Positions 1-64,000 of a DNA stretch of 64,000 bases are shown here, piece by piece. The position numbers were made by a program, and so were the translations under genes. Each line of letters starts with the position of its first letter. Positions within the stretch are counted from its first letter, which is position 1. The notes beneath the pieces were generated by a model. It saw nothing but the letters and a program-made list of their open reading frames with translations, searched no databases and was not told the origin of the DNA. The stretch is taken from assembly GCF_035975855.1 (NCBI RefSeq), contig NZ_CP109055.1:6138001-6202000 (forward strand), written 5' to 3'. This stretch comes from Streptomyces sp. NBC_01304 (GTDB lineage Bacteria > Actinomycetota > Actinomycetes > Streptomycetales > Streptomycetaceae).

Positions 1-281
1 GTCGGGTGGGCCGTCGCCCTCCCCTCCTCGACCAACTGCTCGAACTCCGGGGTCACTCGGGCTACCGTGCCCGGGCCCAGGACGATCTGGTACGTGTCGT
101 CCTCGACGACGCCCATCACGGCGGGGAGGGCCTTCAGGGCCTCGTCCTGGACCTTTGCGCGGTCGCGCAGGGTCAGGCGGAGCCTGGTCATGCAGTGGGC
201 GATGGAGGTGACGTTGGCTGCGCCGCCCACGAGGGGGAGGATCGCGGCTGCGGTGTCGCGGTTCTTGTTCTCGGTGCTCAT
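1..281 (-). CDS. PTS transporter EIIB/EIIBC component (partial, N-terminal part)
   Basis: The 93 visible residues from ATG 281 form an EIIB domain of the glucose/N-acetylglucosamine PTS superfamily. The phosphoryl-accepting cysteine is Cys30 in the motif HCMTRLRL, and a later VLGPGTV segment is typical of the fold. EIIB passes phosphate from EIIA to the incoming sugar at the membrane. It lies downstream of murQ and an RpiR-type regulator on the same strand, so N-acetylmuramic acid (MurP-like) is the likely substrate; this is inference from context. The rest of the gene, presumably the EIIC membrane domain, lies outside the window. Confidence 0.85.
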   Translation of the reverse strand, partial: MSTENKNRDTAAAILPLVGGAANVTSIAHCMTRLRLTLRDRAKVQDEALKALPAVMGVVEDDTYQIVLGPGTVARVTPEFEQLVEEGRATAHP

Positions 282-378
282 GTGGTGCGGCCTTGCTGTG
301 CGGGGGGCTTGTGCGGTGGCTTTGGCTGGGCGGGGCTGTCGTTCAGCGCGTGCTGTACGTGGGCGGGGCTAGCCATAC

Positions 379-503
379 GTTCAGCGCACTCGGCGCCTTC
401 GGGCTGTGCCCACCCGTTCCGCCCTGCGGAACGACTGCCCACAGCGGTGCGGTGCGGAACGACTGTCCACAGCGGTGCGGTGCGGAACGACTGCCCACAG
501 CGC
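379..503. repeat. GC-rich intergenic repeat with 2.8 tandem copies of a 28-nt unit
   Basis: This fills most of the gap between the PTS gene and murQ. A leader (379-425) is followed by 28-nt units at 426-453 and 454-481 and a partial unit at 482-503. Each unit begins GCGGAACGACTG and continues to CCACAGCGG. A 7-bp hairpin, GTTCCGC/GCGGAAC, lies at 416-432. Positions 397-447 recur with one mismatch at 34470-34520, and the leader recurs at 5358-5380. Confidence 0.8.
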
Positions 504-509
504 GCGGGG

Positions 510-1451
510 CTAGTTGTCGGTAGAGGCCAAGGCCGCGCGGAGGTGGCCCTTGGACTCGGCGAGGAGTTGGGCCGCCGTGGGGCCGTCCACCTGGCCCAGG
601 ATCGTGAGGATCGCGTTCTTGACCTCGCCGTCCGTCGCCGCGAGGGCCGCCTCGATCTCCTCGTCGGAGGCCCCCGTCGCCAGCGCCACGATGCGGCGTG
701 AGCGGGCCTGGAGCTTTTCGTTGGAGGCGCGTACGTCGACCATCAGGTTCCCGTACGTCTTGCCGAGGCGGATCATCGTGATCGTCGAGAGCATGTTGAG
801 GACCAGCTTCTGGGCCGTGCCCGCCTTCAACCGGGTGGATCCGGTGAGGAGTTCGGGCCCGACCACGACCTCGATGCCGTGCTCGGCCGCCGCCGCGAGC
901 GCGCTGTCCGCGTTGCAGGACAGGCCGATCGTCAGCGCCCCGCCCGCCCGCGCATGCTCGACCGCGCCGATCGCGTACGGGGTGCGGCCGGAGGCGGAGA
1001 TGCCCACCACCGTGTCGTCGGGGGTGAGGGAAAGGGAGTCCAGGTCGGCCGCCGCGAGCTCCTTGGAGTCCTCGGCGCCCTCGACCGCCGTGACCATCGC
1101 CGTGGGCCCGCCCGCGATCAGGCCGACCACCTCGGACGGGTCCGTGTTGAAGGTCGGCGGGCACTCGCTCGCGTCGAGCACGCCGAGCCGGCCCGCCGTG
1201 CCCGCGCCCGCGTAGATCAGGCGGCCGCCGCGGGCCATCCGCTCGGCGGTGGCGTCGATCGCGGCGGAGATGGCGGGCAGCTGCTCGGCGACCGCGGTCG
1301 GGACGGAGGCGTCCTCGCCGTTCATCGTGCGGGCGATCTCCAGCGTGGAGAGGCGGTCGATCTCGGCGAGCTCAGGGCGGAACGCCTCGGTGGTGAGGGT
1401 GGCCAACTGGGCGCGCAGCGCACCGTAGTTGTCAGGGGTGGTGGAGGTCAT
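510..1451 (-). CDS. murQ: N-acetylmuramic acid 6-phosphate etherase MurQ
   Basis: MurQ cleaves the D-lactyl ether of MurNAc 6-phosphate to give GlcNAc 6-phosphate in cytoplasmic cell-wall recycling. The 313-aa length is normal for the family. A SIS domain is visible: a glycine-rich segment GAGTAGRLGVLDASE near residues 70-85 and a phosphosugar-binding SASGRTPYA segment near 150. ATG 1451 is the only start that gives the usual N-terminus. Upstream on the same strand is an RpiR/MurR regulator and downstream is a PTS component, the classical MurNAc uptake and catabolism arrangement. A repeat of about 125 bp separates it from the PTS gene. Confidence 0.95.
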   Translation of the reverse strand: MTSTTPDNYGALRAQLATLTTEAFRPELAEIDRLSTLEIARTMNGEDASVPTAVAEQLPAISAAIDATAERMARGGRLIYAGAGTAGRLGVLDASECPPTFNTDPSEVVGLIAGGPTAMVTAVEGAEDSKELAAADLDSLSLTPDDTVVGISASGRTPYAIGAVEHARAGGALTIGLSCNADSALAAAAEHGIEVVVGPELLTGSTRLKAGTAQKLVLNMLSTITMIRLGKTYGNLMVDVRASNEKLQARSRRIVALATGASDEEIEAALAATDGEVKNAILTILGQVDGPTAAQLLAESKGHLRAALASTDN

Positions 1452-1505
1452 GAGGGTTGCGGCTCTTTCGTGTACGGGGTGCGGCGGGGGGTTGGGGCGA
1501 GGTGG

Positions 1506-2429
1506 CTAGCGGTTGCTGCTGCGTGGGCTGTGGCGGTGCGCGAGGGCCTCGTAGGACGCGGCGAGGGCGGGCGCCGCGGACTCGTACGTACGCTGGGCGA
1601 CGCCGACGAACAGGCAGTCCACGACCAGGAGTTGGGACGTACGGGAGGACATCGCGGCCGGGCGGAGTTCGCTCTCGCGGGCCGTGGAAGTGGTCAATAT
1701 GTGGTCGGCGTACTGCGAGACCGGACCGTCCGGGCGGCCGGTGATCGCGATCGTCGTCGCGCCGTGCTCGAAGGCGACCCGCAGCGGCTCGATGACGTCG
1801 CCCGTCGAACCGGAGTGGGTGATCGCGATGGCCACGTCCTTGGCCTTCAGGGTCACGGCGTTCGTCACGGCCAGGTGCGGGTCGGAGTGGGCGTGCGCGA
1901 TGTGGCCGATGCGGAGCAGCTTCTGCGCCAGGTCCTGGGCGACCAGGCCGGAGGCGGCGACGCCGTAGATCTCCGCGCGGCGGGCGGTGGCCAGGGCGGC
2001 GACGGCGGCCGAGAGCTGGCTCATGTCGAGGCCGGCGGCGGTGTCGGCGAGGGTCTGTTGCTCGTCGTACGCGAGCTTCGCGACGACGTCCGCGATCGGG
2101 TCGTCCACGGCGATGTCGGCGGTCACCGCGGGCGCCCGGCCCGACTGCTGCTGGGCGGCGAGCCCGGCGAGCGCGAGCCGCAGGTCCCGGTAGCCGGGGT
2201 AGCCGAGGAGGCGTGCCGTGCGGACCACGGTCGCCTCGCTGGTGCCGGTGAGCTCGGCGAGCCCGGTGACGGTCAGGGCCGCGCAGCCCGCGGGGTCACC
2301 GGCGACGGCCTCGGCGACCCGCTGCATCGAGCGGGTCATGGACGGAGCGAGGGTCCGCACCTTGGCAGCGAGCGCGGCCGGGGCGGGCGGGGCCGCCCCG
2401 CTGAAAATTTCCTTCACGTCATTGCTCAC
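1506..2429 (-). CDS. MurR/RpiR family transcriptional regulator
   Basis: This 307-aa protein has an N-terminal RpiR-type helix-turn-helix (about residues 20-95, including TGLAELTGTSEATVVRTAR) and a C-terminal SIS domain (about 140-260, with AITHSGSTGDVIE) that binds phosphosugars. Members usually repress sugar-phosphate catabolism and respond to a sugar phosphate, here plausibly MurNAc 6-phosphate. The GTG start at 2429 has no Shine-Dalgarno sequence; a -10-like TATCTT lies 6 nt before it, so the mRNA may be leaderless. Two palindromes overlap the promoter and the first codons, suggesting autorepression. murQ follows after 54 bp. Confidence 0.92.
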   Translation of the reverse strand: MSNDVKEIFSGAAPPAPAALAAKVRTLAPSMTRSMQRVAEAVAGDPAGCAALTVTGLAELTGTSEATVVRTARLLGYPGYRDLRLALAGLAAQQQSGRAPAVTADIAVDDPIADVVAKLAYDEQQTLADTAAGLDMSQLSAAVAALATARRAEIYGVAASGLVAQDLAQKLLRIGHIAHAHSDPHLAVTNAVTLKAKDVAIAITHSGSTGDVIEPLRVAFEHGATTIAITGRPDGPVSQYADHILTTSTARESELRPAAMSSRTSQLLVVDCLFVGVAQRTYESAAPALAASYEALAHRHSPRSSNR

Positions 2430-2465
2430 GCCTGAAAGATATTTTCCGTCTCCTTATGTCGTCAA
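2403..2465 (-). promoter_or_regulatory. Promoter and paired operators of the murR-like gene
   Basis: Reading the minus strand, TTGACG (2460-2465) and TATCTT (2436-2441) are 18 nt apart, and the GTG start follows 6 nt after the -10. GAAAGATATTTTC (2434-2446) overlaps the -10, and GAAAATTTC (2403-2411) lies within the first codons. Both are GAAA-N-TTTC palindromes, centred 33 bp apart, about three helical turns. Binding by the adjacent RpiR protein is inference. Confidence 0.55.
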
Positions 2466-2521
2466 GAGTCCATAGGGCCCGTGCGGGGCGAGGACCTTCG
2501 GCCGCGGCACCAGTGCCGGTG

Positions 2522-2568
2522 CGGGTGGGAGGCGGGGGAGGCGGGGGAGGCGGAGGAGGCGGATGGGG
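2522..2568. repeat. Purine-rich simple repeat (GGGGGAGGC)n
   Basis: A low-complexity tract of GGAGGC/GGGGGAGGC units lies in the divergent gap between the murR-like gene and the next rightward gene. Its G-runs could form a quadruplex on the plus strand. I see no coding potential in it. Confidence 0.6.
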
Positions 2569-2618
2569 ACAGACGGGACTCTTTCGGGCTTGGTGCCGCT
2601 GGGGCGCACAATGGCTGC

Positions 2619-2981
2619 ATGGATTCCCCACTGGAGCGGGCGCTGCACGCGGCCCGCGCGCTCGTGCTCGCCGACCTGGTGGCGGGCGATGTAGCCGAGG
2701 CCGATGTCGTCTCCGTCGTCGAGGACGCGGTGGCGCACCGCCGGTGGTGGGTCGAGCAGTGGCCCGAAGGGGTCGGCTATGTGGCGGGGCTCGTCGCGCA
2801 GGACGTACAGGACGCGCTTCTCGAACGTCAGGGTCGCTGGCCGCTGTGTCCCGTGTGCGGCAGCGGGGATCCCCATGCGCTCGATGTGGAGCCCGAGTTG
2901 GGGCCCGATCCGCACTGGGTGTGCAGCGAGGCGGGGGTCGTGGTGGCCGCGGTGGGGTCGCTCGGGACGGTTCCGCGGTGA
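2619..2981 (+). CDS. Conserved hypothetical protein with a CxxC zinc-ribbon-like motif
   Basis: This 120-aa protein is mostly helical in its first 80 residues, with a CPVCG motif near residue 84 and a further cysteine near the C-terminus. That could be a partial zinc ribbon. I do not recognise a named family. The start at 2619 is preferred over longer frames because CACAAT, a good -10 hexamer, lies 6 nt upstream and no Shine-Dalgarno is present, a leaderless arrangement. Its TGA overlaps the GTG of the DUF4031 gene by 4 bp, so the two are translationally coupled and probably act together. Confidence 0.75.
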   Translation: MDSPLERALHAARALVLADLVAGDVAEADVVSVVEDAVAHRRWWVEQWPEGVGYVAGLVAQDVQDALLERQGRWPLCPVCGSGDPHALDVEPELGPDPHWVCSEAGVVVAAVGSLGTVPR

Positions 2982-3250
2982 CGGTCTACATCGACCCGGC
3001 GACCTGGCCGGGGCACGGCAGGCTGTGGTCCCACTTGATCAGCGACGTGTCGTACGACGAGCTGCACGCGTTCGCCGAGCGGGTGGGGTGTCCTCGGCGG
3101 GCCTTCGAGCGCGATCACTACGACGTGCCCTCGCACCGGTATGAGGATGCGGTGCGGGCGGGGGCCGTGGAGGTGTCGAGCCGGGAAGTGGTGCGGCTCC
3201 TCACCGAGGCGGGGCTGCGGCGGCCCAAGGGACGCCCGGCGCCGGCCTAG
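2978..3250 (+). CDS. DUF4031 domain-containing protein
   Basis: This 90-aa protein begins MTVYIDPATWPGHGRLWSHL, matching the DUF4031 family found across actinomycetes. DUF4031 has no established function; its members keep conserved Asp, His and Tyr residues (here DELHAFAERVG and RDHYDVP). The GTG start overlaps the preceding TGA by 4 bp. Its own stop codon overlaps the stop of the convergent serine-protease gene by 4 bp (CTAG), leaving no room for a separate terminator. Confidence 0.88.
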   Translation: MTVYIDPATWPGHGRLWSHLISDVSYDELHAFAERVGCPRRAFERDHYDVPSHRYEDAVRAGAVEVSSREVVRLLTEAGLRRPKGRPAPA

Positions 3251-4053
3251 CCGTCCTGGCCGGCCTTGACCGCAGTTTCGTACACCTTCTTCGTCGCCTC
3301 GTCGAAGAGGACCGCCGTCGACTCGTCGTCCGTCTCGCCGCCGCTGAGTACCGCGATCATGCGGCCGCTGCGGCCCGGTCCCGCGAAGTCGGTCAGCCAG
3401 GGGCTGCCGCTGGTGCCGCCCCAGAATCCGCCGCACTTGATGCTCAGCATGAACGGCTGCTGCTCGTCCTGCGAGGTCCGGGTGCGGCAGGAGATCTGCT
3501 GGTTGTCGGGGTTGTGCTCGGCGTCGGGATAGCCGTACACCGTCACCTCGCGGTCGAACCCGGACGTGAAGTCGGGCACCGAACCACCCACCACGTCCTG
3601 GACGTTGCGCCCCTGCCCGTCCGGTTCGAGGGTGAGGAAGGCGTAGTCCGCGCGGTCGTCGGCCTGGTGCTTCCAGCGGTCGTCGAGGTACGCGCCCTTC
3701 ACCCGCCACAGCCCGTACGGATGCTTGCCCTTGCCCGCCCCCTGGAAGTCCGGCGCGAAGGCCAGGTCCTGTTCGGTGAGGTCCTCGACCGTGCCGTCCT
3801 CAGTCACGTTCATGACGCAGTGCCCGGCCGTGGCGATCACGTTCCGGCCCGGGCTGTCGACCACGCTGGCCGTGCACCAGTGATCGCCGTCCGCCACCAG
3901 GACGCCCACCATCGGCAGCCCTTCCGAGGCGGTGGCATCGGTCTGCGGCTCGGGCGCGAAGACACTGGAGCAGCCCGTTGCGGCGGCCGCGAACAGGCAC
4001 AGAGCGGCCGGCGCGGCCAGGGAGCGCGCGCGGGGTCGGAGTCGGATCTTCAT
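3247..4053 (-). CDS. Trypsin-like serine protease, lipoprotein
   Basis: This 268-aa protein has an N-terminal signal peptide ending in a lipobox (AATGC, Cys28), so it is probably anchored to the outer face of the membrane. The chymotrypsin-fold triad is visible: His78 in TAGHC, Asp136 in RADYAFL and Ser215 in GTSGSP. The sequence resembles V8/glutamyl-endopeptidase-like proteases and Streptomyces trypsin-like peptidases. Substrate is unknown. It is 31 bp downstream of the DUF418 gene on the same strand and may be co-transcribed with it. Confidence 0.88.
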   Translation of the reverse strand: MKIRLRPRARSLAAPAALCLFAAAATGCSSVFAPEPQTDATASEGLPMVGVLVADGDHWCTASVVDSPGRNVIATAGHCVMNVTEDGTVEDLTEQDLAFAPDFQGAGKGKHPYGLWRVKGAYLDDRWKHQADDRADYAFLTLEPDGQGRNVQDVVGGSVPDFTSGFDREVTVYGYPDAEHNPDNQQISCRTRTSQDEQQPFMLSIKCGGFWGGTSGSPWLTDFAGPGRSGRMIAVLSGGETDDESTAVLFDEATKKVYETAVKAGQDG

Positions 4054-4084
4054 GGGCTCAGCGGGTCCTCGGGTCCTCGGGTGC

Positions 4085-5278
4085 TCAGGCCTTGCGGGGC
4101 GGCGACGACAGGGCGCGCAGCGCCCACTCCAGCGGGCCGCGCTTCAGCGGTGTGCCGCGCAGGGCGTACTGCCAGACGCAGCAGGCGAGCACCGCCGTGA
4201 CGCTGAACCACTTGAGCGCGTCCCAGCCGGTCCAGCCGTGCAGGGCGAAGGCCAGGGCCAGCGCGTGCACGACGTACACCGACAAGGCCATGGTGCCCAC
4301 GGCGGCGAGCGGCCGCAGCACGCGCGCGGCGAGCGGGGCGCGGGCGAGAGCCACGGCGAGGCCGATCAGGGCGGCGCCGACGCCCGCGTTGCCGAGGGTT
4401 TCCAGCGGGGTCTGGCTGTACGGTCCGGCCACCGCGAGCCAGTCCCAGGAGGTGGAGGGGATGGCTCCGTACTGGCTGCCGAGGACGGCTCCGATCGGGT
4501 CGTCGCGCTCCAGCGCCCAGGGGTGCTCACGGGCGATCGCGGCGAGGAGGCCCTGGCGGGCGCCGCCCTTCTCGACCAGGAGCCAGGACAGTCCGTATCC
4601 GGCGAGCGCGGCGGCGGCTCCCCATGCGGTGAGGAGCCAGGCCGTGCGGGGGTGGTGCAGGCCCGCCGGGCGTGATCCGGTGCGGGTGGCGAGGCGGCCC
4701 AGGGCCAGGCCGATGAGGACGTACGGGAAGTAGGTCAGCAGCGGGTACGCGCCGGTCAGGAGCAGTTTCTCGGCCATCTCGCCGAAGCCGCTCCAGCTCG
4801 CCAGGTCCTGCGGGACCGGGGTGCCGCCGCGGCCCGAGGTGCGGTGGCCGAGCAGGTCGCCGAGGACGTACGAGGCCACGGGGCCCACGACGGCGCTCGC
4901 GGCCGCGATGATCGCGAGGGTGCGGGTGCGCAGGCGGGTGAAGGGCTCGGCGGCCAGGAAGTACACCGAGTAGAAGGCCAGGATGACGAGGATGCCGGGG
5001 GAGAGGCCGGCGAGGAGCAGGCCCAGGAGGCCGAGGATCGCGCTGCGGATCAGGAGGGGGCGCCAGCCCTCGCGCTGCCGCTGTCGTTGCTTGGCCAGGG
5101 CCAGGGAGAAGCCCGCGATCAGGGTGAAGACGGCCGGGGCCCGGCCGTCGGCCGCCACGAGGAGCCATCCCGCACCGATCGGCTCCGGGGGTGGGCCGAC
5201 GTGGACGGCGAACATCCCCAGCACTGCGATGCCGCGTGCCGCGTCGAGGCCCGTGAGCCTTGTGGTGTCCCCTGCCAT
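4085..5278 (-). CDS. DUF418 / heparan-alpha-glucosaminide acetyltransferase-like membrane protein
   Basis: This 397-aa polytopic membrane protein begins with GLDAARGIAVLGMFAVH, the signature of the DUF418/DUF1624 group of membrane acyltransferase-like proteins. About ten hydrophobic segments are visible. A PEPIGAGW loop follows the first segment and a LSVYVVHALALAF segment lies near the C-terminus. Members are thought to transfer acyl groups across or at the membrane; no substrate can be assigned. An AAGGG sequence precedes ATG 5278 at suitable spacing. Confidence 0.82.
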   Translation of the reverse strand: MAGDTTRLTGLDAARGIAVLGMFAVHVGPPPEPIGAGWLLVAADGRAPAVFTLIAGFSLALAKQRQRQREGWRPLLIRSAILGLLGLLLAGLSPGILVILAFYSVYFLAAEPFTRLRTRTLAIIAAASAVVGPVASYVLGDLLGHRTSGRGGTPVPQDLASWSGFGEMAEKLLLTGAYPLLTYFPYVLIGLALGRLATRTGSRPAGLHHPRTAWLLTAWGAAAALAGYGLSWLLVEKGGARQGLLAAIAREHPWALERDDPIGAVLGSQYGAIPSTSWDWLAVAGPYSQTPLETLGNAGVGAALIGLAVALARAPLAARVLRPLAAVGTMALSVYVVHALALAFALHGWTGWDALKWFSVTAVLACCVWQYALRGTPLKRGPLEWALRALSSPPRKA

Positions 5279-5312
5279 GCCCTTGAAGAGGGCAAAAGCG
5301 GAGTAAAGGTTC

Positions 5313-6587
5313 CTATTCGGGGCGTCCGGCGACGGCGTTGGCGGGGCTGGGGTCGTCGTTCAGCGCACTCGGCGCGTTCGCACTCGGCACGTTCGGGCTC
5401 GGCACGTTCGGGCTGTGCATCAGCGGGCGCGACGGCTTCGACGTGCTGCGCTCCCAGCGCAGGGCCGCGTACGTCAGGACCAGCGCCGCCAGCGTCAGCA
5501 GGGCCCCCGCCCACGCCGGGGAGCGGTAGCCGAAGTCCGCGTCGATGACCGTGCCGCCCAGCCAGGGGCCGAAGGCGTTGCCCGCGTTGAACGCAGCCGT
5601 GGCCGTCGCGGCGGCCAGGGTGGGGGCCGCGCTCGCCACGTTGAACATCCGGGCGTTCAGGGCCGGGGCCGTGTAGAACGCCGAGAACCCGACGAGGAAC
5701 GACAGCGCGACGGCGACCGCCGCCGTGCCCGCGAACACCGCGAGGACGGCCAGGAACACCGTCGAGGCGAGGATGCCGCTGAACAGCACGCCGAAGAGGT
5801 TGGCGTCCGCGATCCGGCCGCCGAGCATCGTGCCCAGGAGCGCGCCGATGCCGAACAGGGCCAGGACGGTCGGGACCCAGCCCGAGGACAGGCCCGACAC
5901 GTCCGTGAGGAGCGGTGCGAGATAGCTGAACGCGCAGAAGACGCCGCCGCCGGCGAGGGCGACCAGGGCCACCTGCAGCCAGACCTGGCCGTCCTTGTAG
6001 ATGCTCAGCTCCCTCTTGAGCCGGGGCTTCTCGGCCGGGAGCGGGATGCGCGGGATGAGCGTGACGACGCCGACCAGGGCCACGGCCGAGGCCCCGCCCA
6101 CCGCCCAGAACGCGGAGCGCCAGCCCAGGTGCTCGCCCAGGAAGGCACCGGCCGGGACGCCCAGGACGTTCGCGATCGACAGGCCGCCGATCATCACGGC
6201 CATGGCGCGGGCCCGCTGGGTCACCGCCACCATCGCGACGGCCGACGAGGCGCCGACCGCCCAGAAGCCGGCGCAGGCCAGCGCGCTGAGGATGCGGGAG
6301 GCGAAGAGCACTTCGTACGTGGGGGCCAGGGCCCCTGCTATCTGACCGAGGCCGAAGGCCGTGATCAGGGCGATCAGGGTGGCCTTGCGGGGGAGGCGGA
6401 GGGTGGCCGCGGCGAGTACCGGCGCTCCGATGACCATGCCTATCGCGAAGGCCGAGATGAGCAGGCCCGCCTGGGGGATCGACACGTTCATGTCGTCGGC
6501 GATGGGCGGGAGGAGGCCGGAGAGCATGAATTCGCTGGTGCCCAGGGCGAAGACGGCTAGGCCGAGCATGTATACGGCCAGGGGCAT
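5313..6587 (-). CDS. MFS transporter, Cmx/CmrA (chloramphenicol efflux-like) family
   Basis: This is a 12-TM drug:H+ antiporter-1 type permease. The opening LAVYMLGLAVFALGTSEFM and the GFWAVGASSAVAMVA segment are typical of Cmx/CmrA-like exporters, but the substrate cannot be read from sequence. The open frame extends upstream to 6776 through a palindromic repeat; I choose ATG 6587 because GGAG lies 9 nt before it, giving 424 aa. The last 35 residues are low-complexity (PNVPSPNVPSANAPSA) and are encoded by a copy of an intergenic repeat (5358-5417) with 15-nt tandem units, so the tail is probably not part of the original fold. Confidence 0.88.
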   Translation of the reverse strand: MPLAVYMLGLAVFALGTSEFMLSGLLPPIADDMNVSIPQAGLLISAFAIGMVIGAPVLAAATLRLPRKATLIALITAFGLGQIAGALAPTYEVLFASRILSALACAGFWAVGASSAVAMVAVTQRARAMAVMIGGLSIANVLGVPAGAFLGEHLGWRSAFWAVGGASAVALVGVVTLIPRIPLPAEKPRLKRELSIYKDGQVWLQVALVALAGGGVFCAFSYLAPLLTDVSGLSSGWVPTVLALFGIGALLGTMLGGRIADANLFGVLFSGILASTVFLAVLAVFAGTAAVAVALSFLVGFSAFYTAPALNARMFNVASAAPTLAAATATAAFNAGNAFGPWLGGTVIDADFGYRSPAWAGALLTLAALVLTYAALRWERSTSKPSRPLMHSPNVPSPNVPSANAPSALNDDPSPANAVAGRPE

Positions 6588-6735
6588 GCGGGTTCGCTCC
6601 GCTTGGTTGGGCATGTCAGGAGTGAACGCTTGGGTTGGGAGTGGCATTCCCTGCCGTGGTGTGAGCCTTGCCTCAGCGTGCTCGCGGGGGCGCTGCCCCC
6701 GGGCCCCCGGTCCTGGCCGGACGGGCCTTCTTTCG

Positions 6736-6856
6736 CCCCTCCCCGCCCCTTCCCGTAAGACTGCCGTCGGCTTCAAAGACTGTCCTCAAGCGCCGGACGG
6801 GCTGATTTATCAGCCCGTCCGGCGCTTGAGGACTTTCGGGAAGGGGCGGGGAGGGG
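6736..6856. repeat. Nested palindromic repeat (family P, copy A), probable terminator
   Basis: The outer inverted repeat is CCCCTCCCCGCCCCTTCCCG at 6736-6755, paired with its complement at 6837-6856. Inside is a perfect 25-bp hairpin, 6782-6806 with 6809-6833, and a 2-nt loop. It sits between the GNAT gene and the MFS gene, both on the minus strand, so it may end the HD-GNAT transcript. Related copies are at 19478, 28381, 30076 and 56646. Confidence 0.85.
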
Positions 6857-6869
6857 AAGAAAAGGCAGG

Positions 6870-7376
6870 TCAGGCCCGCAGCTCGAACCGGGGCCCCTCG
6901 GCCGTCTCCGAGGCCCGGGTGAAGCCCGCCCGGTCCAGGACGCCCTGGGATGCCAGGTTGCCCGGTTCCGTGCGGGCGAAGACCAAGGTGACCTCGGGGG
7001 AGGTCAGGGCCCAGGCCGCCAGGGCCTGGAGGGCCTCCGTGGCGTAACCCTGGCGGCGAGCCGACGCCACGACGTCGTAGCCGATCTCGACCTGCCCCGC
7101 GAGAGGCGGCCCGTGGAAGCCCATCGCACCCACCGCCCGCCCATCCGAGCGCCGCACCAGCGCATAGGCCCCCCAGCCAGGCACATACGCCCCCTCGGCC
7201 GCCGCCTTCGCCGCGATCCCCGCCCCGGTCCGCGTGCCCTCCTCCGGACCGCCCGCGATCCAGGTGAAGCCACCGGGGCCGCCGAGGCTGAGATTGGTGG
7301 CGCGGTCCGGGGTGATCTCGATGAGGGTGAGGCGGGTGGTGGGCAGGGTGAGGGAGGTCTGCTGGTCGTCAGTCAC
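6870..7376 (-). CDS. GNAT family N-acetyltransferase
   Basis: This 168-aa protein has the RimJ/RimL-like GNAT layout. It starts with TTRLTLIEITPD, has an acetyl-CoA loop near residues 108-118 (ARRQGYATEAL) and ends with an N-L-A-S-Q-G-V-L-D-R-A-G-F helix-strand unit. The substrate is unknown. I place the start at GTG 7376, since the longer open frame runs inside the HD gene. It lies 7 bp downstream of the HD-domain gene, so the two are likely one transcript. Confidence 0.85.
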   Translation of the reverse strand: MTDDQQTSLTLPTTRLTLIEITPDRATNLSLGGPGGFTWIAGGPEEGTRTGAGIAAKAAAEGAYVPGWGAYALVRRSDGRAVGAMGFHGPPLAGQVEIGYDVVASARRQGYATEALQALAAWALTSPEVTLVFARTEPGNLASQGVLDRAGFTRASETAEGPRFELRA

Positions 7377-7383
7377 GGCGTGA

Positions 7384-8031
7384 TTATGCGCGGAGGAGTT
7401 CCAGCTCGGTAGCGATATTCCGGCGAGCCGGTTCCTCCCAGTGCGCCCGGCCGTGCGGAGTGTGGAACAGGCGGGGCAGAGCGAGGAGTTGGGCCAGGAT
7501 GTCGGCCCGGCCGGAGCGGAAGGCCTCGGCGGGGACGAAGGCGTACTCCTCGCGTACGGCGGCCGTGTACGCGGCGTACGCCTCCGGGTCGGCGGCGAGG
7601 ATCGCCAGGTCGGCGTCGCAGAGGACCTGGCCGTTGGCGTCGTCGGGCGCCGGGTCGTGGGTGAGGGTGAGGCGGACGAGGCGGGCCACTTCGGCGGTGC
7701 CTTCCGGCCCCAAGTCGGCCTCAGGAAGGGCGCGTTCGGCGAGTCGGGCCGAGCGCTCCTCGTTCTCCGACCGGTCGGGCGCGTACACCGCGTCGTGGAA
7801 CCAGGCGGCCAGGCGTACGAGATCGGCGTCGGCCGCATGCTCTGCCAGTACGTCGACGTGGTCGAGGACCGCGATCAGGTGGGCGGTGGTGTGGTATTTG
7901 CGCTGTGGTTCGGCCCAGCGGGCGAGGAGGTTCGCGGCGTACGGAGCGGGGTCCGGGTGCGCGGCCCCCGCGCGGGCCCGGAGCAGGGTCTCGGCCCAGC
8001 GGGTGTGCAGGGCGGCTTCAAGGTCGGCCAT
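7384..8031 (-). CDS. HD-domain predicted metal-dependent phosphohydrolase
   Basis: This 215-aa protein shows the motifs of a small family of HD proteins: YHTTAHL near residue 47, the metal-binding FHDAVY near 79, and a late conserved DADLAIL. Such proteins are predicted to hydrolyse phosphoester bonds; no substrate is established. TAGGCT lies 6 nt before ATG 8031 with no Shine-Dalgarno, so it may be leaderless. It is divergent from the Ser/Thr kinase gene across only 85 bp. Confidence 0.85.
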   Translation of the reverse strand: MADLEAALHTRWAETLLRARAGAAHPDPAPYAANLLARWAEPQRKYHTTAHLIAVLDHVDVLAEHAADADLVRLAAWFHDAVYAPDRSENEERSARLAERALPEADLGPEGTAEVARLVRLTLTHDPAPDDANGQVLCDADLAILAADPEAYAAYTAAVREEYAFVPAEAFRSGRADILAQLLALPRLFHTPHGRAHWEEPARRNIATELELLRA

Positions 8032-8116
8032 GCGCTGAGCCTAGGCCCAGTCACGGAGAGGCCCCGGCTGGGACGATGCCCCTACCCCTGTTGGATAGTT
8101 GGGCTAGCTTGCTCAC

Positions 8117-10126
8117 GTGGAACAGCTGATCGCCGAGGACCCGGCACACATAGGCCCGTACCGCTTGATCGCCCGTCTCGGCGCGGGCGGCATGGGCCTC
8201 GTCTACCTCGGCCGCTCCGAGGGCGGGCGGACCGTCGCGGTGAAGGTCGTGCAGGCCGAGTTCGCCGCGCAGCCCGACTTCCGCAGGCGGTTCGCACTGG
8301 AGGTGGACGCGGCCCGGCGGGTGGGCGGGGCGTGGACGGCCGCCGTGCTCGACTCCGACACCGAGGCGCGCGTGCCCTGGGTGGCGACGCGGTACGTGCC
8401 CGGCCCGTCCCTGCACGACGTCGTGGCCAAGGACTTCGGGCCGCTGCCCGAGGCGTCCGTACGCTTCCTCGCCGAGGGCCTCGCGCACGCACTGGTCGAC
8501 ATCCATCGGGCCGGGCTGATCCACCGGGACCTCAAGCCGTCCAACGTCCTGGTCACCGTGGACGGCCCGCGCGTCATCGACTTCGGTATCGCCCGCGCCC
8601 TGGAAACCCTCACGGAGGGCCCACTGACCCGCACCGGCGCGGTGATCGGATCCCCGGGCTTCATGTCCCCGGAGCAGGTGCGCGGGCAGCGCCTCACTCC
8701 CGCGTCCGACCTCTTCTGCCTGGGCTCGGTCCTCGCCTTCGCCGCGACCGGACGTTCGCCCTTCGGCACCGTCGACAGCGGACTGCACGCGCTGATGTTC
8801 CGTGTCGCCGAGGAAGAGCCCGACCTCGTCGGCGTACCGGAAGCCCTGCTGCCGCTCGTACGCGAGTGCCTGCGCAAGGACCCGTCCGCCAGGCCCACCC
8901 CGCAGGACCTCGTCACCCGCACCGCCACCGGCACGTCCGCCACCTGGCTCCCGGGCGAAGTGCTCGCCCAACTCGGCCGCAGCTCGGCCCAGTTGCTGGA
9001 CTTCGCCCCGTCGCGACCGCAGCCGCTGCCGGCCACGCCCGCTCCGGCGCCCCTGCAGACTCCTACCGCCACGCCCACATCGCCGAACCCCTACCCGGCC
9101 CACCAGGCGCCTCCACTTCCGGCGCCACCATCGCCCGGGGCCTTCCCGCACTACGCGCCCACCCAAGGCGTCGACGGGGCCGGCCGGCCGCCAACTCCCC
9201 GGCGCCGACGCGCTGTCATCGTCGCCGCGGCTGCCGCCGCGGTCGTGCTCATCGGGGGTGTGCTGGTCGCTCTCAGTCCTTGGAAGGACGGCTCCTCCGG
9301 GGACGGTGACGGTGGCGGCGGGAGCACGGCCAGGCCCGTGCCGGAAGGCTTCGTCGGTAGCTGGGTGGGCGTTCAGGAGACCGACGTTGAGGACAAGGCC
9401 ACAGGGGCCCCGGCGTCGTTGCTCACCCGGCTGACACTCGACAAGGGCGCCCGTGTCGATCAGAAGGCCGAGTACTCCGTGCTGGGCCTCGGCCGCCTGT
9501 GCGTCTACCAGCCCACCCTGACCTCGGCATCCACCGGCAAAGAGCCGGGCGCCACCTCGATCGAGGTGAGCGTGAGTGCCTCCACCTTGAAGCGCGCCGA
9601 GCCGAAGAGTGAGTTCGGGGAATGCGAGAAGCGGCAGCCTGCCATGACTCTCAAGAATCCAGGCGACGGCAAGGCCACCGTGACCGGCGACAACATCAAG
9701 AGCACCTTCGTCAAGGACGGGACTGTCGACCCGAAGGTGAAGGCGCTCGACAAGTTCAACGGACAGTGGGCCTACGATCCATCGGGCGACCCCCAATACG
9801 AGGTGGTCGGGGTGGCGATCGGCCATGGTCCCGGCCCGCGCGGCGTGCAGATCAGTATCCAGCCGGCCGGGACACCGGTGAGGATGTGCCTCTACTTGGC
9901 GCAGGCGTTCACCGTGCTGGAGGTCCGAGCGAGCGAAGAGCCGAAGCACTTGTACGTCACCCCGGGGCAGCTTCAGGCCGGCCCATCCGGCGAGGGCTGC
10001 GCTCAGGACGGCCCGCTCTTCAACATCACCCGAACCAAGAGCAGTAAGGACCTGACCTTCGCCCTGCGCTCCCCGGGCAAGGACGAGCTGCTGGCGACCG
10101 GGAAGCTGACCGGGTCCAACGGATAG
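8117..10126 (+). CDS. Membrane Ser/Thr protein kinase (PknB-like) with extracellular domain
   Basis: This 669-aa receptor-type kinase has its catalytic domain at about residues 14-270, with glycine loop GAGGMG, invariant Lys in VAVKVV, catalytic HRDLKPSN and DFGIAR. A proline-rich linker (about 290-360) leads to a basic stretch (PRRRRA) and one TM helix (about 367-390), then a sensor-like domain of about 270 residues outside the cell. No PASTA repeats are visible, so the ligand is unknown. GTG 8117 is chosen because TAGCTT lies 6 nt upstream with no Shine-Dalgarno. Confidence 0.93.
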   Translation: MEQLIAEDPAHIGPYRLIARLGAGGMGLVYLGRSEGGRTVAVKVVQAEFAAQPDFRRRFALEVDAARRVGGAWTAAVLDSDTEARVPWVATRYVPGPSLHDVVAKDFGPLPEASVRFLAEGLAHALVDIHRAGLIHRDLKPSNVLVTVDGPRVIDFGIARALETLTEGPLTRTGAVIGSPGFMSPEQVRGQRLTPASDLFCLGSVLAFAATGRSPFGTVDSGLHALMFRVAEEEPDLVGVPEALLPLVRECLRKDPSARPTPQDLVTRTATGTSATWLPGEVLAQLGRSSAQLLDFAPSRPQPLPATPAPAPLQTPTATPTSPNPYPAHQAPPLPAPPSPGAFPHYAPTQGVDGAGRPPTPRRRRAVIVAAAAAAVVLIGGVLVALSPWKDGSSGDGDGGGGSTARPVPEGFVGSWVGVQETDVEDKATGAPASLLTRLTLDKGARVDQKAEYSVLGLGRLCVYQPTLTSASTGKEPGATSIEVSVSASTLKRAEPKSEFGECEKRQPAMTLKNPGDGKATVTGDNIKSTFVKDGTVDPKVKALDKFNGQWAYDPSGDPQYEVVGVAIGHGPGPRGVQISIQPAGTPVRMCLYLAQAFTVLEVRASEEPKHLYVTPGQLQAGPSGEGCAQDGPLFNITRTKSSKDLTFALRSPGKDELLATGKLTGSNG

Positions 10127-10192
10127 GGCAACGTCACCGACAACCGGTGCGGGCCCATGGAGATGTCCGGGGGCGGACCGTACTGTGCGGCC

Positions 10193-10852
10193 ATGGCTGA
10201 CACTCACGATCCTGAGCTTCCCGGGCTGCTCCTCCGGACCGAACGAGACGCCCTGATACCGCTGTTGAGGTCCCGGCCCGACGACGACTTCGCGCTCTCG
10301 ACCTGCTGTCCCGGCTGGACCGTGCGCGATGTGCTCGCGCACTGCGGCTCGGCCCTGATGCGCGTCATCGAGAGCCGCTTCGAGGAAGGCGCGTTCTCGC
10401 CCGAGGGCAATGACCGGGACATCGCCGAGCGCGCCTCCTGGTCGAACCAGGAGGTCGTCGACGAGCTGGAGCGGGCGATGGGTGAGGCCGGGCCGGTCAT
10501 CGCCAAGTCCGGTGGGCTGTTCGATGCGGTGGCGCTGGGGGAGTGGATTCACGCGGGGGACGTACGGGAGGCGCTGGGCGAGCCCGGTGCCTATGCCGGG
10601 GAGGGGTTGGCGTACGCCCTCGACCTGTTGGTGCTGACGTCGCAGCAGGGCAATGGCATTCCCGTACACGCGGACCTGGACGGGCGTGACGAGCCGCTGG
10701 TGCTCGGGGTGGCCTCCGGGGAGCGGACTCCGGCCCGGTTCATCGGGGATGCCGCGACCCTGGTCCGGCTGTGCGCCGGGCGGCCGGTGATCGGGGTTCG
10801 GTATGAGCTGGCGGGGGCGAAGGTGGCCGAGCTGAATCTGTTCGGGGGCTAG
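10193..10852 (+). CDS. Maleylpyruvate isomerase / mycothiol-dependent (DinB-like) family protein
   Basis: This 219-aa protein has the helical-bundle pattern of the TIGR03083/MDMPI_N group, with CCPGWTVRDVLAHCG near residue 36. Many such actinobacterial proteins are thought to be mycothiol-dependent enzymes, but the reaction here is unknown. Start 10193 is preferred over the in-frame ATG at 10157 because TACTGT lies 6 nt before it. The stop TAG is part of the CTAG end of a palindromic element, so the last codons may have been set by that insertion. Confidence 0.8.
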   Translation: MADTHDPELPGLLLRTERDALIPLLRSRPDDDFALSTCCPGWTVRDVLAHCGSALMRVIESRFEEGAFSPEGNDRDIAERASWSNQEVVDELERAMGEAGPVIAKSGGLFDAVALGEWIHAGDVREALGEPGAYAGEGLAYALDLLVLTSQQGNGIPVHADLDGRDEPLVLGVASGERTPARFIGDAATLVRLCAGRPVIGVRYELAGAKVAELNLFGG

Positions 10853-11057
10853 GGCCTGTCTTCAAACTCCCGTCTGCCTCGCGACGCCTGGCACGCTCCC
10901 CCAAGCTCTTCGAGCAGGGGGGACCCCCTCTCGCCGCACCGGGCGAAAGCCCGAGTACGCCCGGTACGAGGACTTCCGCCCGGCACGCCGAGAGCACGCA
11001 CCAGACGCCGCAAGGCCGCCCTTCGGGCGACGACGGGAGTTTGAAGACAGGCCCTAG
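10849..11057. mobile_element. MITE-like palindromic element 1 (209 bp, CTAG-bounded)
   Basis: The ends are inverted repeats of about 26 bp: CTAGGGCCTGTCTTCAAACT and six more bases at the left, with the complement at 11032-11057. The core contains a segment (GACGCCTGGCACGC to ACGCACCAGACGCCGC) shared with the next element. It carries no coding capacity. The left CTAG gives the stop codon of the gene ending at 10852, and the right CTAG is shared with element 2. Confidence 0.8.
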
Positions 11058-11249
11058 GGCGTGTCCGGCGGATCTTCGCGGGCCCACGACGCCTGGCACG
11101 CGCCCCCAGCCTCCGGCCGGGGGTGCCCCCGCTCGCCGCACGCCCGAATCACCCAAGTACGTCCAGTACGAGGGCGATCCGGGCGCACGCCGAGAGCACG
11201 CACCAGACGCCGCGGGCTCTTCCGCGAAGATCCGCCGGACACGCCCTAG
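11054..11249. mobile_element. MITE-like palindromic element 2 (196 bp, CTAG-bounded)
   Basis: The ends are inverted repeats of about 28 bp starting CTAGGGCGTGTCCGGCGGAT, with the complement ending at 11249. The core is homologous to element 1, so the two are diverged members of one family placed side by side and sharing one CTAG. The right-hand CTAG supplies the stop codon of the DoxX gene on the minus strand. No transposase is present; mobilisation in trans is inference. Confidence 0.8.
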
Positions 11250-11590
11250 AGGGCCAGTACCAACGAGGCGATCGCCAGGGCGAGATAGGCCCCTGGGAAC
11301 GCGATGTTGTAGAAGACGCGGGCGCGTACGTGAGTGATCAGCGCGCCCACGAAGAAGGCCACGAGGCCGGCCGCCGCGGCGACATCGATGAGCGGCACCC
11401 CGAGCAGACCGAGGAGCAGCCCCGCCGACCCTGCGAGCTTCAGCAGGGCCAGCGGGGTCAGCCAGGACTCGGGCACGCCGACCTTGGCCGAGTTGGCGAG
11501 GACCGCCTCGGTGCGCAGCAGGCTGATGACGGAGTCGTAGACGTTCGCTGCGATGGTGACGGCTGCGACGGCGACGTATGCGGTGAACAT
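11246..11590 (-). CDS. DoxX family membrane protein
   Basis: This 114-aa protein has four hydrophobic helices and the DoxX/DoxD-like pattern (LLRTEAVLANSAKVGVPES, LLKLAGSAGLLLGLL). DoxX proteins are small membrane proteins linked to thiol or redox stress in actinomycetes; the exact role here is unknown. ATG 11590 has GGAG 7 nt upstream, so I reject the upstream extension to 11767. It is divergent from an MFS exporter, and the gap has two CsoR-like operators. Its stop codon lies in the end of palindromic element 2. Confidence 0.82.
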   Translation of the reverse strand: MFTAYVAVAAVTIAANVYDSVISLLRTEAVLANSAKVGVPESWLTPLALLKLAGSAGLLLGLLGVPLIDVAAAAGLVAFFVGALITHVRARVFYNIAFPGAYLALAIASLVLAL

Positions 11591-11750
11591 CGGTTTCTCC
11601 TGAGTGGTAGCTGCGATCCGTGGGTCCGGGCCGTGGGTCCGGGCTGGTGCTTCCACTCGTGCGACGGGTGGGGTGCGGGAAAGGTGACCGCCCCTCCGCC
11701 GACTCCCCCCTCGGACATCTCCCAACTCCCCATCGACATCCCGCTCTTGC

Positions 11751-11812
11751 ATACCCCCTGGGGGCATGCTAGCTTCCCGTCTCGTTCATCCAGCTATACC
11801 CCATAGGGGTAT
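11751..11812. promoter_or_regulatory. Two CsoR-like operators between DoxX and MFS genes
   Basis: ATACCCCCTGGGGGCAT (11751-11767) and ATACCCCATAGGGGTAT (11796-11812) are 17-bp palindromes of the ATACCCC-NNN-GGGGTAT type, 45 bp apart start to start. They match the pattern bound by CsoR/CstR-family repressors and closely resemble sites at the copper locus of this window. No CsoR gene is present here, so the regulator acts from elsewhere. Confidence 0.65.
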
Positions 11813-11846
11813 ATGGCTGAGTCGAGAGGGAAAGGTCGGGGTGGAA

Positions 11847-13277
11847 ATGCCAACCACAAACCCGCGTCGCTGGTGGGCACTGCTCGTGCTCGCCGCCGCG
11901 CAGTTCATGGTGATCATGGATACGAGCATCATCGGAGTGGCCCTGCCGAAGATGCGCGAGGATCTGGGCTTCTCGCAGGGCGAGTTGCAGTGGGTGTTCA
12001 ACGCGTACGTCATCGCGTTCGGCGGGCTGTTGCTGCTCGGTGGGCGACTGTCCGATCTGCTCGGCGCGCGACGGGTGTTCAGCGCCGGGTGGGTCGTCCT
12101 GATCGGGGGGTCTGTTGTTGCGGCCGCCGCGCAGACCGCCTGGGTCGAGGTCGTCGGGCGGGCCGTGCAGGGCGTGGGCGGTGCGCTGATCGCGCCCGCT
12201 GCGATGACCCTGCTGATGATGCTCTTCGCGCACGACCCGAAGGAGCTCGGCAAGGCGATGGCGCTGTACGGTGCCGCGGCGCCGGCCGGCGGTACGGCGG
12301 GCGTGTTCCTCGGGGGCGTCTTCACCGAGTGGCTGAGCTGGCCGTGGATCTTCATCATCTACGTACCGATCGGCGTCGCCACGCTGGCGGCCGTGAAGCT
12401 GCTGCCCGAGGTGGGCCGGCGGGGCGGTTCCGTGGACGTGCTCGGGGCTGCGGCGGTCACGGCGGGGCTCGCGCTCGCTGTGTTCGCGGTGGTGCGGGCG
12501 CCGGAGGTCGGCTGGGGATCGGCGGGTACGGTCCTCCAACTTGTGGGCGCTGCTGGGCTGTTGGGGCTCTTCTTCGTCCTTCAGCGGAGTGTGCGGGAGC
12601 CGTTGATGCCGCTCGGGATCTGGCGGGTGCCGCGGCTCGGGTCGTCGAACCTGGCGATGGCGCTCCTTGGCGCGGCCTGGATTCCGATGTGGTACTTCCT
12701 CAACCTCTACCTGCAGCAGGTGCTGGGATACGGCGCGTTCGCGTCGGGGGCGGCCCTGCTCCCGACGACCGTACTGCTGATGATCTTCATGACCGCCATC
12801 ACGGCCAGGCTGCTGGCCCGCTTCGGCGCCAAGTCGCTGATCGGGGCGGGGTTGTTGGTCCTGGCGCTGGGGTTGGTGTGGCTGTCCGCCGTGGAGCCCA
12901 CCGGGTCGTTCGTGGTGGACGTGCTGCCGGCGTCGCTGGTGGCCGCGCTCGGGATGTCGCTGGCCTACATCCCGGCGATGATGGCCGCGCTTTCAGGGGC
13001 TCCGCAGGAGCAGGCGGGGTTGGCGTCCGGGATCGTGAACACGACCTATCAGGTGGGGTCGGCGTTGGGGCTGGCGGCTTTGACCGCTCTTGCCACCTCG
13101 CGAGGTGCCGGTCAGCTGGGGGACTTGGGCGCGCTGACGGATGGGTTCCGGGCCGCGTTCGTCGGGGCGGCGGGCGTCGCGGCGCTGGGCGGGGTTGTCA
13201 CGTTGCTGGTGATGCGCGGTTCGGGCTCGGGCTCGGGCCGTTCTGCACAGGCTGTGGACGAGGGGGTCCATGTGTAG
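11847..13277 (+). CDS. MFS transporter, DHA2 (EmrB/QacA) drug-efflux family
   Basis: This 476-aa protein has about 14 TM segments and DHA2 marks: MVIMDTSIIGVALPKM in helix 1, GRLSDLLGARR in the loop after helix 2 and motif C-like GGTAGVFLGGVFTEWLSW. Substrate unknown. ATG 11847 is chosen; a GTG two codons upstream is an alternative. Two CsoR-like palindromes lie just upstream, so expression may follow a metal or persulfide signal rather than a drug. A palindrome-rich region without recognisable genes follows. Confidence 0.9.
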   Translation: MPTTNPRRWWALLVLAAAQFMVIMDTSIIGVALPKMREDLGFSQGELQWVFNAYVIAFGGLLLLGGRLSDLLGARRVFSAGWVVLIGGSVVAAAAQTAWVEVVGRAVQGVGGALIAPAAMTLLMMLFAHDPKELGKAMALYGAAAPAGGTAGVFLGGVFTEWLSWPWIFIIYVPIGVATLAAVKLLPEVGRRGGSVDVLGAAAVTAGLALAVFAVVRAPEVGWGSAGTVLQLVGAAGLLGLFFVLQRSVREPLMPLGIWRVPRLGSSNLAMALLGAAWIPMWYFLNLYLQQVLGYGAFASGAALLPTTVLLMIFMTAITARLLARFGAKSLIGAGLLVLALGLVWLSAVEPTGSFVVDVLPASLVAALGMSLAYIPAMMAALSGAPQEQAGLASGIVNTTYQVGSALGLAALTALATSRGAGQLGDLGALTDGFRAAFVGAAGVAALGGVVTLLVMRGSGSGSGRSAQAVDEGVHV

Positions 13278-13344
13278 CCACGGGAACGCGGATCGCTTGG
13301 AGCCACCTCGAAGTGCCCTTTCCATAAGGGTGGTTCGGGGTGGC

Positions 13345-13446
13345 TCAGTGCGTTGGGCGGTAGCGGGGGAACCTGGACGCGTCGCTCATCCACTGGCCCA
13401 GCTGGACCGTGTCGCCGAACTCGTTGCTGCGCGGGGTGGTGCACAC
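13345..13446 (-). other. Possible small ORF or gene remnant (33 aa)
   Basis: From GTG 13446 this frame reads VCTTPRSNEFGDTVQLGQWM and then SDASRFPRYRPTH. The mixed composition looks like real protein, unlike the proline-rich extension upstream of it. It could be a small gene or the end of a decayed one. I recognise no family. It lies in the gap between the MFS gene and the giant inverted repeat. Confidence 0.2.
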
Positions 13447-13584
13447 GGTTCTCGGCTGTTGCTCGTGTCCGCCCTCGCGGGGAGGTGGGGGTGGGGTGGG
13501 GAGCGGGATTCCGGCTAGGTCGTGTGGTGTGAGCTTGGGGCGGGGGCGCGGCGGAGGGGTGGGCGATCGGGGTGGGGGTAGGGG

Positions 13585-15022
13585 CAACTGCTCAACTGCT
13601 CAACTGCCTGATTGCGTGGCTGGTGGGGGTGGGTGGTTGCGCGGACCTCCGTCTGTTTCGTTGCTGGCTGCGGGCGCTCGGTGGCTGGCTTTCCCCAATT
13701 GCTGTCAGTACGGGGCCCGGGGAGGTGGCTGCCGGTGATGGAAGAGGCGGGGGCAGGGCAAAGACAAAGACCGCAGCGAGAGAAAGGGGATGGAGGGGAA
13801 GTGCAGGCCCGGCGGGGGGAGGTGCGGGCTCGGGACGGGGAGTGCGAGCTCAGGAGGGGGAGACGCGAGCCGGTGGGGGGAGGTGCGGGCTCGGGACGGG
13901 GAGGTGCGGGTTCGGTGGGGGAAGCGCTGGCCCGGCGGGGAAGGAAGTGCGGGCTCGGGAGGGGGGACGCGGGCTCGGGACGGGGAAGTGCGGGTCCGAC
14001 GGGGGGAGATGCGGGCCCCGGGACGGAGAAGTGCGGGCCCGGCGGGGGGAAGTGCTGGCTCGGGGCTGGGAGTGCGGGCTCGGGAGGGGGAGACGCGGGC
14101 CCGGGACGGGGAAGTGCGGGTCCGGTGGGGGGAGACGCGGGCTCGGGGCGGGGAAGTGCGGGTCCGGTGGGGGGAGATGCGGGCTCGGGGCGGGGAAGTG
14201 CAGGCCCGGCGGGGGAAGCGCTGGCCCGGGACAGGGGGTGTGAGCTCGGGAGGGGGAGACGTGAGCCCGGGACCGGGAGGCTGGGGCTGGCCGGGCGGAA
14301 GGTGGCGTCGGGGTGCCCGGTTTGCCCGTTAGGTGAGCCCCTTTCCTGCCGCGAGGCGGCGGAGGGCGGGGTCTGGAGGCTTAGTGGGGGGAATGGGGCG
14401 CGAGAGCGTCCCTTTTGTGGTGGTTCTGTTGCCCGTTTTCCCCCACTAGGCCCCCAGCCTGCCCTCCGAGCCCCCAGCCGCCCCCAAGTCCTCGCCCGTC
14501 CCCTTTCCTCGCCCGCCCTTCGGGCCCTCGCCCGCCCTCCGAGCCCCCGCCCACCCCCACCGGACCCGCACTTCCCCGTCCCGAGCCCGTATCTCCCCGT
14601 CCCGGGCCAGCGCCTCCCCCACCAGGCCCGCACTATCCCGTCCCGAGCCCGCATCCCCCCACCGGGCTCGCGTCTCCCCCCTCCCGGGCTCGCACTCCCA
14701 GCCCCGGGCCAGCACTTCCCCCACCGGGCCCGCACTTCCCCGTCCCAAGCCCGCACCTCCCCCCGCCGGGCCCGCACTTCCCCTCCAGCCCCCTCCCCCT
14801 CCCCCCTCCATCCCCTTCTCTCGCTGCGGTCTTTTGTCTTTTGTCTTTGCTCTTCCCCCACCTCTTCCATCACCGGCAACTTTCCTCCTGGGCCCCGTAC
14901 TGACATCAGTTGGGGAAAGCCAGCCACCGAACACCCGCAGCCGACAACGAAACAGACGGAGGTCCGCGCAACCACCCACCCACCCCAGCCACGCAATCAG
15001 GCAGTTGAGCAGTTGAGCAGTT
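13585..15022. repeat. Giant imperfect inverted repeat (about 1.44 kb), no recognisable gene
   Basis: The left arm begins with CAACTGCT-CAACTGCT-CAACTGCC (13585) and the right arm ends with its complement (to 15022). Over about 215 bp at each outer end the arms pair closely: for example GCGCGGACCTCCGTCTGTTT at left matches the complement near 14955 at right, as does CAGTACGGGGCCC. Further in, each arm holds a G-rich (left) or C-rich (right) tandem array of units of about 21 nt, with about 23 units at left and about 11 at right. The central 250 bp is non-repetitive. Long open frames exist in several phases only because the unit length is near 21 nt. Confidence 0.85.
13801..14285 (+). repeat. 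Tandem array of about 23 G-rich units of about 21 nt
   Basis: The unit consensus is GTGCGGGCYCGGGACGGGGAA, slightly more than 20 nt, with lengths of 19-23 nt. Units alternate between GTGCGGG and CGCGGG starts, suggesting growth by duplication of pairs. Every unit has three or four G-runs, so G-quadruplexes are possible on the plus strand. The complementary array of the right arm runs from about 14555 to 14790. Confidence 0.8.
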
Positions 15023-15112
15023 ACCTCAGGCCTCAGGCCTCAGGCCTCAAGGCGCGGCTTCGCCAGGGGCCTCGGACGAGAGCGCCTCGGACGAAAACGC
15101 CGCAGACGAAAA

Positions 15113-15147
15113 CGCTGGACGGGCTGACCAAGTCAGCCCGTCCAGCG
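15113..15147 (-). terminator. Rho-independent-like terminator of copA
   Basis: A perfect 16-bp stem (15113-15128 with 15132-15147) has a 3-nt loop. On the minus strand it is followed by GTTTTCGTC. It lies 31 bp after the stop of the copper ATPase gene. The stem core, GGACGGGCTGA, is related to the centre of the family P palindromes. Confidence 0.7.
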
Positions 15148-15178
15148 CTTGAGAGCTTTCGGTAGAACCTCCGGAGAG

Positions 15179-17455
15179 CTACGCCGCCTTGAACCCCCGC
15201 AGCCGCAGCGAGTTCGCCACCACGAAGACCGACGAGAACGCCATCGCCGCCCCCGCGATCATCGGGTTCAACAGCCCCGCCGCCGCCAGCGGAATCGCCG
15301 CCACGTTGTAGGCGAAGGCCCAGAACAGGTTCGACTTGATCGTGCCCAGCGTCTTCCGCGAGAGCCGGATCGCGTCCGCGGCGGACCTCAAGTCACCGCG
15401 TACGAGCGTCAGATCGCCCGCCTCGATCGCCGCATCCGTACCCGTACCCATGGCCAACCCCAGGTCAGCCTGTGCCAGCGCCGCCGCGTCGTTGACGCCG
15501 TCGCCGACCATCGCGACCGACTTGCCCTCCGACTGGAGCCGCTTGACCACGTCGACCTTGTCCTCGGGCATGACCTCCGCGATCACGTGCTCCGGGGCGA
15601 TCCCCACCTCCGCGGCGACCGACTCGGCAACCGCCTGGTTGTCGCCGGTGAGGAGGATCGGGGTCAGGCCCAGCGCGCGCAGGCGCCGGATGGCCTCCGG
15701 GCTCGTCTCCTTCACCGCGTCCGCGACCTCGAGGACCGCGCGGGCCTCGCCGTCCCAGGCCACCGCGATGGCCGTACGGCCGGCGGCTTCGGCGGAGGCC
15801 TTGGCGCGCTCCAGCTCCACGGGGAGCGTGATCGCCCACTCGGCGAGCAGCTTCTCGCGGCCGACCAGGACCGCGTGGCCCTCGACGACGCCCTGGACGC
15901 CGAGGCCGGCGACGTTGGTGAAGTCCTCCGGGGTGGGCAGCGCACCGATCTGCTGAACAGCGCCCGCGGCGACCGCCTGGGCGATGGGGTGCTCCGAGGC
16001 GTGCTCCAACGCGCCTGCCAGGCGCAGGACTTCGGACTCCGGAACACCCTCAGCGGTGTGCGTGGCGAGCAGAGCCATGCGGCCCGTCGTCACCGTGCCG
16101 GTCTTGTCGAGGACGATCGTGTCGACCTTGCGGGTCGTCTCCAGGACCTCCGGGCCCTTGATCAGGATGCCGAGTTGGGCGCCGCGCCCGGTGCCGACCA
16201 TGAGCGCGGTCGGAGTGGCGAGGCCCAGGGCGCAGGGGCAGGCGATGATCAGGACGGCGACCGCGGCGGTGAAGGCGGCGGTCAGTCCGGAGCCGTTGCC
16301 GAGCCAGAAGCCGAGGGTGGCGAGGGCGAGGCCGATCACGACCGGGACGAAGACGCCGGAGATCTTGTCGGCGAGCCGCTGGGCCGCCGCCTTGCCGTTC
16401 TGCGCGTCCTCAACGAGCTTGGCCATCCTGGCCAGTTGGGTGTCGGCACCGACCCGGGTGGCCTCGACGACCAGGCGGCCGCCCGCGTTCAGGGTCGCGC
16501 CGGTCACCGCGTCGCCGACCGCGACCTCCACCGGTACCGACTCCCCGGTCAGCATCGACGCGTCCACGGCCGAGGAGCCCTCGACCACCAGGCCGTCCGT
16601 GGCGATCTTCTCGCCGGGCCGGACCAGGAAGCGGTCGCCGACCTTCAACTCGGCGGTGGGGATGGTCTCTTCGCCGCCGTCCGCGCGGATGACCGTGACG
16701 TCCTTCGCGCCGAGCTGCAGCAGCGCCTTGAGCGCCGCGCCCGCCTTCCGCTTCGAGCGGGCCTCGAAGTAGCGGCCCGCCAGGATGAAGGCCGTCACAC
16801 CGGCTGCCGCTTCGAGGTAGATGTTCCCCGCGCCGTCCGTGCGGGCGATGGTCAGCTCGAAGGGGTGTGTCATGCCGGGCGTGCCCGCCGTGCCGAAGAA
16901 CAGCGCCCACAGCGACCAGAGGAAGGCCGCCGACGTACCGACCGAGATCAGTGTGTCCATCGTCGCCGCGCCGTGCTTGGCGTTCGTCCAGGCGGCCCGG
17001 TGGAAGGGCCAGGCGGCGTACGTCACCACGGGCGCGGCGAGGGTCAGTGACAGCCACTGCCAGTACTCGAACTGCAGCGCCGGGATCATCGCCATGGCGA
17101 TCACCGGGACGGCGAGCGCGACGGCCGCGGTCAGGCGCTGGCGCAGGGGGCGCAGTTCGTCCGCGGCCGCCTGCTCCTCCTGTTCCGCCGTCGGTACGTC
17201 GCCGGGGCCGGCCGCTGTTCTCGGCGGTTCCGGCTCCTTCGCCGTGTAGCCGGTCGCCTCGACCGTGGCGATCAGGTCCTGGACCGCGATGTCCTCACGG
17301 AAGCTGACCTTCGCCTTCTCGGTGGCGTAGTTGACGGTCGCCTCGACGCCCTCCATGCGGTTGAGCTTCTTCTCGATGCGGGCGGCGCAGGAGGCGCAGG
17401 TCATGCCGCCGATGGCGAGCTCGACGCTGGCCGCTTCCCGGGTCGGGGTGGACAT
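15179..17455 (-). CDS. copA: Copper-exporting P1B-type ATPase CopA
   Basis: This 758-aa enzyme uses ATP to export Cu(I). An N-terminal heavy-metal domain carries GMTCASC (Cys20, Cys23). About eight TM segments follow, with the ion-binding CPC in [16 protein letters not shown] near residue 408, phosphorylation motif DKTGT near 449 and hinge GDGVND near 652. TGES of the actuator domain is also present. ATG 17455 has GAGGAG 7 nt upstream, so I reject the longer open frame. The divergent promoter region has CsoR-type operators, consistent with copper induction. Confidence 0.95.
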
Positions 17456-17515
17456 GTTCTGCTCCTCGGTCGTGGTGAGTCTTTGCTTTGGCCGGTCTTG
17501 GTGACACTGCTCCGA

Positions 17516-17617
17516 GTACCCCCTGGGGGTATCTCTCGTGCTGGATTCATGTATACCCCCCCACCCCATTCGATGCAAGGGGCTCCCACCGCTTGACTTC
17601 ATACCCCTAGGGGGTAT
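17516..17617. promoter_or_regulatory. CsoR-type operators between copA and the His-rich secreted protein
   Basis: GTACCCCCTGGGGGTAT (17516-17532) lies upstream of copA and ATACCCCTAGGGGGTAT (17601-17617) lies upstream of the rightward gene. A half-site, GTATACCCCCCCACCCC, is at 17551-17567. These match the known CsoR operator form, a G-rich palindrome ending in GTAT. Copper-responsive control of both divergent genes is inference from this match. Confidence 0.75.
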
Positions 17618-17630
17618 CTTCATGTGCATC

Positions 17631-17686
17631 GTCAGGCATTGCACGTCAGGCATTGCACGTCAGGCATCGCACATCAGGCATCGCAT
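17631..17686 (+). repeat. Four tandem 14-nt repeats in a 5' leader
   Basis: GTCAGGCATTGCAC occurs at 17631-17644 and 17645-17658, with variants at 17659-17672 and 17673-17686. The array lies between the CsoR-type operator and the Shine-Dalgarno of the secreted His-rich protein, so it is probably transcribed. Confidence 0.8.
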
Positions 17687-17701
17687 CGACAGGAGCTCGT
17701 C

Positions 17702-18652
17702 ATGAACACCGGACTGAAGATCACCGTCTTCGCGGCCGCGCTCGCCGCCACCTTCGGCACCGCGTACGGAGTGGGCAGCGGGGTCGACCCCGTCGTGGCG
17801 AAGGCGGACAAGGGCGGCGCCTCGCATGCCGGGCACGGGGAGAAGGGGAAGGGGGCGGCCGAGGGTGGGGCTGCCGCCGTCGAGATTCCCGGTGGGCTGC
17901 AGGTGTCCCAGGGCGGCTACACCCTCGACCTGGAGACCCGCCGCCTCGACGCAGGCAAGCGCGCCACGCTCAGTTTCGCCATCGAGGACGACGCGGGGCG
18001 CAAGGTCACCGCGTACGAGCGGGAACACGAGAAGGAACTGCACCTGATCATCGCGTCCCGGGACCTCGGGGTGTTCCGGCATCTGCACCCCACGCGGGCC
18101 GCCGACGGGACCTGGTCCACGCCGGTGGAGCTGGAGCAGGCGGGCGGCTACCGGGTGTTCGCCGACTTCAAGGCGAAGGGCGCGAAGGAAGGGCTGACGC
18201 TGGGGTCGGACCTGGCCGTCTCCGGGAAGTACGCGCCGCGCGAGCTGCCCGCGGTGAACGCGGTCGACGAGGTCGACGGCTACGAGGTGAAGCTCGCCGG
18301 GAAGCTGACCCCCGGCAAGGCCGGTGAGCTGCGGCTCAGCGTGGCGAAGGGGGGCAAGCCGGTGACGGACCTGCAGCCCTATCTGGGGGCGTACGGACAT
18401 CTCGTCGCGCTGCGCTCCGGGGACCTCGCCTATCTGCACGTCCACCCGAACGAGGGCGGGCCCGGCCCGGAGGTCTCCTTCACGGCGACCGCGCCGAGCA
18501 AGGGCGCGTACCGGCTCTTCCTGGACTTCAAGCACGGTGGAGAGGTGCGGACGGCGGCGTTCACGGTGACTGCGGGTGGGGCCGTGGCCGGCTCCGACTC
18601 GGGGGCCGGGGCGGGGCGTGAGGAGGAAGGCGAGTCCGGGCATGCGCACTGA
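17702..18652 (+). CDS. Secreted His-rich protein, probably copper-related
   Basis: This 316-aa protein has an N-terminal signal or anchor segment (about residues 5-24) and two similar domains ending in His-containing motifs: FRHLHPTRA near residue 125 and AYLHVHPNEGG near 245. His clusters also lie near the N-terminus (ASHAGHGEKGKG) and at the very end (ESGHAH). This suggests extracytoplasmic metal binding. I know no named family; a copper chaperone or buffer is inference from the divergent copA and the shared CsoR-like sites. AGGAG lies 9 nt before ATG 17702. Confidence 0.75.
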   Translation: MNTGLKITVFAAALAATFGTAYGVGSGVDPVVAKADKGGASHAGHGEKGKGAAEGGAAAVEIPGGLQVSQGGYTLDLETRRLDAGKRATLSFAIEDDAGRKVTAYEREHEKELHLIIASRDLGVFRHLHPTRAADGTWSTPVELEQAGGYRVFADFKAKGAKEGLTLGSDLAVSGKYAPRELPAVNAVDEVDGYEVKLAGKLTPGKAGELRLSVAKGGKPVTDLQPYLGAYGHLVALRSGDLAYLHVHPNEGGPGPEVSFTATAPSKGAYRLFLDFKHGGEVRTAAFTVTAGGAVAGSDSGAGAGREEEGESGHAH

Positions 18653-18722
18653 TCGGGGCCGATCGAGGGCTGATCGGCGCTGATCGGCACCCGGGGCGGC
18701 TCTGGGGCGCGTACTCTGGACT

Positions 18723-18738
18723 ATTGGACTAGACCTAT
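18723..18738. promoter_or_regulatory. DasR-box-like palindrome upstream of cutC
   Basis: ATTGGACTAGACCTAT resembles the DasR responsive element (core TGGTCTAGACCA), the GntR-family site that links N-acetylglucosamine to Streptomyces gene control. Outer arms GGACT and AGTCC (18718-18722, 18740-18744) extend the symmetry. It lies about 40 bp before the cutC start. The match is good but not perfect. Confidence 0.4.
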
Positions 18739-18774
18739 AAGTCCTGTAGCCGCCTTCAGTGAGATTGGGGTCCC

Positions 18775-19473
18775 ATGAGCAAGCGTGCAGTCCTGGAGGT
18801 GATCGCCCTCGACGCCGAGGACGCGATCGCCGCCCAGGCCGGAGGTGCGGACCGCCTCGAGATGGTCTCGGACATGGCCGCGGACGGGCTCACGCCGTCC
18901 CTGGAGACCTTTGCCGCGATCCGCTCCTCCGTGGATATCTCGCTGCGCGTGATGCTGCGGGCCTCGGACGGCTTTGCCGCCGGGGATGCCGGGGACGTGG
19001 ATGCGCTGGTGCGTTCTGCGCGGGCACTTCGGGCGGAGGGCGCGGACGAGTTCGTGCTCGGCTTCCTCGATGAGACGGGTGGGGCGGATCTGGGTGCCGT
19101 GGAGCGGGTTGTCGAGGCGCTGGACGGGGCGCGGTGGACGTTCCACCGGGCCATTGATCGGGCCGCCGATCGGGACTCGTTGCGGAAGCAGCTTGGGGAG
19201 TTGCCGGGGCTGGATACGTATCTGACGGCGGGTGCCGCCGGCGGGGTCGATGAGGGGATGCCTACGCTGTTGGCCGAGGCCTCGCGGCGTGGGGAGCCCG
19301 GGTATGAGCCGCAGATTCTGGTGGGCGGAGGGCTGGCCCTCTCGCACCTTCCGCAGTTGAAGGCGGGGGGTGTCGACGCGTTCCACATCGGGAGTGCGGC
19401 GCGGCCCTCCGGGTGGTCGGCTCCGGTTTCGGCTGCCGCCGTGGCTGAGTGGCGTGCGGCCGTGGACGCGTAA
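18775..19473 (+). CDS. cutC: CutC family protein (copper homeostasis protein)
   Basis: This 232-aa protein is a TIM-barrel CutC homologue: LEVIALDAEDAIAAQAGGAD at the start, FHRAID near residue 124 and the late ILVGGGL and AFHIGSAARPSG segments. CutC was linked to copper tolerance in E. coli, but its biochemical role is unsettled. It follows the copper locus on the same strand, about 120 bp downstream of the His-rich gene. A DasR-like palindrome precedes it, so regulation may be by amino-sugar signals rather than copper. Confidence 0.9.
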   Translation: MSKRAVLEVIALDAEDAIAAQAGGADRLEMVSDMAADGLTPSLETFAAIRSSVDISLRVMLRASDGFAAGDAGDVDALVRSARALRAEGADEFVLGFLDETGGADLGAVERVVEALDGARWTFHRAIDRAADRDSLRKQLGELPGLDTYLTAGAAGGVDEGMPTLLAEASRRGEPGYEPQILVGGGLALSHLPQLKAGGVDAFHIGSAARPSGWSAPVSAAAVAEWRAAVDA

Positions 19474-19477
19474 TTTT

Positions 19478-19596
19478 CCCCTACCCGCCCCTTCCCGTAA
19501 GGCTGCCGCCGGCTTCAAAGATTGTCCTCAAACGCCGGACGGGCTGATGAATGAGCCCTGAAGCTCCGCAGGATTTCGGGAAGGGGCGGGGTGGGG
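19478..19596. repeat. Palindromic repeat, family P, copy B
   Basis: The outer inverted repeat is CCCCTACCCGCCCCTTCCCG (19478-19497) and its near-complement (19577-19596). The left inner half (CTCAAACGCCGGACGGGCTG) is intact and the right inner half has diverged. It separates cutC from a GNAT gene. Confidence 0.8.
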
Positions 19597-19609
19597 GGAA
19601 GATCGGTTC

Positions 19610-20143
19610 ATGACCGAGATCCGCACCCCCCGCCTCATCCTTCGCCGCTGGAGCGACGACGACCTCGTGCCCATGGCCGAGATCAACGCCGACCCCGCCG
19701 TCATGCAATGGATCGGGGACGGGGACGTCCAGGATCTTGAGGAGACCGCCGAGTTTCTGGAGCGGGTCGAGGAGGAGTGGGACGACGAAGGGTTCGGGCT
19801 CTTCGCCGTCGAGCTGCTCGGGTCCGGCGAGCTGGCCGGATTCACCGGGCTCTCCGTGCCCACCTTCCTGCCCGAGCTGGCGCACGAGGTGGCGATCGGC
19901 TGGCGGCTCGGCCGGCAGTTCTGGGGCCAGGGGTACGCCTCCGAAGCCGCCCAGGCCACCTTGGAGTTCGCCCTTCAGGACCGGGGCCTGGATCGCGTCA
20001 TCAGCATCGACCGGACCGGTAACACCGCCTCCGGGAACGTCATGCGCAAGCTGGGGATGACGCTGGAGCGCGATGTGGTCCATCCCGAGTTCGGCCATCA
20101 GCTGCAGATCCATGCGATCGATCTCACCGAGTACCAGGCCTGA
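19610..20143 (+). CDS. GNAT family N-acetyltransferase (RimJ/RimL-like)
   Basis: This 177-aa protein begins with IRTPRLILRRWSDDDL, the standard N-terminus of ribosomal-protein-type GNATs. The acetyl-CoA loop is QGYASEAAQATLEF near residue 107, and NTASGNVMRKLGM near 143 is the conserved C-terminal element. The target is unknown; the group includes acetylators of proteins, small amines and antibiotics. It follows a family P palindrome by 13 bp. Confidence 0.88.
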   Translation: MTEIRTPRLILRRWSDDDLVPMAEINADPAVMQWIGDGDVQDLEETAEFLERVEEEWDDEGFGLFAVELLGSGELAGFTGLSVPTFLPELAHEVAIGWRLGRQFWGQGYASEAAQATLEFALQDRGLDRVISIDRTGNTASGNVMRKLGMTLERDVVHPEFGHQLQIHAIDLTEYQA

Positions 20144-20197
20144 CAACTCCCGCCACGCGGACGGCGGTTGTCAGTGCTCGGCCCTACCGTGGCGGCC

Positions 20198-20947
20198 ATG
20201 AGCGAAGACAACTTCTGGACGGTTCCGGCCGACCGTGAGGTGCGCGGGCACGGTGAGTACACCATCACCCTCGTCCGCCCGCCCTTCCCCGTCGGCACCG
20301 GGCCCAGCACACATGTCACGGTCAAGGAGCTCGCGCCCCACGACCCGGTGCGGGCCCGGGAGTTCGCCGAGGCCTTCGGGACCGTGGACGCCGTCCTCGA
20401 AGAGCTCCCCCTCACCGACGCCCTCCCGGGCGGCTCCCCGTGGACGCGGGCCGACCTGGACGTCATCACCGTCGGCTGCTGGGGCAACGTCATCGGCATA
20501 TCCGACCCCGCCCTCGTGGACAACGGCAACGACTGCCCCGTACTCGAACAGACCGAAGCCCTCCGCGAGCGCTACCCCGACGCCCGGATCATCGGGTCCG
20601 TCGACTCCGACATGGGTGCGGATCACCACGAGCACACCGTCTACCTCCCCGAAGGGCCGACGCTGCACTCCGAGGGCTGGGGCGGCGACCGTTGGGATCT
20701 GACGGGCGACCCGCACGCCGTCCTGAAGGCGCTCGGCATCACGGCCGAGTCCCTGGTCGGGACGGACGCCGAGCTGTCCGAGGACCCCTCCGACACGAAC
20801 TGGGACGCCTTCGGGGCGCTCGCGCTCGGGCCCTGGTCGCCGTGGGGATTCCCGACCCCCAAGATGTCCGCGTTCCGGGTCCGGCACACCGAGGGTGCCG
20901 TGGCCCTGATGGAGGAGATCTGGCGCCTGGCCGACTGGGACGCCTGA
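20198..20947 (+). CDS. Conserved hypothetical protein
   Basis: I do not recognise this 249-aa soluble protein. It is acidic and rich in Asp and Trp, with segments such as DVITVGCWGNVIGISDPALV and GSVDSDMGADHHEHTVYL that could bind metal. ATG 20198 is chosen because TACCGT lies 7 nt upstream without a Shine-Dalgarno, a leaderless pattern. Its last codons begin a run of 17-nt tandem repeats (unit GACGCCTGACCGCCTGG) that passes through the stop codon. Confidence 0.75.
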   Translation: MSEDNFWTVPADREVRGHGEYTITLVRPPFPVGTGPSTHVTVKELAPHDPVRAREFAEAFGTVDAVLEELPLTDALPGGSPWTRADLDVITVGCWGNVIGISDPALVDNGNDCPVLEQTEALRERYPDARIIGSVDSDMGADHHEHTVYLPEGPTLHSEGWGGDRWDLTGDPHAVLKALGITAESLVGTDAELSEDPSDTNWDAFGALALGPWSPWGFPTPKMSAFRVRHTEGAVALMEEIWRLADWDA

Positions 20948-21005
20948 CCGCCTGGGACGCCTGGCCGCCTGGGACGCCTGACCGCCTGGAACGGCTGACC
21001 GACGG
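20939..21005. repeat. 17-nt tandem repeat across a gene end
   Basis: GACGCCTGACCGCCTGG occurs at 20939-20955, with one-base variants at 20956-20972 and 20973-20989 and a degenerate fourth copy. The TGA stop of the upstream gene is inside the first unit. Confidence 0.8.
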
Positions 21006-21028
21006 GGACAGCCGGCCGACGGGAACAC

Positions 21029-23104
21029 CTAGCGGAGCTGCTCCGGCAGCGGCGTGCCGTGCACCACGGTCAGGCCCGAGACCGCACGGGTCAGGGCCAC
21101 GTACAGGCGGCGCAGGCCCGTCCGCTCGTCCGGCTCGCCCGCCACCACCGCCGAGGGCTCGTCGAGGACCACGTAGTCGTACTCCAGGCCCTTCGCCAGG
21201 GACGCGGGGACCAGGGTCAGGCGGGTGTCGGGGGTGGTCTCCTCGCCCGGGTCCAGGTAGGTGAGGCCGGCCTCCTCAAGTGCCTTCGCCAGTACGGGAA
21301 TGCGGGCATCGGCCGCGATCAGGCCGATCGATCCCTCGTGCGCCAGCGACTCCACGCAGGCCGCGACCGCCGCCGCGGCCAGGTCGTCGGTCTCGTGGCG
21401 TACCGACAAAGAGCCCGGCGCCTCACGTACCGACGACACCTCCGCGAGGCCCGGCGCGATGTCCGGCAGCAGCCGGGACGCGTACGCGATCACCTCGCGC
21501 GGTACGCGGAAACCGGCCGTCAGCTCCTCGACCACCGCCTCGGACTTCCCGAGGTGCGTGAGCGCCTCGGCCCAACTCCTGGTCGCCCAGGGCGTGGTGC
21601 CCTGCGCCAGGTCGCCGAGGATCGTCGCCGAGCCCGTCGTGCAGCGGCGGCCCACCGCCCGGTACTGCATGGGGGAGAGGTCCTGCGCCTCGTCGAGGAC
21701 GACATGGCCGAGGGAGTGGGTGCGGGCGACCAGGTCCTGAGCCTCGTCGATCAACACCGCGTCGGCCAGGGACCACTTGGCCGACTTCGCCGAGCGGGCC
21801 GCCCTTTTTCCAGATCCAGGCAGCGTCCAGAGGATGGTCTTCTGCTCGTCCTCGGACAGGATGCCGTCCGCGTGCGCGGCCAGGAACTCCGGCTCCGCGA
21901 GCAGGCGAAGGACCAGCTTGGCCGGGTCGACCGGCGGCCAGATCGCCTTGACCGCCGCCTTCACCGCGGTGCCCCGCGCCACCGCGTCCTGCACCCGGTC
22001 GTCGGGCGCCTCGCCCGCCTGCTCCATGCGGACCAGGACGGCGTGCGCGATGCGCTGCGGCAGGGCGTCACGGGCGGCGCCGTAGCGGATGTCGCGGTCC
22101 AGCAACTCCTGGGCGATCGCCTCCAGTTCGTGGGCCGGGATGCGCCAGCGACGTGAGCCGCGTACGACCATCAAGGGCTCGGTGGGGAGCGTCACGTGCG
22201 AGCGGACGGCGCGGCGCAGGACCTCCGCCATGCGGGCGTCGCCCTTGACCACCGCCGCCTGGGCCTCGTCCGCGCCCCGCACCTCGACGTGCGCGACCAG
22301 GTCGTCGACCGTGGCCTGCTTGACCTCCAACTCGCCCAGGGCCGGGAGGACTTGCTCGATGTAGTGCAGGAAGGATTTGTTCGGTCCGATGACGAGCGTG
22401 CCGGTGCGGGCGAGGCGTTCACGGTGCGCGTACAGGAGGTACGCGACTCGGTGCAGGCCGACCGCCGTCTTTCCGGTGCCGGGGCCGCCCTGGACGCAGA
22501 CGGTGCCGCCGAGGCCGGAACGTACGATCTCGTCCTGCTCGGGCTGGATCGTCGCCACGATGTCGCGCATCGGGCCCACGCGCGGGCGCTCGATCTCCTG
22601 CTGGAGCAGCTTGCTCGTCTGGGCCGCCTCGGCCGGGTCGGAGAGGTGTTCGTCCTCGTACGCGGTCAGCTCGCCGCCGGTGTAACCGAAGCGGCGGCGC
22701 AGGCCCACGTCCAGGGGGTCCTTCTTGGACGCCCGGTAGAAGGGCTGCGAGACCGGGGCGCGCCAGTCGATCACCATCGGGTCGCCGTCGGCGTCGTGCA
22801 CGTGCCGACGGCCGATGTAGAAACGCTCGCCCTCCGCACCTTCTGCCTGCTCGGCGCCGACCGCGTGCAGATAGTCGAGGCGGCCGAAGAAGAGCGGGGT
22901 GTGGGAGAGGTCGGCGAGGGCCTTGATGCGGTCGTCGATCTGGCTCTGCAGCACCGCGGCGTTGACCCAGTTCGCGGTGACATCGCGGATGTCCAGGGCC
23001 TCGACGTCCGCGCGCATGGCACGCAGGGCGGTACGGGACGCGGTGAGGTGGGCGCGCTCGCGGGCCAGGGGGTCGGGCAGGGGGTCGGGCATGGGGCCGG
23101 ACAT
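21029..23104 (-). CDS. helR: HelD/HelR-type RNA polymerase-associated ATPase
   Basis: This 691-aa protein is a UvrD-like ATPase of the actinobacterial HelD/HelR group. It has Walker A GGPGTGKTAVGLHR near residue 206, DEAQD motifs (LIDEAQDL and VVLDEAQDLS) and late motif VALTRA. An N-terminal helical arm precedes the ATPase. HelR homologues pull rifamycin-bound or stalled RNA polymerase off DNA and give rifampicin tolerance. I choose ATG 23104 because GGAGG lies 9 nt upstream. I do not see a clear rifamycin-associated element in the 270 bp upstream. Whether it is HelR or another HelD paralogue is uncertain. Confidence 0.85.
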   Translation of the reverse strand: MSGPMPDPLPDPLARERAHLTASRTALRAMRADVEALDIRDVTANWVNAAVLQSQIDDRIKALADLSHTPLFFGRLDYLHAVGAEQAEGAEGERFYIGRRHVHDADGDPMVIDWRAPVSQPFYRASKKDPLDVGLRRRFGYTGGELTAYEDEHLSDPAEAAQTSKLLQQEIERPRVGPMRDIVATIQPEQDEIVRSGLGGTVCVQGGPGTGKTAVGLHRVAYLLYAHRERLARTGTLVIGPNKSFLHYIEQVLPALGELEVKQATVDDLVAHVEVRGADEAQAAVVKGDARMAEVLRRAVRSHVTLPTEPLMVVRGSRRWRIPAHELEAIAQELLDRDIRYGAARDALPQRIAHAVLVRMEQAGEAPDDRVQDAVARGTAVKAAVKAIWPPVDPAKLVLRLLAEPEFLAAHADGILSEDEQKTILWTLPGSGKRAARSAKSAKWSLADAVLIDEAQDLVARTHSLGHVVLDEAQDLSPMQYRAVGRRCTTGSATILGDLAQGTTPWATRSWAEALTHLGKSEAVVEELTAGFRVPREVIAYASRLLPDIAPGLAEVSSVREAPGSLSVRHETDDLAAAAVAACVESLAHEGSIGLIAADARIPVLAKALEEAGLTYLDPGEETTPDTRLTLVPASLAKGLEYDYVVLDEPSAVVAGEPDERTGLRRLYVALTRAVSGLTVVHGTPLPEQLR

Positions 23105-23377
23105 GGGGTGCTGCCTCCGTATGTGCACGGGTGTGCGCTGGTGTGCGCGGGACATAGGCAGCCGCCCGGTTTCCGTCCGGGCAGCAGCACTCCGCTGGGG
23201 AGGCCGGGGAACGGAGGAGTCTAGATCACCGGATGCCCACCGTGCCAACGGGTTTTTTATCCGGGCCGTACGTCCTCCCCGTAGGGGACTCCCTCTGTCT
23301 TTGGGGGGATGCCGGGGGCCCGGCGATTCAGCCCAGAGGTCGATGTGCTACGTATGCCGGAATTCGACAATTGAGTC

Positions 23378-23575
23378 ATGAGCAGCGCAACGTTCCACCC
23401 AGCCCCCGCCCCCGTCCGGCCCCGCGGCGCCACCGCCGTGACCGGCACGCAGCACAAGCCCCGCGTCGGCGACGCCCTGCGCGCCGTGAAGGTCTTTGCC
23501 GGCGCAGCGATAGGCGTGGTCGTCCTCGGGGAGTACGCCGAGGAGACCGAGGCCGGTGTCCGCCGGCACCGCTGA
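23378..23575 (+). CDS. Small hypothetical protein, possible single TM
   Basis: This 65-aa protein has a proline-rich start and one short hydrophobic stretch, VKVFAGAAIGVVVLGEYAEE (about residues 37-56). GACAAT lies 6 nt before ATG 23378, a leaderless-type promoter that supports it as a real gene. No function can be assigned. It is divergent from the HelR-like gene across about 270 bp in which I see no other gene. Confidence 0.5.
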   Translation: MSSATFHPAPAPVRPRGATAVTGTQHKPRVGDALRAVKVFAGAAIGVVVLGEYAEETEAGVRRHR

Positions 23576-23681
23576 GCCGTGACCGTCGGCACCGCGGAGC
23601 CGTGACCGCGCCGGATTTCCTTCACTTCGGCGACGCCTCGTCGTAGGCCTCGGGCCCCGCTGATCCACTAGGGTCACGCCC

Positions 23682-24887
23682 GTGACTTTCCCGACTGCCA
23701 CGCATCTCCGCTCGCCCCGAACCCTCGCGTCGGGCGCGCTGCTCGCAGTCTCTCTCGCCGCCTTCGCCGCGCTGTGCCTCCTCCAGCCCACCCCGATGGC
23801 CGACATACTCGTCTACCGGGCCGAGGGCGCCGCCGTCGCCAACGGCAGTGATCTGTACGGATTTACCGTCACTCAGTGGGCGCTGCCCGCGACCTACCCG
23901 CCGTTCGCCGCGATCCTCTTCGTGCCGGCGACCTGGGTGCCCGTGTCGGTCCTCAAGGCCGCCTTCGTCATCGGGAACGCCGCGCTGCTCGCGCTCCTGG
24001 TGCACCTCTCCTTCCGGTTCGCGAAGGTCCCGGCGAAGCCCTGGCTGGTGCTCGCCGCCACCGCGGTCGGCCTGTGGCTCGAGCCCGTCTTCCAGACCCT
24101 GCTCTTCGGCCAGATCAACCTGGCCCTCGCCTGCCTCGTCCTGTGGGACCTGTCCCGGCCGGCCGGTGCCGTCGGCAAGGGGTTCGCACTCGGGATCGCG
24201 GCCGCGGTGAAGCTGACGCCCGGGATCTTCGTCGTCTATCTGCTGATCACCGGTCGGGTACGCGAGGCCGGCACGGCCGTCGCCTCGTTCGTCGGGGCCA
24301 CCCTGCTCGGGGTGCTCGTGCTGCCCGGCGCCAGTGTGGAGTTCTGGTCCCGGCGGATCTTCGAGACCACCCGGGTCGGCAAGGCCTGGATCATCGACAA
24401 CCAGTCGCTGCAGGGCCTCGTCGCCCGGCTCCTGAGCGACCCGGAGCCGGGGCCGCTGTGGCTCGCGCCCGCCGCGCTGCTCGGGGCCGGCGGGCTGTGG
24501 CTGGCCCGGCGGGCCCAGCGCACGAGCGAGCCGTGGGGGGTGCTGGTCACGGCGCTGACCGCGCTCCTGGTGTCGCCGATCAGCTGGTCCCATCACTGGG
24601 TGTGGTGCGTGCCGCTGCTCGCGGTGCTCATCGCGGAGGAGCGGCTGAAGATGGCGGTCCTCGTGCTGGTCGTGTTCATGGCCCGCTCCTTCTGGATCAT
24701 GCCGCACCAGGGCGATCTGGACCTGCACTACCCGTGGTGGCTGCAGCCGCTCGCCTCCCCGTACGCGCTGCTCGCGCTTGCGCTGCCGCTGGTGGTGGCG
24801 GGGCGGCGACGTGAGTCCGTGGCGTCGATGGTGCCGAAGCCCCGGGGGGCCGATTCGGAGGTCGGGGCCGGGGTGTTGCGCGGGTAG
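23682..24887 (+). CDS. GT87 family polyprenol-phosphate mannosyltransferase-like membrane protein
   Basis: This 401-aa protein has about ten TM helices and the glycosyltransferase family 87 (DUF2029) marks: an Asp after the first helix in MADILVYRAEG, ATYPPFAAILFVP near residue 68 and SPISWSHHWVW near 304. GT87 enzymes transfer mannose from polyprenyl phosphomannose outside the membrane, as in PIM and lipomannan synthesis. The acceptor here is unknown. The GTG start has TAGGGT 7 nt upstream and no Shine-Dalgarno. Confidence 0.88.
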   Translation: MTFPTATHLRSPRTLASGALLAVSLAAFAALCLLQPTPMADILVYRAEGAAVANGSDLYGFTVTQWALPATYPPFAAILFVPATWVPVSVLKAAFVIGNAALLALLVHLSFRFAKVPAKPWLVLAATAVGLWLEPVFQTLLFGQINLALACLVLWDLSRPAGAVGKGFALGIAAAVKLTPGIFVVYLLITGRVREAGTAVASFVGATLLGVLVLPGASVEFWSRRIFETTRVGKAWIIDNQSLQGLVARLLSDPEPGPLWLAPAALLGAGGLWLARRAQRTSEPWGVLVTALTALLVSPISWSHHWVWCVPLLAVLIAEERLKMAVLVLVVFMARSFWIMPHQGDLDLHYPWWLQPLASPYALLALALPLVVAGRRRESVASMVPKPRGADSEVGAGVLRG

Positions 24888-24925
24888 GAGCGCGGCGGCA
24901 GCTCAGGGCATGTTCGGCGGCAGGC

Positions 24926-25339
24926 TCAGGGCATGTTGTGGATGTTGCGCTCGCGGAGGTCGCGGGCGGTCCGGGCGGCAGTCGCGAAGTCGTTGTCGTC
25001 GTGCAGCACCGTCAGGTGATGGAACGCCGCCGTTGCCGAGATGACCAGGTCGAGCGCGGACAGGGCCTTGTGCTCGCCCGCCTGGGCCAGTCTGTACTGG
25101 GTGGACTCGATCCACTGGGGCGCGGACTTGGGGACCGGCACATCCGGGTAGAGCGTCGCGAACATGTCCGTCATGCGGTCGTACTCGGCGCCGCTTCGTG
25201 CCGACGCGCGGAATTCGGCGCGCTGAAGCCAGCAGGATCCGATGGACCCCGCGCTGATCACGGGGGTCCAGGCGGTGCGCAGTTCCTTGGAGCGCTGAAT
25301 GCGCCAGAGCGCGGAGGAGTCGATGAGGTACTGGATCAC
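24926..25339 (-). CDS. vapC: VapC-type PIN-domain toxin
   Basis: This 137-aa protein has the acidic PIN-domain residues in order: Asp7 in YLIDSSAL, Glu near 42 in LQRAEF, Asp near 96 in SALDLVISATA and Asp near 114 in VLHDDNDFA. Such toxins cut RNA, often tRNA, when free of antitoxin. The GTG start at 25339 directly follows the antitoxin TAG with no gap, so translation is coupled. A 23-nt direct repeat (CTCAGGGCATGTT core) surrounds its 3' end at about 24893-24936. Confidence 0.9.
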   Translation of the reverse strand: MIQYLIDSSALWRIQRSKELRTAWTPVISAGSIGSCWLQRAEFRASARSGAEYDRMTDMFATLYPDVPVPKSAPQWIESTQYRLAQAGEHKALSALDLVISATAAFHHLTVLHDDNDFATAARTARDLRERNIHNMP

Positions 25340-25561
25340 CTACCTGACCCGTCCCTTCTCGGCGTCGCGTCGCTGCTTCCAGCCCTCGTAGTCCCAGTCC
25401 TTGGCCTGCTCGGCGTAGTACTCGATGGCGGCGATCCGCTTGTTCCGCTCGGCGACCTCCCGGATGGCCATGTTGACGGCCTCCTTCTTGGTCCTTATGC
25501 CGGTCACCCGCATCAGCTCTGCCAACGCGTCGTCGTCGATGTCAATGGTGGTCAGGCTCAT
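25340..25561 (-). CDS. vapB: VapB-type antitoxin
   Basis: This 73-aa protein starts SLTTIDIDDDALAELM, then TGIRTKKEAVNMAIREVAE, the ribbon-helix-helix DNA-binding fold of VapB antitoxins. The C-terminal third (YYAEQAKDWDYEGWKQRR) would occupy the toxin. ATG 25561 has CGGAGG 7 nt upstream, preferred over an upstream in-frame start. A TTATATAA palindrome at 25575-25582 in an AT-rich stretch is a plausible promoter and operator for self-repression. Confidence 0.9.
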   Translation of the reverse strand: MSLTTIDIDDDALAELMRVTGIRTKKEAVNMAIREVAERNKRIAAIEYYAEQAKDWDYEGWKQRRDAEKGRVR

Positions 25562-25702
25562 GACGGCACCTCCGTTATATAAGAACAACAGGATCCATAA
25601 ACAGAGTACTGCTGCCATCCGTACCCTGCTCTGCCATTAGGTATCAGGCTCCCCACCGACATGCGGCACACTGGAGGTTTGCCCCACCGGAAAGGGTGAC
25701 GC

Positions 25703-27358
25703 GTGAACTCAGGCCCGTTGATCGTCCAGAGCGACAAGACCCTGCTCCTCGAGGTCGACCACGAGCAGGCCGACGCCTGCCGCCGGGCCATCGCGCCCTT
25801 CGCCGAGCTGGAGCGGGCGCCCGAGCACATCCACACCTACCGGCTGACACCGCTCGGCCTGTGGAACGCGCGCGCCGCCGGGCACGACGCCGAGCAGGTC
25901 GTGGACGCGCTGGTGGAATTCAGCCGGTACCCGGTGCCGCACGCGCTGCTCGTCGACGTCGCCGAGACCATGGACCGGTACGGACGGCTCACGCTCAGCA
26001 AGCACCCCGTGCACGGGCTCGTGCTGACGAGCACCGACCGGCCGGTCCTCGAGGAGATCCTGCGGTCGAAGCGGGTCACACCGCTGGTCGGCGCCCGGAT
26101 CGACCCCGACACCGTCGCCGTGCACCCCTCCGAGCGGGGCCAGATCAAGCAGACCCTGCTGAAGCTGGGCTGGCCCGCCGAGGACCTTGCCGGGTACGTC
26201 GACGGCGAGGCGCACGCCATCGAGCTCGACGAGTCGGACTGGTCGCTGCGGCCCTACCAGAAGCAGGCCGTGGAGAACTTCTGGCACGGCGGCAGCGGTG
26301 TCGTCGTACTGCCTTGTGGAGCCGGCAAGACGCTCGTCGGCGCCGGGGCCATGGCCGAGGCCAAGGCGACCACGCTCATCCTCGTCACCAACACCGTCTC
26401 CGCCCGCCAGTGGAAGCACGAGCTGATCAAGCGGACGTCCCTGACCGAGGAGGAGATCGGCGAGTACAGCGGGACCCGGAAGGAGATCCGGCCCGTCACC
26501 ATCGCCACGTACCAGGTCCTCACGACGAGGCGGAAGGGCGTCTATCCGCACCTGGAGCTCTTCGACTCCCGCGACTGGGGCCTGATCCTCTACGACGAGG
26601 TGCATCTGCTGCCCGCGCCGGTCTTCAAGTTCACCGCGGATCTGCAGGCCCGCCGGCGGCTCGGGCTGACCGCCACCCTCGTACGCGAGGACGGACGGGA
26701 GTCGGACGTCTTCTCGCTCATCGGGCCCAAGCGGTTCGACGCGCCCTGGAAGGAGATCGAGGCGCAGGGCTACATCGCGCCCGCCGACTGTGTCGAGGTC
26801 CGCGTCAATCTGACGGACTCCGAGCGGCTCGCGTACGCGACCGCCGAGGCCGAGGAGAAGTACCGGTTCTGCGCGACCACCGCGACCAAGCGGAAGGTCA
26901 CCGAGGCGCTGGTACGCAAGCACGCGGGCCAGCAGACCCTCGTCATCGGCCAGTACATCGACCAACTCGACGAGCTGGGCGAGCACTTGGACGCCCCCGT
27001 CATCAAGGGCGAGACCAGCAACGCGCAGCGCGAGAAGCTGTTCGGCGCCTTCCGCGAGGGCGAGATCAGCGTCCTCGTGGTGTCGAAGGTCGCGAACTTC
27101 TCCATCGACCTGCCGGAGGCGACCGTCGCCATCCAGGTGTCGGGCACGTTCGGGTCGCGGCAGGAAGAGGCACAGCGCCTCGGCCGGGTGCTGCGGCCGA
27201 AGGCGGACGGGCACGAGGCCCGCTTCTACTCCGTGGTCGCGCGCGACACCATCGACCAGGACTTCGCGGCGCACCGGCAGCGGTTCCTGGCCGAGCAGGG
27301 GTATGCGTACCGGATCATGGACGCGGACGAGCTGCTTGCGGAGGATCAGGGCAACTGA
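25703..27358 (+). CDS. XPB-like DNA repair helicase
   Basis: This 551-aa superfamily 2 helicase is of the bacterial XPB type. The N-terminal damage-recognition-like domain covers about residues 1-180. Walker A LPCGAGKT is near residue 206, the Walker B box DEVH near 299 and arginine-finger motif QRLGRVLRPK near 495. XPB unwinds DNA in nucleotide excision repair in eukaryotes; the bacterial form is found in actinobacteria with a less clear role. The GTG start follows a GGAAAGG site. It converges with the helicase-associated/WYL gene. Confidence 0.93.
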   Translation: MNSGPLIVQSDKTLLLEVDHEQADACRRAIAPFAELERAPEHIHTYRLTPLGLWNARAAGHDAEQVVDALVEFSRYPVPHALLVDVAETMDRYGRLTLSKHPVHGLVLTSTDRPVLEEILRSKRVTPLVGARIDPDTVAVHPSERGQIKQTLLKLGWPAEDLAGYVDGEAHAIELDESDWSLRPYQKQAVENFWHGGSGVVVLPCGAGKTLVGAGAMAEAKATTLILVTNTVSARQWKHELIKRTSLTEEEIGEYSGTRKEIRPVTIATYQVLTTRRKGVYPHLELFDSRDWGLILYDEVHLLPAPVFKFTADLQARRRLGLTATLVREDGRESDVFSLIGPKRFDAPWKEIEAQGYIAPADCVEVRVNLTDSERLAYATAEAEEKYRFCATTATKRKVTEALVRKHAGQQTLVIGQYIDQLDELGEHLDAPVIKGETSNAQREKLFGAFREGEISVLVVSKVANFSIDLPEATVAIQVSGTFGSRQEEAQRLGRVLRPKADGHEARFYSVVARDTIDQDFAAHRQRFLAEQGYAYRIMDADELLAEDQGN

Positions 27359-27407
27359 CCGTCCGGGCAGGCCCGTTCGATGTTTTCCGGCTGTACGAGG
27401 GCGGGGC

Positions 27408-29981
27408 TCAGGCCCCGTCCTCCGCCAGTTCCGCGACGCCCGTGACGCGGTGCAGCGGGTAGGTGCGCACCTCGTCGGCCGTGTGGTCGTACGCCGTCAC
27501 GAAGCCGCCCTCCACCCGGATCGGGGCGATCACGCGCTGGCTCGCGGAGCCCTCGGCGTTGACGTACCCGATCCAGAGCGTGTCCCCGGTCATGACCGCG
27601 GCCTGCATCGTGGCAAGGGTCTCCGCCGAGGTGGTGCGCGGGAGTTCGCCCGGGAGGCCGCCCTGGGTGACGGGCTTGCGCGGTGCGGTGGATGCCAGGT
27701 CGCCGGCGCGGATGGCGCGTACGGCCGCGCCGAGCAGCGTGTCGTCCGGGACCGGCGGTCCCTCGGGGACGGGCTCGGGGGCCGTGCGGGGCGGGGTGCG
27801 GTGGGCGTGCGCGCGGGTGATCAGTACGTCGCCGTCGGCGGACTCCGCCGCGGGGGCGAAGCCCATCGCGCGCAGGCCGTCGAGCAGCGTGCCCGGGTCT
27901 GCCTGGGTGGCCAGGACGGTGGGGGCGAGGCGGCGCAGGGTCAGGCCCTGGGCGCGCTTGTCGGCGAGGATCTCGTTGAGGACGGACTCGTCGTCGCAGC
28001 GGACGTAGGCGGAGGCGGCGCCGATTCGCAGGTGGCCGTGCTTTCGGGCCACGTCGTCGATGAGGTAGGTGAGGGGTTGGGGGACCGGGGTCCTTGAGTG
28101 TTCGGCGAGGAAGGCGTGCAGGTCGGAGGCTGCCCTTCCGGCGTCCAGTGCTCGCCGCACCGACCCGGGTGTGAAGCGGTAGACCGTGGCGCCGCCCTTT
28201 GACTCGATGTCGGCGAGGACGCTCAGCGCTTCCGCCAGGGGGCGGTTCAGGGGGCCTGGGGCCACGGCTGTGAGGTCTGCCTGTAGTAGGACGTGGTCCA
28301 GGGGCTCGGGGAGGAGGGGGGTCAGGCGTTCCGCGGCCAGGGCTGCTCGGATCTTCAGCTCGGCTTGGGTGGGGTTTTCTCCCCTCCCCGCCCCTTCCCC
28401 AAGGGCTGCGCCGCCTTCCGCCCTGCGGGCGGTGTCCTCAAGCGCCGGACGGGCTGGGTTTGCCGGACTTGATGGATTTGCCGGGGTGCCGAGCAGTGCT
28501 CGCCCGTGTGAGGACAGGGCGCCGCGACCTGTCACTCCCAGCAACTCCGCCTCGTTCAGCGTCCATTGGGCCAGGCGGGACCGTAGGTCGGACGTTCCCT
28601 GTCCCTGTGCTGATGCGCCGCGCAAGGGGCGTTCCCAGCGGAGGCGGTCCAGGACCCCGGTCGGGGTGGGGGACGCGCCCTCGGGGAGGGCCGACAGGAG
28701 GGTGAGGACGCGGTGGCGGACCTCCGGGGCCGCCGAGCGGTCCAGGTGGGGGCCGAGTGCCGACAGGGCGCGCTCCTTGATGTCGCGGCCGCCCACCACG
28801 CCGGAGGTGCGCGTCGCCATCAGCCAGGCGGAGGCGAGGCGGGACCAGCGCTCGGCGGGTGGCGTCTCCAGCCACTCGTCGTACGCGGGTGTCGGGGCGT
28901 ACCGCTCGTCGGCCTCGCCGTCCGACGCCAACAAGCCTGCCGCATAAGCCAGTTCGACCCAGAAGGCCGCCATCGGCTCCGCCACGTCGAGCGCGACCGC
29001 CGTCCGCTTCAGGTCCCGCACGCTCAGACCGCCCGAGCGCAGCACCGCCGGGCCGCCCTCGTGCCACTCCTTCAGAAGTTCCTCGACCGTCGCGAGCGCG
29101 GTGTACGCCTGGCCCGCCGCCGTCGAGTCGACCACCTGCGGCCGGTGCTCGGCCGCCGCCGTGATCTGCGGCGGCAACGGCTCGGCCGCCCGGTGCGCCC
29201 GCCCGCCCCGCAGATGCAGCGCCGCCTCGCGCGGCAGCACCACCGTGCCCGGCGCGGTCGGCAGGAGCAGGCCGCGGTCGAGGAGCCAGCGCACATGCGG
29301 GGCCGGGTTGGCGGTGACCTGGCCGTGCGGCGGGCCCCAGGTCAGCCGGCCGAGCACCTCCAGGGCGTCCACCGGCGCCTCGTCGAGGAGCGCCGACATC
29401 CGCGTACGGTCGTCGAAGAGGGAGGCCAATGCCGTTACCGCGGACACCCCGTCGTGCGTCGGCTTCAGGCCCGCCGCCGCGATCAACTGCTGCAGCCGGC
29501 CCGGCGACATCCCGGCCGTCGCCTCCGCCACGGTCGGGCCGAGGCCGGTGGGGGAAGGGTGCCCGGGTGACGGCGCGAGCAGTTCGCGGGCCGTGCGCAC
29601 CAGGCGGAGCCGGTCGTCGCCGCCCCACACCAGGGCCTGCGCCCGCAGCACGCCGAGGGCGTGGGGCAGGGCGGCCTCGATGGACGTGTCGCCCTCGTCG
29701 CCCGTGAGCAGGGCGAGGAGTTGTTCGTACGTCGCCGGGTCGGGCGCGACCGCGAGGGCTTCGGCGCTCTGCAGGGCGAAGGTGTCGAGGCGTTCGAGGG
29801 CGCGGACCACGGAGGCCCGGGTTCCGGCTCGGGTGGCGAGCTGCGTGAGGTCGCCGGGGACCGGGTTGAGCAGGTCGCCGCGGGCCCGCAGCAGGGCGGC
29901 GAGCGACTCGTCGTCGCGCTGCCTCAGCTCTTCGGCCAGCGTGCGCGGGGCTCCGCCCGGGGTGTTGCTCTCGGTCCTCAT
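27408..29981 (-). CDS. Helicase-associated (XPB/Ssl2-N-like) protein with WYL-like C-terminus
   Basis: This 857-aa protein is of the actinobacterial group annotated helicase C-terminal or XPB-N domain protein, which lies next to XPB. A winged-helix-like region occupies the N-terminal half. The last 70 residues (TLWIGYVNAEGSASQRVIAP and following) look like a WYL domain. Between about residues 505 and 537 is an alanine/glycine/arginine-rich insert that is exactly the translation of a palindromic intergenic repeat (28381-28455). ATG 29981 is used because TACCGT lies 7 nt upstream. Role unknown; a partner of XPB is inference. Confidence 0.85.
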   Translation of the reverse strand: MRTESNTPGGAPRTLAEELRQRDDESLAALLRARGDLLNPVPGDLTQLATRAGTRASVVRALERLDTFALQSAEALAVAPDPATYEQLLALLTGDEGDTSIEAALPHALGVLRAQALVWGGDDRLRLVRTARELLAPSPGHPSPTGLGPTVAEATAGMSPGRLQQLIAAAGLKPTHDGVSAVTALASLFDDRTRMSALLDEAPVDALEVLGRLTWGPPHGQVTANPAPHVRWLLDRGLLLPTAPGTVVLPREAALHLRGGRAHRAAEPLPPQITAAAEHRPQVVDSTAAGQAYTALATVEELLKEWHEGGPAVLRSGGLSVRDLKRTAVALDVAEPMAAFWVELAYAAGLLASDGEADERYAPTPAYDEWLETPPAERWSRLASAWLMATRTSGVVGGRDIKERALSALGPHLDRSAAPEVRHRVLTLLSALPEGASPTPTGVLDRLRWERPLRGASAQGQGTSDLRSRLAQWTLNEAELLGVTGRGALSSHGRALLGTPANPSSPANPARPALEDTARRAEGGAALGEGAGRGENPTQAELKIRAALAAERLTPLLPEPLDHVLLQADLTAVAPGPLNRPLAEALSVLADIESKGGATVYRFTPGSVRRALDAGRAASDLHAFLAEHSRTPVPQPLTYLIDDVARKHGHLRIGAASAYVRCDDESVLNEILADKRAQGLTLRRLAPTVLATQADPGTLLDGLRAMGFAPAAESADGDVLITRAHAHRTPPRTAPEPVPEGPPVPDDTLLGAAVRAIRAGDLASTAPRKPVTQGGLPGELPRTTSAETLATMQAAVMTGDTLWIGYVNAEGSASQRVIAPIRVEGGFVTAYDHTADEVRTYPLHRVTGVAELAEDGA
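28381..28455. repeat. Family P half-element (copy C) inside a coding sequence
   Basis: The sequence runs from CCCCTCCCCGCCCCTTCCCC to AAGCGCCGGACGGGCTG and matches the left half of the other copies. It is read in frame in the minus-strand gene as ALEDTARRAEGGAALGEGAG and flanking residues. The adjacent PANPSSPANPA segment looks like a short duplication beside it. Confidence 0.85.
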
Positions 29982-30075
29982 CCGCCCCACGGTAGTAGGT
30001 TCCGCTCTCGGCTGTCGTAGGTCGGGCCCCGGTCCGGTGGGCGTCGCGGGGCTCCGCCCCGGGCCCCTTCTTTCG

Positions 30076-30151
30076 CCCCTCCCCGCCCCTTCCCGTAAGG
30101 CTGCGCCGCCTTCCGCCCTGCGGGCGGTGTCCTCAAACGCCGGACGGGCTG
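30076..30151. repeat. Family P half-element (copy D)
   Basis: It runs from CCCCTCCCCGCCCCTTCCCG to CAAACGCCGGACGGGCTG and closely matches copy C (same GCGCCGCCTTCCGCCCTGCG segment). It lies in the 440-bp divergent gap between the helicase-associated gene and the next rightward gene. Confidence 0.85.
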
Positions 30152-30360
30152 AAGAGACGGCGGGCGGGCCGCAGAGATATGGGGACGGGTTGAAGGGGTG
30201 GGGGCGGGTTGAGGAGATGGCGGGACGGGTTGAAGGGATGGCGGGCGGGCTGCAGGGATAGGGGGACGGGCTGCAGGGATGCCGGACGGGCTGGACGGCA
30301 TGACGGCATGACGGCATGACGGCATGTCGGACGTGCCGGATGGCATGCCGGGCGTGCCGG
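30152..30360. repeat. Degenerate GC-rich tandem expansion
   Basis: About 200 bp of imperfect units of about 20-25 nt carrying GGACGGGYTG and GGGATGGCGGG follows copy D directly. It ends in a GACGGCAT octamer run near 30296-30327 and GCCGGACGTGCC-like units. It appears to have grown from the end of copy D. I see no gene in it. Confidence 0.7.
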
Positions 30361-30421
30361 ACGGGGCGGATTGCGTGGGATGCTGCAACGTACGCTCCCT
30401 GGAAAGGACTTGGGGGACCCC

Positions 30422-31477
30422 GTGGGCATCGAGAGCGATCAGCTCGTCTTCGACTATCTGAGCCGGGTCGGCGACCTCGCCCAGCAGCGGAAGCTGCCGT
30501 CCGGCACGCGGATGCGGCTGGTCAACGAGGCGCGGGCCGAGATCGAGCGGCGGCGGGCGAAGGCCGTGGGGGACGGGCCCGCCGGAGTCCGGCGCATCCT
30601 GGGGCGCCTCGGCACCCCCGAGGAACTCGTCGACCGGGCCGCCGGGGCGGGCCCCGCGGACCTCACCGTCATCGTGCCCGAGCAGCGCGCGGACGAGGCC
30701 GAGCCGTCGAGCCGACGCCTCCTGCGCAAGGTGCCGGGGCCCCGCGCGGGCAGGGCCAGGACCAAGGCCGAGCCCGAAGTCCCGGACGGCCCCTCGCCGA
30801 CCGCGGCCATGCCGCCGCACCTCGCGGGCGCGGACGAGCTGGGGGCGAGCGGGTCGGAGCCGGACTGGTGGCGGGTCGACTCCAGCCCCTTCGGGCCCTC
30901 GGACTCCGTTCCCGGCTTCGTGGGCGGCGTAGAGATTCCCGAAATACTGCGGCCGCCGCGGGAGAAGCCGGAAAAGAGCCATGAGCACGAGGATGACGAC
31001 GAGTTCGAGGAAGAGGCGGGGGAGGGGGAGGGGGACGAGGAGTTCGACGAAGGGGAGGAGGCGCCGGTACGTCGGCGTCGGTTCCTGCGGCTGCGCAGGG
31101 GCGGGTTCGAGGGTGAGGAGCGCGGCGGTGCCCGCCTTGCCAACCCGATACTGCTGTTCGCCGCCCTCGCCCTCGTCGCCGGCGCAGTGCGCACCGAGTG
31201 GTGGCCGGCCCTCGGCATCGGCTGGGTCCTCGCCTACACCTCGCGTCGACTCGGCCCCCTGGAACGGAAGTTCGCGGTCCTCGGCCTGCCGGGCCTGGTC
31301 GCCGCGGGCGGGGTGGTCTGGCTGTGGGGGCGGGTCGGCGGGCGCTGGGGCGAGGCCGTCCCGGAGGACGGGATGCGGGACGCGCTCGAACAGACCCTGC
31401 CGTGGGTGGTCCGCGTCGCGGCCGTCGCCTCCGCGCTCTTCCTGGTGTGGAGATCGCAGAGGCAACGGCCCGAGTAG
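30422..31477 (+). CDS. Membrane protein with N-terminal HAAS-like domain
   Basis: This 351-aa protein opens with a helical domain of about 75 residues (DQLVFDYLSRVGDLAQQRKL) like the HAAS/DUF1700 signalling domain. A charged middle region with long Glu/Asp runs (about residues 180-215) leads to three or four hydrophobic segments in the last 120 residues. HAAS domains often pair with PadR-type regulators; none is beside it here. GTG 30422 is my choice, as an upstream extension to 30371 lies in repeat-like sequence. Function unknown. Confidence 0.75.
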   Translation: MGIESDQLVFDYLSRVGDLAQQRKLPSGTRMRLVNEARAEIERRRAKAVGDGPAGVRRILGRLGTPEELVDRAAGAGPADLTVIVPEQRADEAEPSSRRLLRKVPGPRAGRARTKAEPEVPDGPSPTAAMPPHLAGADELGASGSEPDWWRVDSSPFGPSDSVPGFVGGVEIPEILRPPREKPEKSHEHEDDDEFEEEAGEGEGDEEFDEGEEAPVRRRRFLRLRRGGFEGEERGGARLANPILLFAALALVAGAVRTEWWPALGIGWVLAYTSRRLGPLERKFAVLGLPGLVAAGGVVWLWGRVGGRWGEAVPEDGMRDALEQTLPWVVRVAAVASALFLVWRSQRQRPE

Positions 31478-31514
31478 AACTGCCCGTTGACTATTTGGCC
31501 GACTACTTGGCCGG

Positions 31515-32480
31515 CTACTTGGTGAGGTCCGTCTGCAGTTCGTCGAGGATCTTGCCGGCCGCCGTGTAGCCGATGCCCTGCACCCAGAGCTGGTCGTCGA
31601 CCGCGAAGACCTTGTTGTCCTTCGCCGCCTTCAGGCCCTTCCACAGGGCGCCGCCCGTCACCTGGGTCTCCTTGGCCTTCGCCGGATCGCCGTACGTGGA
31701 GTGGAAGATGACGTCCGCGTCCGCGAGGTCGATCTTCTCGGGGCTGACGTCGTACGAGAAGCCGTCCTTCGCCTTGTCCGTGATCGCGGGGCGGCCGAGG
31801 CCGACGTCGGCGAGGATCGTGGCGATGTAGTTCTTCTTGCCGTAGATGCGGATGTCCGTGCCCTCGACGAAGCGCACCATGTTCACCTCGGTGGCCGCGG
31901 CCTTCTTCTTGCCGCCGAGCTTCGCCGTCACATCGGCCACGTGCTTGTCGTACGCGCCGACGACCTTCGCGGCCTCGTCCTTCTTGCCGAGCGCGTCCGC
32001 GTGGACCTGGAAGTTGGCCTTCCAGGGCTCACCGGTGGACTCGGTCATGACGGTCGGCGCGATCGCGCTGAGCTGCGGGTACAGCTTCTCGTGGCGCACC
32101 TTGCTGGTGAGGATCAGGTCGGGCTTGAGCGCGGCGATGGCCTCGACGTTGGGCGTCATCATCGCGCCGACGTCCTTGATGCCCGAAACCTTGCCCTTGG
32201 GAAGGTAGTTGAGGAAGCCCGACTCGACGTCCGCGTGCGTGGCGCCGACCGGCTTGACGCCCAGCGTGATCGCGGAGTCCAGCTCGGCGGTGTCGAGGAC
32301 GACGACGCGCGCCGGCTTGTCCTTGACCTTCACGTCGCCCATGGCGGTCTTGACCGTGTGGGTGGCGCCCGACGCGGACGTGTCGGATCCCTTGTTGTCG
32401 GACCCGCAGGCGGAGAGCGCGAGCGCGCCGGCCACGGCTACAGCGCCGAGGGAGAGGGTGCGGCGGCTGAGGGGGGTCAT
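31515..32480 (-). CDS. Iron-siderophore ABC transporter substrate-binding lipoprotein
   Basis: This 321-aa protein is a FecB/FhuD-type binding protein. It has a signal peptide with a twin Arg (SRRTLSLG) and lipobox LSAC (Cys25), then the usual PARVVVLDTAELDSAITLG start of the lobe, ALKPDLILTSKV near residue 120 and a C-terminal helical end. It should catch ferric siderophores outside the membrane and pass them to the two permeases. It is the last gene of a four-gene operon; its ATG overlaps the ATPase stop by 4 bp. Confidence 0.93.
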   Translation of the reverse strand: MTPLSRRTLSLGAVAVAGALALSACGSDNKGSDTSASGATHTVKTAMGDVKVKDKPARVVVLDTAELDSAITLGVKPVGATHADVESGFLNYLPKGKVSGIKDVGAMMTPNVEAIAALKPDLILTSKVRHEKLYPQLSAIAPTVMTESTGEPWKANFQVHADALGKKDEAAKVVGAYDKHVADVTAKLGGKKKAAATEVNMVRFVEGTDIRIYGKKNYIATILADVGLGRPAITDKAKDGFSYDVSPEKIDLADADVIFHSTYGDPAKAKETQVTGGALWKGLKAAKDNKVFAVDDQLWVQGIGYTAAGKILDELQTDLTK

Positions 32481-33409
32481 GGCGAGGCCTTTCGAGGCGT
32501 GGGGTTGGCTTCGGCAGGATCTTCGGCAGGTTCGGTGGGTTCTTCGACCGGTTCTTCGGTGGGTTCTTCGGCCGGTTCTTCGGCGGGTTCGGGGCGCCCG
32601 GCGCTCCAGGGGGCGCCGGGCACGATCAAGGGGGAGCCGGTCACCGGGTCGGGCACGACCACGCAGTCCAGGCCGAAGACCTCGCGTACGAGCTCGGCGG
32701 TGACGATGTCGCGGGGCGCGCCCTCGGCGACGATCCGGCCCTCCTTCATCGCGACGAGGTGGTCGGCGTAGCGGGCGGCCTGGTTGAGGTCGTGCAGGAC
32801 CACGACGACCGTGCGGCCCTTGTCGTCCTTGCCACCCTTGAAAGATGTATCAGCCAACTGGCGTACCAGGTCCAGGACTTCGACCTGGTGGGAGATGTCG
32901 AGATAGGTCGTCGGCTCGTCGAGGAGGAGGAGTTCGGTCTCCTGGGCGAGGGCCATCGCGATCCAGACGCGCTGGCGCTGGCCGCCGGAGAGTTCGTCGA
33001 CGGAGCGCTCGGCGAGTGCGGAGACGTCCGTACGCTCCATCGCTTCCGTCACCGCCCGCTCGTCGTCGTCCGACCACTGCTGCCACCAGTGCTGGTGGGG
33101 CTGGCGGCCGCGCGCCACCAGGTCCGCGACGGTGATCGCCTCGGGGGCGACCGGGGTCTGCGGGAGCAGGCCGATCTGCTGGGCGATCTTCTTCGTGGGC
33201 AGCTTGGTGAGCTCGGTGCCGTCCAGGAGCACGGCGCCCTTCCTGGGCTTCAGGAGCCGGCCGAGGGCGCGCAGGGTGGTCGACTTGCCGCAGGCGTTGG
33301 GGCCGACGATGACGGTGACCCGGCCGTCGGGGACCGCGAGGTCCAGGTCGTGGACGACCGTGCGGTCCTCGTACGCGAGGGTCAACTCGGTTGTCTGGAG
33401 CCGGGTCAC
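32477..33409 (-). CDS. Iron-siderophore ABC transporter ATP-binding protein
   Basis: This 310-aa ATPase has Walker A GPNACGKST (36-44), Q-loop QIGLLPQTP, signature LSGGQRQR and Walker B LLLLDEPTTYLD. Together these fit FepC/FhuC-type ATPases. The GTG start at 33409 has GGAGG 6 nt upstream and overlaps the permease stop by 4 bp. The last 50 residues are an unusual acidic proline-rich tail (repeats of EEP) encoded by 15-nt tandem units at 32518-32590; it is not part of the nucleotide-binding domain. Confidence 0.93.
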   Translation of the reverse strand: MTRLQTTELTLAYEDRTVVHDLDLAVPDGRVTVIVGPNACGKSTTLRALGRLLKPRKGAVLLDGTELTKLPTKKIAQQIGLLPQTPVAPEAITVADLVARGRQPHQHWWQQWSDDDERAVTEAMERTDVSALAERSVDELSGGQRQRVWIAMALAQETELLLLDEPTTYLDISHQVEVLDLVRQLADTSFKGGKDDKGRTVVVVLHDLNQAARYADHLVAMKEGRIVAEGAPRDIVTAELVREVFGLDCVVVPDPVTGSPLIVPGAPWSAGRPEPAEEPAEEPTEEPVEEPTEPAEDPAEANPTPRKASP

Positions 33410-34596
33410 TTCGATCCTCCGACGGTCGTACGGCTGCGAATGATCAGCCAGATCAGGTACGGGGCTCCCACTGCTGCGGTCAGCACACCGACCGGGAGTT
33501 CCGTGGGTGAGAACAGGCGGCGGGCCAGCAGGTCGGCGAGGACGACGATCACCGCGCCCATGAGTGCGCTGCAGACGAGCGGGATCTGGGCGGTGCGCGT
33601 CATGCGGCGGGCGATCTGCGGGGCGAGCAGCGCCACGAAGTCGACCGGGCCCGCGGCGCCGGTGGCGACGGAGGCGAGGATCACGCCGAGCGCGACGAGT
33701 CCCAGGCGGACTCTGCCCAGGCGTACGCCCAGTGCCGTCGCCGTGTCGTCGTCCATGCTGACCGTGCGCTGGGCGCGGGCGGCCCAGGCGATCGCGGGGA
33801 TCAGGATCAGGAGGACGAGCGCGAGGCTGTCGGCCTCCGGCCAGCCGCGGCCGTTGAGGGAGCCGGTCATCCAGATCTGGGCCTGCTGGGCGACCAGGTA
33901 GTCGCCCTTCGTCATGAAGAGCGTGGTGATCGAGCGCAGCGCGATGGCGAAGCCGATGCCGATGAGGACGAAGCGGGTGGCGTGCAGGCCGCCTCGCCAG
34001 GCGAAGAGGTAGACGAGTGCTGCGGCTGTGACTCCGCCCAGGACGGAGAGGTACGGGAGTACGGCGTACGACGTCACGCCGAAGGTCATGGCTCCGACGG
34101 TGAGGGCGCTCGCGCCCTGGCTGATGCCGATGATGTCGGGGCTGGCGAGGGGGTTTCTCGCGACCGTCTGGATCAGGGCGCCTGCGACGCCGAAGGCCAG
34201 GCCTACGAGTACGCCCACTGTCAGGCGGGGCAGGCGGAGGGTTTCCACGACCAGCTCGTCGGGGCTGGGTCGGCCGAGGATCACCTTGACCACTTCGGTC
34301 GGGCTTACGAAGCTTTCGCCGATGCAGAGGTAGGCGATGCAGGTTGCTGCGAGGAGCAGGGCGAGGATTGCGGCGATCGTGGTTGCACGCCTGTGCACGA
34401 GGAAGGTCGTGCGGCCTAGGCGGATCAGGCTGTAACCAGCCGGGCGTACACGTCGACGGGATCCGGCAACTTCGGGCTGTGCCCACCCGTTCCGCCCTGC
34501 GGAACGATTGCCCACAGCGGTAGCGGTAGCGGTGGGGGTGGGGTTCTCGCCTTCGCCGGATGGCGTCTGCGGTGGCTTCGGGGCGTCGTTCGTCAT
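33406..34596 (-). CDS. FecCD-family iron ABC transporter permease
   Basis: This 396-aa permease is of the BtuCD/FecCD type, with about ten TM helices. Conserved segments include VGVLVGLAFGVAGALIQTVARNPLASPD and GPVDFVALLAPQIARRM. It overlaps the upstream permease stop and the downstream ATPase start by 4 bp each. Its first 65 residues are a hydrophilic extension. Residues of about 26-43 are encoded by a copy of the intergenic repeat seen near murQ (34470-34520), so this extension probably arose from repeat sequence. Confidence 0.93.
   Translation of the reverse strand: MTNDAPKPPQTPSGEGENPTPTATATAVGNRSAGRNGWAQPEVAGSRRRVRPAGYSLIRLGRTTFLVHRRATTIAAILALLLAATCIAYLCIGESFVSPTEVVKVILGRPSPDELVVETLRLPRLTVGVLVGLAFGVAGALIQTVARNPLASPDIIGISQGASALTVGAMTFGVTSYAVLPYLSVLGGVTAAALVYLFAWRGGLHATRFVLIGIGFAIALRSITTLFMTKGDYLVAQQAQIWMTGSLNGRGWPEADSLALVLLILIPAIAWAARAQRTVSMDDDTATALGVRLGRVRLGLVALGVILASVATGAAGPVDFVALLAPQIARRMTRTAQIPLVCSALMGAVIVVLADLLARRLFSPTELPVGVLTAAVGAPYLIWLIIRSRTTVGGSK
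34470..34520. repeat. Copy of the murQ-gap repeat inside a permease gene
   Basis: These 51 bp match 397-447 with a single mismatch (GATTGCCC here, GACTGCCC there). The copy lies in the reading frame of the permease, in its N-terminal extension. Confidence 0.9.
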
Positions 34597-35621
34597 GCCG
34601 CCACCGCCTTCCGACGTACCAACGTCACCAGGAACGGCACCCCGATCAGGGCCGTCATCACGCCTGCCGGGACCTCGCTCGGGGGGAAGATGATGCGGCC
34701 GATCACGTCTGAGATCAGGAGCATCACCGGGCCGATCAGGGCCGCCATCGGGAGGACCCAGCGGTGGTCGCTGCCCACGATGGCGCGGGCGATGTGCGGG
34801 ACCGCCAGGCCGATGAAGGCGATGGGGCCTGCTGCCGCGACCGCGATGCCCGTGAGGATCGTCGCGCCGAGGCCTGCGACGACGCGGACCGTCGCGACGT
34901 TCTGGCCGAGGCCCTTCGCCACGTCCTCGCCGAGCGCCAGTGCGTCCAGACCGCGCGCGACGGACACCACGAGCACCACGCCCACCAGGAAGAACGGCCA
35001 GGTCTGTCCGACCACTTCGGTGTCGCGCCCGGCGACCGAGCCGACCTGCCAGAAGCGGAACTCGTCGAGCGCCGCGGCCTTCGTCGTCAGGACGCCCATC
35101 GTGACGGAGACGAGCAGCGCGTTGATCGCCGCACCGCCGAGCGCCAGCTTCACCGGTGTCGCACCGCCCCGCCCGCTGGAGGCGATCGCGTACACGGCGA
35201 CCGAGGCGACGGCCGCGCCCGCGAACGCGAACCAGACGTACCCGGTGAGCGTGTGCACCCCGGCGAAGGCGATGGCAAGGACCACCCCGACCGAGGCGCC
35301 CTGGCTGATCCCGAGGATGCCCGGGTCCGCGATCGGATTGCGGGTGATGCCCTGCAGCGCAGTGCCGGCCAGGCCCAGCGCGGCGCCCACCATCAGGCCG
35401 ATCAATGTGCGCGGCACCCGCAGTTCGCGTACGACGTCGGCGGCGTCGCTGTGCCCGCCGTTGAGGAGTGCGTCGAAGACGGCGGAGGGTGCGATCGCGC
35501 GGGCGCCGATGCCGAGGGAGAGCAGCACCGCGAGGCAGAGCGCCGCGAGCGCCGCCACCGTCCAGCCGATGCGTCGGACCACGAGGGCGCGTCGGGCACC
35601 GGTGGGGGGAGGGGCGGCCAT
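34593..35621 (-). CDS. FecCD-family iron ABC transporter permease (first gene of operon)
   Basis: This 342-aa permease has about nine or ten TM helices and the FecCD marks LAGTALQGITRNPIADPG and GPIAFIGLAVPHIARAIVG. It forms the membrane channel with the second permease. ATG 35621 is preferred to an upstream in-frame start because AAAGGG lies 5-10 nt before it. An iron box lies about 40 bp upstream, so the whole operon should be off when iron is plentiful. Confidence 0.93.
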   Translation of the reverse strand: MAAPPPTGARRALVVRRIGWTVAALAALCLAVLLSLGIGARAIAPSAVFDALLNGGHSDAADVVRELRVPRTLIGLMVGAALGLAGTALQGITRNPIADPGILGISQGASVGVVLAIAFAGVHTLTGYVWFAFAGAAVASVAVYAIASSGRGGATPVKLALGGAAINALLVSVTMGVLTTKAAALDEFRFWQVGSVAGRDTEVVGQTWPFFLVGVVLVVSVARGLDALALGEDVAKGLGQNVATVRVVAGLGATILTGIAVAAAGPIAFIGLAVPHIARAIVGSDHRWVLPMAALIGPVMLLISDVIGRIIFPPSEVPAGVMTALIGVPFLVTLVRRKAVAA

Positions 35622-35661
35622 CTGACCCTTTCGTAGCGGTACGAGGCGTATGCGAGCGAGA

Positions 35662-35680
35662 TTAGGCTTGGCTAAGTGTA
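35662..35680. promoter_or_regulatory. Iron box (DmdR/IdeR-type operator)
   Basis: TTAGGCTTGGCTAAGTGTA matches the 19-bp iron-box consensus TTAGGTTAGGCTCACCTAA at 12 of 19 positions, with the left half best conserved. It lies between the divergent siderophore-importer operon and a HAD hydrolase gene. Control of the importer is expected; control of the HAD gene is possible. Confidence 0.7.
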
Positions 35681-35721
35681 CGGGGCGGGTGCCCGGGCCC
35701 GGACTCGGCACAATGGCCGGT

Positions 35722-36381
35722 ATGGCATCCCAGGCAGCTCACGCGCACTCAGGTCCCGCCGGTCCCACCGTCGGATTCGACCTCGACATGACACTGATCG
35801 ACTCCCGGCCCGGCATCAAGGCTGCCTACCTGGAGCTTGCCGCCGAGACGGGCGTCCCCATCGACGCGGACCTGGCGGTGACGCGGCTCGGCCCGCCGCT
35901 GGAGACGGAACTCGCGTACTGGTTCCCCGAGGAGCGCATCCCGGAGATGGTCGAGCGGTACCGGGAGATCTATCCGGGCTTCGCGATCACGCCGACCCCC
36001 GCGATGCCGGGCGCCCGTGAGGCCGTCGCCGCGGTGCGGGCGCAGGGCGGGCGGGCGATCGTCGTCACGGCCAAGCACGAGCCGAGCGCCAAGCTCCATC
36101 TCGCGCACCTCGGCATCGAGGCGGACGCGGTGATCGGCTGGCTGTGGGCGGAGGCCAAGGCGGAGGCGCTGAGCGAGTACGGCGCCTCGGTGTACGTCGG
36201 CGATCATGTCGGCGACGTACGGGGAGCGCGTACCGCGGACGCCCTTTCGGTGGCCGTGCCGACCGGTCCGTGCAGCGCCGACGAGCTGCGTACGGCCGGC
36301 GCGGATGTGGTCCTCGCGGACCTCACCGAGTTCCCGGACTGGCTCGCGGACTACTGCGCGGCGGACGCCGAGCGCGCCTGA
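35722..36381 (+). CDS. HAD superfamily hydrolase (phosphoglycolate-phosphatase-like)
   Basis: This 219-aa phosphatase has motif I FDLDMTLID (nucleophile Asp20, acid Asp22), a cap domain, motif II VVTAKH near residue 115 and motif IV VYVGDHVGDV near 155. It should hydrolyse a small phosphoester; the substrate is unknown. ATG 35722 is chosen because CACAAT lies 7 nt upstream; another in-frame ATG overlaps that hexamer at 35713. Its end overlaps the convergent membrane-protein gene by 31 bp. Confidence 0.9.
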   Translation: MASQAAHAHSGPAGPTVGFDLDMTLIDSRPGIKAAYLELAAETGVPIDADLAVTRLGPPLETELAYWFPEERIPEMVERYREIYPGFAITPTPAMPGAREAVAAVRAQGGRAIVVTAKHEPSAKLHLAHLGIEADAVIGWLWAEAKAEALSEYGASVYVGDHVGDVRGARTADALSVAVPTGPCSADELRTAGADVVLADLTEFPDWLADYCAADAERA

Positions 36382-36596
36382 CGGCGCTGTACGGAGATCG
36401 ACTTCAAGACACCCGCCGCGGCGACCGCGAAGCCCACGCCCATCAGCATGCAGACCGCGTACGCGACTGGCGGAAACGGATCGGTACCCAGGAACAAAGG
36501 GGCCACTGTGACCAAAGTGGCCAGCGCTCCGACGAAGAAGATGATCGCGCCGGTCCGGACGAGACGGTCACCGGGGGCAGAAGGTGTGTTGCTCAC
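36351..36596 (-). CDS. Small two-TM membrane protein
   Basis: This 81-aa protein has two clear hydrophobic helices (about residues 15-36 and 44-66) and a basic tail (QRRQARSA). It looks like a conserved small Streptomyces membrane protein, but I cannot name a family. The GTG start has TACCCT 6 nt upstream and no Shine-Dalgarno. It is divergent from the cold-shock-type gene across 160 bp. Confidence 0.75.
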   Translation of the reverse strand: MSNTPSAPGDRLVRTGAIIFFVGALATLVTVAPLFLGTDPFPPVAYAVCMLMGVGFAVAAAGVLKSISVQRRQARSASAAQ

Positions 36597-36755
36597 GCGA
36601 CCAGGGTAGTTCCCTGCCCGAAAGGATCCGGCCGTCGGCGTCTGACGGTGAAGTAATCAGTCTTGTCACCGGCGCCGGGAACAATAGGCTGGGAGCGCAG
36701 GGTCCAGCAGGATCCGGCCCCCATGGCCCCAACAAGCGCGAGGACGAGGACAGAC

Positions 36756-37139
36756 GTGCCTACCGGCAAGGTCAAGTGGTTCAACAGTGAGAAGGGCTTC
36801 GGCTTCCTTTCCCGCGACGACGGCGGTGACGTCTTCGTGCACTCGTCCGTGCTCCCCGCCGGCGTGGACTCGCTCAAGCCCGGTCAGCGCGTCGAGTTCG
36901 GAGTGGTCGCGGGTCAGCGCGGCGACCAGGCCCTGTCCGTGGTGCTCCTGGACCCGGCCCCGTCGGTCGCGGCGGCCCAGCGGCGCAAGCCGGACGAGCT
37001 CGCGTCCATCGTCCAGGACCTGACGACCCTGCTCGAGAGCGTCTCGCAGCAGTTGGAGCGGGGCCGCTACCCCGACAAGGCACATGGCGCGAAGATCGCT
37101 GGCATGCTGCGGGCCGTTGCCGATCAACTTGATATATAG
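36756..37139 (+). CDS. Cold-shock-domain protein with C-terminal extension
   Basis: The first 65 residues of this 127-aa protein are a cold-shock domain: [19 protein letters not shown] (RNP1 in GFGF) and DVFVHSS (RNP2). It should bind single-stranded RNA or DNA. The second half ([20 protein letters not shown] and on) is a helical extension absent from short CspA proteins and typical of the longer actinobacterial form. The GTG start at 36756 has GAGGA upstream; an earlier in-frame start at 36663 is rejected. Confidence 0.93.
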
Positions 37140-37206
37140 CGCGCCTGCGCAGCAGGCTCGTTGAGGGGTGGCGGTCGGGCGACGGGTGGGCATATAGGGC
37201 GTACGA

Positions 37207-38046
37207 CTACGGGAACGACAGTGCATCGCGGCCGAGGGGCGGTACCAGCCCCTCGGCCGCGGCGCGTGTGAGCAGTCCGCGCACCGCCGCGTAGCCGTCC
37301 TCGCCGAGGTCGGCCGTGAACTCGTTCACGTAGAGCCCGATGTGCCGGTCCGCGACCGCCGGGTCCATCTCCTGCGCGTGCTCCAGCACGTACGCCCGCG
37401 AGGCCTCCGGGTCGTCCCAGGCCATCCGCACCGACGTACGGGCCGCCTCCGCAAGGGACTTGAGGGTCTCGGTGCCCAGCGAGCGCTTCGCGATGATCGC
37501 GCCGAGCGGGATCGGCAGGCCCGTGGTGGCCTCCCAGTGCTCGCCCATGTCGGCGAGGCGGTGCAGTCCGTAGTTCTGGTACGTGAAGCGCGCCTCGTGG
37601 ATCACCAGTCCGGCGTCGACCCGGCCGTCCCGCACGGCGGGCATGATCTCGTGGAACGGCAGGACGACGATCTCGCCCACACCTTGCGGAAGGACGTCGG
37701 CCGCCCAGAGGCGGAAGAGCAGGTACGCCGTCGACTTCTCGCTCGGCACCGCGACGGTCTTCCCGGTGAGGTCGACCCCGGCCTCGCGCGTGAGCACCAG
37801 CGGCCCGCAGCCCCGGCCGAGCGCGCCGCCGCAGGGGAGCAGGGCGTACTCGTCGAGGACGTACGGCAGGACCGCGTACGACACCTTGAGGATGTTGAAC
37901 TCGCCGCGCTCCGCCATGCCGTTGGTGAGGTCGATGTCCGCGAACGTCACGTCGAGCGCGGGGGCGTCGGGGATCCGGCCGTGCGCCCAGGCGTCGAAGA
38001 CGAAGGTGTCGTTCGGGCACGGCGAGTAGGCGATGTCCAGGGTCAT
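37207..38046 (-). CDS. mqnD: 1,4-dihydroxy-6-naphthoate synthase MqnD
   Basis: MqnD converts cyclic dehypoxanthinylfutalosine to 1,4-dihydroxy-6-naphthoate in the futalosine route to menaquinone. The 279-aa protein starts with the hallmark IAYSPCPNDTFVFDAWAHG and continues with NILKVSYAVLPYV, a periplasmic-binding-protein-like fold. Its ATG overlaps the mqnB stop by 4 bp, so the two enzymes are made together. The last codons contain a perfect 13-bp hairpin (37228-37260). Confidence 0.96.
   Translation of the reverse strand: MTLDIAYSPCPNDTFVFDAWAHGRIPDAPALDVTFADIDLTNGMAERGEFNILKVSYAVLPYVLDEYALLPCGGALGRGCGPLVLTREAGVDLTGKTVAVPSEKSTAYLLFRLWAADVLPQGVGEIVVLPFHEIMPAVRDGRVDAGLVIHEARFTYQNYGLHRLADMGEHWEATTGLPIPLGAIIAKRSLGTETLKSLAEAARTSVRMAWDDPEASRAYVLEHAQEMDPAVADRHIGLYVNEFTADLGEDGYAAVRGLLTRAAAEGLVPPLGRDALSFP
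37228..37260 (-). terminator. Hairpin inside the 3' end of mqnD
   Basis: GCGGCCGAGGGGC (37228-37240) pairs perfectly with 37248-37260 around a 7-nt loop. No T-run follows at once. It may slow or end transcription just before the stop codon, or only reflect coding sequence. Confidence 0.4.
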
Positions 38047-38696
38047 GGGGTGCCTCCCGGCTCCGGCTCATTCAGTACGGGCACGAGCTTGCCGAACGCC
38101 TCGGTGAGGGCGGCCAGCGCGTCGCCGATGCGCCAGGCGGCGCGGTCGCGCGGGCCGACCGGGTTGGAGATCGCCCGGACTTCGAGGACGGGCAGGCCGT
38201 GCGCGGCCGCGGCCTCGGCGACGCCGAAGCCCTCCATCGCCTCGGCCAGGGCGCCCGGATGGCGGGCGGCCAGCTCGGCCGCCCGCTCGGCGGTGCCGGT
38301 CACGGTGGAGACGGTGAGGACGGTCCCGGCTGCCCCGCCGGCTGCGGCGACGAGGCGGCGTACGAGATCAGCGGGCGGATCGTGCGCGATCGATCCGAAG
38401 CCGAGGTCGGTCACCGGGACGAAGCCCTCGGCGGTCTCGGCGCCCAGGTCGGCGGCGACGATCCGGTCGGCCACGACGAGCGAGCCGACCGGCGCCGCGG
38501 GCTGGAAGCCACCGCCGATGCCCGCCGAGATCACCAGGTCGTACCGCCTGTCGTTCGGCGCCTTCGCGAGTGCGGTCGCGGTGGCGACGGCTGCCGCGGC
38601 GGGGCCCACCCCGGCGGCCAGGACGTCAAGGCCCGATGCCCCGGCGCGTACGGCGTCGGCCTCGGCGGGGACGGCGGTGACGACCAGGATGCGCAT
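38043..38696 (-). CDS. mqnB: Futalosine hydrolase MqnB
   Basis: MqnB removes hypoxanthine from futalosine in menaquinone synthesis. The 217-aa nucleosidase-fold protein begins RILVVTAVPAEADAV and has SAGIGGGFQ near residue 55 and AEAMEGFGVAEAAAAHGLPV near 155, with the family's catalytic glutamate-methionine segment. It lies 9 bp after the DUF2771 gene and overlaps mqnD by 4 bp, forming a three-gene operon. Confidence 0.95.
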   Translation of the reverse strand: MRILVVTAVPAEADAVRAGASGLDVLAAGVGPAAAAVATATALAKAPNDRRYDLVISAGIGGGFQPAAPVGSLVVADRIVAADLGAETAEGFVPVTDLGFGSIAHDPPADLVRRLVAAAGGAAGTVLTVSTVTGTAERAAELAARHPGALAEAMEGFGVAEAAAAHGLPVLEVRAISNPVGPRDRAAWRIGDALAALTEAFGKLVPVLNEPEPGGTP

Positions 38697-38705
38697 GGGG
38701 TGGTG

Positions 38706-39203
38706 CTACTTGCCCTTCTTGAACTCGAACTGCCAGACGCCCTTCACGGACTTGTCCTTGAGTTCGAGGATGGCGACCTTCGCCTTGTCCAGCGGAGCGG
38801 TCTGGCCGCCCATCGCGTCCTGGCCCGAGGAGAAGAACACGCTGCCCGGGATGGAGCGGTACGTCTTCTTGTACGCCTCGCCCTCGATGGGCTTGCCGTT
38901 CACGAACAGCACCCAGCCGTTGTCGGCGACCTCGGGGTCGACGCCGAAGCGGACCTTGTCGTCCATGCCGACCGTGAGGGTCTTCTTGCCGCCCTTCTGC
39001 AGGCAGTCCTGGATCTTGCCGTCGGCGAGGGTCTTGCTGTGCGCGTAGCAGGACGCCTCGGACGACACCGACTTGTCGCCGACCGTCAGCGTCGCCATCG
39101 GGGAGGGCTTCTCGCAGGCGGAGAGAACAAGGAGTCCGGCCGACACGGCGCCGAGAGCGGCCGCGGTCCGGCGGGCCTTGGCGGAAGAGAGCAGGGAGGT
39201 CAT
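38706..39203 (-). CDS. DUF2771 family lipoprotein
   Basis: This 165-aa protein has a signal peptide ending in lipobox LSAC (Cys30), so it is a membrane-anchored lipoprotein. The rest has the pattern of DUF2771, with two cysteines (SCYAHSK, IQDCLQKG) that may form a disulfide. Function unknown. It is the first gene of the mqnB-mqnD operon. TAGCCT lies 6 nt before ATG 39203 with no Shine-Dalgarno. Confidence 0.85.
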   Translation of the reverse strand: MTSLLSSAKARRTAAALGAVSAGLLVLSACEKPSPMATLTVGDKSVSSEASCYAHSKTLADGKIQDCLQKGGKKTLTVGMDDKVRFGVDPEVADNGWVLFVNGKPIEGEAYKKTYRSIPGSVFFSSGQDAMGGQTAPLDKAKVAILELKDKSVKGVWQFEFKKGK

Positions 39204-39254
39204 GGGCAGAGGCTATCGGGCGGGCGGTGGTGGCCGTGTCACCACCCCGCCGCC

Positions 39255-41000
39255 TCAGACATCGCCGAACACGAACTCCGAGAACGCGAACTCTCGGCCC
39301 CCCAGCGTTCCCGCCGTCCGCAGCTCTGCGCGGCGGATCTTGCCGGAGACCGTGACGGGGAGACGGTCCGCGAACTCCAGCGTCTTGACCCACTTCTCCG
39401 GGGGCAGCTCCTCGGCCACCGCCGTGAACAGGTCTTTTGCTGACACGGCGGCCGCCGCAGGGTCGGTCGGGACCACGAAGGCCTTGGGGATCCACACGCC
39501 GACCGGGTGCGGCACCGGCACCACCGCCGCCTGCGCGACCGACGGGTGGGCGAGCAGCACCCGTTCCAGCTCCAGCGGGGAGATGCGGTGGTCGAACGAC
39601 TTGAACATGTCGTCGTCGCGGCCCACGTAGCGCAGCTCGCCGTCCTCGCCCAGGTTCACCAGGTCCCCCGTGTGGTAGTAGCCGTCGGCGAACGCCTTCG
39701 CGGTGCGGGCCGGGTCGTCGACGTAGCCGTTCATCACGCCGATCGGGCGCGGCTCCAGGGGGAGGCACAACTCGCCCGTGGCGCCCGGCGCGACGGGGGT
39801 GCCGGTCTTCGGGTCGAGGACCGCGATCGTGTAGCCGGGCAGCGGGCGGCCCATCGTGCCGGGCTTCGGGGGGCGGCCCGGGACGTGGCCGAGCTGGCCG
39901 GTCGTCTCGGTCTGGCCGTAGCCGTCGCGTACGTACACGCCCCACGCCTGGTGCACCGCGTCGAGCAGCGAGCCCTCCAGGGGTTCGCCGGCGCAGGCGG
40001 CCTCCCGCAGCGCGGGCGGTGCCTCGCCGAGGCCGTGCGCGAGCAGGCCGCGCCAGATGGTCGGGGCCGCGCAGAAGACGTTCACCGGGTGGGTGCGCAG
40101 AACGTCCAGGATGTCGGCGGGAGTTGAGCGGTCCGGGGTCACGGCGACCACCGTGGCCTCGGCGTTGAACGGCACGAAGAACGAGCTCCAGGCGTGCTTG
40201 GCCCAGCCGGGCGCGGAGATGTTGAGGTGCACGTCGCCGGGGCGCACACCGTTCCAGTACATCCCCGAGAGGTGGCCCACCGGGTAGCTGGTGTGGGTGT
40301 GCTCGACCATCTTGGGGCGGGAGGTCGTGCCCGAGGTGAAGTAGACGAACAGCGGGTCGTCCGCGGCGGTCGGGCCGTCCGGCTCGAAGGGTTCCGTGGT
40401 GGCGGGTACGTCGCCGTAGTCGTGCCAGCCGGGGACGGGGGCGCCGACCGCGATCGGGGTCCAGTGGCCGGGCACCTTCGCGAAGCGCCCGGTGAGGGCC
40501 GACGCGGCCACCACGTGGCGGACCTGGGCGCGCTCCACGCGGTCCGCGAGGTCGTCGGGGGTGACGGTCGTGTAGGTGGGGACGACCACCGCGCCGAGCT
40601 TCATCGCGGCGAGCATCGTCTCGTACAGGGGGAGGCCGTTGTCGAGGGCGAGGAGGACGCGGTCGCCGCGCCGGACGCTCAACTCGCGCAGCCAGAGCGC
40701 CACTTGGTCGGAGCGGCGGGAGAGTTCGGCGTAGCCGGCGCGGTGTTCGCCGTCCTCGTCCAGGACCAGGACGGCGGTGGTGTCGTTGCCGTCGGCGATG
40801 GCGTCGAACCAGTCGAGGGCCCAGTTGAACCAGCCGGTGGTCGGCGGGCGGAACTCGCGTACGGCCGCGTCGGGGTCGTCGCGGTGCCTCAGGAGGGTGT
40901 CGCGTGCTGTGCGGAAGGCGGCGGTGGCCTCGGGGTTGCGGCCGGGGCGGGGGCCTGCCGGCGGGGCGGGGAGGGCGAGGGTGAGGGTGGGGGTGGGCAC
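39255..41000 (-). CDS. AMP-forming acyl-CoA synthetase / ligase
   Basis: This 581-aa ANL-superfamily enzyme activates a carboxylic acid as acyl-AMP, then usually loads CoA. The P-loop YFTSGTTSRPKMVEHTH is near residue 195, YGQTETTG near 350, YHTGDL near 435 and the C-terminal catalytic lysine in TVSGKIRRAEL near 558. Sequence around APGWAKHAWSSFFVP resembles medium-chain and acetoacetyl/benzoate-type ligases; the substrate is not clear. I choose GTG 41000 with AGGAG upstream; the open frame runs much further but only as a shadow. Confidence 0.9.
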   Translation of the reverse strand: MPTPTLTLALPAPPAGPRPGRNPEATAAFRTARDTLLRHRDDPDAAVREFRPPTTGWFNWALDWFDAIADGNDTTAVLVLDEDGEHRAGYAELSRRSDQVALWLRELSVRRGDRVLLALDNGLPLYETMLAAMKLGAVVVPTYTTVTPDDLADRVERAQVRHVVAASALTGRFAKVPGHWTPIAVGAPVPGWHDYGDVPATTEPFEPDGPTAADDPLFVYFTSGTTSRPKMVEHTHTSYPVGHLSGMYWNGVRPGDVHLNISAPGWAKHAWSSFFVPFNAEATVVAVTPDRSTPADILDVLRTHPVNVFCAAPTIWRGLLAHGLGEAPPALREAACAGEPLEGSLLDAVHQAWGVYVRDGYGQTETTGQLGHVPGRPPKPGTMGRPLPGYTIAVLDPKTGTPVAPGATGELCLPLEPRPIGVMNGYVDDPARTAKAFADGYYHTGDLVNLGEDGELRYVGRDDDMFKSFDHRISPLELERVLLAHPSVAQAAVVPVPHPVGVWIPKAFVVPTDPAAAAVSAKDLFTAVAEELPPEKWVKTLEFADRLPVTVSGKIRRAELRTAGTLGGREFAFSEFVFGDV

Positions 41001-41134
41001 GGCTGGGCTCCTGGGTTGGGCTTGGGCGCTGGGCTTGGGTGCTTTTCGGTCGGGCCCGACCGGGGCTTCGGCTGCTTGCTGCCGGGTCGTTGCCGCCGGT
41101 TCGTTGCCGCCGGTTCGTTCGTGGTCGGGGCCGT

Positions 41135-41204
41135 GTCGGTAGGTACGTGCTCGCCGCGGGCAATTGCAGGTGGTGCGGTACGCGTCGAGCACGTACCTAC
41201 CGAC
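41135..41204. repeat. Perfect 19-bp inverted repeat with 32-nt loop
   Basis: GTCGGTAGGTACGTGCTCG (41135-41153) pairs with 41186-41204. It lies in the 250-bp gap between the flavoprotein gene and the ligase gene, both on the minus strand. It could be a terminator, an operator or a relic of a mobile palindrome. Two copies of CCGGTTCGTTGCCG lie beside it. I see no gene in the gap. Confidence 0.8.
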
Positions 41205-41251
41205 CCGACCCCTCGCGCCTCGTACCCGGCTGACTGCCGGTGGGTGGTGGC

Positions 41252-43192
41252 TCAGGCGCGGCCGGCCGTCGCGATCACGGGCTCTCGTACGGTTGCTTCG
41301 CGCTCGGCGCGGTCCAGGCCGAGGAGCATGTCCGTGGCGATCGCGTCCGCGTCCCTGCGGAACAGGGTGTTCAGGCCCGGCTTTCCGCTGCCGACCTGGG
41401 TGAACCAGCGGGTGTGCTCGGTCGGGATGCCGAGCGCGTACAGGTCGTGGTCCGAGACGCCCTTGGCGTCGACGACGTGGAACGGGGTGAGGGTGACGTT
41501 GAGGCCGCCCGTCGGCTCGGGGGCGCCGCCGTCCGGGGCCTCCAGGACGTACTCGCTGACCGTGCCGTCCGCGATCAGGGTGCGCATGAGGAGGGAGGTG
41601 TCGCGGTTCAGGTCGGGGGTGGGGATACGGGCGTCGATCAGGAAGTCCACCACGTGGGAGGAGCCGGTCACCTGGGGCGAGGAGACCCGGAAGCGGCCCG
41701 CCGCCTCGTCGGCCGTGAACTGCGTTGCCGGGCCCGCGACTTCGACGACCCCGGCCTCGATGAGGGCGACGAGCTGCCGGACCCGCTCGGCCGGCGGGCC
41801 CGCCGAGAGCAGGGCGTTGACCGGCAGGAAGGCGCGTTGGAACTCGTCGGTGTGGGAGTCGGGCTGCAGGCCGTTGTAGTCCACGGCCTCGCGGACCACG
41901 TTGCGGATGTCGCGCAGCACGTCGAGCGCGGCCTTCAGCGGTCCGTCGAAGTTGCCGAGCGCCGCCTGGTCCAGGTCGGCCCGCATGACGTCGAGGAGGC
42001 GGGCCCGGAACGCGTCGGGGCCGTTGAAGTGCTTGTCGGCGAAGGGGCGGGCGAGTGCCTGGAGGTCCAGCGGGGGCAGTTCGGCGCCGGGGTCGGTGCG
42101 CTCGTGCGTGGTGCGGTAGACGTGCTCGACCTCCTGCAGGAGCAGGGGGAGTACGTCCTCGTCGAAGCGGAGCTTGCCGCTGCCGCCTTGCTTGATGCGA
42201 CGGTGGCGGGCCTCGGAGACCGCCGCCGAGGTGAGGAAGAGCGGCTTGTGGGTGTGGTCGGGGCGCTTCTGGTTGCGGCCGCGAGCCGGGATGGGCAGTC
42301 CGCTGCGCGAGCCGGTGAAGATGCGGGGTTCGCGGCCGCTGGGGACGTAACTGCCGTCGGCGGCGAAGGTGCCGCCTCGGCCGACGGTGAGGCTCAACAT
42401 GACGTCGTAGAAGGAGAGTCCGAGGCCGCGGATGCCGACCGGCGCGCCCGCCGGGATCGCCGCCAGGTCCATGTCGGCGGCCGAGTCGCCGGAGTAGTAG
42501 CGCAGGCCCGGGTGACGGACCGCGAAGTCGAGCATGTCCGACTCGAAGGGGTCGGGGGCGTTGAGCGGGTGGCCGGTGGCGAGCAGGACCTTGTCGGCCT
42601 CGATGAGGTGCGGTGTCGCGTTCAGGGCGAGGACGTGGCCGCCGCCGTCCTGCTTGGAGAGCTGCTCGACGCGGGCGCGGACCGGTATCAGGTCGACGTG
42701 GTCGGGCAGGTTGGCCGCGATCGAGTCGTAGACGGCGCGCAGGTACTGGCCGTACCGGAGTCGGGATGCGTAGTCGTCGGGGCCGAGCAGCGGCTCGCCG
42801 AACCGCTCGTGCCGCCCCTGGATCCACTCGCCGAGCGAGGGGCCCGCGCCGGGCCGGGCCGGGCCGCCGTCCGGGACGCCGGAGTACATGGTGACCTGGG
42901 CGACGACCGTGTTCATCGTGAACCACTCGTCCTGGTCGGTGCGCCAGACCCGGCCCGCGCCGACCTCCGTGTCGTCGATCGCGAAGATCGAGACCCGGCG
43001 GTCGTCGGCCGGCCGCTCGCGCTCGGTGAGGTGCACGGCGAGGCGTTCGAGGACGGAGATGCCGCGGGGGCCGGTGCCGACGACGGCGATGGTGTACGGG
43101 TGTTCGCCGCTGGACAAGTCCGCGTCGTAGGCGGGCAGTTCGGAGGTCAGGTCGGCGGGCATGTCGGTGGGCTCGGGCAGGTCGGTGGTCAC
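41252..43192 (-). CDS. FAD/NAD(P)-binding protein
   Basis: This 646-aa flavoprotein has an N-terminal Rossmann fold, IAVVGTGPRGISVLERLA (about residues 33-50), and matches the FAD-NAD(P)-binding group found next to natural-product genes. FTMNTVVAQVTMY and LLATGHPLNAPDPFE are typical of it. The reaction is unknown; N-hydroxylation or amine oxidation is possible. The GTG start at 43192 overlaps the glutamate mutase E stop by 4 bp, so it is translationally coupled to the mutase and likely acts on its product or substrate (inference). Confidence 0.88.
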   Translation of the reverse strand: MTTDLPEPTDMPADLTSELPAYDADLSSGEHPYTIAVVGTGPRGISVLERLAVHLTERERPADDRRVSIFAIDDTEVGAGRVWRTDQDEWFTMNTVVAQVTMYSGVPDGGPARPGAGPSLGEWIQGRHERFGEPLLGPDDYASRLRYGQYLRAVYDSIAANLPDHVDLIPVRARVEQLSKQDGGGHVLALNATPHLIEADKVLLATGHPLNAPDPFESDMLDFAVRHPGLRYYSGDSAADMDLAAIPAGAPVGIRGLGLSFYDVMLSLTVGRGGTFAADGSYVPSGREPRIFTGSRSGLPIPARGRNQKRPDHTHKPLFLTSAAVSEARHRRIKQGGSGKLRFDEDVLPLLLQEVEHVYRTTHERTDPGAELPPLDLQALARPFADKHFNGPDAFRARLLDVMRADLDQAALGNFDGPLKAALDVLRDIRNVVREAVDYNGLQPDSHTDEFQRAFLPVNALLSAGPPAERVRQLVALIEAGVVEVAGPATQFTADEAAGRFRVSSPQVTGSSHVVDFLIDARIPTPDLNRDTSLLMRTLIADGTVSEYVLEAPDGGAPEPTGGLNVTLTPFHVVDAKGVSDHDLYALGIPTEHTRWFTQVGSGKPGLNTLFRRDADAIATDMLLGLDRAEREATVREPVIATAGRA

Positions 43193-44538
43193 GGCAGGTC
43201 CTTCTTGTACGTGGGCAGGGCGTGGGCGGTGGGGCGATGCGAACCTTCGAGAGCTGCGGTGTCGAAGGTCTGCTGGACGTGCGAGAGCATCCCGAGGAAG
43301 TCGTCGGCGCCCAGGCGGGACGAGCCCGTCTTCTCCGGTGCCGGGATCGGCAGCGAGCCGGGGTTGAGCCACTTGAGCTCGCCCTGGCCGTCGATGTAGC
43401 TGCGGGTGCGCTGGGCGTTGTCGGCGTGCAGGCAGAACGGCACGTCGAGGTAGCCGCGGGCGAAGGCCTTGAGGAAGGCGGCGCCCAGGTCGTCGTCGAG
43501 TTCGAGCACGGCCTCGACCAGGGCCCTGGCCTCCGCGTACACCGGGTTGTCGGAGAGCGGGGGCGGGGTCTGCCGGGTGACGCCGGTCGCGGCGAGGGAG
43601 GCCTCTTCGAGGGCGAGGACGTTGTCCGCGACGGTCGGGATGCGGTGGGCCTCGGCCGGGGTCTTCACGATCATGCGCTCGGTGCCGGTGGTGGCGGCGA
43701 GCACCGCGCTCTCCCGCAGCAGGCCCAGCGCGCCCTCCTCGGTGCGCGGGAAGACGCCCATGTACGAGTAGAGGACTACGTGCCAGTCCGTACCGCCGAG
43801 GTACTGGCCCGCGAGGTGACGCAGGGCGGCGATGGCGTGCACGTCCTGGGTGAAGCTGGTCTGCTGGGCGTACGAGAGGGAGATGCTGGTCAGGCCGTGC
43901 TGCTTGAAGAAGATGCCTTCGAGGAGCGAGATCGCCACCAGCAGGCTGGGCGGGCAGAGTTGGCCGAGCATGCAGCCGCCGAAGCTCTCCAGGTGGGCGC
44001 CCTCGACGCGCTCGGCGAGGAGTTCGCAGCTGCGCGCCCAGGCGTCGACGGCCTCGCGCAGCGGGGTGCGGCTGTAGGGCAGGCAGTACGAGACGGGGCC
44101 GCCCTCGGTCGCGTCGAGTCCGGCGTCCAGGAGGGCCTGCACGATGCCGACGGGCAGCGGTGAGCCGTGCCGGACCTGGATCGCGAAGGTGTCGCTGAAC
44201 GGTTCGGGGGCGACCAGGTCGGCGAGCATCGCGCGGGTGGTGTCGGCTCCGTGCGCGACGATCGGGAAGCCGTTGAGGTCGGAGCCTTCGCGTAAGGCCT
44301 TGCGGGCCGAGTCGTGGTCGCCGACGCGGGTGTAGCTGTCGAGGGTGATGGTGCCGACGGCGGTGGCGTTCGCCGACCGTACGGCCTTGAGTCCGCCGAG
44401 CATTTCGGGGACGTATCCGATGCCCATGCGGGGCTGTACGACGAGTCGGCCCTGCGCCGCGGCGGCGCCGACCGCAGCCCCGAAGGGTGCGGTGAGCCGC
44501 CGCGGAACAGTCCGGCCCGCGGATGCGGGAAGGGTCAT
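43189..44538 (-). CDS. glmE: Methylaspartate (glutamate) mutase large subunit GlmE-like
   Basis: This 449-aa protein is the catalytic E subunit of coenzyme B12-dependent glutamate mutase, which interconverts L-glutamate and (2S,3S)-3-methylaspartate. Family marks include GYVPEMLGGLKAV, HGSPLPVGIVQALLDAG, GPVSYCLPYSRTPL and FGGCMLGQLCPPSLLVA. ATG 44538 lies 4 bp inside the end of glmS. In Streptomyces 3-methylaspartate feeds polyketide starters, lipopeptides and other products. No typical methylaspartate ammonia-lyase is present, so a biosynthetic use is more likely than glutamate fermentation. Confidence 0.92.
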   Translation of the reverse strand: MTLPASAGRTVPRRLTAPFGAAVGAAAAQGRLVVQPRMGIGYVPEMLGGLKAVRSANATAVGTITLDSYTRVGDHDSARKALREGSDLNGFPIVAHGADTTRAMLADLVAPEPFSDTFAIQVRHGSPLPVGIVQALLDAGLDATEGGPVSYCLPYSRTPLREAVDAWARSCELLAERVEGAHLESFGGCMLGQLCPPSLLVAISLLEGIFFKQHGLTSISLSYAQQTSFTQDVHAIAALRHLAGQYLGGTDWHVVLYSYMGVFPRTEEGALGLLRESAVLAATTGTERMIVKTPAEAHRIPTVADNVLALEEASLAATGVTRQTPPPLSDNPVYAEARALVEAVLELDDDLGAAFLKAFARGYLDVPFCLHADNAQRTRSYIDGQGELKWLNPGSLPIPAPEKTGSSRLGADDFLGMLSHVQQTFDTAALEGSHRPTAHALPTYKKDLP

Positions 44539-45035
44539 GCCGCGCTCCCGGCGAGCGCGCGTGGCGCGTGCGTGTGGTCCGGTGTGTGCGCGCCTTCCAG
44601 GTAGCGGCGGAACGGGGCGATGCCCGCCGTGTCCTCGAACACCGCCGTGTAGCCCGCGGCCATCAACTCCGGCCCGTACGCGCTGTTCTCCGCGCCCCTG
44701 ATGCCCAGCTTGCCGCCGATGACGACGGGCAGGTCCGCGAGGTCGGACTCCTCGCGGAGCCGGGTGATGAGCCGGCGGCCGTCCAGGTGGCCGTGCCCGT
44801 TGACGCTGCTGATGACGACCATGTCCGGCCGGTTGGCCCGGACTTCGGAGATCAGCAGGTCGTCCGGGACACAGGCGCCGATGTTGACGACGTCGTGGCC
44901 CATCTCCTCCAGCAGGAGCTGCAGGAAGACCAGGTTCCAGGTGTGCGAGTCGGAGGACACGCTGGAGACGAGTACGCGCCGGCCGGCCTTGCGGTCGGCC
45001 GGGCGTATATCGCCGGCCGGGGTGAGCGAAGACAT
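44535..45035 (-). CDS. glmS: Methylaspartate (glutamate) mutase B12-binding subunit GlmS-like
   Basis: This 166-aa protein carries the B12-binding Rossmann-like domain. The motif that ligates cobalt reads D29-S-H31-T-W-N34; the usual form is DxHxxG, so the Gly is replaced by Asn. His31, the axial ligand, is kept. SSVNGHGHLDG and PVVIGGKLGI complete the domain. It pairs with the large subunit just downstream, overlapping by 4 bp. No B12 riboswitch fits in the short leader before it. Confidence 0.9.
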   Translation of the reverse strand: MSSLTPAGDIRPADRKAGRRVLVSSVSSDSHTWNLVFLQLLLEEMGHDVVNIGACVPDDLLISEVRANRPDMVVISSVNGHGHLDGRRLITRLREESDLADLPVVIGGKLGIRGAENSAYGPELMAAGYTAVFEDTAGIAPFRRYLEGAHTPDHTHAPRALAGSAA

Positions 45036-45121
45036 GGACCTCTCTCAATCAATGTGCGGGGTGCGGGAGTTGATGCTTTGGATGCGGGAGTTGATGTACC
45101 GAAGGCGAAGGGCGAGGCCGC

Positions 45122-45544
45122 TCAGGCGTTCGCGAGCTCGGGCTCGGAGACCTCGCGGATGCCCGCCTCGGGCGTGCGGGCCTCGGCCGGCTTGGTGCGG
45201 ATCGCGAGGACCGTGCAGCCGGTCTCGCTGGACATCTGGTGCTGGGTGCTGGGGCCCTCGACGACCAGGTCGCCCTTGACATAGCTGGTGCCGTCGCTGT
45301 GGTCGAGGCGGCCGTCCAGGACGAGCATCAGCTCATAGCCGAGGTGCTCGTGGAAATCGCCGTGCGCATTCTTCGGGAAACGCAGCAGCAGGCCGACCGA
45401 GTCCTCGTCGCTCGCCTCGTCCGGCGCCCACAGAATGTGGTGCTCGACGCCCGCGCGGCCCGGCTCCGACCAGGTCGACCATTCGATGTCGGTCAGCTCG
45501 AAGCCACTGCGGAAGACGTTCTTGATGAGCTCGATTTCAGACAT
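45122..45544 (-). CDS. Cupin-domain protein
   Basis: This 140-aa protein is a single cupin barrel of the ChrR/anti-sigma-like type, with metal-binding residues in GDFHEHLGYELMLVLDG (His, His, Glu) and a later STQHQM His. It could be a dioxygenase, isomerase or sensor; the reaction cannot be read. ATG 45544 is preferred, with AGGAACAGGG upstream, over a longer in-frame extension. It is the first gene of the leftward mutase cluster and is divergent from a LysR regulator. Confidence 0.85.
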   Translation of the reverse strand: MSEIELIKNVFRSGFELTDIEWSTWSEPGRAGVEHHILWAPDEASDEDSVGLLLRFPKNAHGDFHEHLGYELMLVLDGRLDHSDGTSYVKGDLVVEGPSTQHQMSSETGCTVLAIRTKPAEARTPEAGIREVSEPELANA

Positions 45545-45798
45545 GGAAATGCCCTGTTCCTTTTTCTTCGAGGGAATTTCGCGAATGTTGTGCGGCCCTT
45601 TTCCCGGCCGCCCCGTTCGCTTCATGAACAACTTTAGGAGCGGGGTCGCGGCGTGGACCGTCATGCATCCCGATGGGGGGAGCGCGGCAATCCCGATAGG
45701 GCAGGTGACGAAGTACAAGCAGGATTCAAGGACTTGGGCCGGAGCCCCGGCACCATGGCCGGAAGGGGGCGTGGGAGCGCCCGGAGGGAGCCACCAGC

Positions 45799-46806
45799 GT
45801 GGACATCGCCATGTATCAGTTGCGTACGTTCTGGGAAGTTTCGCGGGCCGGCAGCATCACGAAGGCAGGCCGGCGCCTGGGCTACTCGCAGTCGACTGTC
45901 ACTTCTCATGTCAGGGCACTCGAGGCGCAGGCCGGGGTGCCGTTGTTCCAACGCCTGCCGCACGGGGTGCGGCTCACCGAGGCGGGAGAGACCTTCCGCA
46001 ACTACGCGAGCCGGATGCTGTCCGTCGTCGACGAGCTGTCCGCGGCCCTCGCCGCAGGCGGGGAGATCAGCGGCCGGGTGTCGATCGGCGCGGCCGCGTT
46101 CCTGATGGACCAGGAGGCCACCAAGCTCATCTGGGAGTGCCGCTACCGCTATCCGCGGGTGGAGGTGTCGCCGGTCGGGATGGACGCGGCGCGGATCGTC
46201 GACGAAGTCGCCGCGGGTAGGCTGGACATGGGCCTGCTGCTCGCCATGCCGGACCACGAGTGGGAGGGGCGGCCCGGCATCGCGCTGCAGGATCTGCACC
46301 CCATCGACCTGGTGTGTGTGGCCAGTTCGGCGCTGCGGGGGCCCGGCCGGCATCTGTCCAAGACCCTGCGCGGGGCACGCATTCTGCAGGTCGACACCAC
46401 CTGTGCCTCGCAGGATCTGCTGCTGTCCTCGCTGGAGCGGGGCTATGGCGTGCGGCCGGAGGTGATGCAGGCGGGCTCGGTCGGCGGGGCCCTGGAGCTG
46501 ATGCGTACCGGCTCGTTCGTCGGGCTGCTGCCGGCGCAGGCAGTGGAGCGGGAGATCGCCAACGGTGAGGTCTTCGTCCTCGACGAGGTGCCCCGCCTGC
46601 GCTCCACGGTGCGGATGATCTGGGTCGAACAGCCCTGGCTGCCGCCCGCGTTGACGGCCATGCTCGACCTGGCCCGGCGCACCGGTCAGGCGGCCGGGGC
46701 GGGCGGCCCGGGCGCGGGCTCGCCCGGCGTACCGCCGGTTCCGCCGGTGCCGCCCGCGTCGGCGGGGCAGGCCGAGCCGGGCGAGGCGCTCAGCCGGGCC
46801 AGCTGA
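45799..46806 (+). CDS. LysR-family transcriptional regulator
   Basis: This 335-aa regulator has an N-terminal winged helix-turn-helix (YQLRTFWEVSRAGSITKAGR then SQSTVTSHVRALE) and a substrate-binding effector domain. A Pro/Gly/Ala-rich tail covers the last 45 residues. It is divergent from the cupin-mutase-flavoprotein cluster and probably controls it. GTG 45799 or ATG 45811 may be the true start. Its stop codon lies at the end of the first of three 30-nt repeats. Confidence 0.9.
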   Translation: MDIAMYQLRTFWEVSRAGSITKAGRRLGYSQSTVTSHVRALEAQAGVPLFQRLPHGVRLTEAGETFRNYASRMLSVVDELSAALAAGGEISGRVSIGAAAFLMDQEATKLIWECRYRYPRVEVSPVGMDAARIVDEVAAGRLDMGLLLAMPDHEWEGRPGIALQDLHPIDLVCVASSALRGPGRHLSKTLRGARILQVDTTCASQDLLLSSLERGYGVRPEVMQAGSVGGALELMRTGSFVGLLPAQAVEREIANGEVFVLDEVPRLRSTVRMIWVEQPWLPPALTAMLDLARRTGQAAGAGGPGAGSPGVPPVPPVPPASAGQAEPGEALSRAS

Positions 46807-46866
46807 CCCGGCGAGGCGCTCAGCCGGGCCAGCTGACCTGGCGAGGCGATCGGCCGGGTCAGCTGA
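46777..46866 (+). repeat. Three tandem 30-nt repeats, each ending in TGA
   Basis: Units at 46777-46806, 46807-46836 and 46837-46866 share GGCGAGGCGCTCAGCCGGGC and end CCAGCTGA or TCAGCTGA. As 30 is divisible by 3, each unit ends with an in-frame TGA after the LysR gene stop. Confidence 0.85.
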
Positions 46867-46876
46867 AACGACCGAA

Positions 46877-46906
46877 CTGCGGCCGCCCCCGTCGGGGCGG
46901 CCGCAG
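46877..46906. terminator. Bidirectional terminator-like hairpin
   Basis: CTGCGGCCGCCCC (46877-46889) pairs with GGGGCGGCCGCAG (46894-46906) around a 4-nt loop. It lies between the convergent LysR and secreted-cupin genes and could end transcripts from both sides. Confidence 0.7.
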
Positions 46907-46948
46907 CTCGGTGTACGGATCGGTCGGCCTATTGGCCCGGTACGCAGG

Positions 46949-47449
46949 TCAGTTGGCCTTGCGCTCGTTCCACCAGCTCGGCGCCGGACGCTCGTAACGC
47001 AGCGGAGCGCCCTTCGGCAGGATGTACGTCAGGTGCAGCTCGATCTCCTCGCTGCTCTCGTTGACCCCGTTCAGCGGGAGGTTGCCCGTCTTGATGAACG
47101 AGGAGCCCTGCGGGAACACCTCACGGTTGCCGTCCGCGCTGTAGCGGATGATCGTGCCCTTCTGCACGGTCAGGACCACCACACCGGGGTGCACGTGCCA
47201 GCCGGTGGCGCCGCCCGGCTGGATCCGGAGGGTCTGCTCCACGACGTGATCGGCCGCACGGACCTTGAAGCTCTGCGGGGTGACGAAGTGGCCCTCGGCG
47301 GTGGTCTCGGCCGTGATGTCGTTGCCCGGGCTGGCCTGAGCGATTCCGGTGCCCAGTACGGCGACGGTGAGTGCGGCCGCGGCGAGGAAGCGGGACTTCT
47401 TCGTGCTCATCGTGCTCTTCGTGGCTTTCATGGTCTTGGTGCTCTTCAT
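46949..47449 (-). CDS. Secreted cupin-domain protein
   Basis: This 166-aa protein has a repetitive Lys/Thr/Ser N-terminus (KSTKTMKATKSTMSTKK) and a signal peptide ending AQA. The cupin follows: TLRIQPGGATGWHVHPGVVV near residue 90 with two metal-binding His, then ELHLTYIL. It is likely exported. Several in-frame starts exist (TTG 47467, ATG 47449, ATG 47410); I choose ATG 47449 with AAAGG upstream. It is divergent from the haloperoxidase-like gene and may act with it. Confidence 0.8.
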   Translation of the reverse strand: MKSTKTMKATKSTMSTKKSRFLAAAALTVAVLGTGIAQASPGNDITAETTAEGHFVTPQSFKVRAADHVVEQTLRIQPGGATGWHVHPGVVVLTVQKGTIIRYSADGNREVFPQGSSFIKTGNLPLNGVNESSEEIELHLTYILPKGAPLRYERPAPSWWNERKAN

Positions 47450-47636
47450 GAGGTTGTTGCCTTTCAAGTAACAATTTCCTGGGGGGTGTTAAAAACTCTA
47501 GGCATTCAACGACCCTGCTCCCATCGGCAATTCCGATACCAGGAATCGGCATAGGCCCCATTGAGTTGCCCGATTTCACTGCTAACTTCCTTGCAGCGCG
47601 CGGGAATTCCTCGCGTCATCGCTGAAAGGAATTACC

Positions 47637-49010
47637 GTGTCGAACCCGCGGAAGCGACACCGCACCCTCATACGCACCGCCACGCTCTCGCTGGCCGTGG
47701 CGGGCCTCGCCGCCACCGCGCTGCCCCAGGCCGTCGCCGGCCCCGCCGAGAGCGAGGAGGGCGTGCGTACCGACCACGTCATCTACTGGAACAAGGTGAT
47801 CCTCGACGCCTTCCGCGCACACGGCGGCACCCCCGGCCCGCTCACCCGCGGCAGCGCGATCACCAACATCGCCATCTATGACGCGGTGAACTCCATCAGG
47901 CCCACCGGCAAGCCCTACCTCACCACCGTCCCGGGCGCCTCCGGCCGGACCGGCGCGCTGGAGTCGGCCATCGACGAGGCCGCGTACAAGGCACTCAAGG
48001 GTGTCTTCCCCAACCAGAACTTCGACGACGAGTACAACGCCGCGAAGGCCAAGCAGGTCGGCGGCACCGCGGCCGACAAGGAGCTCGGCCGCTCGGTCGG
48101 CACCAAGACCGCGGACGCCATCCTCGCGGCCCGCGCGAACGACGGCGCCTCCGACGCGACCCCGTACACCCCGGTCAACCAGCCGGGCCACTGGCGCCCG
48201 ACCCCCGGCAGCACCCCCGCCGCGGGCGCGCCCAACTGGGGCCGGGTCAAGCCCTTCGCCCTGGCCTCCGGCTCCAAGTACCGTCCGACCAGCGTGCACG
48301 GCGAGTCCAGCGTCGAGGAGCTGCTGAAGAGCGACGAGTACGTCAAGCAGGTCGACGAGGTCCGCCGGCTCGGCGGCGCCGAGTCCACCGAGCGCACCGC
48401 CGACCAGACCCAGATCGCCCGCTACTGGGCCAACGACCTGGACGGCACCTACAAGCCGGTCGGCCAGCAGATCGACCACACCATCGTGATCTACCAGAAC
48501 CGCCAGTTCACGGTCGACTCGACCAAGAGCGCCAAGCTGCTCACGCTGGTCAACATCGCCCTCGCCGACTCCTCGATCGCGGTCTGGGACTCCAAGTACG
48601 AGCGTGACCTGGACCTGTGGCGTCCGGAGAGCGCGATCAACCTGGCCGACACCGACGGCAACGACAAGACGGTCGCCGACCCCAACTGGCGCCCGCTGTC
48701 CGTGAACGCCGCCGGTACCCACTTCTCGCCGGCCTTCCCCACGCACGTCTCCGGCCACTCCGGGATCGTCGCCGCGTGGGCCGGTGCGATGAAGAGCTAC
48801 TACGGCCGTGACGACATCGCCTTCACCGCCGGCACCGACGACCCGAACGCCAAGGGCGTCAAGCGCAGCTTCAAGAGCTTCAGCGCCGCCGCCCAGGAGA
48901 AGGCCGACAGCCGCGTCTACTCCGGCGTGCACTTCCGCTGGGACAACGACGCGGCCCTGAAGCTCGGCTACTCGGTGGCCGACGAGGTCTCCGCCAACTT
49001 CCTCGGCTGA
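47637..49010 (+). CDS. Secreted vanadium-dependent haloperoxidase / PAP2-like enzyme
   Basis: This 457-aa protein has a signal peptide (about residues 10-35) and the vanadate/phosphate site of the haloperoxidase-acid phosphatase superfamily: K and R of KYERDLDLWRPESAI, the THVSGHSG loop near 382 and the SR-x5-H-x3-D box SRVYSGVHFRWD near 425. It may be a haloperoxidase or a phosphatase; sequence alone does not decide. The K-to-RP spacing is eight residues rather than the usual six. GTG 47637 has AAAGGAA upstream. A PNPOx-like gene follows after 52 bp. Confidence 0.88.
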   Translation: MSNPRKRHRTLIRTATLSLAVAGLAATALPQAVAGPAESEEGVRTDHVIYWNKVILDAFRAHGGTPGPLTRGSAITNIAIYDAVNSIRPTGKPYLTTVPGASGRTGALESAIDEAAYKALKGVFPNQNFDDEYNAAKAKQVGGTAADKELGRSVGTKTADAILAARANDGASDATPYTPVNQPGHWRPTPGSTPAAGAPNWGRVKPFALASGSKYRPTSVHGESSVEELLKSDEYVKQVDEVRRLGGAESTERTADQTQIARYWANDLDGTYKPVGQQIDHTIVIYQNRQFTVDSTKSAKLLTLVNIALADSSIAVWDSKYERDLDLWRPESAINLADTDGNDKTVADPNWRPLSVNAAGTHFSPAFPTHVSGHSGIVAAWAGAMKSYYGRDDIAFTAGTDDPNAKGVKRSFKSFSAAAQEKADSRVYSGVHFRWDNDAALKLGYSVADEVSANFLG

Positions 49011-49062
49011 TACCAACTGCCTGGGCACACCGCCCAGTTGACCCCCGCCCCGAAGAGGAGCC

Positions 49063-49701
49063 ATGACTAGCCGATACGCCCAGATCGCCTTCACCAGCCA
49101 GGTCCGCGGCCACCAGGCCGAGCACGGCAGCGTGCGCGGCTACGACCGGATGGCCGCCTCGGGTCCGCGCGAGGCGGACCGGCTAGGCGAGGACGAGGAG
49201 TGGTTCATCGGCGAGCGGGACAGCTTCTACCTTGCCAGCATCAGCGAGACCGGCTGGCCGTACGTCCAGCACCGCGGGGGCCCCAAGGGGTTCCTGCGGC
49301 CGCTGGACGGGGGGCGGGCCCTGGCCTTCGCGGACTTCCGGGGCAACAAGCAGTACATCACCACCGGCAACCTCGACCACGACGACCGGGTCGCGCTCTT
49401 CCTGATCGACTACCCGCGCCGGGCCCGCCTGAAGATCTACGGGCGGGCCCGGACGGTACGGGCCGAGGACGAGCCGCAGCTGCTCACGGCGGTGCGGGAC
49501 GCGGAGTACCGCGCCGTCGTGGAGCGCGTGATGGTGATCGACGTGGAGGCGTACGACTGGAACTGCAGCCAGCACCTCACCCCCCGCTTCTCCGAGGACG
49601 AGGTCCAGGAGGCGGTACGCCCGCTTCGGGCGCGCCTGGACGAGCTGGAGAGGGAGAACGCGGAGCTGAGGGCGACAGGCCGGGGGGTTCGTGCCCCGTA
49701 A
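49063..49701 (+). CDS. Pyridoxamine 5'-phosphate oxidase-family protein
   Basis: This 212-aa protein has the split-barrel flavin/F420-binding fold: FYLASISETGWPYVQHRGGP near residue 55, then ALAFADFRGNKQYITTGN and RARLKIYGRARTV. It should be a flavin-linked oxidoreductase; the substrate is unknown. A coiled-coil-like tail (LRARLDELERENAELRATG) follows. GAGGAG precedes ATG 49063. The last residues, RGVRAP, and the stop codon lie in a common Streptomyces palindromic repeat. Confidence 0.87.
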   Translation: MTSRYAQIAFTSQVRGHQAEHGSVRGYDRMAASGPREADRLGEDEEWFIGERDSFYLASISETGWPYVQHRGGPKGFLRPLDGGRALAFADFRGNKQYITTGNLDHDDRVALFLIDYPRRARLKIYGRARTVRAEDEPQLLTAVRDAEYRAVVERVMVIDVEAYDWNCSQHLTPRFSEDEVQEAVRPLRARLDELERENAELRATGRGVRAP

Positions 49702-49735
49702 GGGGCGCGGGGAACTGCGCGCCCAGCCCCCACCG
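49688..49735. repeat. Streptomyces REP-like palindrome at a gene end
   Basis: The core AAGGGGCGCGGGGAACTGCG is a sequence I recognise as very common in Streptomyces intergenic regions. GCCCC (49693-49697) pairs with GGGGC (49702-49706), and the TAA stop of the PNPOx gene falls in the loop. It could act as a terminator between this gene and the convergent reductase gene. Confidence 0.7.
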
Positions 49736-49739
49736 GCCG

Positions 49740-50933
49740 TCAGTTGACGAACTCGCCCACCCGCGGAGCGAGTTCCTGCCGGTAGGCAGCAAGCCGCCCC
49801 GTACGGCGGGCCGTAAGCGCCCCCACCAGCCGCCCACGGAAGTGGTAAGTCACCTCGACACGCCGCGACGCAACGTCGAGCTCGACCACCCGCACCTCAT
49901 CGGCAGCCGCAGGCAACCCCACCGACCGGAACTTCACCCCGTGCAGATCCGACCAGAAGGACGGAATGCCCTGGTGGGGCCGGGGATCGGCCGGATTGAG
50001 CAGGGAGTACGCGGCGGTACCCGCGTGCTCGACGGCGTCCGCCCAGTGCCCGAGCGCGAGCCGCGCCCCGCCGGCCAGCGGCTGCGGCAGGTTCACCACG
50101 TCACCGGCGGCCACGATGCCGGGCTCGGGGACGCCGTCGGCGCGCAGAACTCGCAGATACGCGTCCGCGTGCACCCCGCCGCCGAGCCGCAGCCCGGACC
50201 CGGCCAGCCAGCCCGTCGCGGGCTCGGCGCCGAGCGCGAGGACGGCCAGATCGGCGGGCAGGCTCGTCCCGTCGTCGAGGGTGACCGACCCGATCCGGTC
50301 GGTGCCGGGGGCGGTCCGGAACTCCCGCACGGTGCACCCGGTGTGCAGGGCGATCCCCGCGGCGCGGTGCAACTCGGCGACGTACGCCCCCACTTGAGAC
50401 CCCGCGGCGCGCTGCAACGGCTGCTCGGCGGCCTCGATGAGGGTGACCTCCAAGCCCAACTCCCGTGCGGCTGCGGCGAGTTCTGAGCCGAGGAACCCGG
50501 CGCCGACCACGACCAGGCGGCGGCCCTCGGTGAGCTCGGCCCGCAGGGCCAGGGTGTCGTCGAGGCCGCGCAAGGTGAACACGCCCTGGGGGAGCGGCTG
50601 CCCGGGCCACTGACGGGCCGCGGTGCCGGTCGCGATGACAAGACCGTCGTACCCGATCTCGTCATACGCGGCCGTGTCGCCGCCCTCCAGGGCGACCGTG
50701 CGGCGACCGATGTCCAGGCCGACCGCCCGCCGGCCGATGAGCCAGCGGGCGTCGAGGTCCTCGGCCACGTCGAGCGGGGCGATCCGCAACTCCTTGGAGA
50801 GCGGCGGACGGTCGTACGGCATATGGGGTTCGTCCCCGACGAGCGTCAGCTCACCCGCGAACCCCTGCGCGCGCAGCGCCTCGGCGGTGCGCAGGCCGGC
50901 CAGCGAGGCGCCGACGACGACGATGCGTCTCAT
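49740..50933 (-). CDS. FAD-dependent ferredoxin reductase
   Basis: This 397-aa enzyme is of the putidaredoxin/rhodocoxin-reductase type: FAD-binding VVVGASLAGLRTAEALRAQG at the start, NAD-binding VVVGAGFLGSELAAAARELG near residue 140 and the second FAD motif GIVAAGDVVNLP near 265. It should carry electrons from NAD(P)H to the ferredoxin encoded just upstream, which overlaps it by 4 bp. The final acceptor is not a P450 in this window. Confidence 0.93.
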   Translation of the reverse strand: MRRIVVVGASLAGLRTAEALRAQGFAGELTLVGDEPHMPYDRPPLSKELRIAPLDVAEDLDARWLIGRRAVGLDIGRRTVALEGGDTAAYDEIGYDGLVIATGTAARQWPGQPLPQGVFTLRGLDDTLALRAELTEGRRLVVVGAGFLGSELAAAARELGLEVTLIEAAEQPLQRAAGSQVGAYVAELHRAAGIALHTGCTVREFRTAPGTDRIGSVTLDDGTSLPADLAVLALGAEPATGWLAGSGLRLGGGVHADAYLRVLRADGVPEPGIVAAGDVVNLPQPLAGGARLALGHWADAVEHAGTAAYSLLNPADPRPHQGIPSFWSDLHGVKFRSVGLPAAADEVRVVELDVASRRVEVTYHFRGRLVGALTARRTGRLAAYRQELAPRVGEFVN

Positions 50934-51139
50934 GCCGCGCCCTGACCGGCTGCGGCGTGCACCTGGATGGCGCGCACGGGGCAGACGGCCGCGGCCTTCT
51001 CGGCCTTGGCGAGGAGGTCGTCGGACGCGGTGGCCTCGTACACGAGGTAGTCCTCGTCGTCGAAGGAGAAGATCTCGGGCGCAGCGAAGACGCACTGCCC
51101 ATGGCTCTCGCACAGGTTCATGTCGACGGTGATCTGCAT
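50930..51139 (-). CDS. Ferredoxin, CxxHxxC type
   Basis: This 69-aa ferredoxin has Cys10-ES-His13-GQ-Cys16 and a C-terminal Cys53-PV, the [3Fe-4S] (or non-canonical [4Fe-4S]) ferredoxin type that serves actinobacterial P450s, with His in the place of the second Cys. It is coupled by a 4-bp overlap to the reductase. A PNPOx-like flavoprotein gene lies 50 bp upstream and is a possible partner. Confidence 0.93.
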   Translation of the reverse strand: MQITVDMNLCESHGQCVFAAPEIFSFDDEDYLVYEATASDDLLAKAEKAAAVCPVRAIQVHAAAGQGAA

Positions 51140-51189
51140 GGCAATGCTCCCTCGGGCGGTGGGTGGTTCCGCGGGCAGTGAGTGGTTCC

Positions 51190-52101
51190 TCAGACGGTGG
51201 GCGGGTTGAAGCGTGAGTAGCCGGGCTCGGACCAGCGCAGCGGCAGGGCGTTCGGGGTCTCCTGTACGCCGGTGACGTAGAAGTCGACCAGGCGCTGGGC
51301 GCCGGGGATCCGGGCCCGCTCGTCGGTGTCCCAGTTGGTCTGCGCGGTGCCGGTGAGCTGGAGCATCGAGCCGGTCTCCCAGTCGGGGAAGACCAGGCCG
51401 GCCTCGGGGTGCAGTTCCAGATTGCCCAGGGTGAGGAACATGGCGTTGCCGATGTAGTCCGGCCAGCGCAGATGGGTGGGGGACAGGACCTGGACGAAGC
51501 CGGGGTTGCCGCCCCGGTGGGAGGCGTCGGCGTCCCCGGCGGGGGAGGTGGTCGACACGAAGAACGTGTCGGCGGTGGTGACCGCGAGCTGCTGTGCGGT
51601 GCTCAACTCGGTGGTGAGCCCCTGCGGTGTGCCGGCCTGCCACTCGTACTGCGGGAGCAGGGTGAAGTCCCGCTTCTGCAGATACTTCGGGCAGTTGGCG
51701 ATGACCTGGTCGAGCGTGACGCGCAGGCCGCGTTCGGTGGGCCGCGACGTGCCGTTGATCCGCATCCGGCGCCGGGTGGCCGGCTCGATGGCGATCATGC
51801 CGACCTTCGCGTCCTGCTCCCCGAGCAGCTTGGCCAGGGGGTCGCCGGGCAGGGGCCGCGCGTCGATGGTGAGGGTCTGCTGGTCGGGGGCGCTCAGGAA
51901 GCCCGGCTCGCCGGTGAGCAGCGTGGACCAGATCTGGCCCGCCGCATCAGCCCCGCCGACGACGATCATCGGCTGTTCGGCGAGGAAGGCCGCGGCCACG
52001 TCCGGGACGACGGCCCCGATGCCGCCGAGCGAGAACGAGGCCTGCTCGGCGAGGCCCGCCCGGTCCTGAACGGTGAGCTCTCCGCGGTGATAGGTGGCCA
52101 C
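51190..52101 (-). CDS. PNPOx-like FMN-binding flavoprotein
   Basis: This 303-aa protein belongs to the longer pyridoxamine-phosphate-oxidase-like group that is often fused or linked to ferredoxin modules. Segments DAKVGMIAIEPATRRRMRING and DYIGNAMFLTLGNLELHPEA are typical split-barrel pieces, here in two tandem barrels. As it precedes a ferredoxin and reductase in one operon, it may receive or give electrons in that chain; this is inference. No fused iron-sulfur domain is present. Confidence 0.82.
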   Translation of the reverse strand: MATYHRGELTVQDRAGLAEQASFSLGGIGAVVPDVAAAFLAEQPMIVVGGADAAGQIWSTLLTGEPGFLSAPDQQTLTIDARPLPGDPLAKLLGEQDAKVGMIAIEPATRRRMRINGTSRPTERGLRVTLDQVIANCPKYLQKRDFTLLPQYEWQAGTPQGLTTELSTAQQLAVTTADTFFVSTTSPAGDADASHRGGNPGFVQVLSPTHLRWPDYIGNAMFLTLGNLELHPEAGLVFPDWETGSMLQLTGTAQTNWDTDERARIPGAQRLVDFYVTGVQETPNALPLRWSEPGYSRFNPPTV

Positions 52102-52162
52102 GGCCTTACCTCTCTTCTGGATTCTTCTTGGTGACTAGGGCCTGTCCCAGGGGCTTCGCGGT

Positions 52163-52618
52163 TTAGAAGAAGCCGCAGGTCGGGGCGCCCGAGGTGGGCG
52201 CGTGGGCCTCTTCGGCACCGGTGGGCGCGTAGATCTCCAGGCGCGTGCCGTCCGGGTCGACGAAGAAGATCCCGCCGGAGGCGGCACCCTCGCCGTGCGG
52301 CTTCACGCCCTCGTACGCGAACTCGGCGCCCAGGCCCTTGAGGACCTCCTCGGCCGCGAGGACCTCTTCGGGGGTCTCCACCTGGAAGGCCAGGTGGTGC
52401 AGGCCCGCGTGGTTGGCGTCGTAGTTCAGCTCGCTCTGCGGCCACAGGGTGACGAGCAGCTGGCCGTCGCGGCCCAGGAACGCGAACTCCTTGCCCTTCT
52501 CGCGGCCTTCGCCGATCACCTCGAAGCCGAAGACCTTGACGTAGAAGTCGACCGAGCGGTCGAGGTCGGTGACGTTCAGGCCGACGTGGCCGGTCTTGAT
52601 GGCGTTGATGACGGTCAT
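52163..52618 (-). CDS. VOC superfamily (glyoxalase/dioxygenase-like) protein
   Basis: This 151-aa protein has the paired beta-alpha-beta-beta-beta modules of the vicinal oxygen chelate fold. A metal site is likely at His18 (TGHVGLNV), His72 or His73 (AGLHHLAF) and the late Glu of TRLEIYAP. It could be a dioxygenase, glyoxalase or binding protein. ATG 52618 is preferred; a longer frame exists. It is the first gene of the ferredoxin operon and is divergent from a CGNR-type regulator. Confidence 0.87.
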   Translation of the reverse strand: MTVINAIKTGHVGLNVTDLDRSVDFYVKVFGFEVIGEGREKGKEFAFLGRDGQLLVTLWPQSELNYDANHAGLHHLAFQVETPEEVLAAEEVLKGLGAEFAYEGVKPHGEGAASGGIFFVDPDGTRLEIYAPTGAEEAHAPTSGAPTCGFF

Positions 52619-52679
52619 GTTCAGCTGCCTTCTCTCAAAGTCTGGCAAGTCTGGAAGCCGGCCAGGAGGGGGGAACGCC

Positions 52680-52751
52680 CTAACCGGTAAAGGTGACATT
52701 AGAGGTTAGTTCTCGGAGTCGTCAACCCCCTAAGTGTGCGAGAGTGGTTAG
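52680..52751. promoter_or_regulatory. Divergent promoter with GGTTAG operators (VOC operon / CGNR gene)
   Basis: For the leftward operon, TTGACG (52720-52725) and TCTAAT (52698-52703) are 16 nt apart. CTAACC (52680-52685) and GGTTAG (52704-52709, 52746-52751) form an inverted pair and a third copy on both sides of the promoter. The CGNR protein encoded next door is the likely binder. Confidence 0.5.
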
Positions 52752-52794
52752 ACGGGCCTTCGGTGGTCCGCCGGACGGACCCAAGGAGGCTTCG

Positions 52795-53361
52795 ATGACG
52801 GACCAGGACCCCAGGCCGCTGGCCGGTGAGCCCATGTCGATAGACCTGCTCAACACCCGCTGGAACACGGGTGGAATCCCGCACGACCTGCTGGACTCCA
52901 CCGGGGGACTGGCCGTCTGGCTGACCGTGCCGACCGTGGCGCACGAGCTGCGGGGGCATGAGGTGCGGGCCGACCCGCCGACCCTGCGTGCGCTCCTGGC
53001 GGCGCGCGAGGCCCTGGCCGCGCTGATCGATGGCCCGGCGGACCTGGCGAACCCGGAAGGCCTCGCGGCGCTCAACTCCGTACTGGCGCACGGCCGGACG
53101 GTGCGGGCGCTGGACGCGGCGGGCCCGCTGCACACCGTCGAGGTGGACGACCCGGCCTGGTACGCCGCCTGGGTCGCCGCCGACAACTACCTACGGCTCC
53201 TGGAGGAGCGGCCCGACCGCATCCGCCTGTGCGCGGGCCCGGTGTGCGTCCTGCACTTCTACGACATCTCCCGCAACGGCAGCCGTCGTTGGTGCTCCAT
53301 GGCGGCCTGCGGCAACCGCGACAAGGCCGCCCGCCACTACGCCCGCGCCATCAGGGGCTGA
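52795..53361 (+). CDS. CGNR zinc-finger (ABATE-domain) regulator
   Basis: This 188-aa protein joins an N-terminal ABATE (DUF1470) domain (GEPMSIDLLNTRW) to a C-terminal CGNR zinc finger: Cys pair in CAGPVC and CSMAACGNRDKAARHY at residues of about 168-183. CGNR proteins are putative transcription factors. AAGGAGG lies 6 nt before ATG 52795. It is divergent from the VOC-flavoprotein-ferredoxin operon and probably controls it. Confidence 0.9.
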   Translation: MTDQDPRPLAGEPMSIDLLNTRWNTGGIPHDLLDSTGGLAVWLTVPTVAHELRGHEVRADPPTLRALLAAREALAALIDGPADLANPEGLAALNSVLAHGRTVRALDAAGPLHTVEVDDPAWYAAWVAADNYLRLLEERPDRIRLCAGPVCVLHFYDISRNGSRRWCSMAACGNRDKAARHYARAIRG

Positions 53362-53373
53362 TCCAGGGCCGAT

Positions 53374-53922
53374 CTACCACCAGTACGCGGGGTACGGGGC
53401 GGTGCGCCCGCTGCGGCCGGCGAGCAGCCCGACCAGGACGAGCAGCACGGTGCCGAGCAGCAGCAGAAGCAGGAACGGCAGCCGGGCCGGCTCGGCCAGG
53501 ACCACGATCACCGCCGTCGCCGCGGCCGGCGAGTGCGGGGTCCGGGCGGTCATCATCACGCCGAGCGCGAGACCGCCCGCGATCCCCGCCGCCCACATCG
53601 AGCTCCCGCCCACGGCGAGCACCACGAACCCGGTGAGCGCGGAAAGGAGTTGGCCCCCGATCACGCTGCGCGGCTGCGACAGCGGCAGGGCCGGCGCCCC
53701 GAAGACCAGGGCGGCACTCGCGGCCAGCGGCGGGATCAGGACGGTCCGGTCCAGCGTCTCGCCGGCGGCCACGAGCAGGACAAGTCCCGCCACGGCGGCG
53801 GCGGTTGCCACGGCGATGGTGCCGGCGGCGGCGCGGGCGGGCGCCTTGGAGGCGAACTTCCCCGGTGGAGCCGCCTGTTCGGGGGTGCCGGCGGCGGAAG
53901 GCTCAGCGGATTGGGTGGTCAT
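53374..53922 (-). CDS. HPP-family membrane protein
   Basis: This 182-aa protein has four or five TM helices and the HPP-family pattern: LSQPRSVIGGQLLSALTGF and ARTPHSPAAATAVIVV. Some HPP proteins are linked to nitrite transport in plastids and cyanobacteria; the role here is unknown. ATG 53922 is supported by TAGCCT 8 nt upstream. It converges with the CGNR gene across 12 bp. Confidence 0.88.
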   Translation of the reverse strand: MTTQSAEPSAAGTPEQAAPPGKFASKAPARAAAGTIAVATAAAVAGLVLLVAAGETLDRTVLIPPLAASAALVFGAPALPLSQPRSVIGGQLLSALTGFVVLAVGGSSMWAAGIAGGLALGVMMTARTPHSPAAATAVIVVLAEPARLPFLLLLLLGTVLLVLVGLLAGRSGRTAPYPAYWW

Positions 53923-54021
53923 GATCAAGCAGGCTAGGCAACCGCGGGCCATCGCGGCCAACTTCTCGCGGGTACTTTGTCGGGTACGGGTACCGGGTAT
54001 GCGGAGCGTGCCTGAACGGGC

Positions 54022-55422
54022 TCACTCCACCCGGGCCCGCCGCCCCTCCCCGTGCCGCGCCGCCACCAGCAGCCCCTTCGTGGTCAGCGCCCACCCGATC
54101 GCCACGATCGCCGCCGCGACCCCCAGGCCGAGCTCCCGGTTCAAGGGCAGCGCGATCCCGATCGCCCCGCCGAGCACCCACGCCACCTGCAGCGTCGTCT
54201 CCGACCGGGCGAACGCGGACGTACGCACCAGCTCCGGCACGTCCCGCTGGATCAGCGCGTCGAGCGACAGCTTGGCCAGGGCCTGCGCGAAGCCCGCCAC
54301 CGCGCCGAGCACGGCGATGACCGCCGCACCAGGGAAGACCACCGCCACCACTGCCGCGCCGAGCACCACCGCGATCACCGTGACAATGATCACTTCCGGC
54401 GCCCGCGTCCGCAGCCACGCCCCGACCGCGGTGCCCAGCGCGTTCCCCGCGCCGGCCGCGACCCCCACTATCCCCAGCGACACCGCCGCGCTCTGCCCCG
54501 ACATCGGGTGCTCCCGCAGCAGGAACGCCAGGAAGAAGATCAGGAACCCGGACAGACAGCGCAGGGTCGCATTGGCCGCGAGGCCGTGCGTCACGGACGT
54601 CCCGACGGTACGCAGCCCGAGCTTGGGCCCGTCCTGCTGGGAACGGGCCGCTTTCGTGAGGTGCACGTGCTCGGCGTCCGCCGCGAGCAACGCCCGGCGC
54701 TCCCCCTTGGCCGAGTCCACCTTCGGCGGCAGCGTGAAGGACAGGAACGTACCGGCGATGAACAGCACGAACGCCCCGTACAGCGGCCACGACGGCCCGA
54801 TCTGGTGCAGCCCCGCCCCGATCGGCGCCGCGATCCCGGTCGCGAGCAGCCCGCCGAGCGTCACCCGCGAGTTCGCCTTGACCAGCGAGAAACGGGGCGG
54901 CAGCAGCCGCGGCACCACCGCACTGCGCACCACGCCGTACGCCTTCGACGCCACCAGGACCCCGAGCGCCGCCGGATACAGCTCGATGCTGCCCGTCGCC
55001 ACGGCACCCGAAAGGGTCAGTGCGAGCAGCGCCCGCGCCAGCATCGCGCCCGCCATCGCCGCCCGCCGACCGTGCGGCAGCCGGTCCAGAAGAGGGCCGA
55101 TCACCGGGGCCAGCAGAGTGAAGGGCGCCATCGTGATCGCCAGATACAGCGCGACCCGGCCGCGCGCCTCGTCCGTCGGCACCGAGAAGAACACGGTGGA
55201 GGCGAGGGCCACGGTGACCATGACGTCGCCCGCCCCGTTGACGGCATGCAGCTCGATCAGCTTGCCCAGGCCCGACTCGCCCGCGCCATGCGCATGGGTG
55301 ACCCGCCGGATTCCCTTGGCCGGGCCGGTGAACGGAAGATGCAGGGCGCGCCCGACGGCCCGGCCCGCTCTGCGCACCGGACCTGCTGTCTCGGACGAGG
55401 GTGCCTCCGAAGGGCTGGCCAC
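54022..55422 (-). CDS. MFS transporter
   Basis: This 466-aa protein has about 12 TM segments in the pattern of the major facilitator superfamily. APFTLLAPVIGPLLDRLPHGRR is the loop 2-3 motif, and a second half begins near LRCLSGFLIFFLAF. A hydrophilic N-terminus of about 55 residues precedes the first helix. Substrate unknown. GTG 55422 is chosen because CACTAT lies 6 nt upstream; the longer frame to 55452 has no signal. It is divergent from the DUF3027 gene. Confidence 0.87.
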   Translation of the reverse strand: MASPSEAPSSETAGPVRRAGRAVGRALHLPFTGPAKGIRRVTHAHGAGESGLGKLIELHAVNGAGDVMVTVALASTVFFSVPTDEARGRVALYLAITMAPFTLLAPVIGPLLDRLPHGRRAAMAGAMLARALLALTLSGAVATGSIELYPAALGVLVASKAYGVVRSAVVPRLLPPRFSLVKANSRVTLGGLLATGIAAPIGAGLHQIGPSWPLYGAFVLFIAGTFLSFTLPPKVDSAKGERRALLAADAEHVHLTKAARSQQDGPKLGLRTVGTSVTHGLAANATLRCLSGFLIFFLAFLLREHPMSGQSAAVSLGIVGVAAGAGNALGTAVGAWLRTRAPEVIIVTVIAVVLGAAVVAVVFPGAAVIAVLGAVAGFAQALAKLSLDALIQRDVPELVRTSAFARSETTLQVAWVLGGAIGIALPLNRELGLGVAAAIVAIGWALTTKGLLVAARHGEGRRARVE

Positions 55423-55714
55423 CCCGTCATAGTGCCCCAACTGAGGGCACACATCCCCGTCTGTTCATCGTCCGTCGCCCGACCGCCCTGCCGGGAGATG
55501 TGGGCTTGGCTGCAAAGAGGGGGTAGCGTGCGTAGCGCGCCAGCGGCGGTTGTTCTTGGCCGCGCGCCTCTTCGCTATCCCGCAGAATGGATGGCATAGG
55601 TGCGCCCGAGAGTGACCGGGCGCGGACGTCGACGCGGCCCCCTGGTCCGCTCCGTTCGCCCCGTCGCCGGGAAAAGGTGCACTCGAGAGACGGCGTAGGA
55701 GAGAAGCGATACCT

Positions 55715-56635
55715 GTGAGCGCAGCGACAACGCGAAGCCGCACCCCTGACCGCCTGTGCGCCGAGGCGGTCGAACTCGCCCGAACGGCGGCCGAGGAGGC
55801 CGCGGCGCCCGGCATCGTCGGCGCCCACGTCGAGGCGGTGTCCGAAGGGGACCGGGTCGTCACGCACTTCTTCGAGTGCAAGGAGCCCGGCTACCGCGGC
55901 TGGCGCTGGGCCGTCACCGTCGCCCGCGCCTCCCGCGCCAAGGTCGTCACCCTGGACGAAACGGTGCTGCTGCCCGGCAGCGACGCCCTCCTCGCCCCCG
56001 AGTGGGTGCCCTGGAGCGAGCGGCTGCGCCCCGGCGACATGGGCCCCGGCGATCTCCTGCCCACCGAGGCGGACGACCTCCGTCTGGAGCCCGGTTACTC
56101 CGGCGAGGACACGCCGCCGCCGAACTCCCCGGTCTCTGAGGAGATGGCGGAGCTCGTCGAGGCTGAGGACGCGGAGGTCACCGACGGTCCGGTGGCCGCG
56201 TTGCCGCTGGTGCCCACGCGGGGGTCCATCGCGGCTGTCGCGGAGGAGCTCGGCATGCGCCGGGCCCGGGTGCTGTCCCGGTACGGGCTGCATGTCGCGG
56301 CCGACCGCTGGGAGGAGGGTTTCGGGGCCAAGACCCCGATGGCCCAGGCCGCGCCGGCTTCCTGCGTTTCCTGCGGTTTCCTCGTTCCGCTGGCCGGGTC
56401 TCTGAAGCAGGCCTTCGGTGTGTGCGCGAACGAGTTCGGACCTGCGGACGGGCGGGTCGTCTCCTTGGCCTACGGGTGCGGTGGCCACTCCGAGGCCGCA
56501 GTCATGCCCAAGCCGATCCGTCCCTCGCCGCACGTGTTCGACTCGATGAACGTGGACGTTCTCCCTCTTCGCCCTGCGGCGGACTCGGGCTCGGTGGATT
56601 CGTCCGGGCCTGATGAGGAGTTGGGGCACTCCTAG
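55715..56635 (+). CDS. DUF3027 domain-containing protein
   Basis: This 306-aa protein matches the actinobacterial DUF3027 family: FECKEPGYRGWRWAVTVARA near residue 52, then PWSERLRPGDMGPGDLLP near 97, and a C-terminal region with paired cysteines (CVSCGF, CANEFGPADG, GCGGHSE) that could bind zinc. Its function is unknown. The GTG start has AGGAGAG upstream. The 290-bp gap before it holds no visible gene, only a GC-rich leader. Confidence 0.9.
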   Translation: MSAATTRSRTPDRLCAEAVELARTAAEEAAAPGIVGAHVEAVSEGDRVVTHFFECKEPGYRGWRWAVTVARASRAKVVTLDETVLLPGSDALLAPEWVPWSERLRPGDMGPGDLLPTEADDLRLEPGYSGEDTPPPNSPVSEEMAELVEAEDAEVTDGPVAALPLVPTRGSIAAVAEELGMRRARVLSRYGLHVAADRWEEGFGAKTPMAQAAPASCVSCGFLVPLAGSLKQAFGVCANEFGPADGRVVSLAYGCGGHSEAAVMPKPIRPSPHVFDSMNVDVLPLRPAADSGSVDSSGPDEELGHS

Positions 56636-56645
56636 GCTTTTTTGG

Positions 56646-56813
56646 CCCCTCCCCGCCCCTTCCCGACGGTGACACTATGCGGCTCCGCCGCGTGGCTGCC
56701 GCCGGCAGGAAATCAGCCTGTCCGGCGTTTGAGGACACCGCCCGGAGGGCGGAAGGCTTCGCAGCCCGCGGCGGCGGCCGCTGATGTCACAGTCGGGAAG
56801 GGGCGGGGAGGGG
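56646..56813. repeat. Palindromic repeat, family P, copy E (longest)
   Basis: A 22-bp perfect inverted repeat, from CCCCTCCCCGCCCCTTCCCG plus AC at 56646-56667 to its complement at 56792-56813, bounds 168 bp. Inside are GTGACAC/GATGTCAC arms, the CTGTCCGGCGTTTGAGGACA segment and CCGCCCGGAGGGCGGAAGGC shared with copies C and D. It separates the DUF3027 and sacsin-like genes. Confidence 0.85.
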
Positions 56814-56877
56814 AAAATTTCCTACGCGGTACCTTCGGGCGGCAACGAACCGCCAGCCAAGAATGAGGGTGACCAGC

Positions 56878-59800
56878 GTGAGCAAGTTCGTGCGGCCCGC
56901 CACTGAAGGGGCGGACCCCTTCGGCACCGGCGCCCTGCGAAGGGCCCTGCTCGACAGCTGGGCCAAGGCCCCCGCCAGATTCCGCGAGGACGCCAACGCC
57001 GAGGAGGACCTCGCCCTCGGCGGCTACCGCGACCGCCTCGTCATCGAGCTCGCCCAGAACGCCGCGGACGCCGCAGCCCGCACCGGCGTCCAGGGCCGAC
57101 TGAGCCTCACCCTCCACGAGGGCGTACTCGTCGCCGCCAACACCGGCGCCCCGCTGGACGCCCAGGGCGTCGAATCCCTGAGCACGCTCCGGGCCTCCGC
57201 GAAGCGGGACGACGACGAGCGCGCCGTGGGCCGGTTCGGCGTCGGCTTCGCGGCCGTCCTCGCCGTGACCGACGAGCCCGCCGTGGTGAGCCGCACCGGA
57301 GGCGTCCGCTGGTCCCTCGCCGAGGCCCGCGAACTCGCCGCCCGGGCCGCGGCGGACAGCCCCGAGCTGGCGGACGAGCTGCGCCGCCGCGAGGGCCATG
57401 TCCCGCTCCTGAGGCTCCCGTTGCCCGCGGAGGGCAGGGCCCCGGACACGTACGACACCGCGGTCATCCTGCCGTTGCGCGACGAGGCCGCGACCGCCCT
57501 GGCCGAGCGCCTCCTGGAAGCCGTCGACGACGCGCTGCTCCTCGCGCTGCCCGGCCTCACCGAGGTCGTGGTCGAGACGAGCGCGGGCACCCGCACCCTG
57601 ACCCGCAGCCACGACGGCCCGTACGCCCGCATCGACGACACCCGCGACGGCGTCACCGAGACCACCCGCTGGCGCACCATCGAGCGCAACGGCCCGCTGG
57701 AGCGCGCCCTCCTCGAAGGCCGCCCCACCGAGGAACGGCTGCGCCCGCACTGGACGGTCACCTGGGCCGTCCCGGTGGACGAGAAGGGGGACCCGGTACG
57801 TCCCCGCACGGCCGCCGTCGTGCACGCGCCGACCCCGAGTGACGAGCCGCTCGGCGTACCGGCCCTGCTGATCGCCTCGTTCCCGCTCGACCCGACCCGC
57901 CGCCATGCCGCGCCCGGCGCGCTCACCGACTTCCTGGTGGGGCGTGCGGCACAGGCGTACACCCAACTCCTCGGCGAATGGCGCCCGGTGACGACCGGCC
58001 TCATCGACCTCGTGCCCGGCCCGCTGGGCAAGGCGGCCCTGGACGGGGCCCTGCGCGCGGCGATCCTGGAGCTGCTGCCGAGGACCGCGTTCCTGGCCCC
58101 GGCGGTGCCGCCCGAGCCCACCGACGACCCCGAGGAGCGCGAAGTCCCCGCCGCCCTGCGCCCGTTCGAGGCCGAGGTCGTCGAAGGGGCGGGCGCCGCC
58201 ACCGTGCGGGTCCTCGCCGAGGTCCTCCCGATGCTGCTGCCCGCCGGGCTCGAGCGCCGTGCCGAGCTGCGCACGCTGGGCGTGGCGCGGGTGCCGTTGC
58301 AGGAGGCCATCGACCGGCTGGCCGGGATCGAGCGGGAGGCCGGCTGGTGGTGGCGGCTGTACGACTCCCTCGCGGGCGTCGACCCGGACCGGCTGACCGG
58401 ACTCCCGGTGCCGCTCGCCGAATCCGCCGCCGCCCAGGACGAGTTCGGGGCGCGCCGCGCCGGGCGTGCGGCCATCGGCCCCCGCCACATCCTGCTGCCC
58501 GGCCCGGACACCCCCGCCGACCTGACCCGGCTCGGCCTCAAGGTCGCGCACCCGGATGCCGTCCATCCGCTGCTGGAGAAGCTGGGCGCCCTGCCCGCGA
58601 CCCCGCGCGCGGTGCTGACCACGCCGCAGGTGCGGGCCGCCGTGGCCGCCTCGCTGGAGGGGGACACCTGGGACGAAGAGGCCCCGGACGCCGACGAGTT
58701 GGCGGAGATCGTGCTCACGCTGGTGCGGGACGCCGGCCTCGCGCCCGGTGACGAGCCCTGGCTGGGCGCCCTCGCGCTGCCGGACGACGAGGGTGAGCCG
58801 GCCCCTGCGGGCGAGCTGATCCTGCCGGGCAGTCCCTTCGCGCAGGTCGTACGGGAGGGTGAACTGGGCGAAGTCGACGCCGAGTTGGCCGAGCGCTGGG
58901 GCGAGCAGCCGCTCGCCGCGTGCGGGGTCCTGGCCAACTTCGCCCTCGTGCGGGCGACGGACGTCGTGCTCGATCCCGATGAACTCGAGCCCCGGGACGG
59001 CGACTTCGCCGAACTCGACGACGCGGGCCTACTCGACGCGGTCGACGTGTGGTGCGAGGACGTCCTGGACCGGCTCCCGGACACCCCGGTGCCGCCGGTC
59101 GCCACGGAGATCGTGGCCGTACGCGACCTCGACCTGGTCGACGACGACCGCTGGCCCGAGGCGCTCGCGCTGCTCTCGCAGCCGCCGCTGCGGGACGCGC
59201 TGACGCAGCGGGTACGGATCCTTCTTCCCGACGGGACGACGGAGTCCGTACGTCCCTACACGGCCTGGTGGCTGCGCGGAAACCCGGTGCTCGACGGGCG
59301 CCGCCCGGCCGGACTGCGCGCGGCCGGGGGAGACCCGCTGCTCGCGGGCCTCTACGACGAGGCGGACGCGAGCGGCTTCGAGGACGAGCAGGTGCTGCGC
59401 GCCCTCGGCGTGCGCACGACGGTCGCGGCGCTGCTCGACGAGCCGGGCGGCGCCGCCGAGCTCCTGGGCCGCCTCGCGGATCCGTCACGGCCGGTGGGCG
59501 GGGCCCAACTGCACGCGCTGTACGGGGCGTTGGCCGACCTCGACCCGGAGCAGGTGACGCTGCCGGACGAGCTGCGGGCGGTGCAGGACGGCGAGGTGGT
59601 CGTGGTGGACGCGGCGGACGCGCTGGTCGCGGACGCGCCGGACCTGTTGCCGCTCGCGGCCGGGCGGGCGCTGCTCCCGGTGCGGCCCGCGCGGGCGGCG
59701 GAGCTCGCGGAGCTGCTGCAGGTGCGCCGGCTCAGCGAGACGCTCACCGCGGAGGTGGCAGGTCAGGGCGTCGAGCACCCCGTGCCGGACTCGGTCCGCA

Positions 59801-60039
59801 CCCTGCTCGGGCCCGCGACCCCGGCGACGTACCGCGAACACGAGGAGCTGCTCGCGGACGGCGTGGAGCTGGACTGGCGCCGCACCCCGGACGGCGTGCT
59901 GCACGCGGCGACCCTGGAGGGCGTGGCGGCGGGCCTGGCCTGGGCGGCGGGGCAGTGGCCGCGACGGTTCGAGGTGGCGGCGCTGCTGGAAGATCCCTCA
60001 CGGACTGCGGAGCTGGCGCGGGATCGCTGGTTCGACTGA
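56878..60039 (+). CDS. Sacsin/Hsp90-like GHKL ATPase-domain protein
   Basis: This protein of 1,053 residues has an N-terminal GHKL (Hsp90/sacsin-type) ATP-binding domain: FREDANAEEDLALGGYRDRL, then ELAQNAADAA (N-box) and RFGVGFAAVLAV (G-box), within the first 150 residues. The long remainder is Asp/Glu/Leu-rich and has no domain I can name. Some bacterial sacsin-like proteins act as chaperone-like or defence ATPases; no neighbour points either way. The start is GTG 56878 (GAGGGTGA upstream) or ATG 56863. Confidence 0.85.
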   Translation: MSKFVRPATEGADPFGTGALRRALLDSWAKAPARFREDANAEEDLALGGYRDRLVIELAQNAADAAARTGVQGRLSLTLHEGVLVAANTGAPLDAQGVESLSTLRASAKRDDDERAVGRFGVGFAAVLAVTDEPAVVSRTGGVRWSLAEARELAARAAADSPELADELRRREGHVPLLRLPLPAEGRAPDTYDTAVILPLRDEAATALAERLLEAVDDALLLALPGLTEVVVETSAGTRTLTRSHDGPYARIDDTRDGVTETTRWRTIERNGPLERALLEGRPTEERLRPHWTVTWAVPVDEKGDPVRPRTAAVVHAPTPSDEPLGVPALLIASFPLDPTRRHAAPGALTDFLVGRAAQAYTQLLGEWRPVTTGLIDLVPGPLGKAALDGALRAAILELLPRTAFLAPAVPPEPTDDPEEREVPAALRPFEAEVVEGAGAATVRVLAEVLPMLLPAGLERRAELRTLGVARVPLQEAIDRLAGIEREAGWWWRLYDSLAGVDPDRLTGLPVPLAESAAAQDEFGARRAGRAAIGPRHILLPGPDTPADLTRLGLKVAHPDAVHPLLEKLGALPATPRAVLTTPQVRAAVAASLEGDTWDEEAPDADELAEIVLTLVRDAGLAPGDEPWLGALALPDDEGEPAPAGELILPGSPFAQVVREGELGEVDAELAERWGEQPLAACGVLANFALVRATDVVLDPDELEPRDGDFAELDDAGLLDAVDVWCEDVLDRLPDTPVPPVATEIVAVRDLDLVDDDRWPEALALLSQPPLRDALTQRVRILLPDGTTESVRPYTAWWLRGNPVLDGRRPAGLRAAGGDPLLAGLYDEADASGFEDEQVLRALGVRTTVAALLDEPGGAAELLGRLADPSRPVGGAQLHALYGALADLDPEQVTLPDELRAVQDGEVVVVDAADALVADAPDLLPLAAGRALLPVRPARAAELAELLQVRRLSETLTAEVAGQGVEHPVPDSVRTLLGPATPATYREHEELLADGVELDWRRTPDGVLHAATLEGVAAGLAWAAGQWPRRFEVAALLEDPSRTAELARDRWFD

Positions 60040-60191
60040 GGCCCTTGATCCGTACGAGGCCTCTGACCTGCATGTATACGTCGAGGCCAAAGGGTTGTAC
60101 GGGGAGGCGGGTGCTGATCAACACAATGGTTAACGCGAGGTGAAGGACGTAAGGTCCCCTTGAATCCTGAACTTTCCCTGGGGGGATATAC

Positions 60192-60977
60192 GTGCGCAAG
60201 ACCACCCGCATCGCCATCGTGACCGGCGCCCTGGCCCTGTCGGCCGTGGCCGTCCCTGCCGCGCAGGCGGACTCGGCCGTGGGCGACACCAAGATCACGA
60301 AGATCTCGGTCAACGCCGGCAAGGACATCGTGGTCGGCACCACAGAGAAGAAGACGGTCACCATCTCCGTCACCGCGACGGACGACTCCGGCATCAAGCG
60401 GGCGACCGCGATGCTGTGGCACGGCTCGGACTTCGACGCCGAGAACGGCATCGACGGCTCCGCGGTCCCGTCCGCCGACTGGGGCTCCTGCACGGTCGTC
60501 GACGCGACCACCTCGACCTGCAAGATCACGGTCGTCGTCGACCCGAAGAAGAACATCTACGGCAACATCCTGGCCGGCAAGTGGAAGGTCTGGGCACTGG
60601 CCCAGGGCAACGACGCCGACAAGGTCCAGAAGAACGAGGCGGGCAGCGCGTACGTCAAGCGCGCCTCCCGCCTCAGCACCAACGCGTCTCCCGAGCCGGT
60701 CAAGAAGGGCAAGACCATCACGGTCACCGGCGCCCTGACCCGCGCCAACTGGGACACGTCCAAGTACGCGGGCTACACCAGCCAGTCGGTGAAGCTGCAG
60801 TACAAGAAGAAGGGCGCCAGCAGCTACACGACGCTCAAGACGGTCAAGTCGGGCTCCGCGGGCGCCCTGAAGACGACCGTCACGGCGTCCGCCGACGGCT
60901 ACTTCCGCTACTCCTTCGCGGGTACGTCCACGACCCCGGCCGTGACGGCGACCAGCGACTTCGTCGACGTGCGCTGA
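60192..60977 (+). CDS. Secreted two-domain Ig-like protein
   Basis: This 261-aa protein has a signal peptide ending AQA (about residue 27). The rest is Thr/Ser/Lys-rich beta-sandwich-like sequence: an N-terminal domain (TKISVNAGKDIVVGTTEKK) with CTVVDATTSTC and a C-terminal SVKLQYKKKGASSYTTLKTV domain common in actinobacterial exported proteins. No enzyme motif is visible; surface or cell-wall binding is possible. GTG 60192 follows a GGGGGGAT sequence. Confidence 0.85.
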   Translation: MRKTTRIAIVTGALALSAVAVPAAQADSAVGDTKITKISVNAGKDIVVGTTEKKTVTISVTATDDSGIKRATAMLWHGSDFDAENGIDGSAVPSADWGSCTVVDATTSTCKITVVVDPKKNIYGNILAGKWKVWALAQGNDADKVQKNEAGSAYVKRASRLSTNASPEPVKKGKTITVTGALTRANWDTSKYAGYTSQSVKLQYKKKGASSYTTLKTVKSGSAGALKTTVTASADGYFRYSFAGTSTTPAVTATSDFVDVR

Positions 60978-60993
60978 AGCTGACGTACGCAGA

Positions 60994-61037
60994 CAGCAGA
61001 GTGGGGCGCCCGGAGAACCGGGCGCCCCACTCTGCTG
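60994..61037. terminator. Bidirectional terminator hairpin
   Basis: A perfect 20-bp stem (60994-61013 with 61018-61037), CAGCAGAGTGGGGCGCCCGG at left, has the loop AGAA. It lies between convergent genes for the secreted protein and the purine permease and can serve both. Confidence 0.85.
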
Positions 61038-61061
61038 TTCGGCTCAGCTCAAGAGCAGCGA

Positions 61062-62510
61062 CTACGTAAGGCCGAGCGCCGGCATCAGGTAGTAGAAGGC
61101 GAAGACCGCCGACACCGCGTACATCGCGATCGGCACCTCACGACCCCGGCCCGCCGCCAGGCGCAGGACGACGAAGGTGAGGAAGCCGATGCCGATGCCG
61201 TTCGTGATCGAGTAGGTGAAGGGCATCATCACCATCGTCAGGAACGCCGGGATCGCGATCGTGTAGTCCTTCCAGTCGATCGCGCCGATCGAACCGGACA
61301 GGATCAGGAAGCCCACCGCGAGCAGCGCGGGGGTCGCCGCCTGGGACGGGACCATCGTGGCAAGGGGCGTGAGGAACAGCGCCAGGGTGAACAGGCCGCC
61401 TGTCACCAGGTTGGCGAAGCCGGTCCGCGCGCCCTCGCCGACGCCCGCCGTGGACTCCACGAAGCAGGTCGTGGCCGACGAGGAGCTCGCGCCGCCCGCG
61501 GCGACCGCGATGCCGTCGACGAACAGGACCTTGTTGATGCCGGGCATGTTGCCGTCGGCGTCCGTCAGCTTGGCCTCGTCGCTGACGCCCATGATCGTGC
61601 CCATCGCGTCGAAGAAGCACGAGAGCAGCACGGTGAAGACGAAGAGGATGCCGGTGAGGACGCCGACCTTGCCGAAGCCGCCGAACAGGCTGACCTGGCC
61701 GACCAGGCCGAAGTCGGGGCTGGAGAACGGGTTGCCGGGCCACTTCGGGGTGGTCAGGCCCCAACTCGGCACCGTGGCGACCGCGTTGATGATCATGGCG
61801 AGAATCGTCATCACCACGATGGAGATCAGGATCGCGCCCGGCACCTTGCGGACGATCAGGCAGAGCGTGAGCAGCGCGCCCAGGACGAAGACGAGCACCG
61901 GCCAGCCGTTGAGGTGGCCGTCGGCGCCGAGCTGCAGCGGGACCGTGGTGTGGGCGGCGTCCGGGATCCGGGAGACGAAGCCCGAGTCGACCAGGCCGAT
62001 CAGCATGATGAAGAGGCCGATGCCGATCGCGATGCCCTTGCGCAGACCGAGCGGCACCGCGTTCATCACGCGCTCCCGCAGGCCGGTCGCGACGAGCAGC
62101 ATCACGATGAAGCCCGCGAGGACGACCATGCCCATCGCGTCCGGCCACGACATCCGCGGCGCGAGCTGCAGGGCGACGACCGTGTTCACGCCGAGGCCGG
62201 CCGCGAGCGCGATCGGGACGTTGCCGATGACACCCATCAGGAGCGTGGTGAACGCGGCGGTCAGGGCGGTCGCGGTGACCAGCTGGGCGTTGTCGAGCTG
62301 GTGCCCGTACATGTCCTTCGCGCTGCCGAGGATGATCGGGTTCAGCACGATGATGTAGGCCATCGCGAAGAAGGTGGCGAAGCCGCCGCGGACCTCGCGC
62401 CCGAGCGTGGAGCCGCGCTGGGAGATCTTGAAGTAGCGGTCGAGCCCGTTCTGCGGGGGCCCACCGGGCGACTTGGGGGCGTCGACCGGAGCGGTGGCCG
62501 AGGAGGACAT
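61062..62510 (-). CDS. NCS2 (AzgA-type) purine permease
   Basis: This 482-aa permease has about 13 TM segments and AzgA-like marks: RGGFATFFAMAYIIVLNPII, TALTAAFTTLLMG, GLGVNTVVAL and SFFDAMGT-like LSCFFDAMGTIMGVSDEA. Such proteins import adenine, guanine or hypoxanthine with protons. Hypoxanthine released by MqnB is a cell-internal source of the same base, so salvage is a sensible role. An inverted TGAAAC/GTTTCA pair with a 16-nt spacer (62586-62613) lies upstream and may be an operator. Confidence 0.92.
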   Translation of the reverse strand: MSSSATAPVDAPKSPGGPPQNGLDRYFKISQRGSTLGREVRGGFATFFAMAYIIVLNPIILGSAKDMYGHQLDNAQLVTATALTAAFTTLLMGVIGNVPIALAAGLGVNTVVALQLAPRMSWPDAMGMVVLAGFIVMLLVATGLRERVMNAVPLGLRKGIAIGIGLFIMLIGLVDSGFVSRIPDAAHTTVPLQLGADGHLNGWPVLVFVLGALLTLCLIVRKVPGAILISIVVMTILAMIINAVATVPSWGLTTPKWPGNPFSSPDFGLVGQVSLFGGFGKVGVLTGILFVFTVLLSCFFDAMGTIMGVSDEAKLTDADGNMPGINKVLFVDGIAVAAGGASSSSATTCFVESTAGVGEGARTGFANLVTGGLFTLALFLTPLATMVPSQAATPALLAVGFLILSGSIGAIDWKDYTIAIPAFLTMVMMPFTYSITNGIGIGFLTFVVLRLAAGRGREVPIAMYAVSAVFAFYYLMPALGLT

Positions 62511-62710
62511 GTGTGACCTTCGGGGGGTGAGGGGGGAACTGACCGAGCCCGACTGTGTTGTGTCCAGGTTGTGTCATCACACGAATGAAACTGGCCATAC
62601 TCGAGCTGTTTCAGTATGAATAACCGAGTCCCAAATTGCTATCTGCGCGCGTAGACCCCACTGCGGCAAGGGGTGCAACCGCCGCCTGGCACGCCTCGTA
62701 AGCTGTGCAC

Positions 62711-63031
62711 ATGGCGAAGTGGACAGCGAAGCACGAGGCGCCGGAGCCCCTGGAGGGCCCGGTCGTCGCGACGATCACGGGCCTCACGATCCTCTGGTTC
62801 GTCCTCTTCCTGGTGCAGCTGCCGTTCTACGGCTGGTTCGACGACCGCGATCAGACCTGGTGGGTGTGGTGCTGTCTGGCCGGGGCGGGGCTCGGGCTGA
62901 TCGGTATCTGGTACGTACGGGGGCGCGACGCCGCGATCAAGCGGCACGCGGCGGAAGCCGAAGCGGAGGCCGCGGCAGTGGCCGCAGCGAAGCGGGGCGC
63001 GGACGCGGACGCGGACGCGACCGACGCCTGA
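62711..63031 (+). CDS. DUF2530 domain-containing membrane protein
   Basis: This 106-aa protein has two TM helices (ATITGLTILWFVLFLVQLPF, and WWVWCCLAGAGLGLIGIWYV) and an Ala/Asp/Glu-rich cytoplasmic tail with AEAEAEAAAVAA and ADADADAT repeats. It matches the small actinobacterial DUF2530 family of unknown function. TAAGCT lies 6 nt before ATG 62711 with no Shine-Dalgarno, a leaderless pattern. Confidence 0.88.
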   Translation: MAKWTAKHEAPEPLEGPVVATITGLTILWFVLFLVQLPFYGWFDDRDQTWWVWCCLAGAGLGLIGIWYVRGRDAAIKRHAAEAEAEAAAVAAAKRGADADADATDA

Positions 63032-63150
63032 TCGGTTGGCCTACCAAGGTCCAAATCTTTGTAGTACCCAGGTTGGAATTGCGGCCGCGCACCCATGAAT
63101 ACGGCCCACTCGGCGGGTGAAGGGCGCCCACGCCCCGTACCGTCGGATCC

Positions 63151-64000
63151 ATGACGCACATTGACGCCGGCGCCGAACTGGATCCCGTACATCCAGTACC
63201 CCCGCCAGGACCTGGAGGAAAGGCCACCGGCCTTACTGCCGCCGAGGTCGCCGAGCGCGTCGCGCGCGGCGAGGTCAATGACGTCCCGGTGCGCTCCAGC
63301 CGCTCCATGGGCGAGATCGTCCGCGCCAACGTCTTCACCCGGTTCAACCTGATCATCGGCGTGCTCTGGGTGATCATGATGTTCGTGGCGCCGTTCCAGG
63401 ACACGGCCTTCGGCTATGTGATCCTCGCGAACACCGGCATCGGCATCATCCAGGAGTGGCGCGCCAAGAAGACCCTGGACAACCTCGCGGTCATCGGCGA
63501 GGCCAAGCCCACCGTGCGCCGCGACGGCAAGGCCGTCGAGGTGTCCACCTCCGAGATCGTGCTCGGCGACCTCATCGAGATCGGGCCCGGCGACAAGATC
63601 GTGGTGGACGGCGCGACCGTCGAGGCGGACAGCCTGGAGATCGACGAGTCGCTGCTCACCGGCGAGGCCGACCCGGTGATCAAGAAGCCCGGCGACCCCG
63701 TGATGTCCGGCTCCTTCGTGGTCGCGGGCGGCGGCGCCTTCCAGGCGACCAAGGTGGGCCGCGAGGCCTACGCGGCCCAGCTCGCCGAGGAGGCGTCCCG
63801 CTTCACCCTGGTCCACTCCGAGCTGCGCTCGGGCATCTCCACGATCCTCAAGTACGTGACGTGGCTGATGATCCCGACCTCGATCGGCCTGGTGATCTCC
63901 CAACTCGTCGTCAAGGACGACAACTTCAAGCAGTCCATCGCCTACACCGTCGGCGGCATCGTCCCGATGATCCCCGAGGGCCTGGTCCTGCTGACCTCGG
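63151..64000 (+). CDS. Cation-transporting P-type ATPase (partial, N-terminal 283 residues)
   Basis: This protein runs off the right edge. The visible part has a cytoplasmic N-terminus, a TM hairpin (FNLIIGVLWVIMMFVAPF), the actuator domain with LLTGEADPV (TGE) near residue 168 and TM4 with GGIVPMIPEGLVLLTS. PEGL in TM4, in place of CPC, points to Ca/Mg-type or CtpE-like ATPases rather than heavy-metal pumps. No N-terminal metal-binding domain is present. TACCGT lies 7 nt before ATG 63151. Confidence 0.9.
   Translation, partial: MTHIDAGAELDPVHPVPPPGPGGKATGLTAAEVAERVARGEVNDVPVRSSRSMGEIVRANVFTRFNLIIGVLWVIMMFVAPFQDTAFGYVILANTGIGIIQEWRAKKTLDNLAVIGEAKPTVRRDGKAVEVSTSEIVLGDLIEIGPGDKIVVDGATVEADSLEIDESLLTGEADPVIKKPGDPVMSGSFVVAGGGAFQATKVGREAYAAQLAEEASRFTLVHSELRSGISTILKYVTWLMIPTSIGLVISQLVVKDDNFKQSIAYTVGGIVPMIPEGLVLLTS

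Follow-up and report, generated by a model that had tools for sequence, protein, structure and literature searches.

How does a palindrome of this size come to lie between two genes of Streptomyces sp. NBC_01304, and what keeps it there? So long a palindrome would normally be expected to prove unstable in a bacterium, and the first-pass annotation of the window (the whole 64,000-nucleotide stretch of DNA analysed here) read the repeat as a single-locus structure that arose by inverted duplication and whose survival suggested selection, gene conversion between its arms or a recent origin. Our analysis replaces this reading. The repeat, designated c7, belongs to a family of lineage-private, foldback-like palindromes with about 19 dispersed copies, which lie at gene 3' ends and are enriched at modules of developmental regulators.

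The window copy and its relatives in the genome

Copy c7 lies between convergent genes for an MFS transporter and a copper-type P-ATPase. Its parts and neighbours are as follows (window positions).

11766..13277, + strand: MFS transporter gene, pointing at the element
13577..15025: whole element, copy c7 of 19; edges set by eye, termini common to other copies
13577..13609, + strand: B-side terminus, GGTAGGGGC plus AACTGCTC units; the GGTAGGRGC end found in 14/15 paired copies
13610..13788, + strand: left (B-side) conserved arm, 179 nt, with GATTGCGTGGCTGG at its start
13795..14279, + strand: tandem array, unit 21 nt, about 23 units (TRF)
about 14280..14456, - strand: non-repeated centre, with the core common to the 11 young pairs
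about 14377-14453: stem-loop of the centre
14457..14556, - strand: 19-nt array adjoining the centre, 5.4 units (TRF)
14560..14783, - strand: 21-nt array, 10.9 units (TRF)
14812..14998, - strand: right (A-side) conserved arm, 187 nt, including a 7-nt insert
14999..15025, - strand: A-side terminus, GGTAACTGCTC plus AACTG units
15179..17653, - strand: heavy-metal (copper-type) P-ATPase gene, pointing at the element

The inverted repeat is real, with outer arms (13583-13768 and 14840-15025) of 186 nt that are 90% complementary without gaps. The array sizes of the first-pass annotation, about 23 units against about 11, agree with TRF, which finds 20.9 units of 21 nt at 13795-14230 and 2.7 at 14224-14279 on the left versus 10.9 on the right, in addition to the 19-nt array on that side, and the unequal 21-nt arrays bear out the claim that the inner parts expanded separately in the two arms. 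No gene was called between the arms, again as annotated. The very long hairpin that had been envisaged is also predicted, the single strand folding into one structure of -1230 kcal/mol, a value given with no shuffle control because the length exceeds 1000 nt. A 356-nt array-free piece with the old copy o2 has a fold z-score of -22, with 0 of 100 shuffles folding as well. No Rfam family is matched at the gathering threshold anywhere in the window. Short tandem repeats lie right outside the right end of c7 at 15024-15115 (CCTCAGG, 3.7 units; the 15-nt GCCTCGGACGAAAAC, 3.1 units), and similar TTGAGG/CCTCAAGG repeats are found outside copies c8 and c9. Further tandem arrays in the window occur at 30142-30293 (41 nt, 3.7 units) and 425-502 (28 nt, 2.8 units).

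With the outer arm as a DNA query, at least 13 places were found in the genome (13 candidates scored), and a search with a core pattern gave 23 places, comprising 11 head-to-head pairs and one single arm. A profile built from 26 arms, with which 150 of the 9387 first-look candidates were scored, raised the number of arms to 34 or more: 15 head-to-head pairs, and 4 singles whose partner arms may be too worn for detection. All of them are on the 10.66-Mb contig, where they span 3.77-8.08 Mb. Since the c7-type arm is thus present at no fewer than 32 places besides c7, the likeness of the c7 arms by chance is excluded. An assembly artefact is very unlikely, as the 19 copies, all on one contig, have differing flanks and array lengths. 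The statement that no Streptomyces counterpart has been described agrees with our own search of the open-access literature, where none was found.

The copies fall into two age classes. The 23 young arms are on average 88% identical, and the 11 young pairs span 0.5-1.5 kb; the four older pairs are about 75% identical to the young ones. A young copy typically consists of a terminus, a conserved arm of about 180 nt, array A (units of 17-19 nt), an asymmetric centre with a stem-loop, array B (units of 21 nt), the second arm and its terminus; c7 is unlike this type in having 21-nt units on both sides. The core of the centre occurs only in the 11 young pairs, seven in one orientation and four, including c7 (minus strand), in the other. 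The number of array B units ranges among the young copies from 0 in c10, which has no arrays at all, to about 31 in c5 and c6. Arrays are also absent from the old pairs o2, o3 and o7, which measure 320-400 nt, and the shortest paired copy has 321 nt between its outer arm ends. The old copy o1 carries a 20-nt array of 25 units with a consensus unlike that of the young arrays, although young copies can still be aligned weakly (67-78%) to some stretches of its GC-rich interior. Together with the eleven young pairs it makes up twelve pairs of at least 0.5 kb (up to 1.5 kb) in one chromosome. We infer that the family began as the short palindrome and acquired its arrays afterwards, probably on more than one occasion. 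No pair among the 15 encloses a gene according to the home-made gene caller, and coding arms are not supported, because the 7-nt insert, carried by 9 of the 11 A-side arms including that of c7, and other arm indels would shift any frame.

Within a young copy the two arms have a mean identity of 85.2%, compared with 88.3% when the left arm of one copy is set against the right arm of another; of 10000 permutations that paired arms at random, 9996 gave an identity no lower than the observed one. On this test we reject gene conversion between the arms of a copy. Old pairs show identities of 0.79-0.90 within copies and a mean of 0.82 between copies. As arms within a copy are no more alike than arms of different copies, neither conversion nor selection for exact pairing is visible. 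The young arms are of two types, with identities of 90.1% for A-A, 89.9% for B-B and 86.3% for A-B comparisons, so the two sides diverged ahead of the burst of young copies. Inverted duplication therefore did not take place at the c7 locus, although the ancestor may have arisen in this way. Nor does the survival of c7 call for special selection at its locus, given that it belongs to a multi-copy repeat. The variable arm sites form mosaics across copies, which suggests exchange between copies.

Insertion sites and termini

At all 19 copies a gene points at the element, according to our home-made gene caller. In 14 of them the edge is no more than 40 bp from a stop codon; the number falls to 13 without c6, where the call, of 93 aa, is weak and has no Pfam match. 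Eight copies lie between convergent gene calls, some of them weak. A stable hairpin just 3' of stop codons, as found at these 14 copies, is a feature expected of intrinsic or bidirectional terminators.

The neighbouring genes are far from random. A DUF397 (BldB-type) gene is present within 2 kb of 11 of the 19 copies, or 9 of 17 if o6 and o7, first found by searching beside DUF397 genes, are excluded; 20000 random placements gave 0.27 on average and never more than 4. The DUF397 set consisted of 32 positions on the contig, left from 39 matches after removal of six fragments and of one match on another contig. At nine copies a gene of the AbaA-type ATPase or DUF397 kind lies no more than 40 bp away, and at eight the nearest DUF397 gene is over 10 kb distant. 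Pfam searches with representative proteins identified DUF397, HTH_31/DUF5753 and HATPase_c_2, with two of the five ATPases just below the cut-off. These neighbours are the bldB/whiJ/abaA modules, which PMC10294661 associates with Streptomyces development, and PMC8269248 reports bidirectional transcript ends at 10 of 24 XRE-DUF397 pairs in S. clavuligerus. Among DUF397 loci of this genome without a young copy, a strong hairpin 3' of the gene was found at 5 of 22, with a mean best score of 8.0 versus 6.0 for random pieces, in a set that includes two loci with old copies (L276 and L284). With strong hairpins at so few loci, terminators are at best doubtful as insertion targets. The location of the copies suggests that the element either prefers such module sites as targets or is best tolerated there, and that it now serves as a terminator.

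GGTAGGRGC is found at one or both ends of 14 of the 15 paired copies, and GGTCACTGCTC or a close variant, as read by eye, at one end of 10. With the element edges placed by hand, no target-site duplication was detectable in any of the 15 paired copies; the longest word common to the left and right flanks of a copy averaged 5.0, compared with 5.14 for mismatched flanks. The outer ends are ragged, with about 80-100 bp past the common edge being common to c3, c4 and c7. Flanks are unlike between most copies, those of c1, c4 and c9 matching through paralogous modules. A search for an autonomous copy with the terminal 23-mer, allowing up to 3 mismatches, led to 16 places, all in young copies, and the pairs found with the profile (150 of 9387 candidates scored) have no gene called between their arms, a search that a highly diverged autonomous copy could escape. 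Single-strand transposases of the IS200/IS605-RAYT type, which recognise hairpins, insert without target duplication.

Comparison with 14 relatives at each of two loci, menG-mqnC and metG-aspS, revealed no clean empty site, the regions being rearranged. The distance from menG to the next conserved gene is at most about 310 bp in 8 of the relatives, while the aligned blocks are 599 bp apart in one and 1.5-7.9 kb apart in five. The extra segment at menG-mqnC (4.9 kb, L056:2934-7851), which lies between menG and the gene next to mqnC, contains an entire whiJ/bldB/abaA module along with copy c1, and since both are extra relative to 8 of the 14 relatives, they may have arrived there together.

Distribution in other genomes

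Each genus search covered 392 genomes, including the present one, drawn from a larger group. No close copy was found in the 391 others, among which fragmented assemblies may hide copies. A search with a 20-mer gave one match with 2 mismatches in each of 19 other genomes, compared with 11 for the reversed-pattern control; the profile with stricter filters gave weak matches in seven, and the outer arm as a query against 60 relatives gave three weak, short matches in three of them. One genome (G229) has two profile matches near contig starts, with E values of 1.7e-6 and 2.3e-5. The second (L344:1-392) is a distantly related palindrome of another species; its 138-nt arms are 91% complementary, and it starts at base one of the contig. 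The position of both matches looks as if the assembly had broken at such repeats. An origin in plasmids, phages or viruses was rejected, as blastn with its low-complexity filter on found no match in plasmids and phages, and the exact core 20-mer is absent from the viral_contigs and genome_contigs collections, from which this genome's own or near records were possibly left out.

The gene order MFS-CopA with the same facing was found in other species at 4 of 80 loci fetched, and the three that were examined have no giant repeat, their inverted repeats having arms of at most 33 nt. We also rejected the possibility that such palindromes are a general feature of whiJ/bldB/abaA modules: at 29 ATPase-module loci from 29 other genomes, with flanks of about 1.5 kb, no inverted repeat scored above 105 bits (34-nt arms), compared with 216-445 bits for the 11 young pairs.

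A shorter palindromic repeat, GCGCAGTTCCCCGCGCCCC, is widespread in the genus. It occurs in 66 of 121 Streptomyces genomes, with 51 copies here and up to 748 exact copies elsewhere, while the reversed pattern gave 0 matches; no description or name was found for it in the open-access literature. It resembles the family in its high copy number, in forming inverted intergenic pairs at several loci (for example L225:2884-2993 and L140:7194-7419), and in a 23-nt stretch of similarity between its consensus and the young arm; the alignment score was equalled in 4 of 2000 shuffles of the arm and in 1 of 2000 shuffles of the repeat. It differs in being much shorter. An nhmmer profile of GCGCAGTTCCCCGCGCCCC had no match in the elements, and the old-arm consensus had no significant match to it (the score was reached by 147 and 197 of 2000 shuffles), which leaves the kinship unproven. 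The similarity is suggestive of homology at most, and the giant palindromes may have developed from repeats of the GCGCAGTTCCCCGCGCCCC kind.

Origin of the family and comparison with known systems

These observations lead us to favour, on balance and with some reserve, a lineage-private, non-autonomous family of hairpin palindromes mobilised in trans, with a REP-like mode of spread, a foldback-like anatomy and a probable role as bidirectional terminators at gene ends. The old form would have been a palindrome of about 320-400 nt, with two arms of about 110-180 nt around a central stem-loop and with unlike termini, approximately GGTCACTGCTC on one side and GGTAGGRGC on the other. It would most likely have spread in single-stranded form, its hairpin being recognised by a trans-acting enzyme whose gene lies elsewhere, a mode that has been proposed for REP. 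Insertion would have been without target duplication and with a preference for gene 3' ends, chiefly those of whiJ/bldB/abaA modules. During a recent burst, slippage or unequal exchange may have built up arrays of 17-21-nt units within the arms and turned the palindromes into foldback-like giants. Once in place, the hairpin probably terminates transcription from both sides.

A rather unlikely alternative is that the elements have no mobility of their own and were copied through duplication of whiJ/bldB/abaA modules, ectopic recombination and gene conversion between copies. The DUF397 genes within 2 kb of 11 of the 19 copies would fit this explanation, as would the homologous modules (71-79%) upstream of c1, c4 and c9, the mosaic shuffling of arm variants among copies, and the extra segment at c1 that unites module and element. 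However, eight of the 19 copies are more than 10 kb from any DUF397 gene, and the XRE and ATPase proteins at c2, c5, c8 and c10 have non-self matches of only 31-51% identity, compared with 88% for the young arms, a divergence too great for recombination between the modules. We consider it still less probable that these are MITEs of the usual sort, derived by deletion from a DDE transposon and mobilised by its transposase with duplication of the target. Terminal inverted repeats, the lack of coding capacity and dispersal in both orientations all agree with a MITE, but the own flanks of a copy share no more than mismatched flanks do (5.0 versus 5.14), the ends are ragged, and 0 of 15 pairs have a gene between the arms.

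The least credible of the explanations, in our judgement a very improbable one, is a giant RNA or DNA structure maintained by the host and selected for exact self-pairing, such as a regulatory RNA or a chromosome-organising site. The extreme predicted stability of the hairpin and the confinement of the arms (at least 34) to 3.77-8.08 Mb of the 10.66-Mb contig would be expected from such a structure. Against it, pairing within a young copy is no better than pairing between copies, old pairs have identities of 0.79-0.90 within compared with a mean of 0.82 between, and close copies are absent from the 391 other genus genomes. Returning to the trans-mobilised hairpin family, we also entertain a more specific version of it, which is doubtful: a bacterial foldback element, mobilised as a hairpin and duplication-free, that homes to the bidirectional terminators at the 3' ends of BldB/WhiJ/AbaA modules, has arrays that are still growing, and may reset the expression of these switches. 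If true, it would be a bacterial foldback element in a lineage that evidently tolerates palindromes of about 1 kb. With array length varying among the twelve pairs of 0.5-1.5 kb, growth and decay can be measured in them, and the strong association with bldB/whiJ/abaA modules opens a concrete way to ask whether 3' ends in a large family of developmental regulators are shaped by repeats.

In anatomy the family comes closest to foldback-like elements such as FB and Galileo of Drosophila. FB is a foldback element whose long inverted arms can carry tandem arrays. The likeness includes long inverted arms with arrays of variable length around a short centre, the predominance of copies without a transposase, and ectopic exchange between copies. 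Galileo, according to PMC4168063, has target duplications of 7-8 bp and an identifiable P-superfamily transposase, whereas neither was found here, and the host is a bacterium. As we found neither a target duplication nor a transposase-bearing relative, we do not class the family as a foldback element. With MITEs, in the usual sense of the term, it shares non-coding, dispersed copies with inverted repeats at the ends; it differs in having no target duplication, in its ragged and unlike ends, and in reaching 1.5 kb with arrays. REP and BIME palindromes, built from units of about 20-40 nt, are associated with RAYT, a Y1 transposase. Like them, the members of the family are non-coding, dispersed extragenic palindromes that lie at gene 3' ends and have no target duplication, but at about 320-1500 nt they are about ten-fold or more longer, and the larger ones carry arrays.
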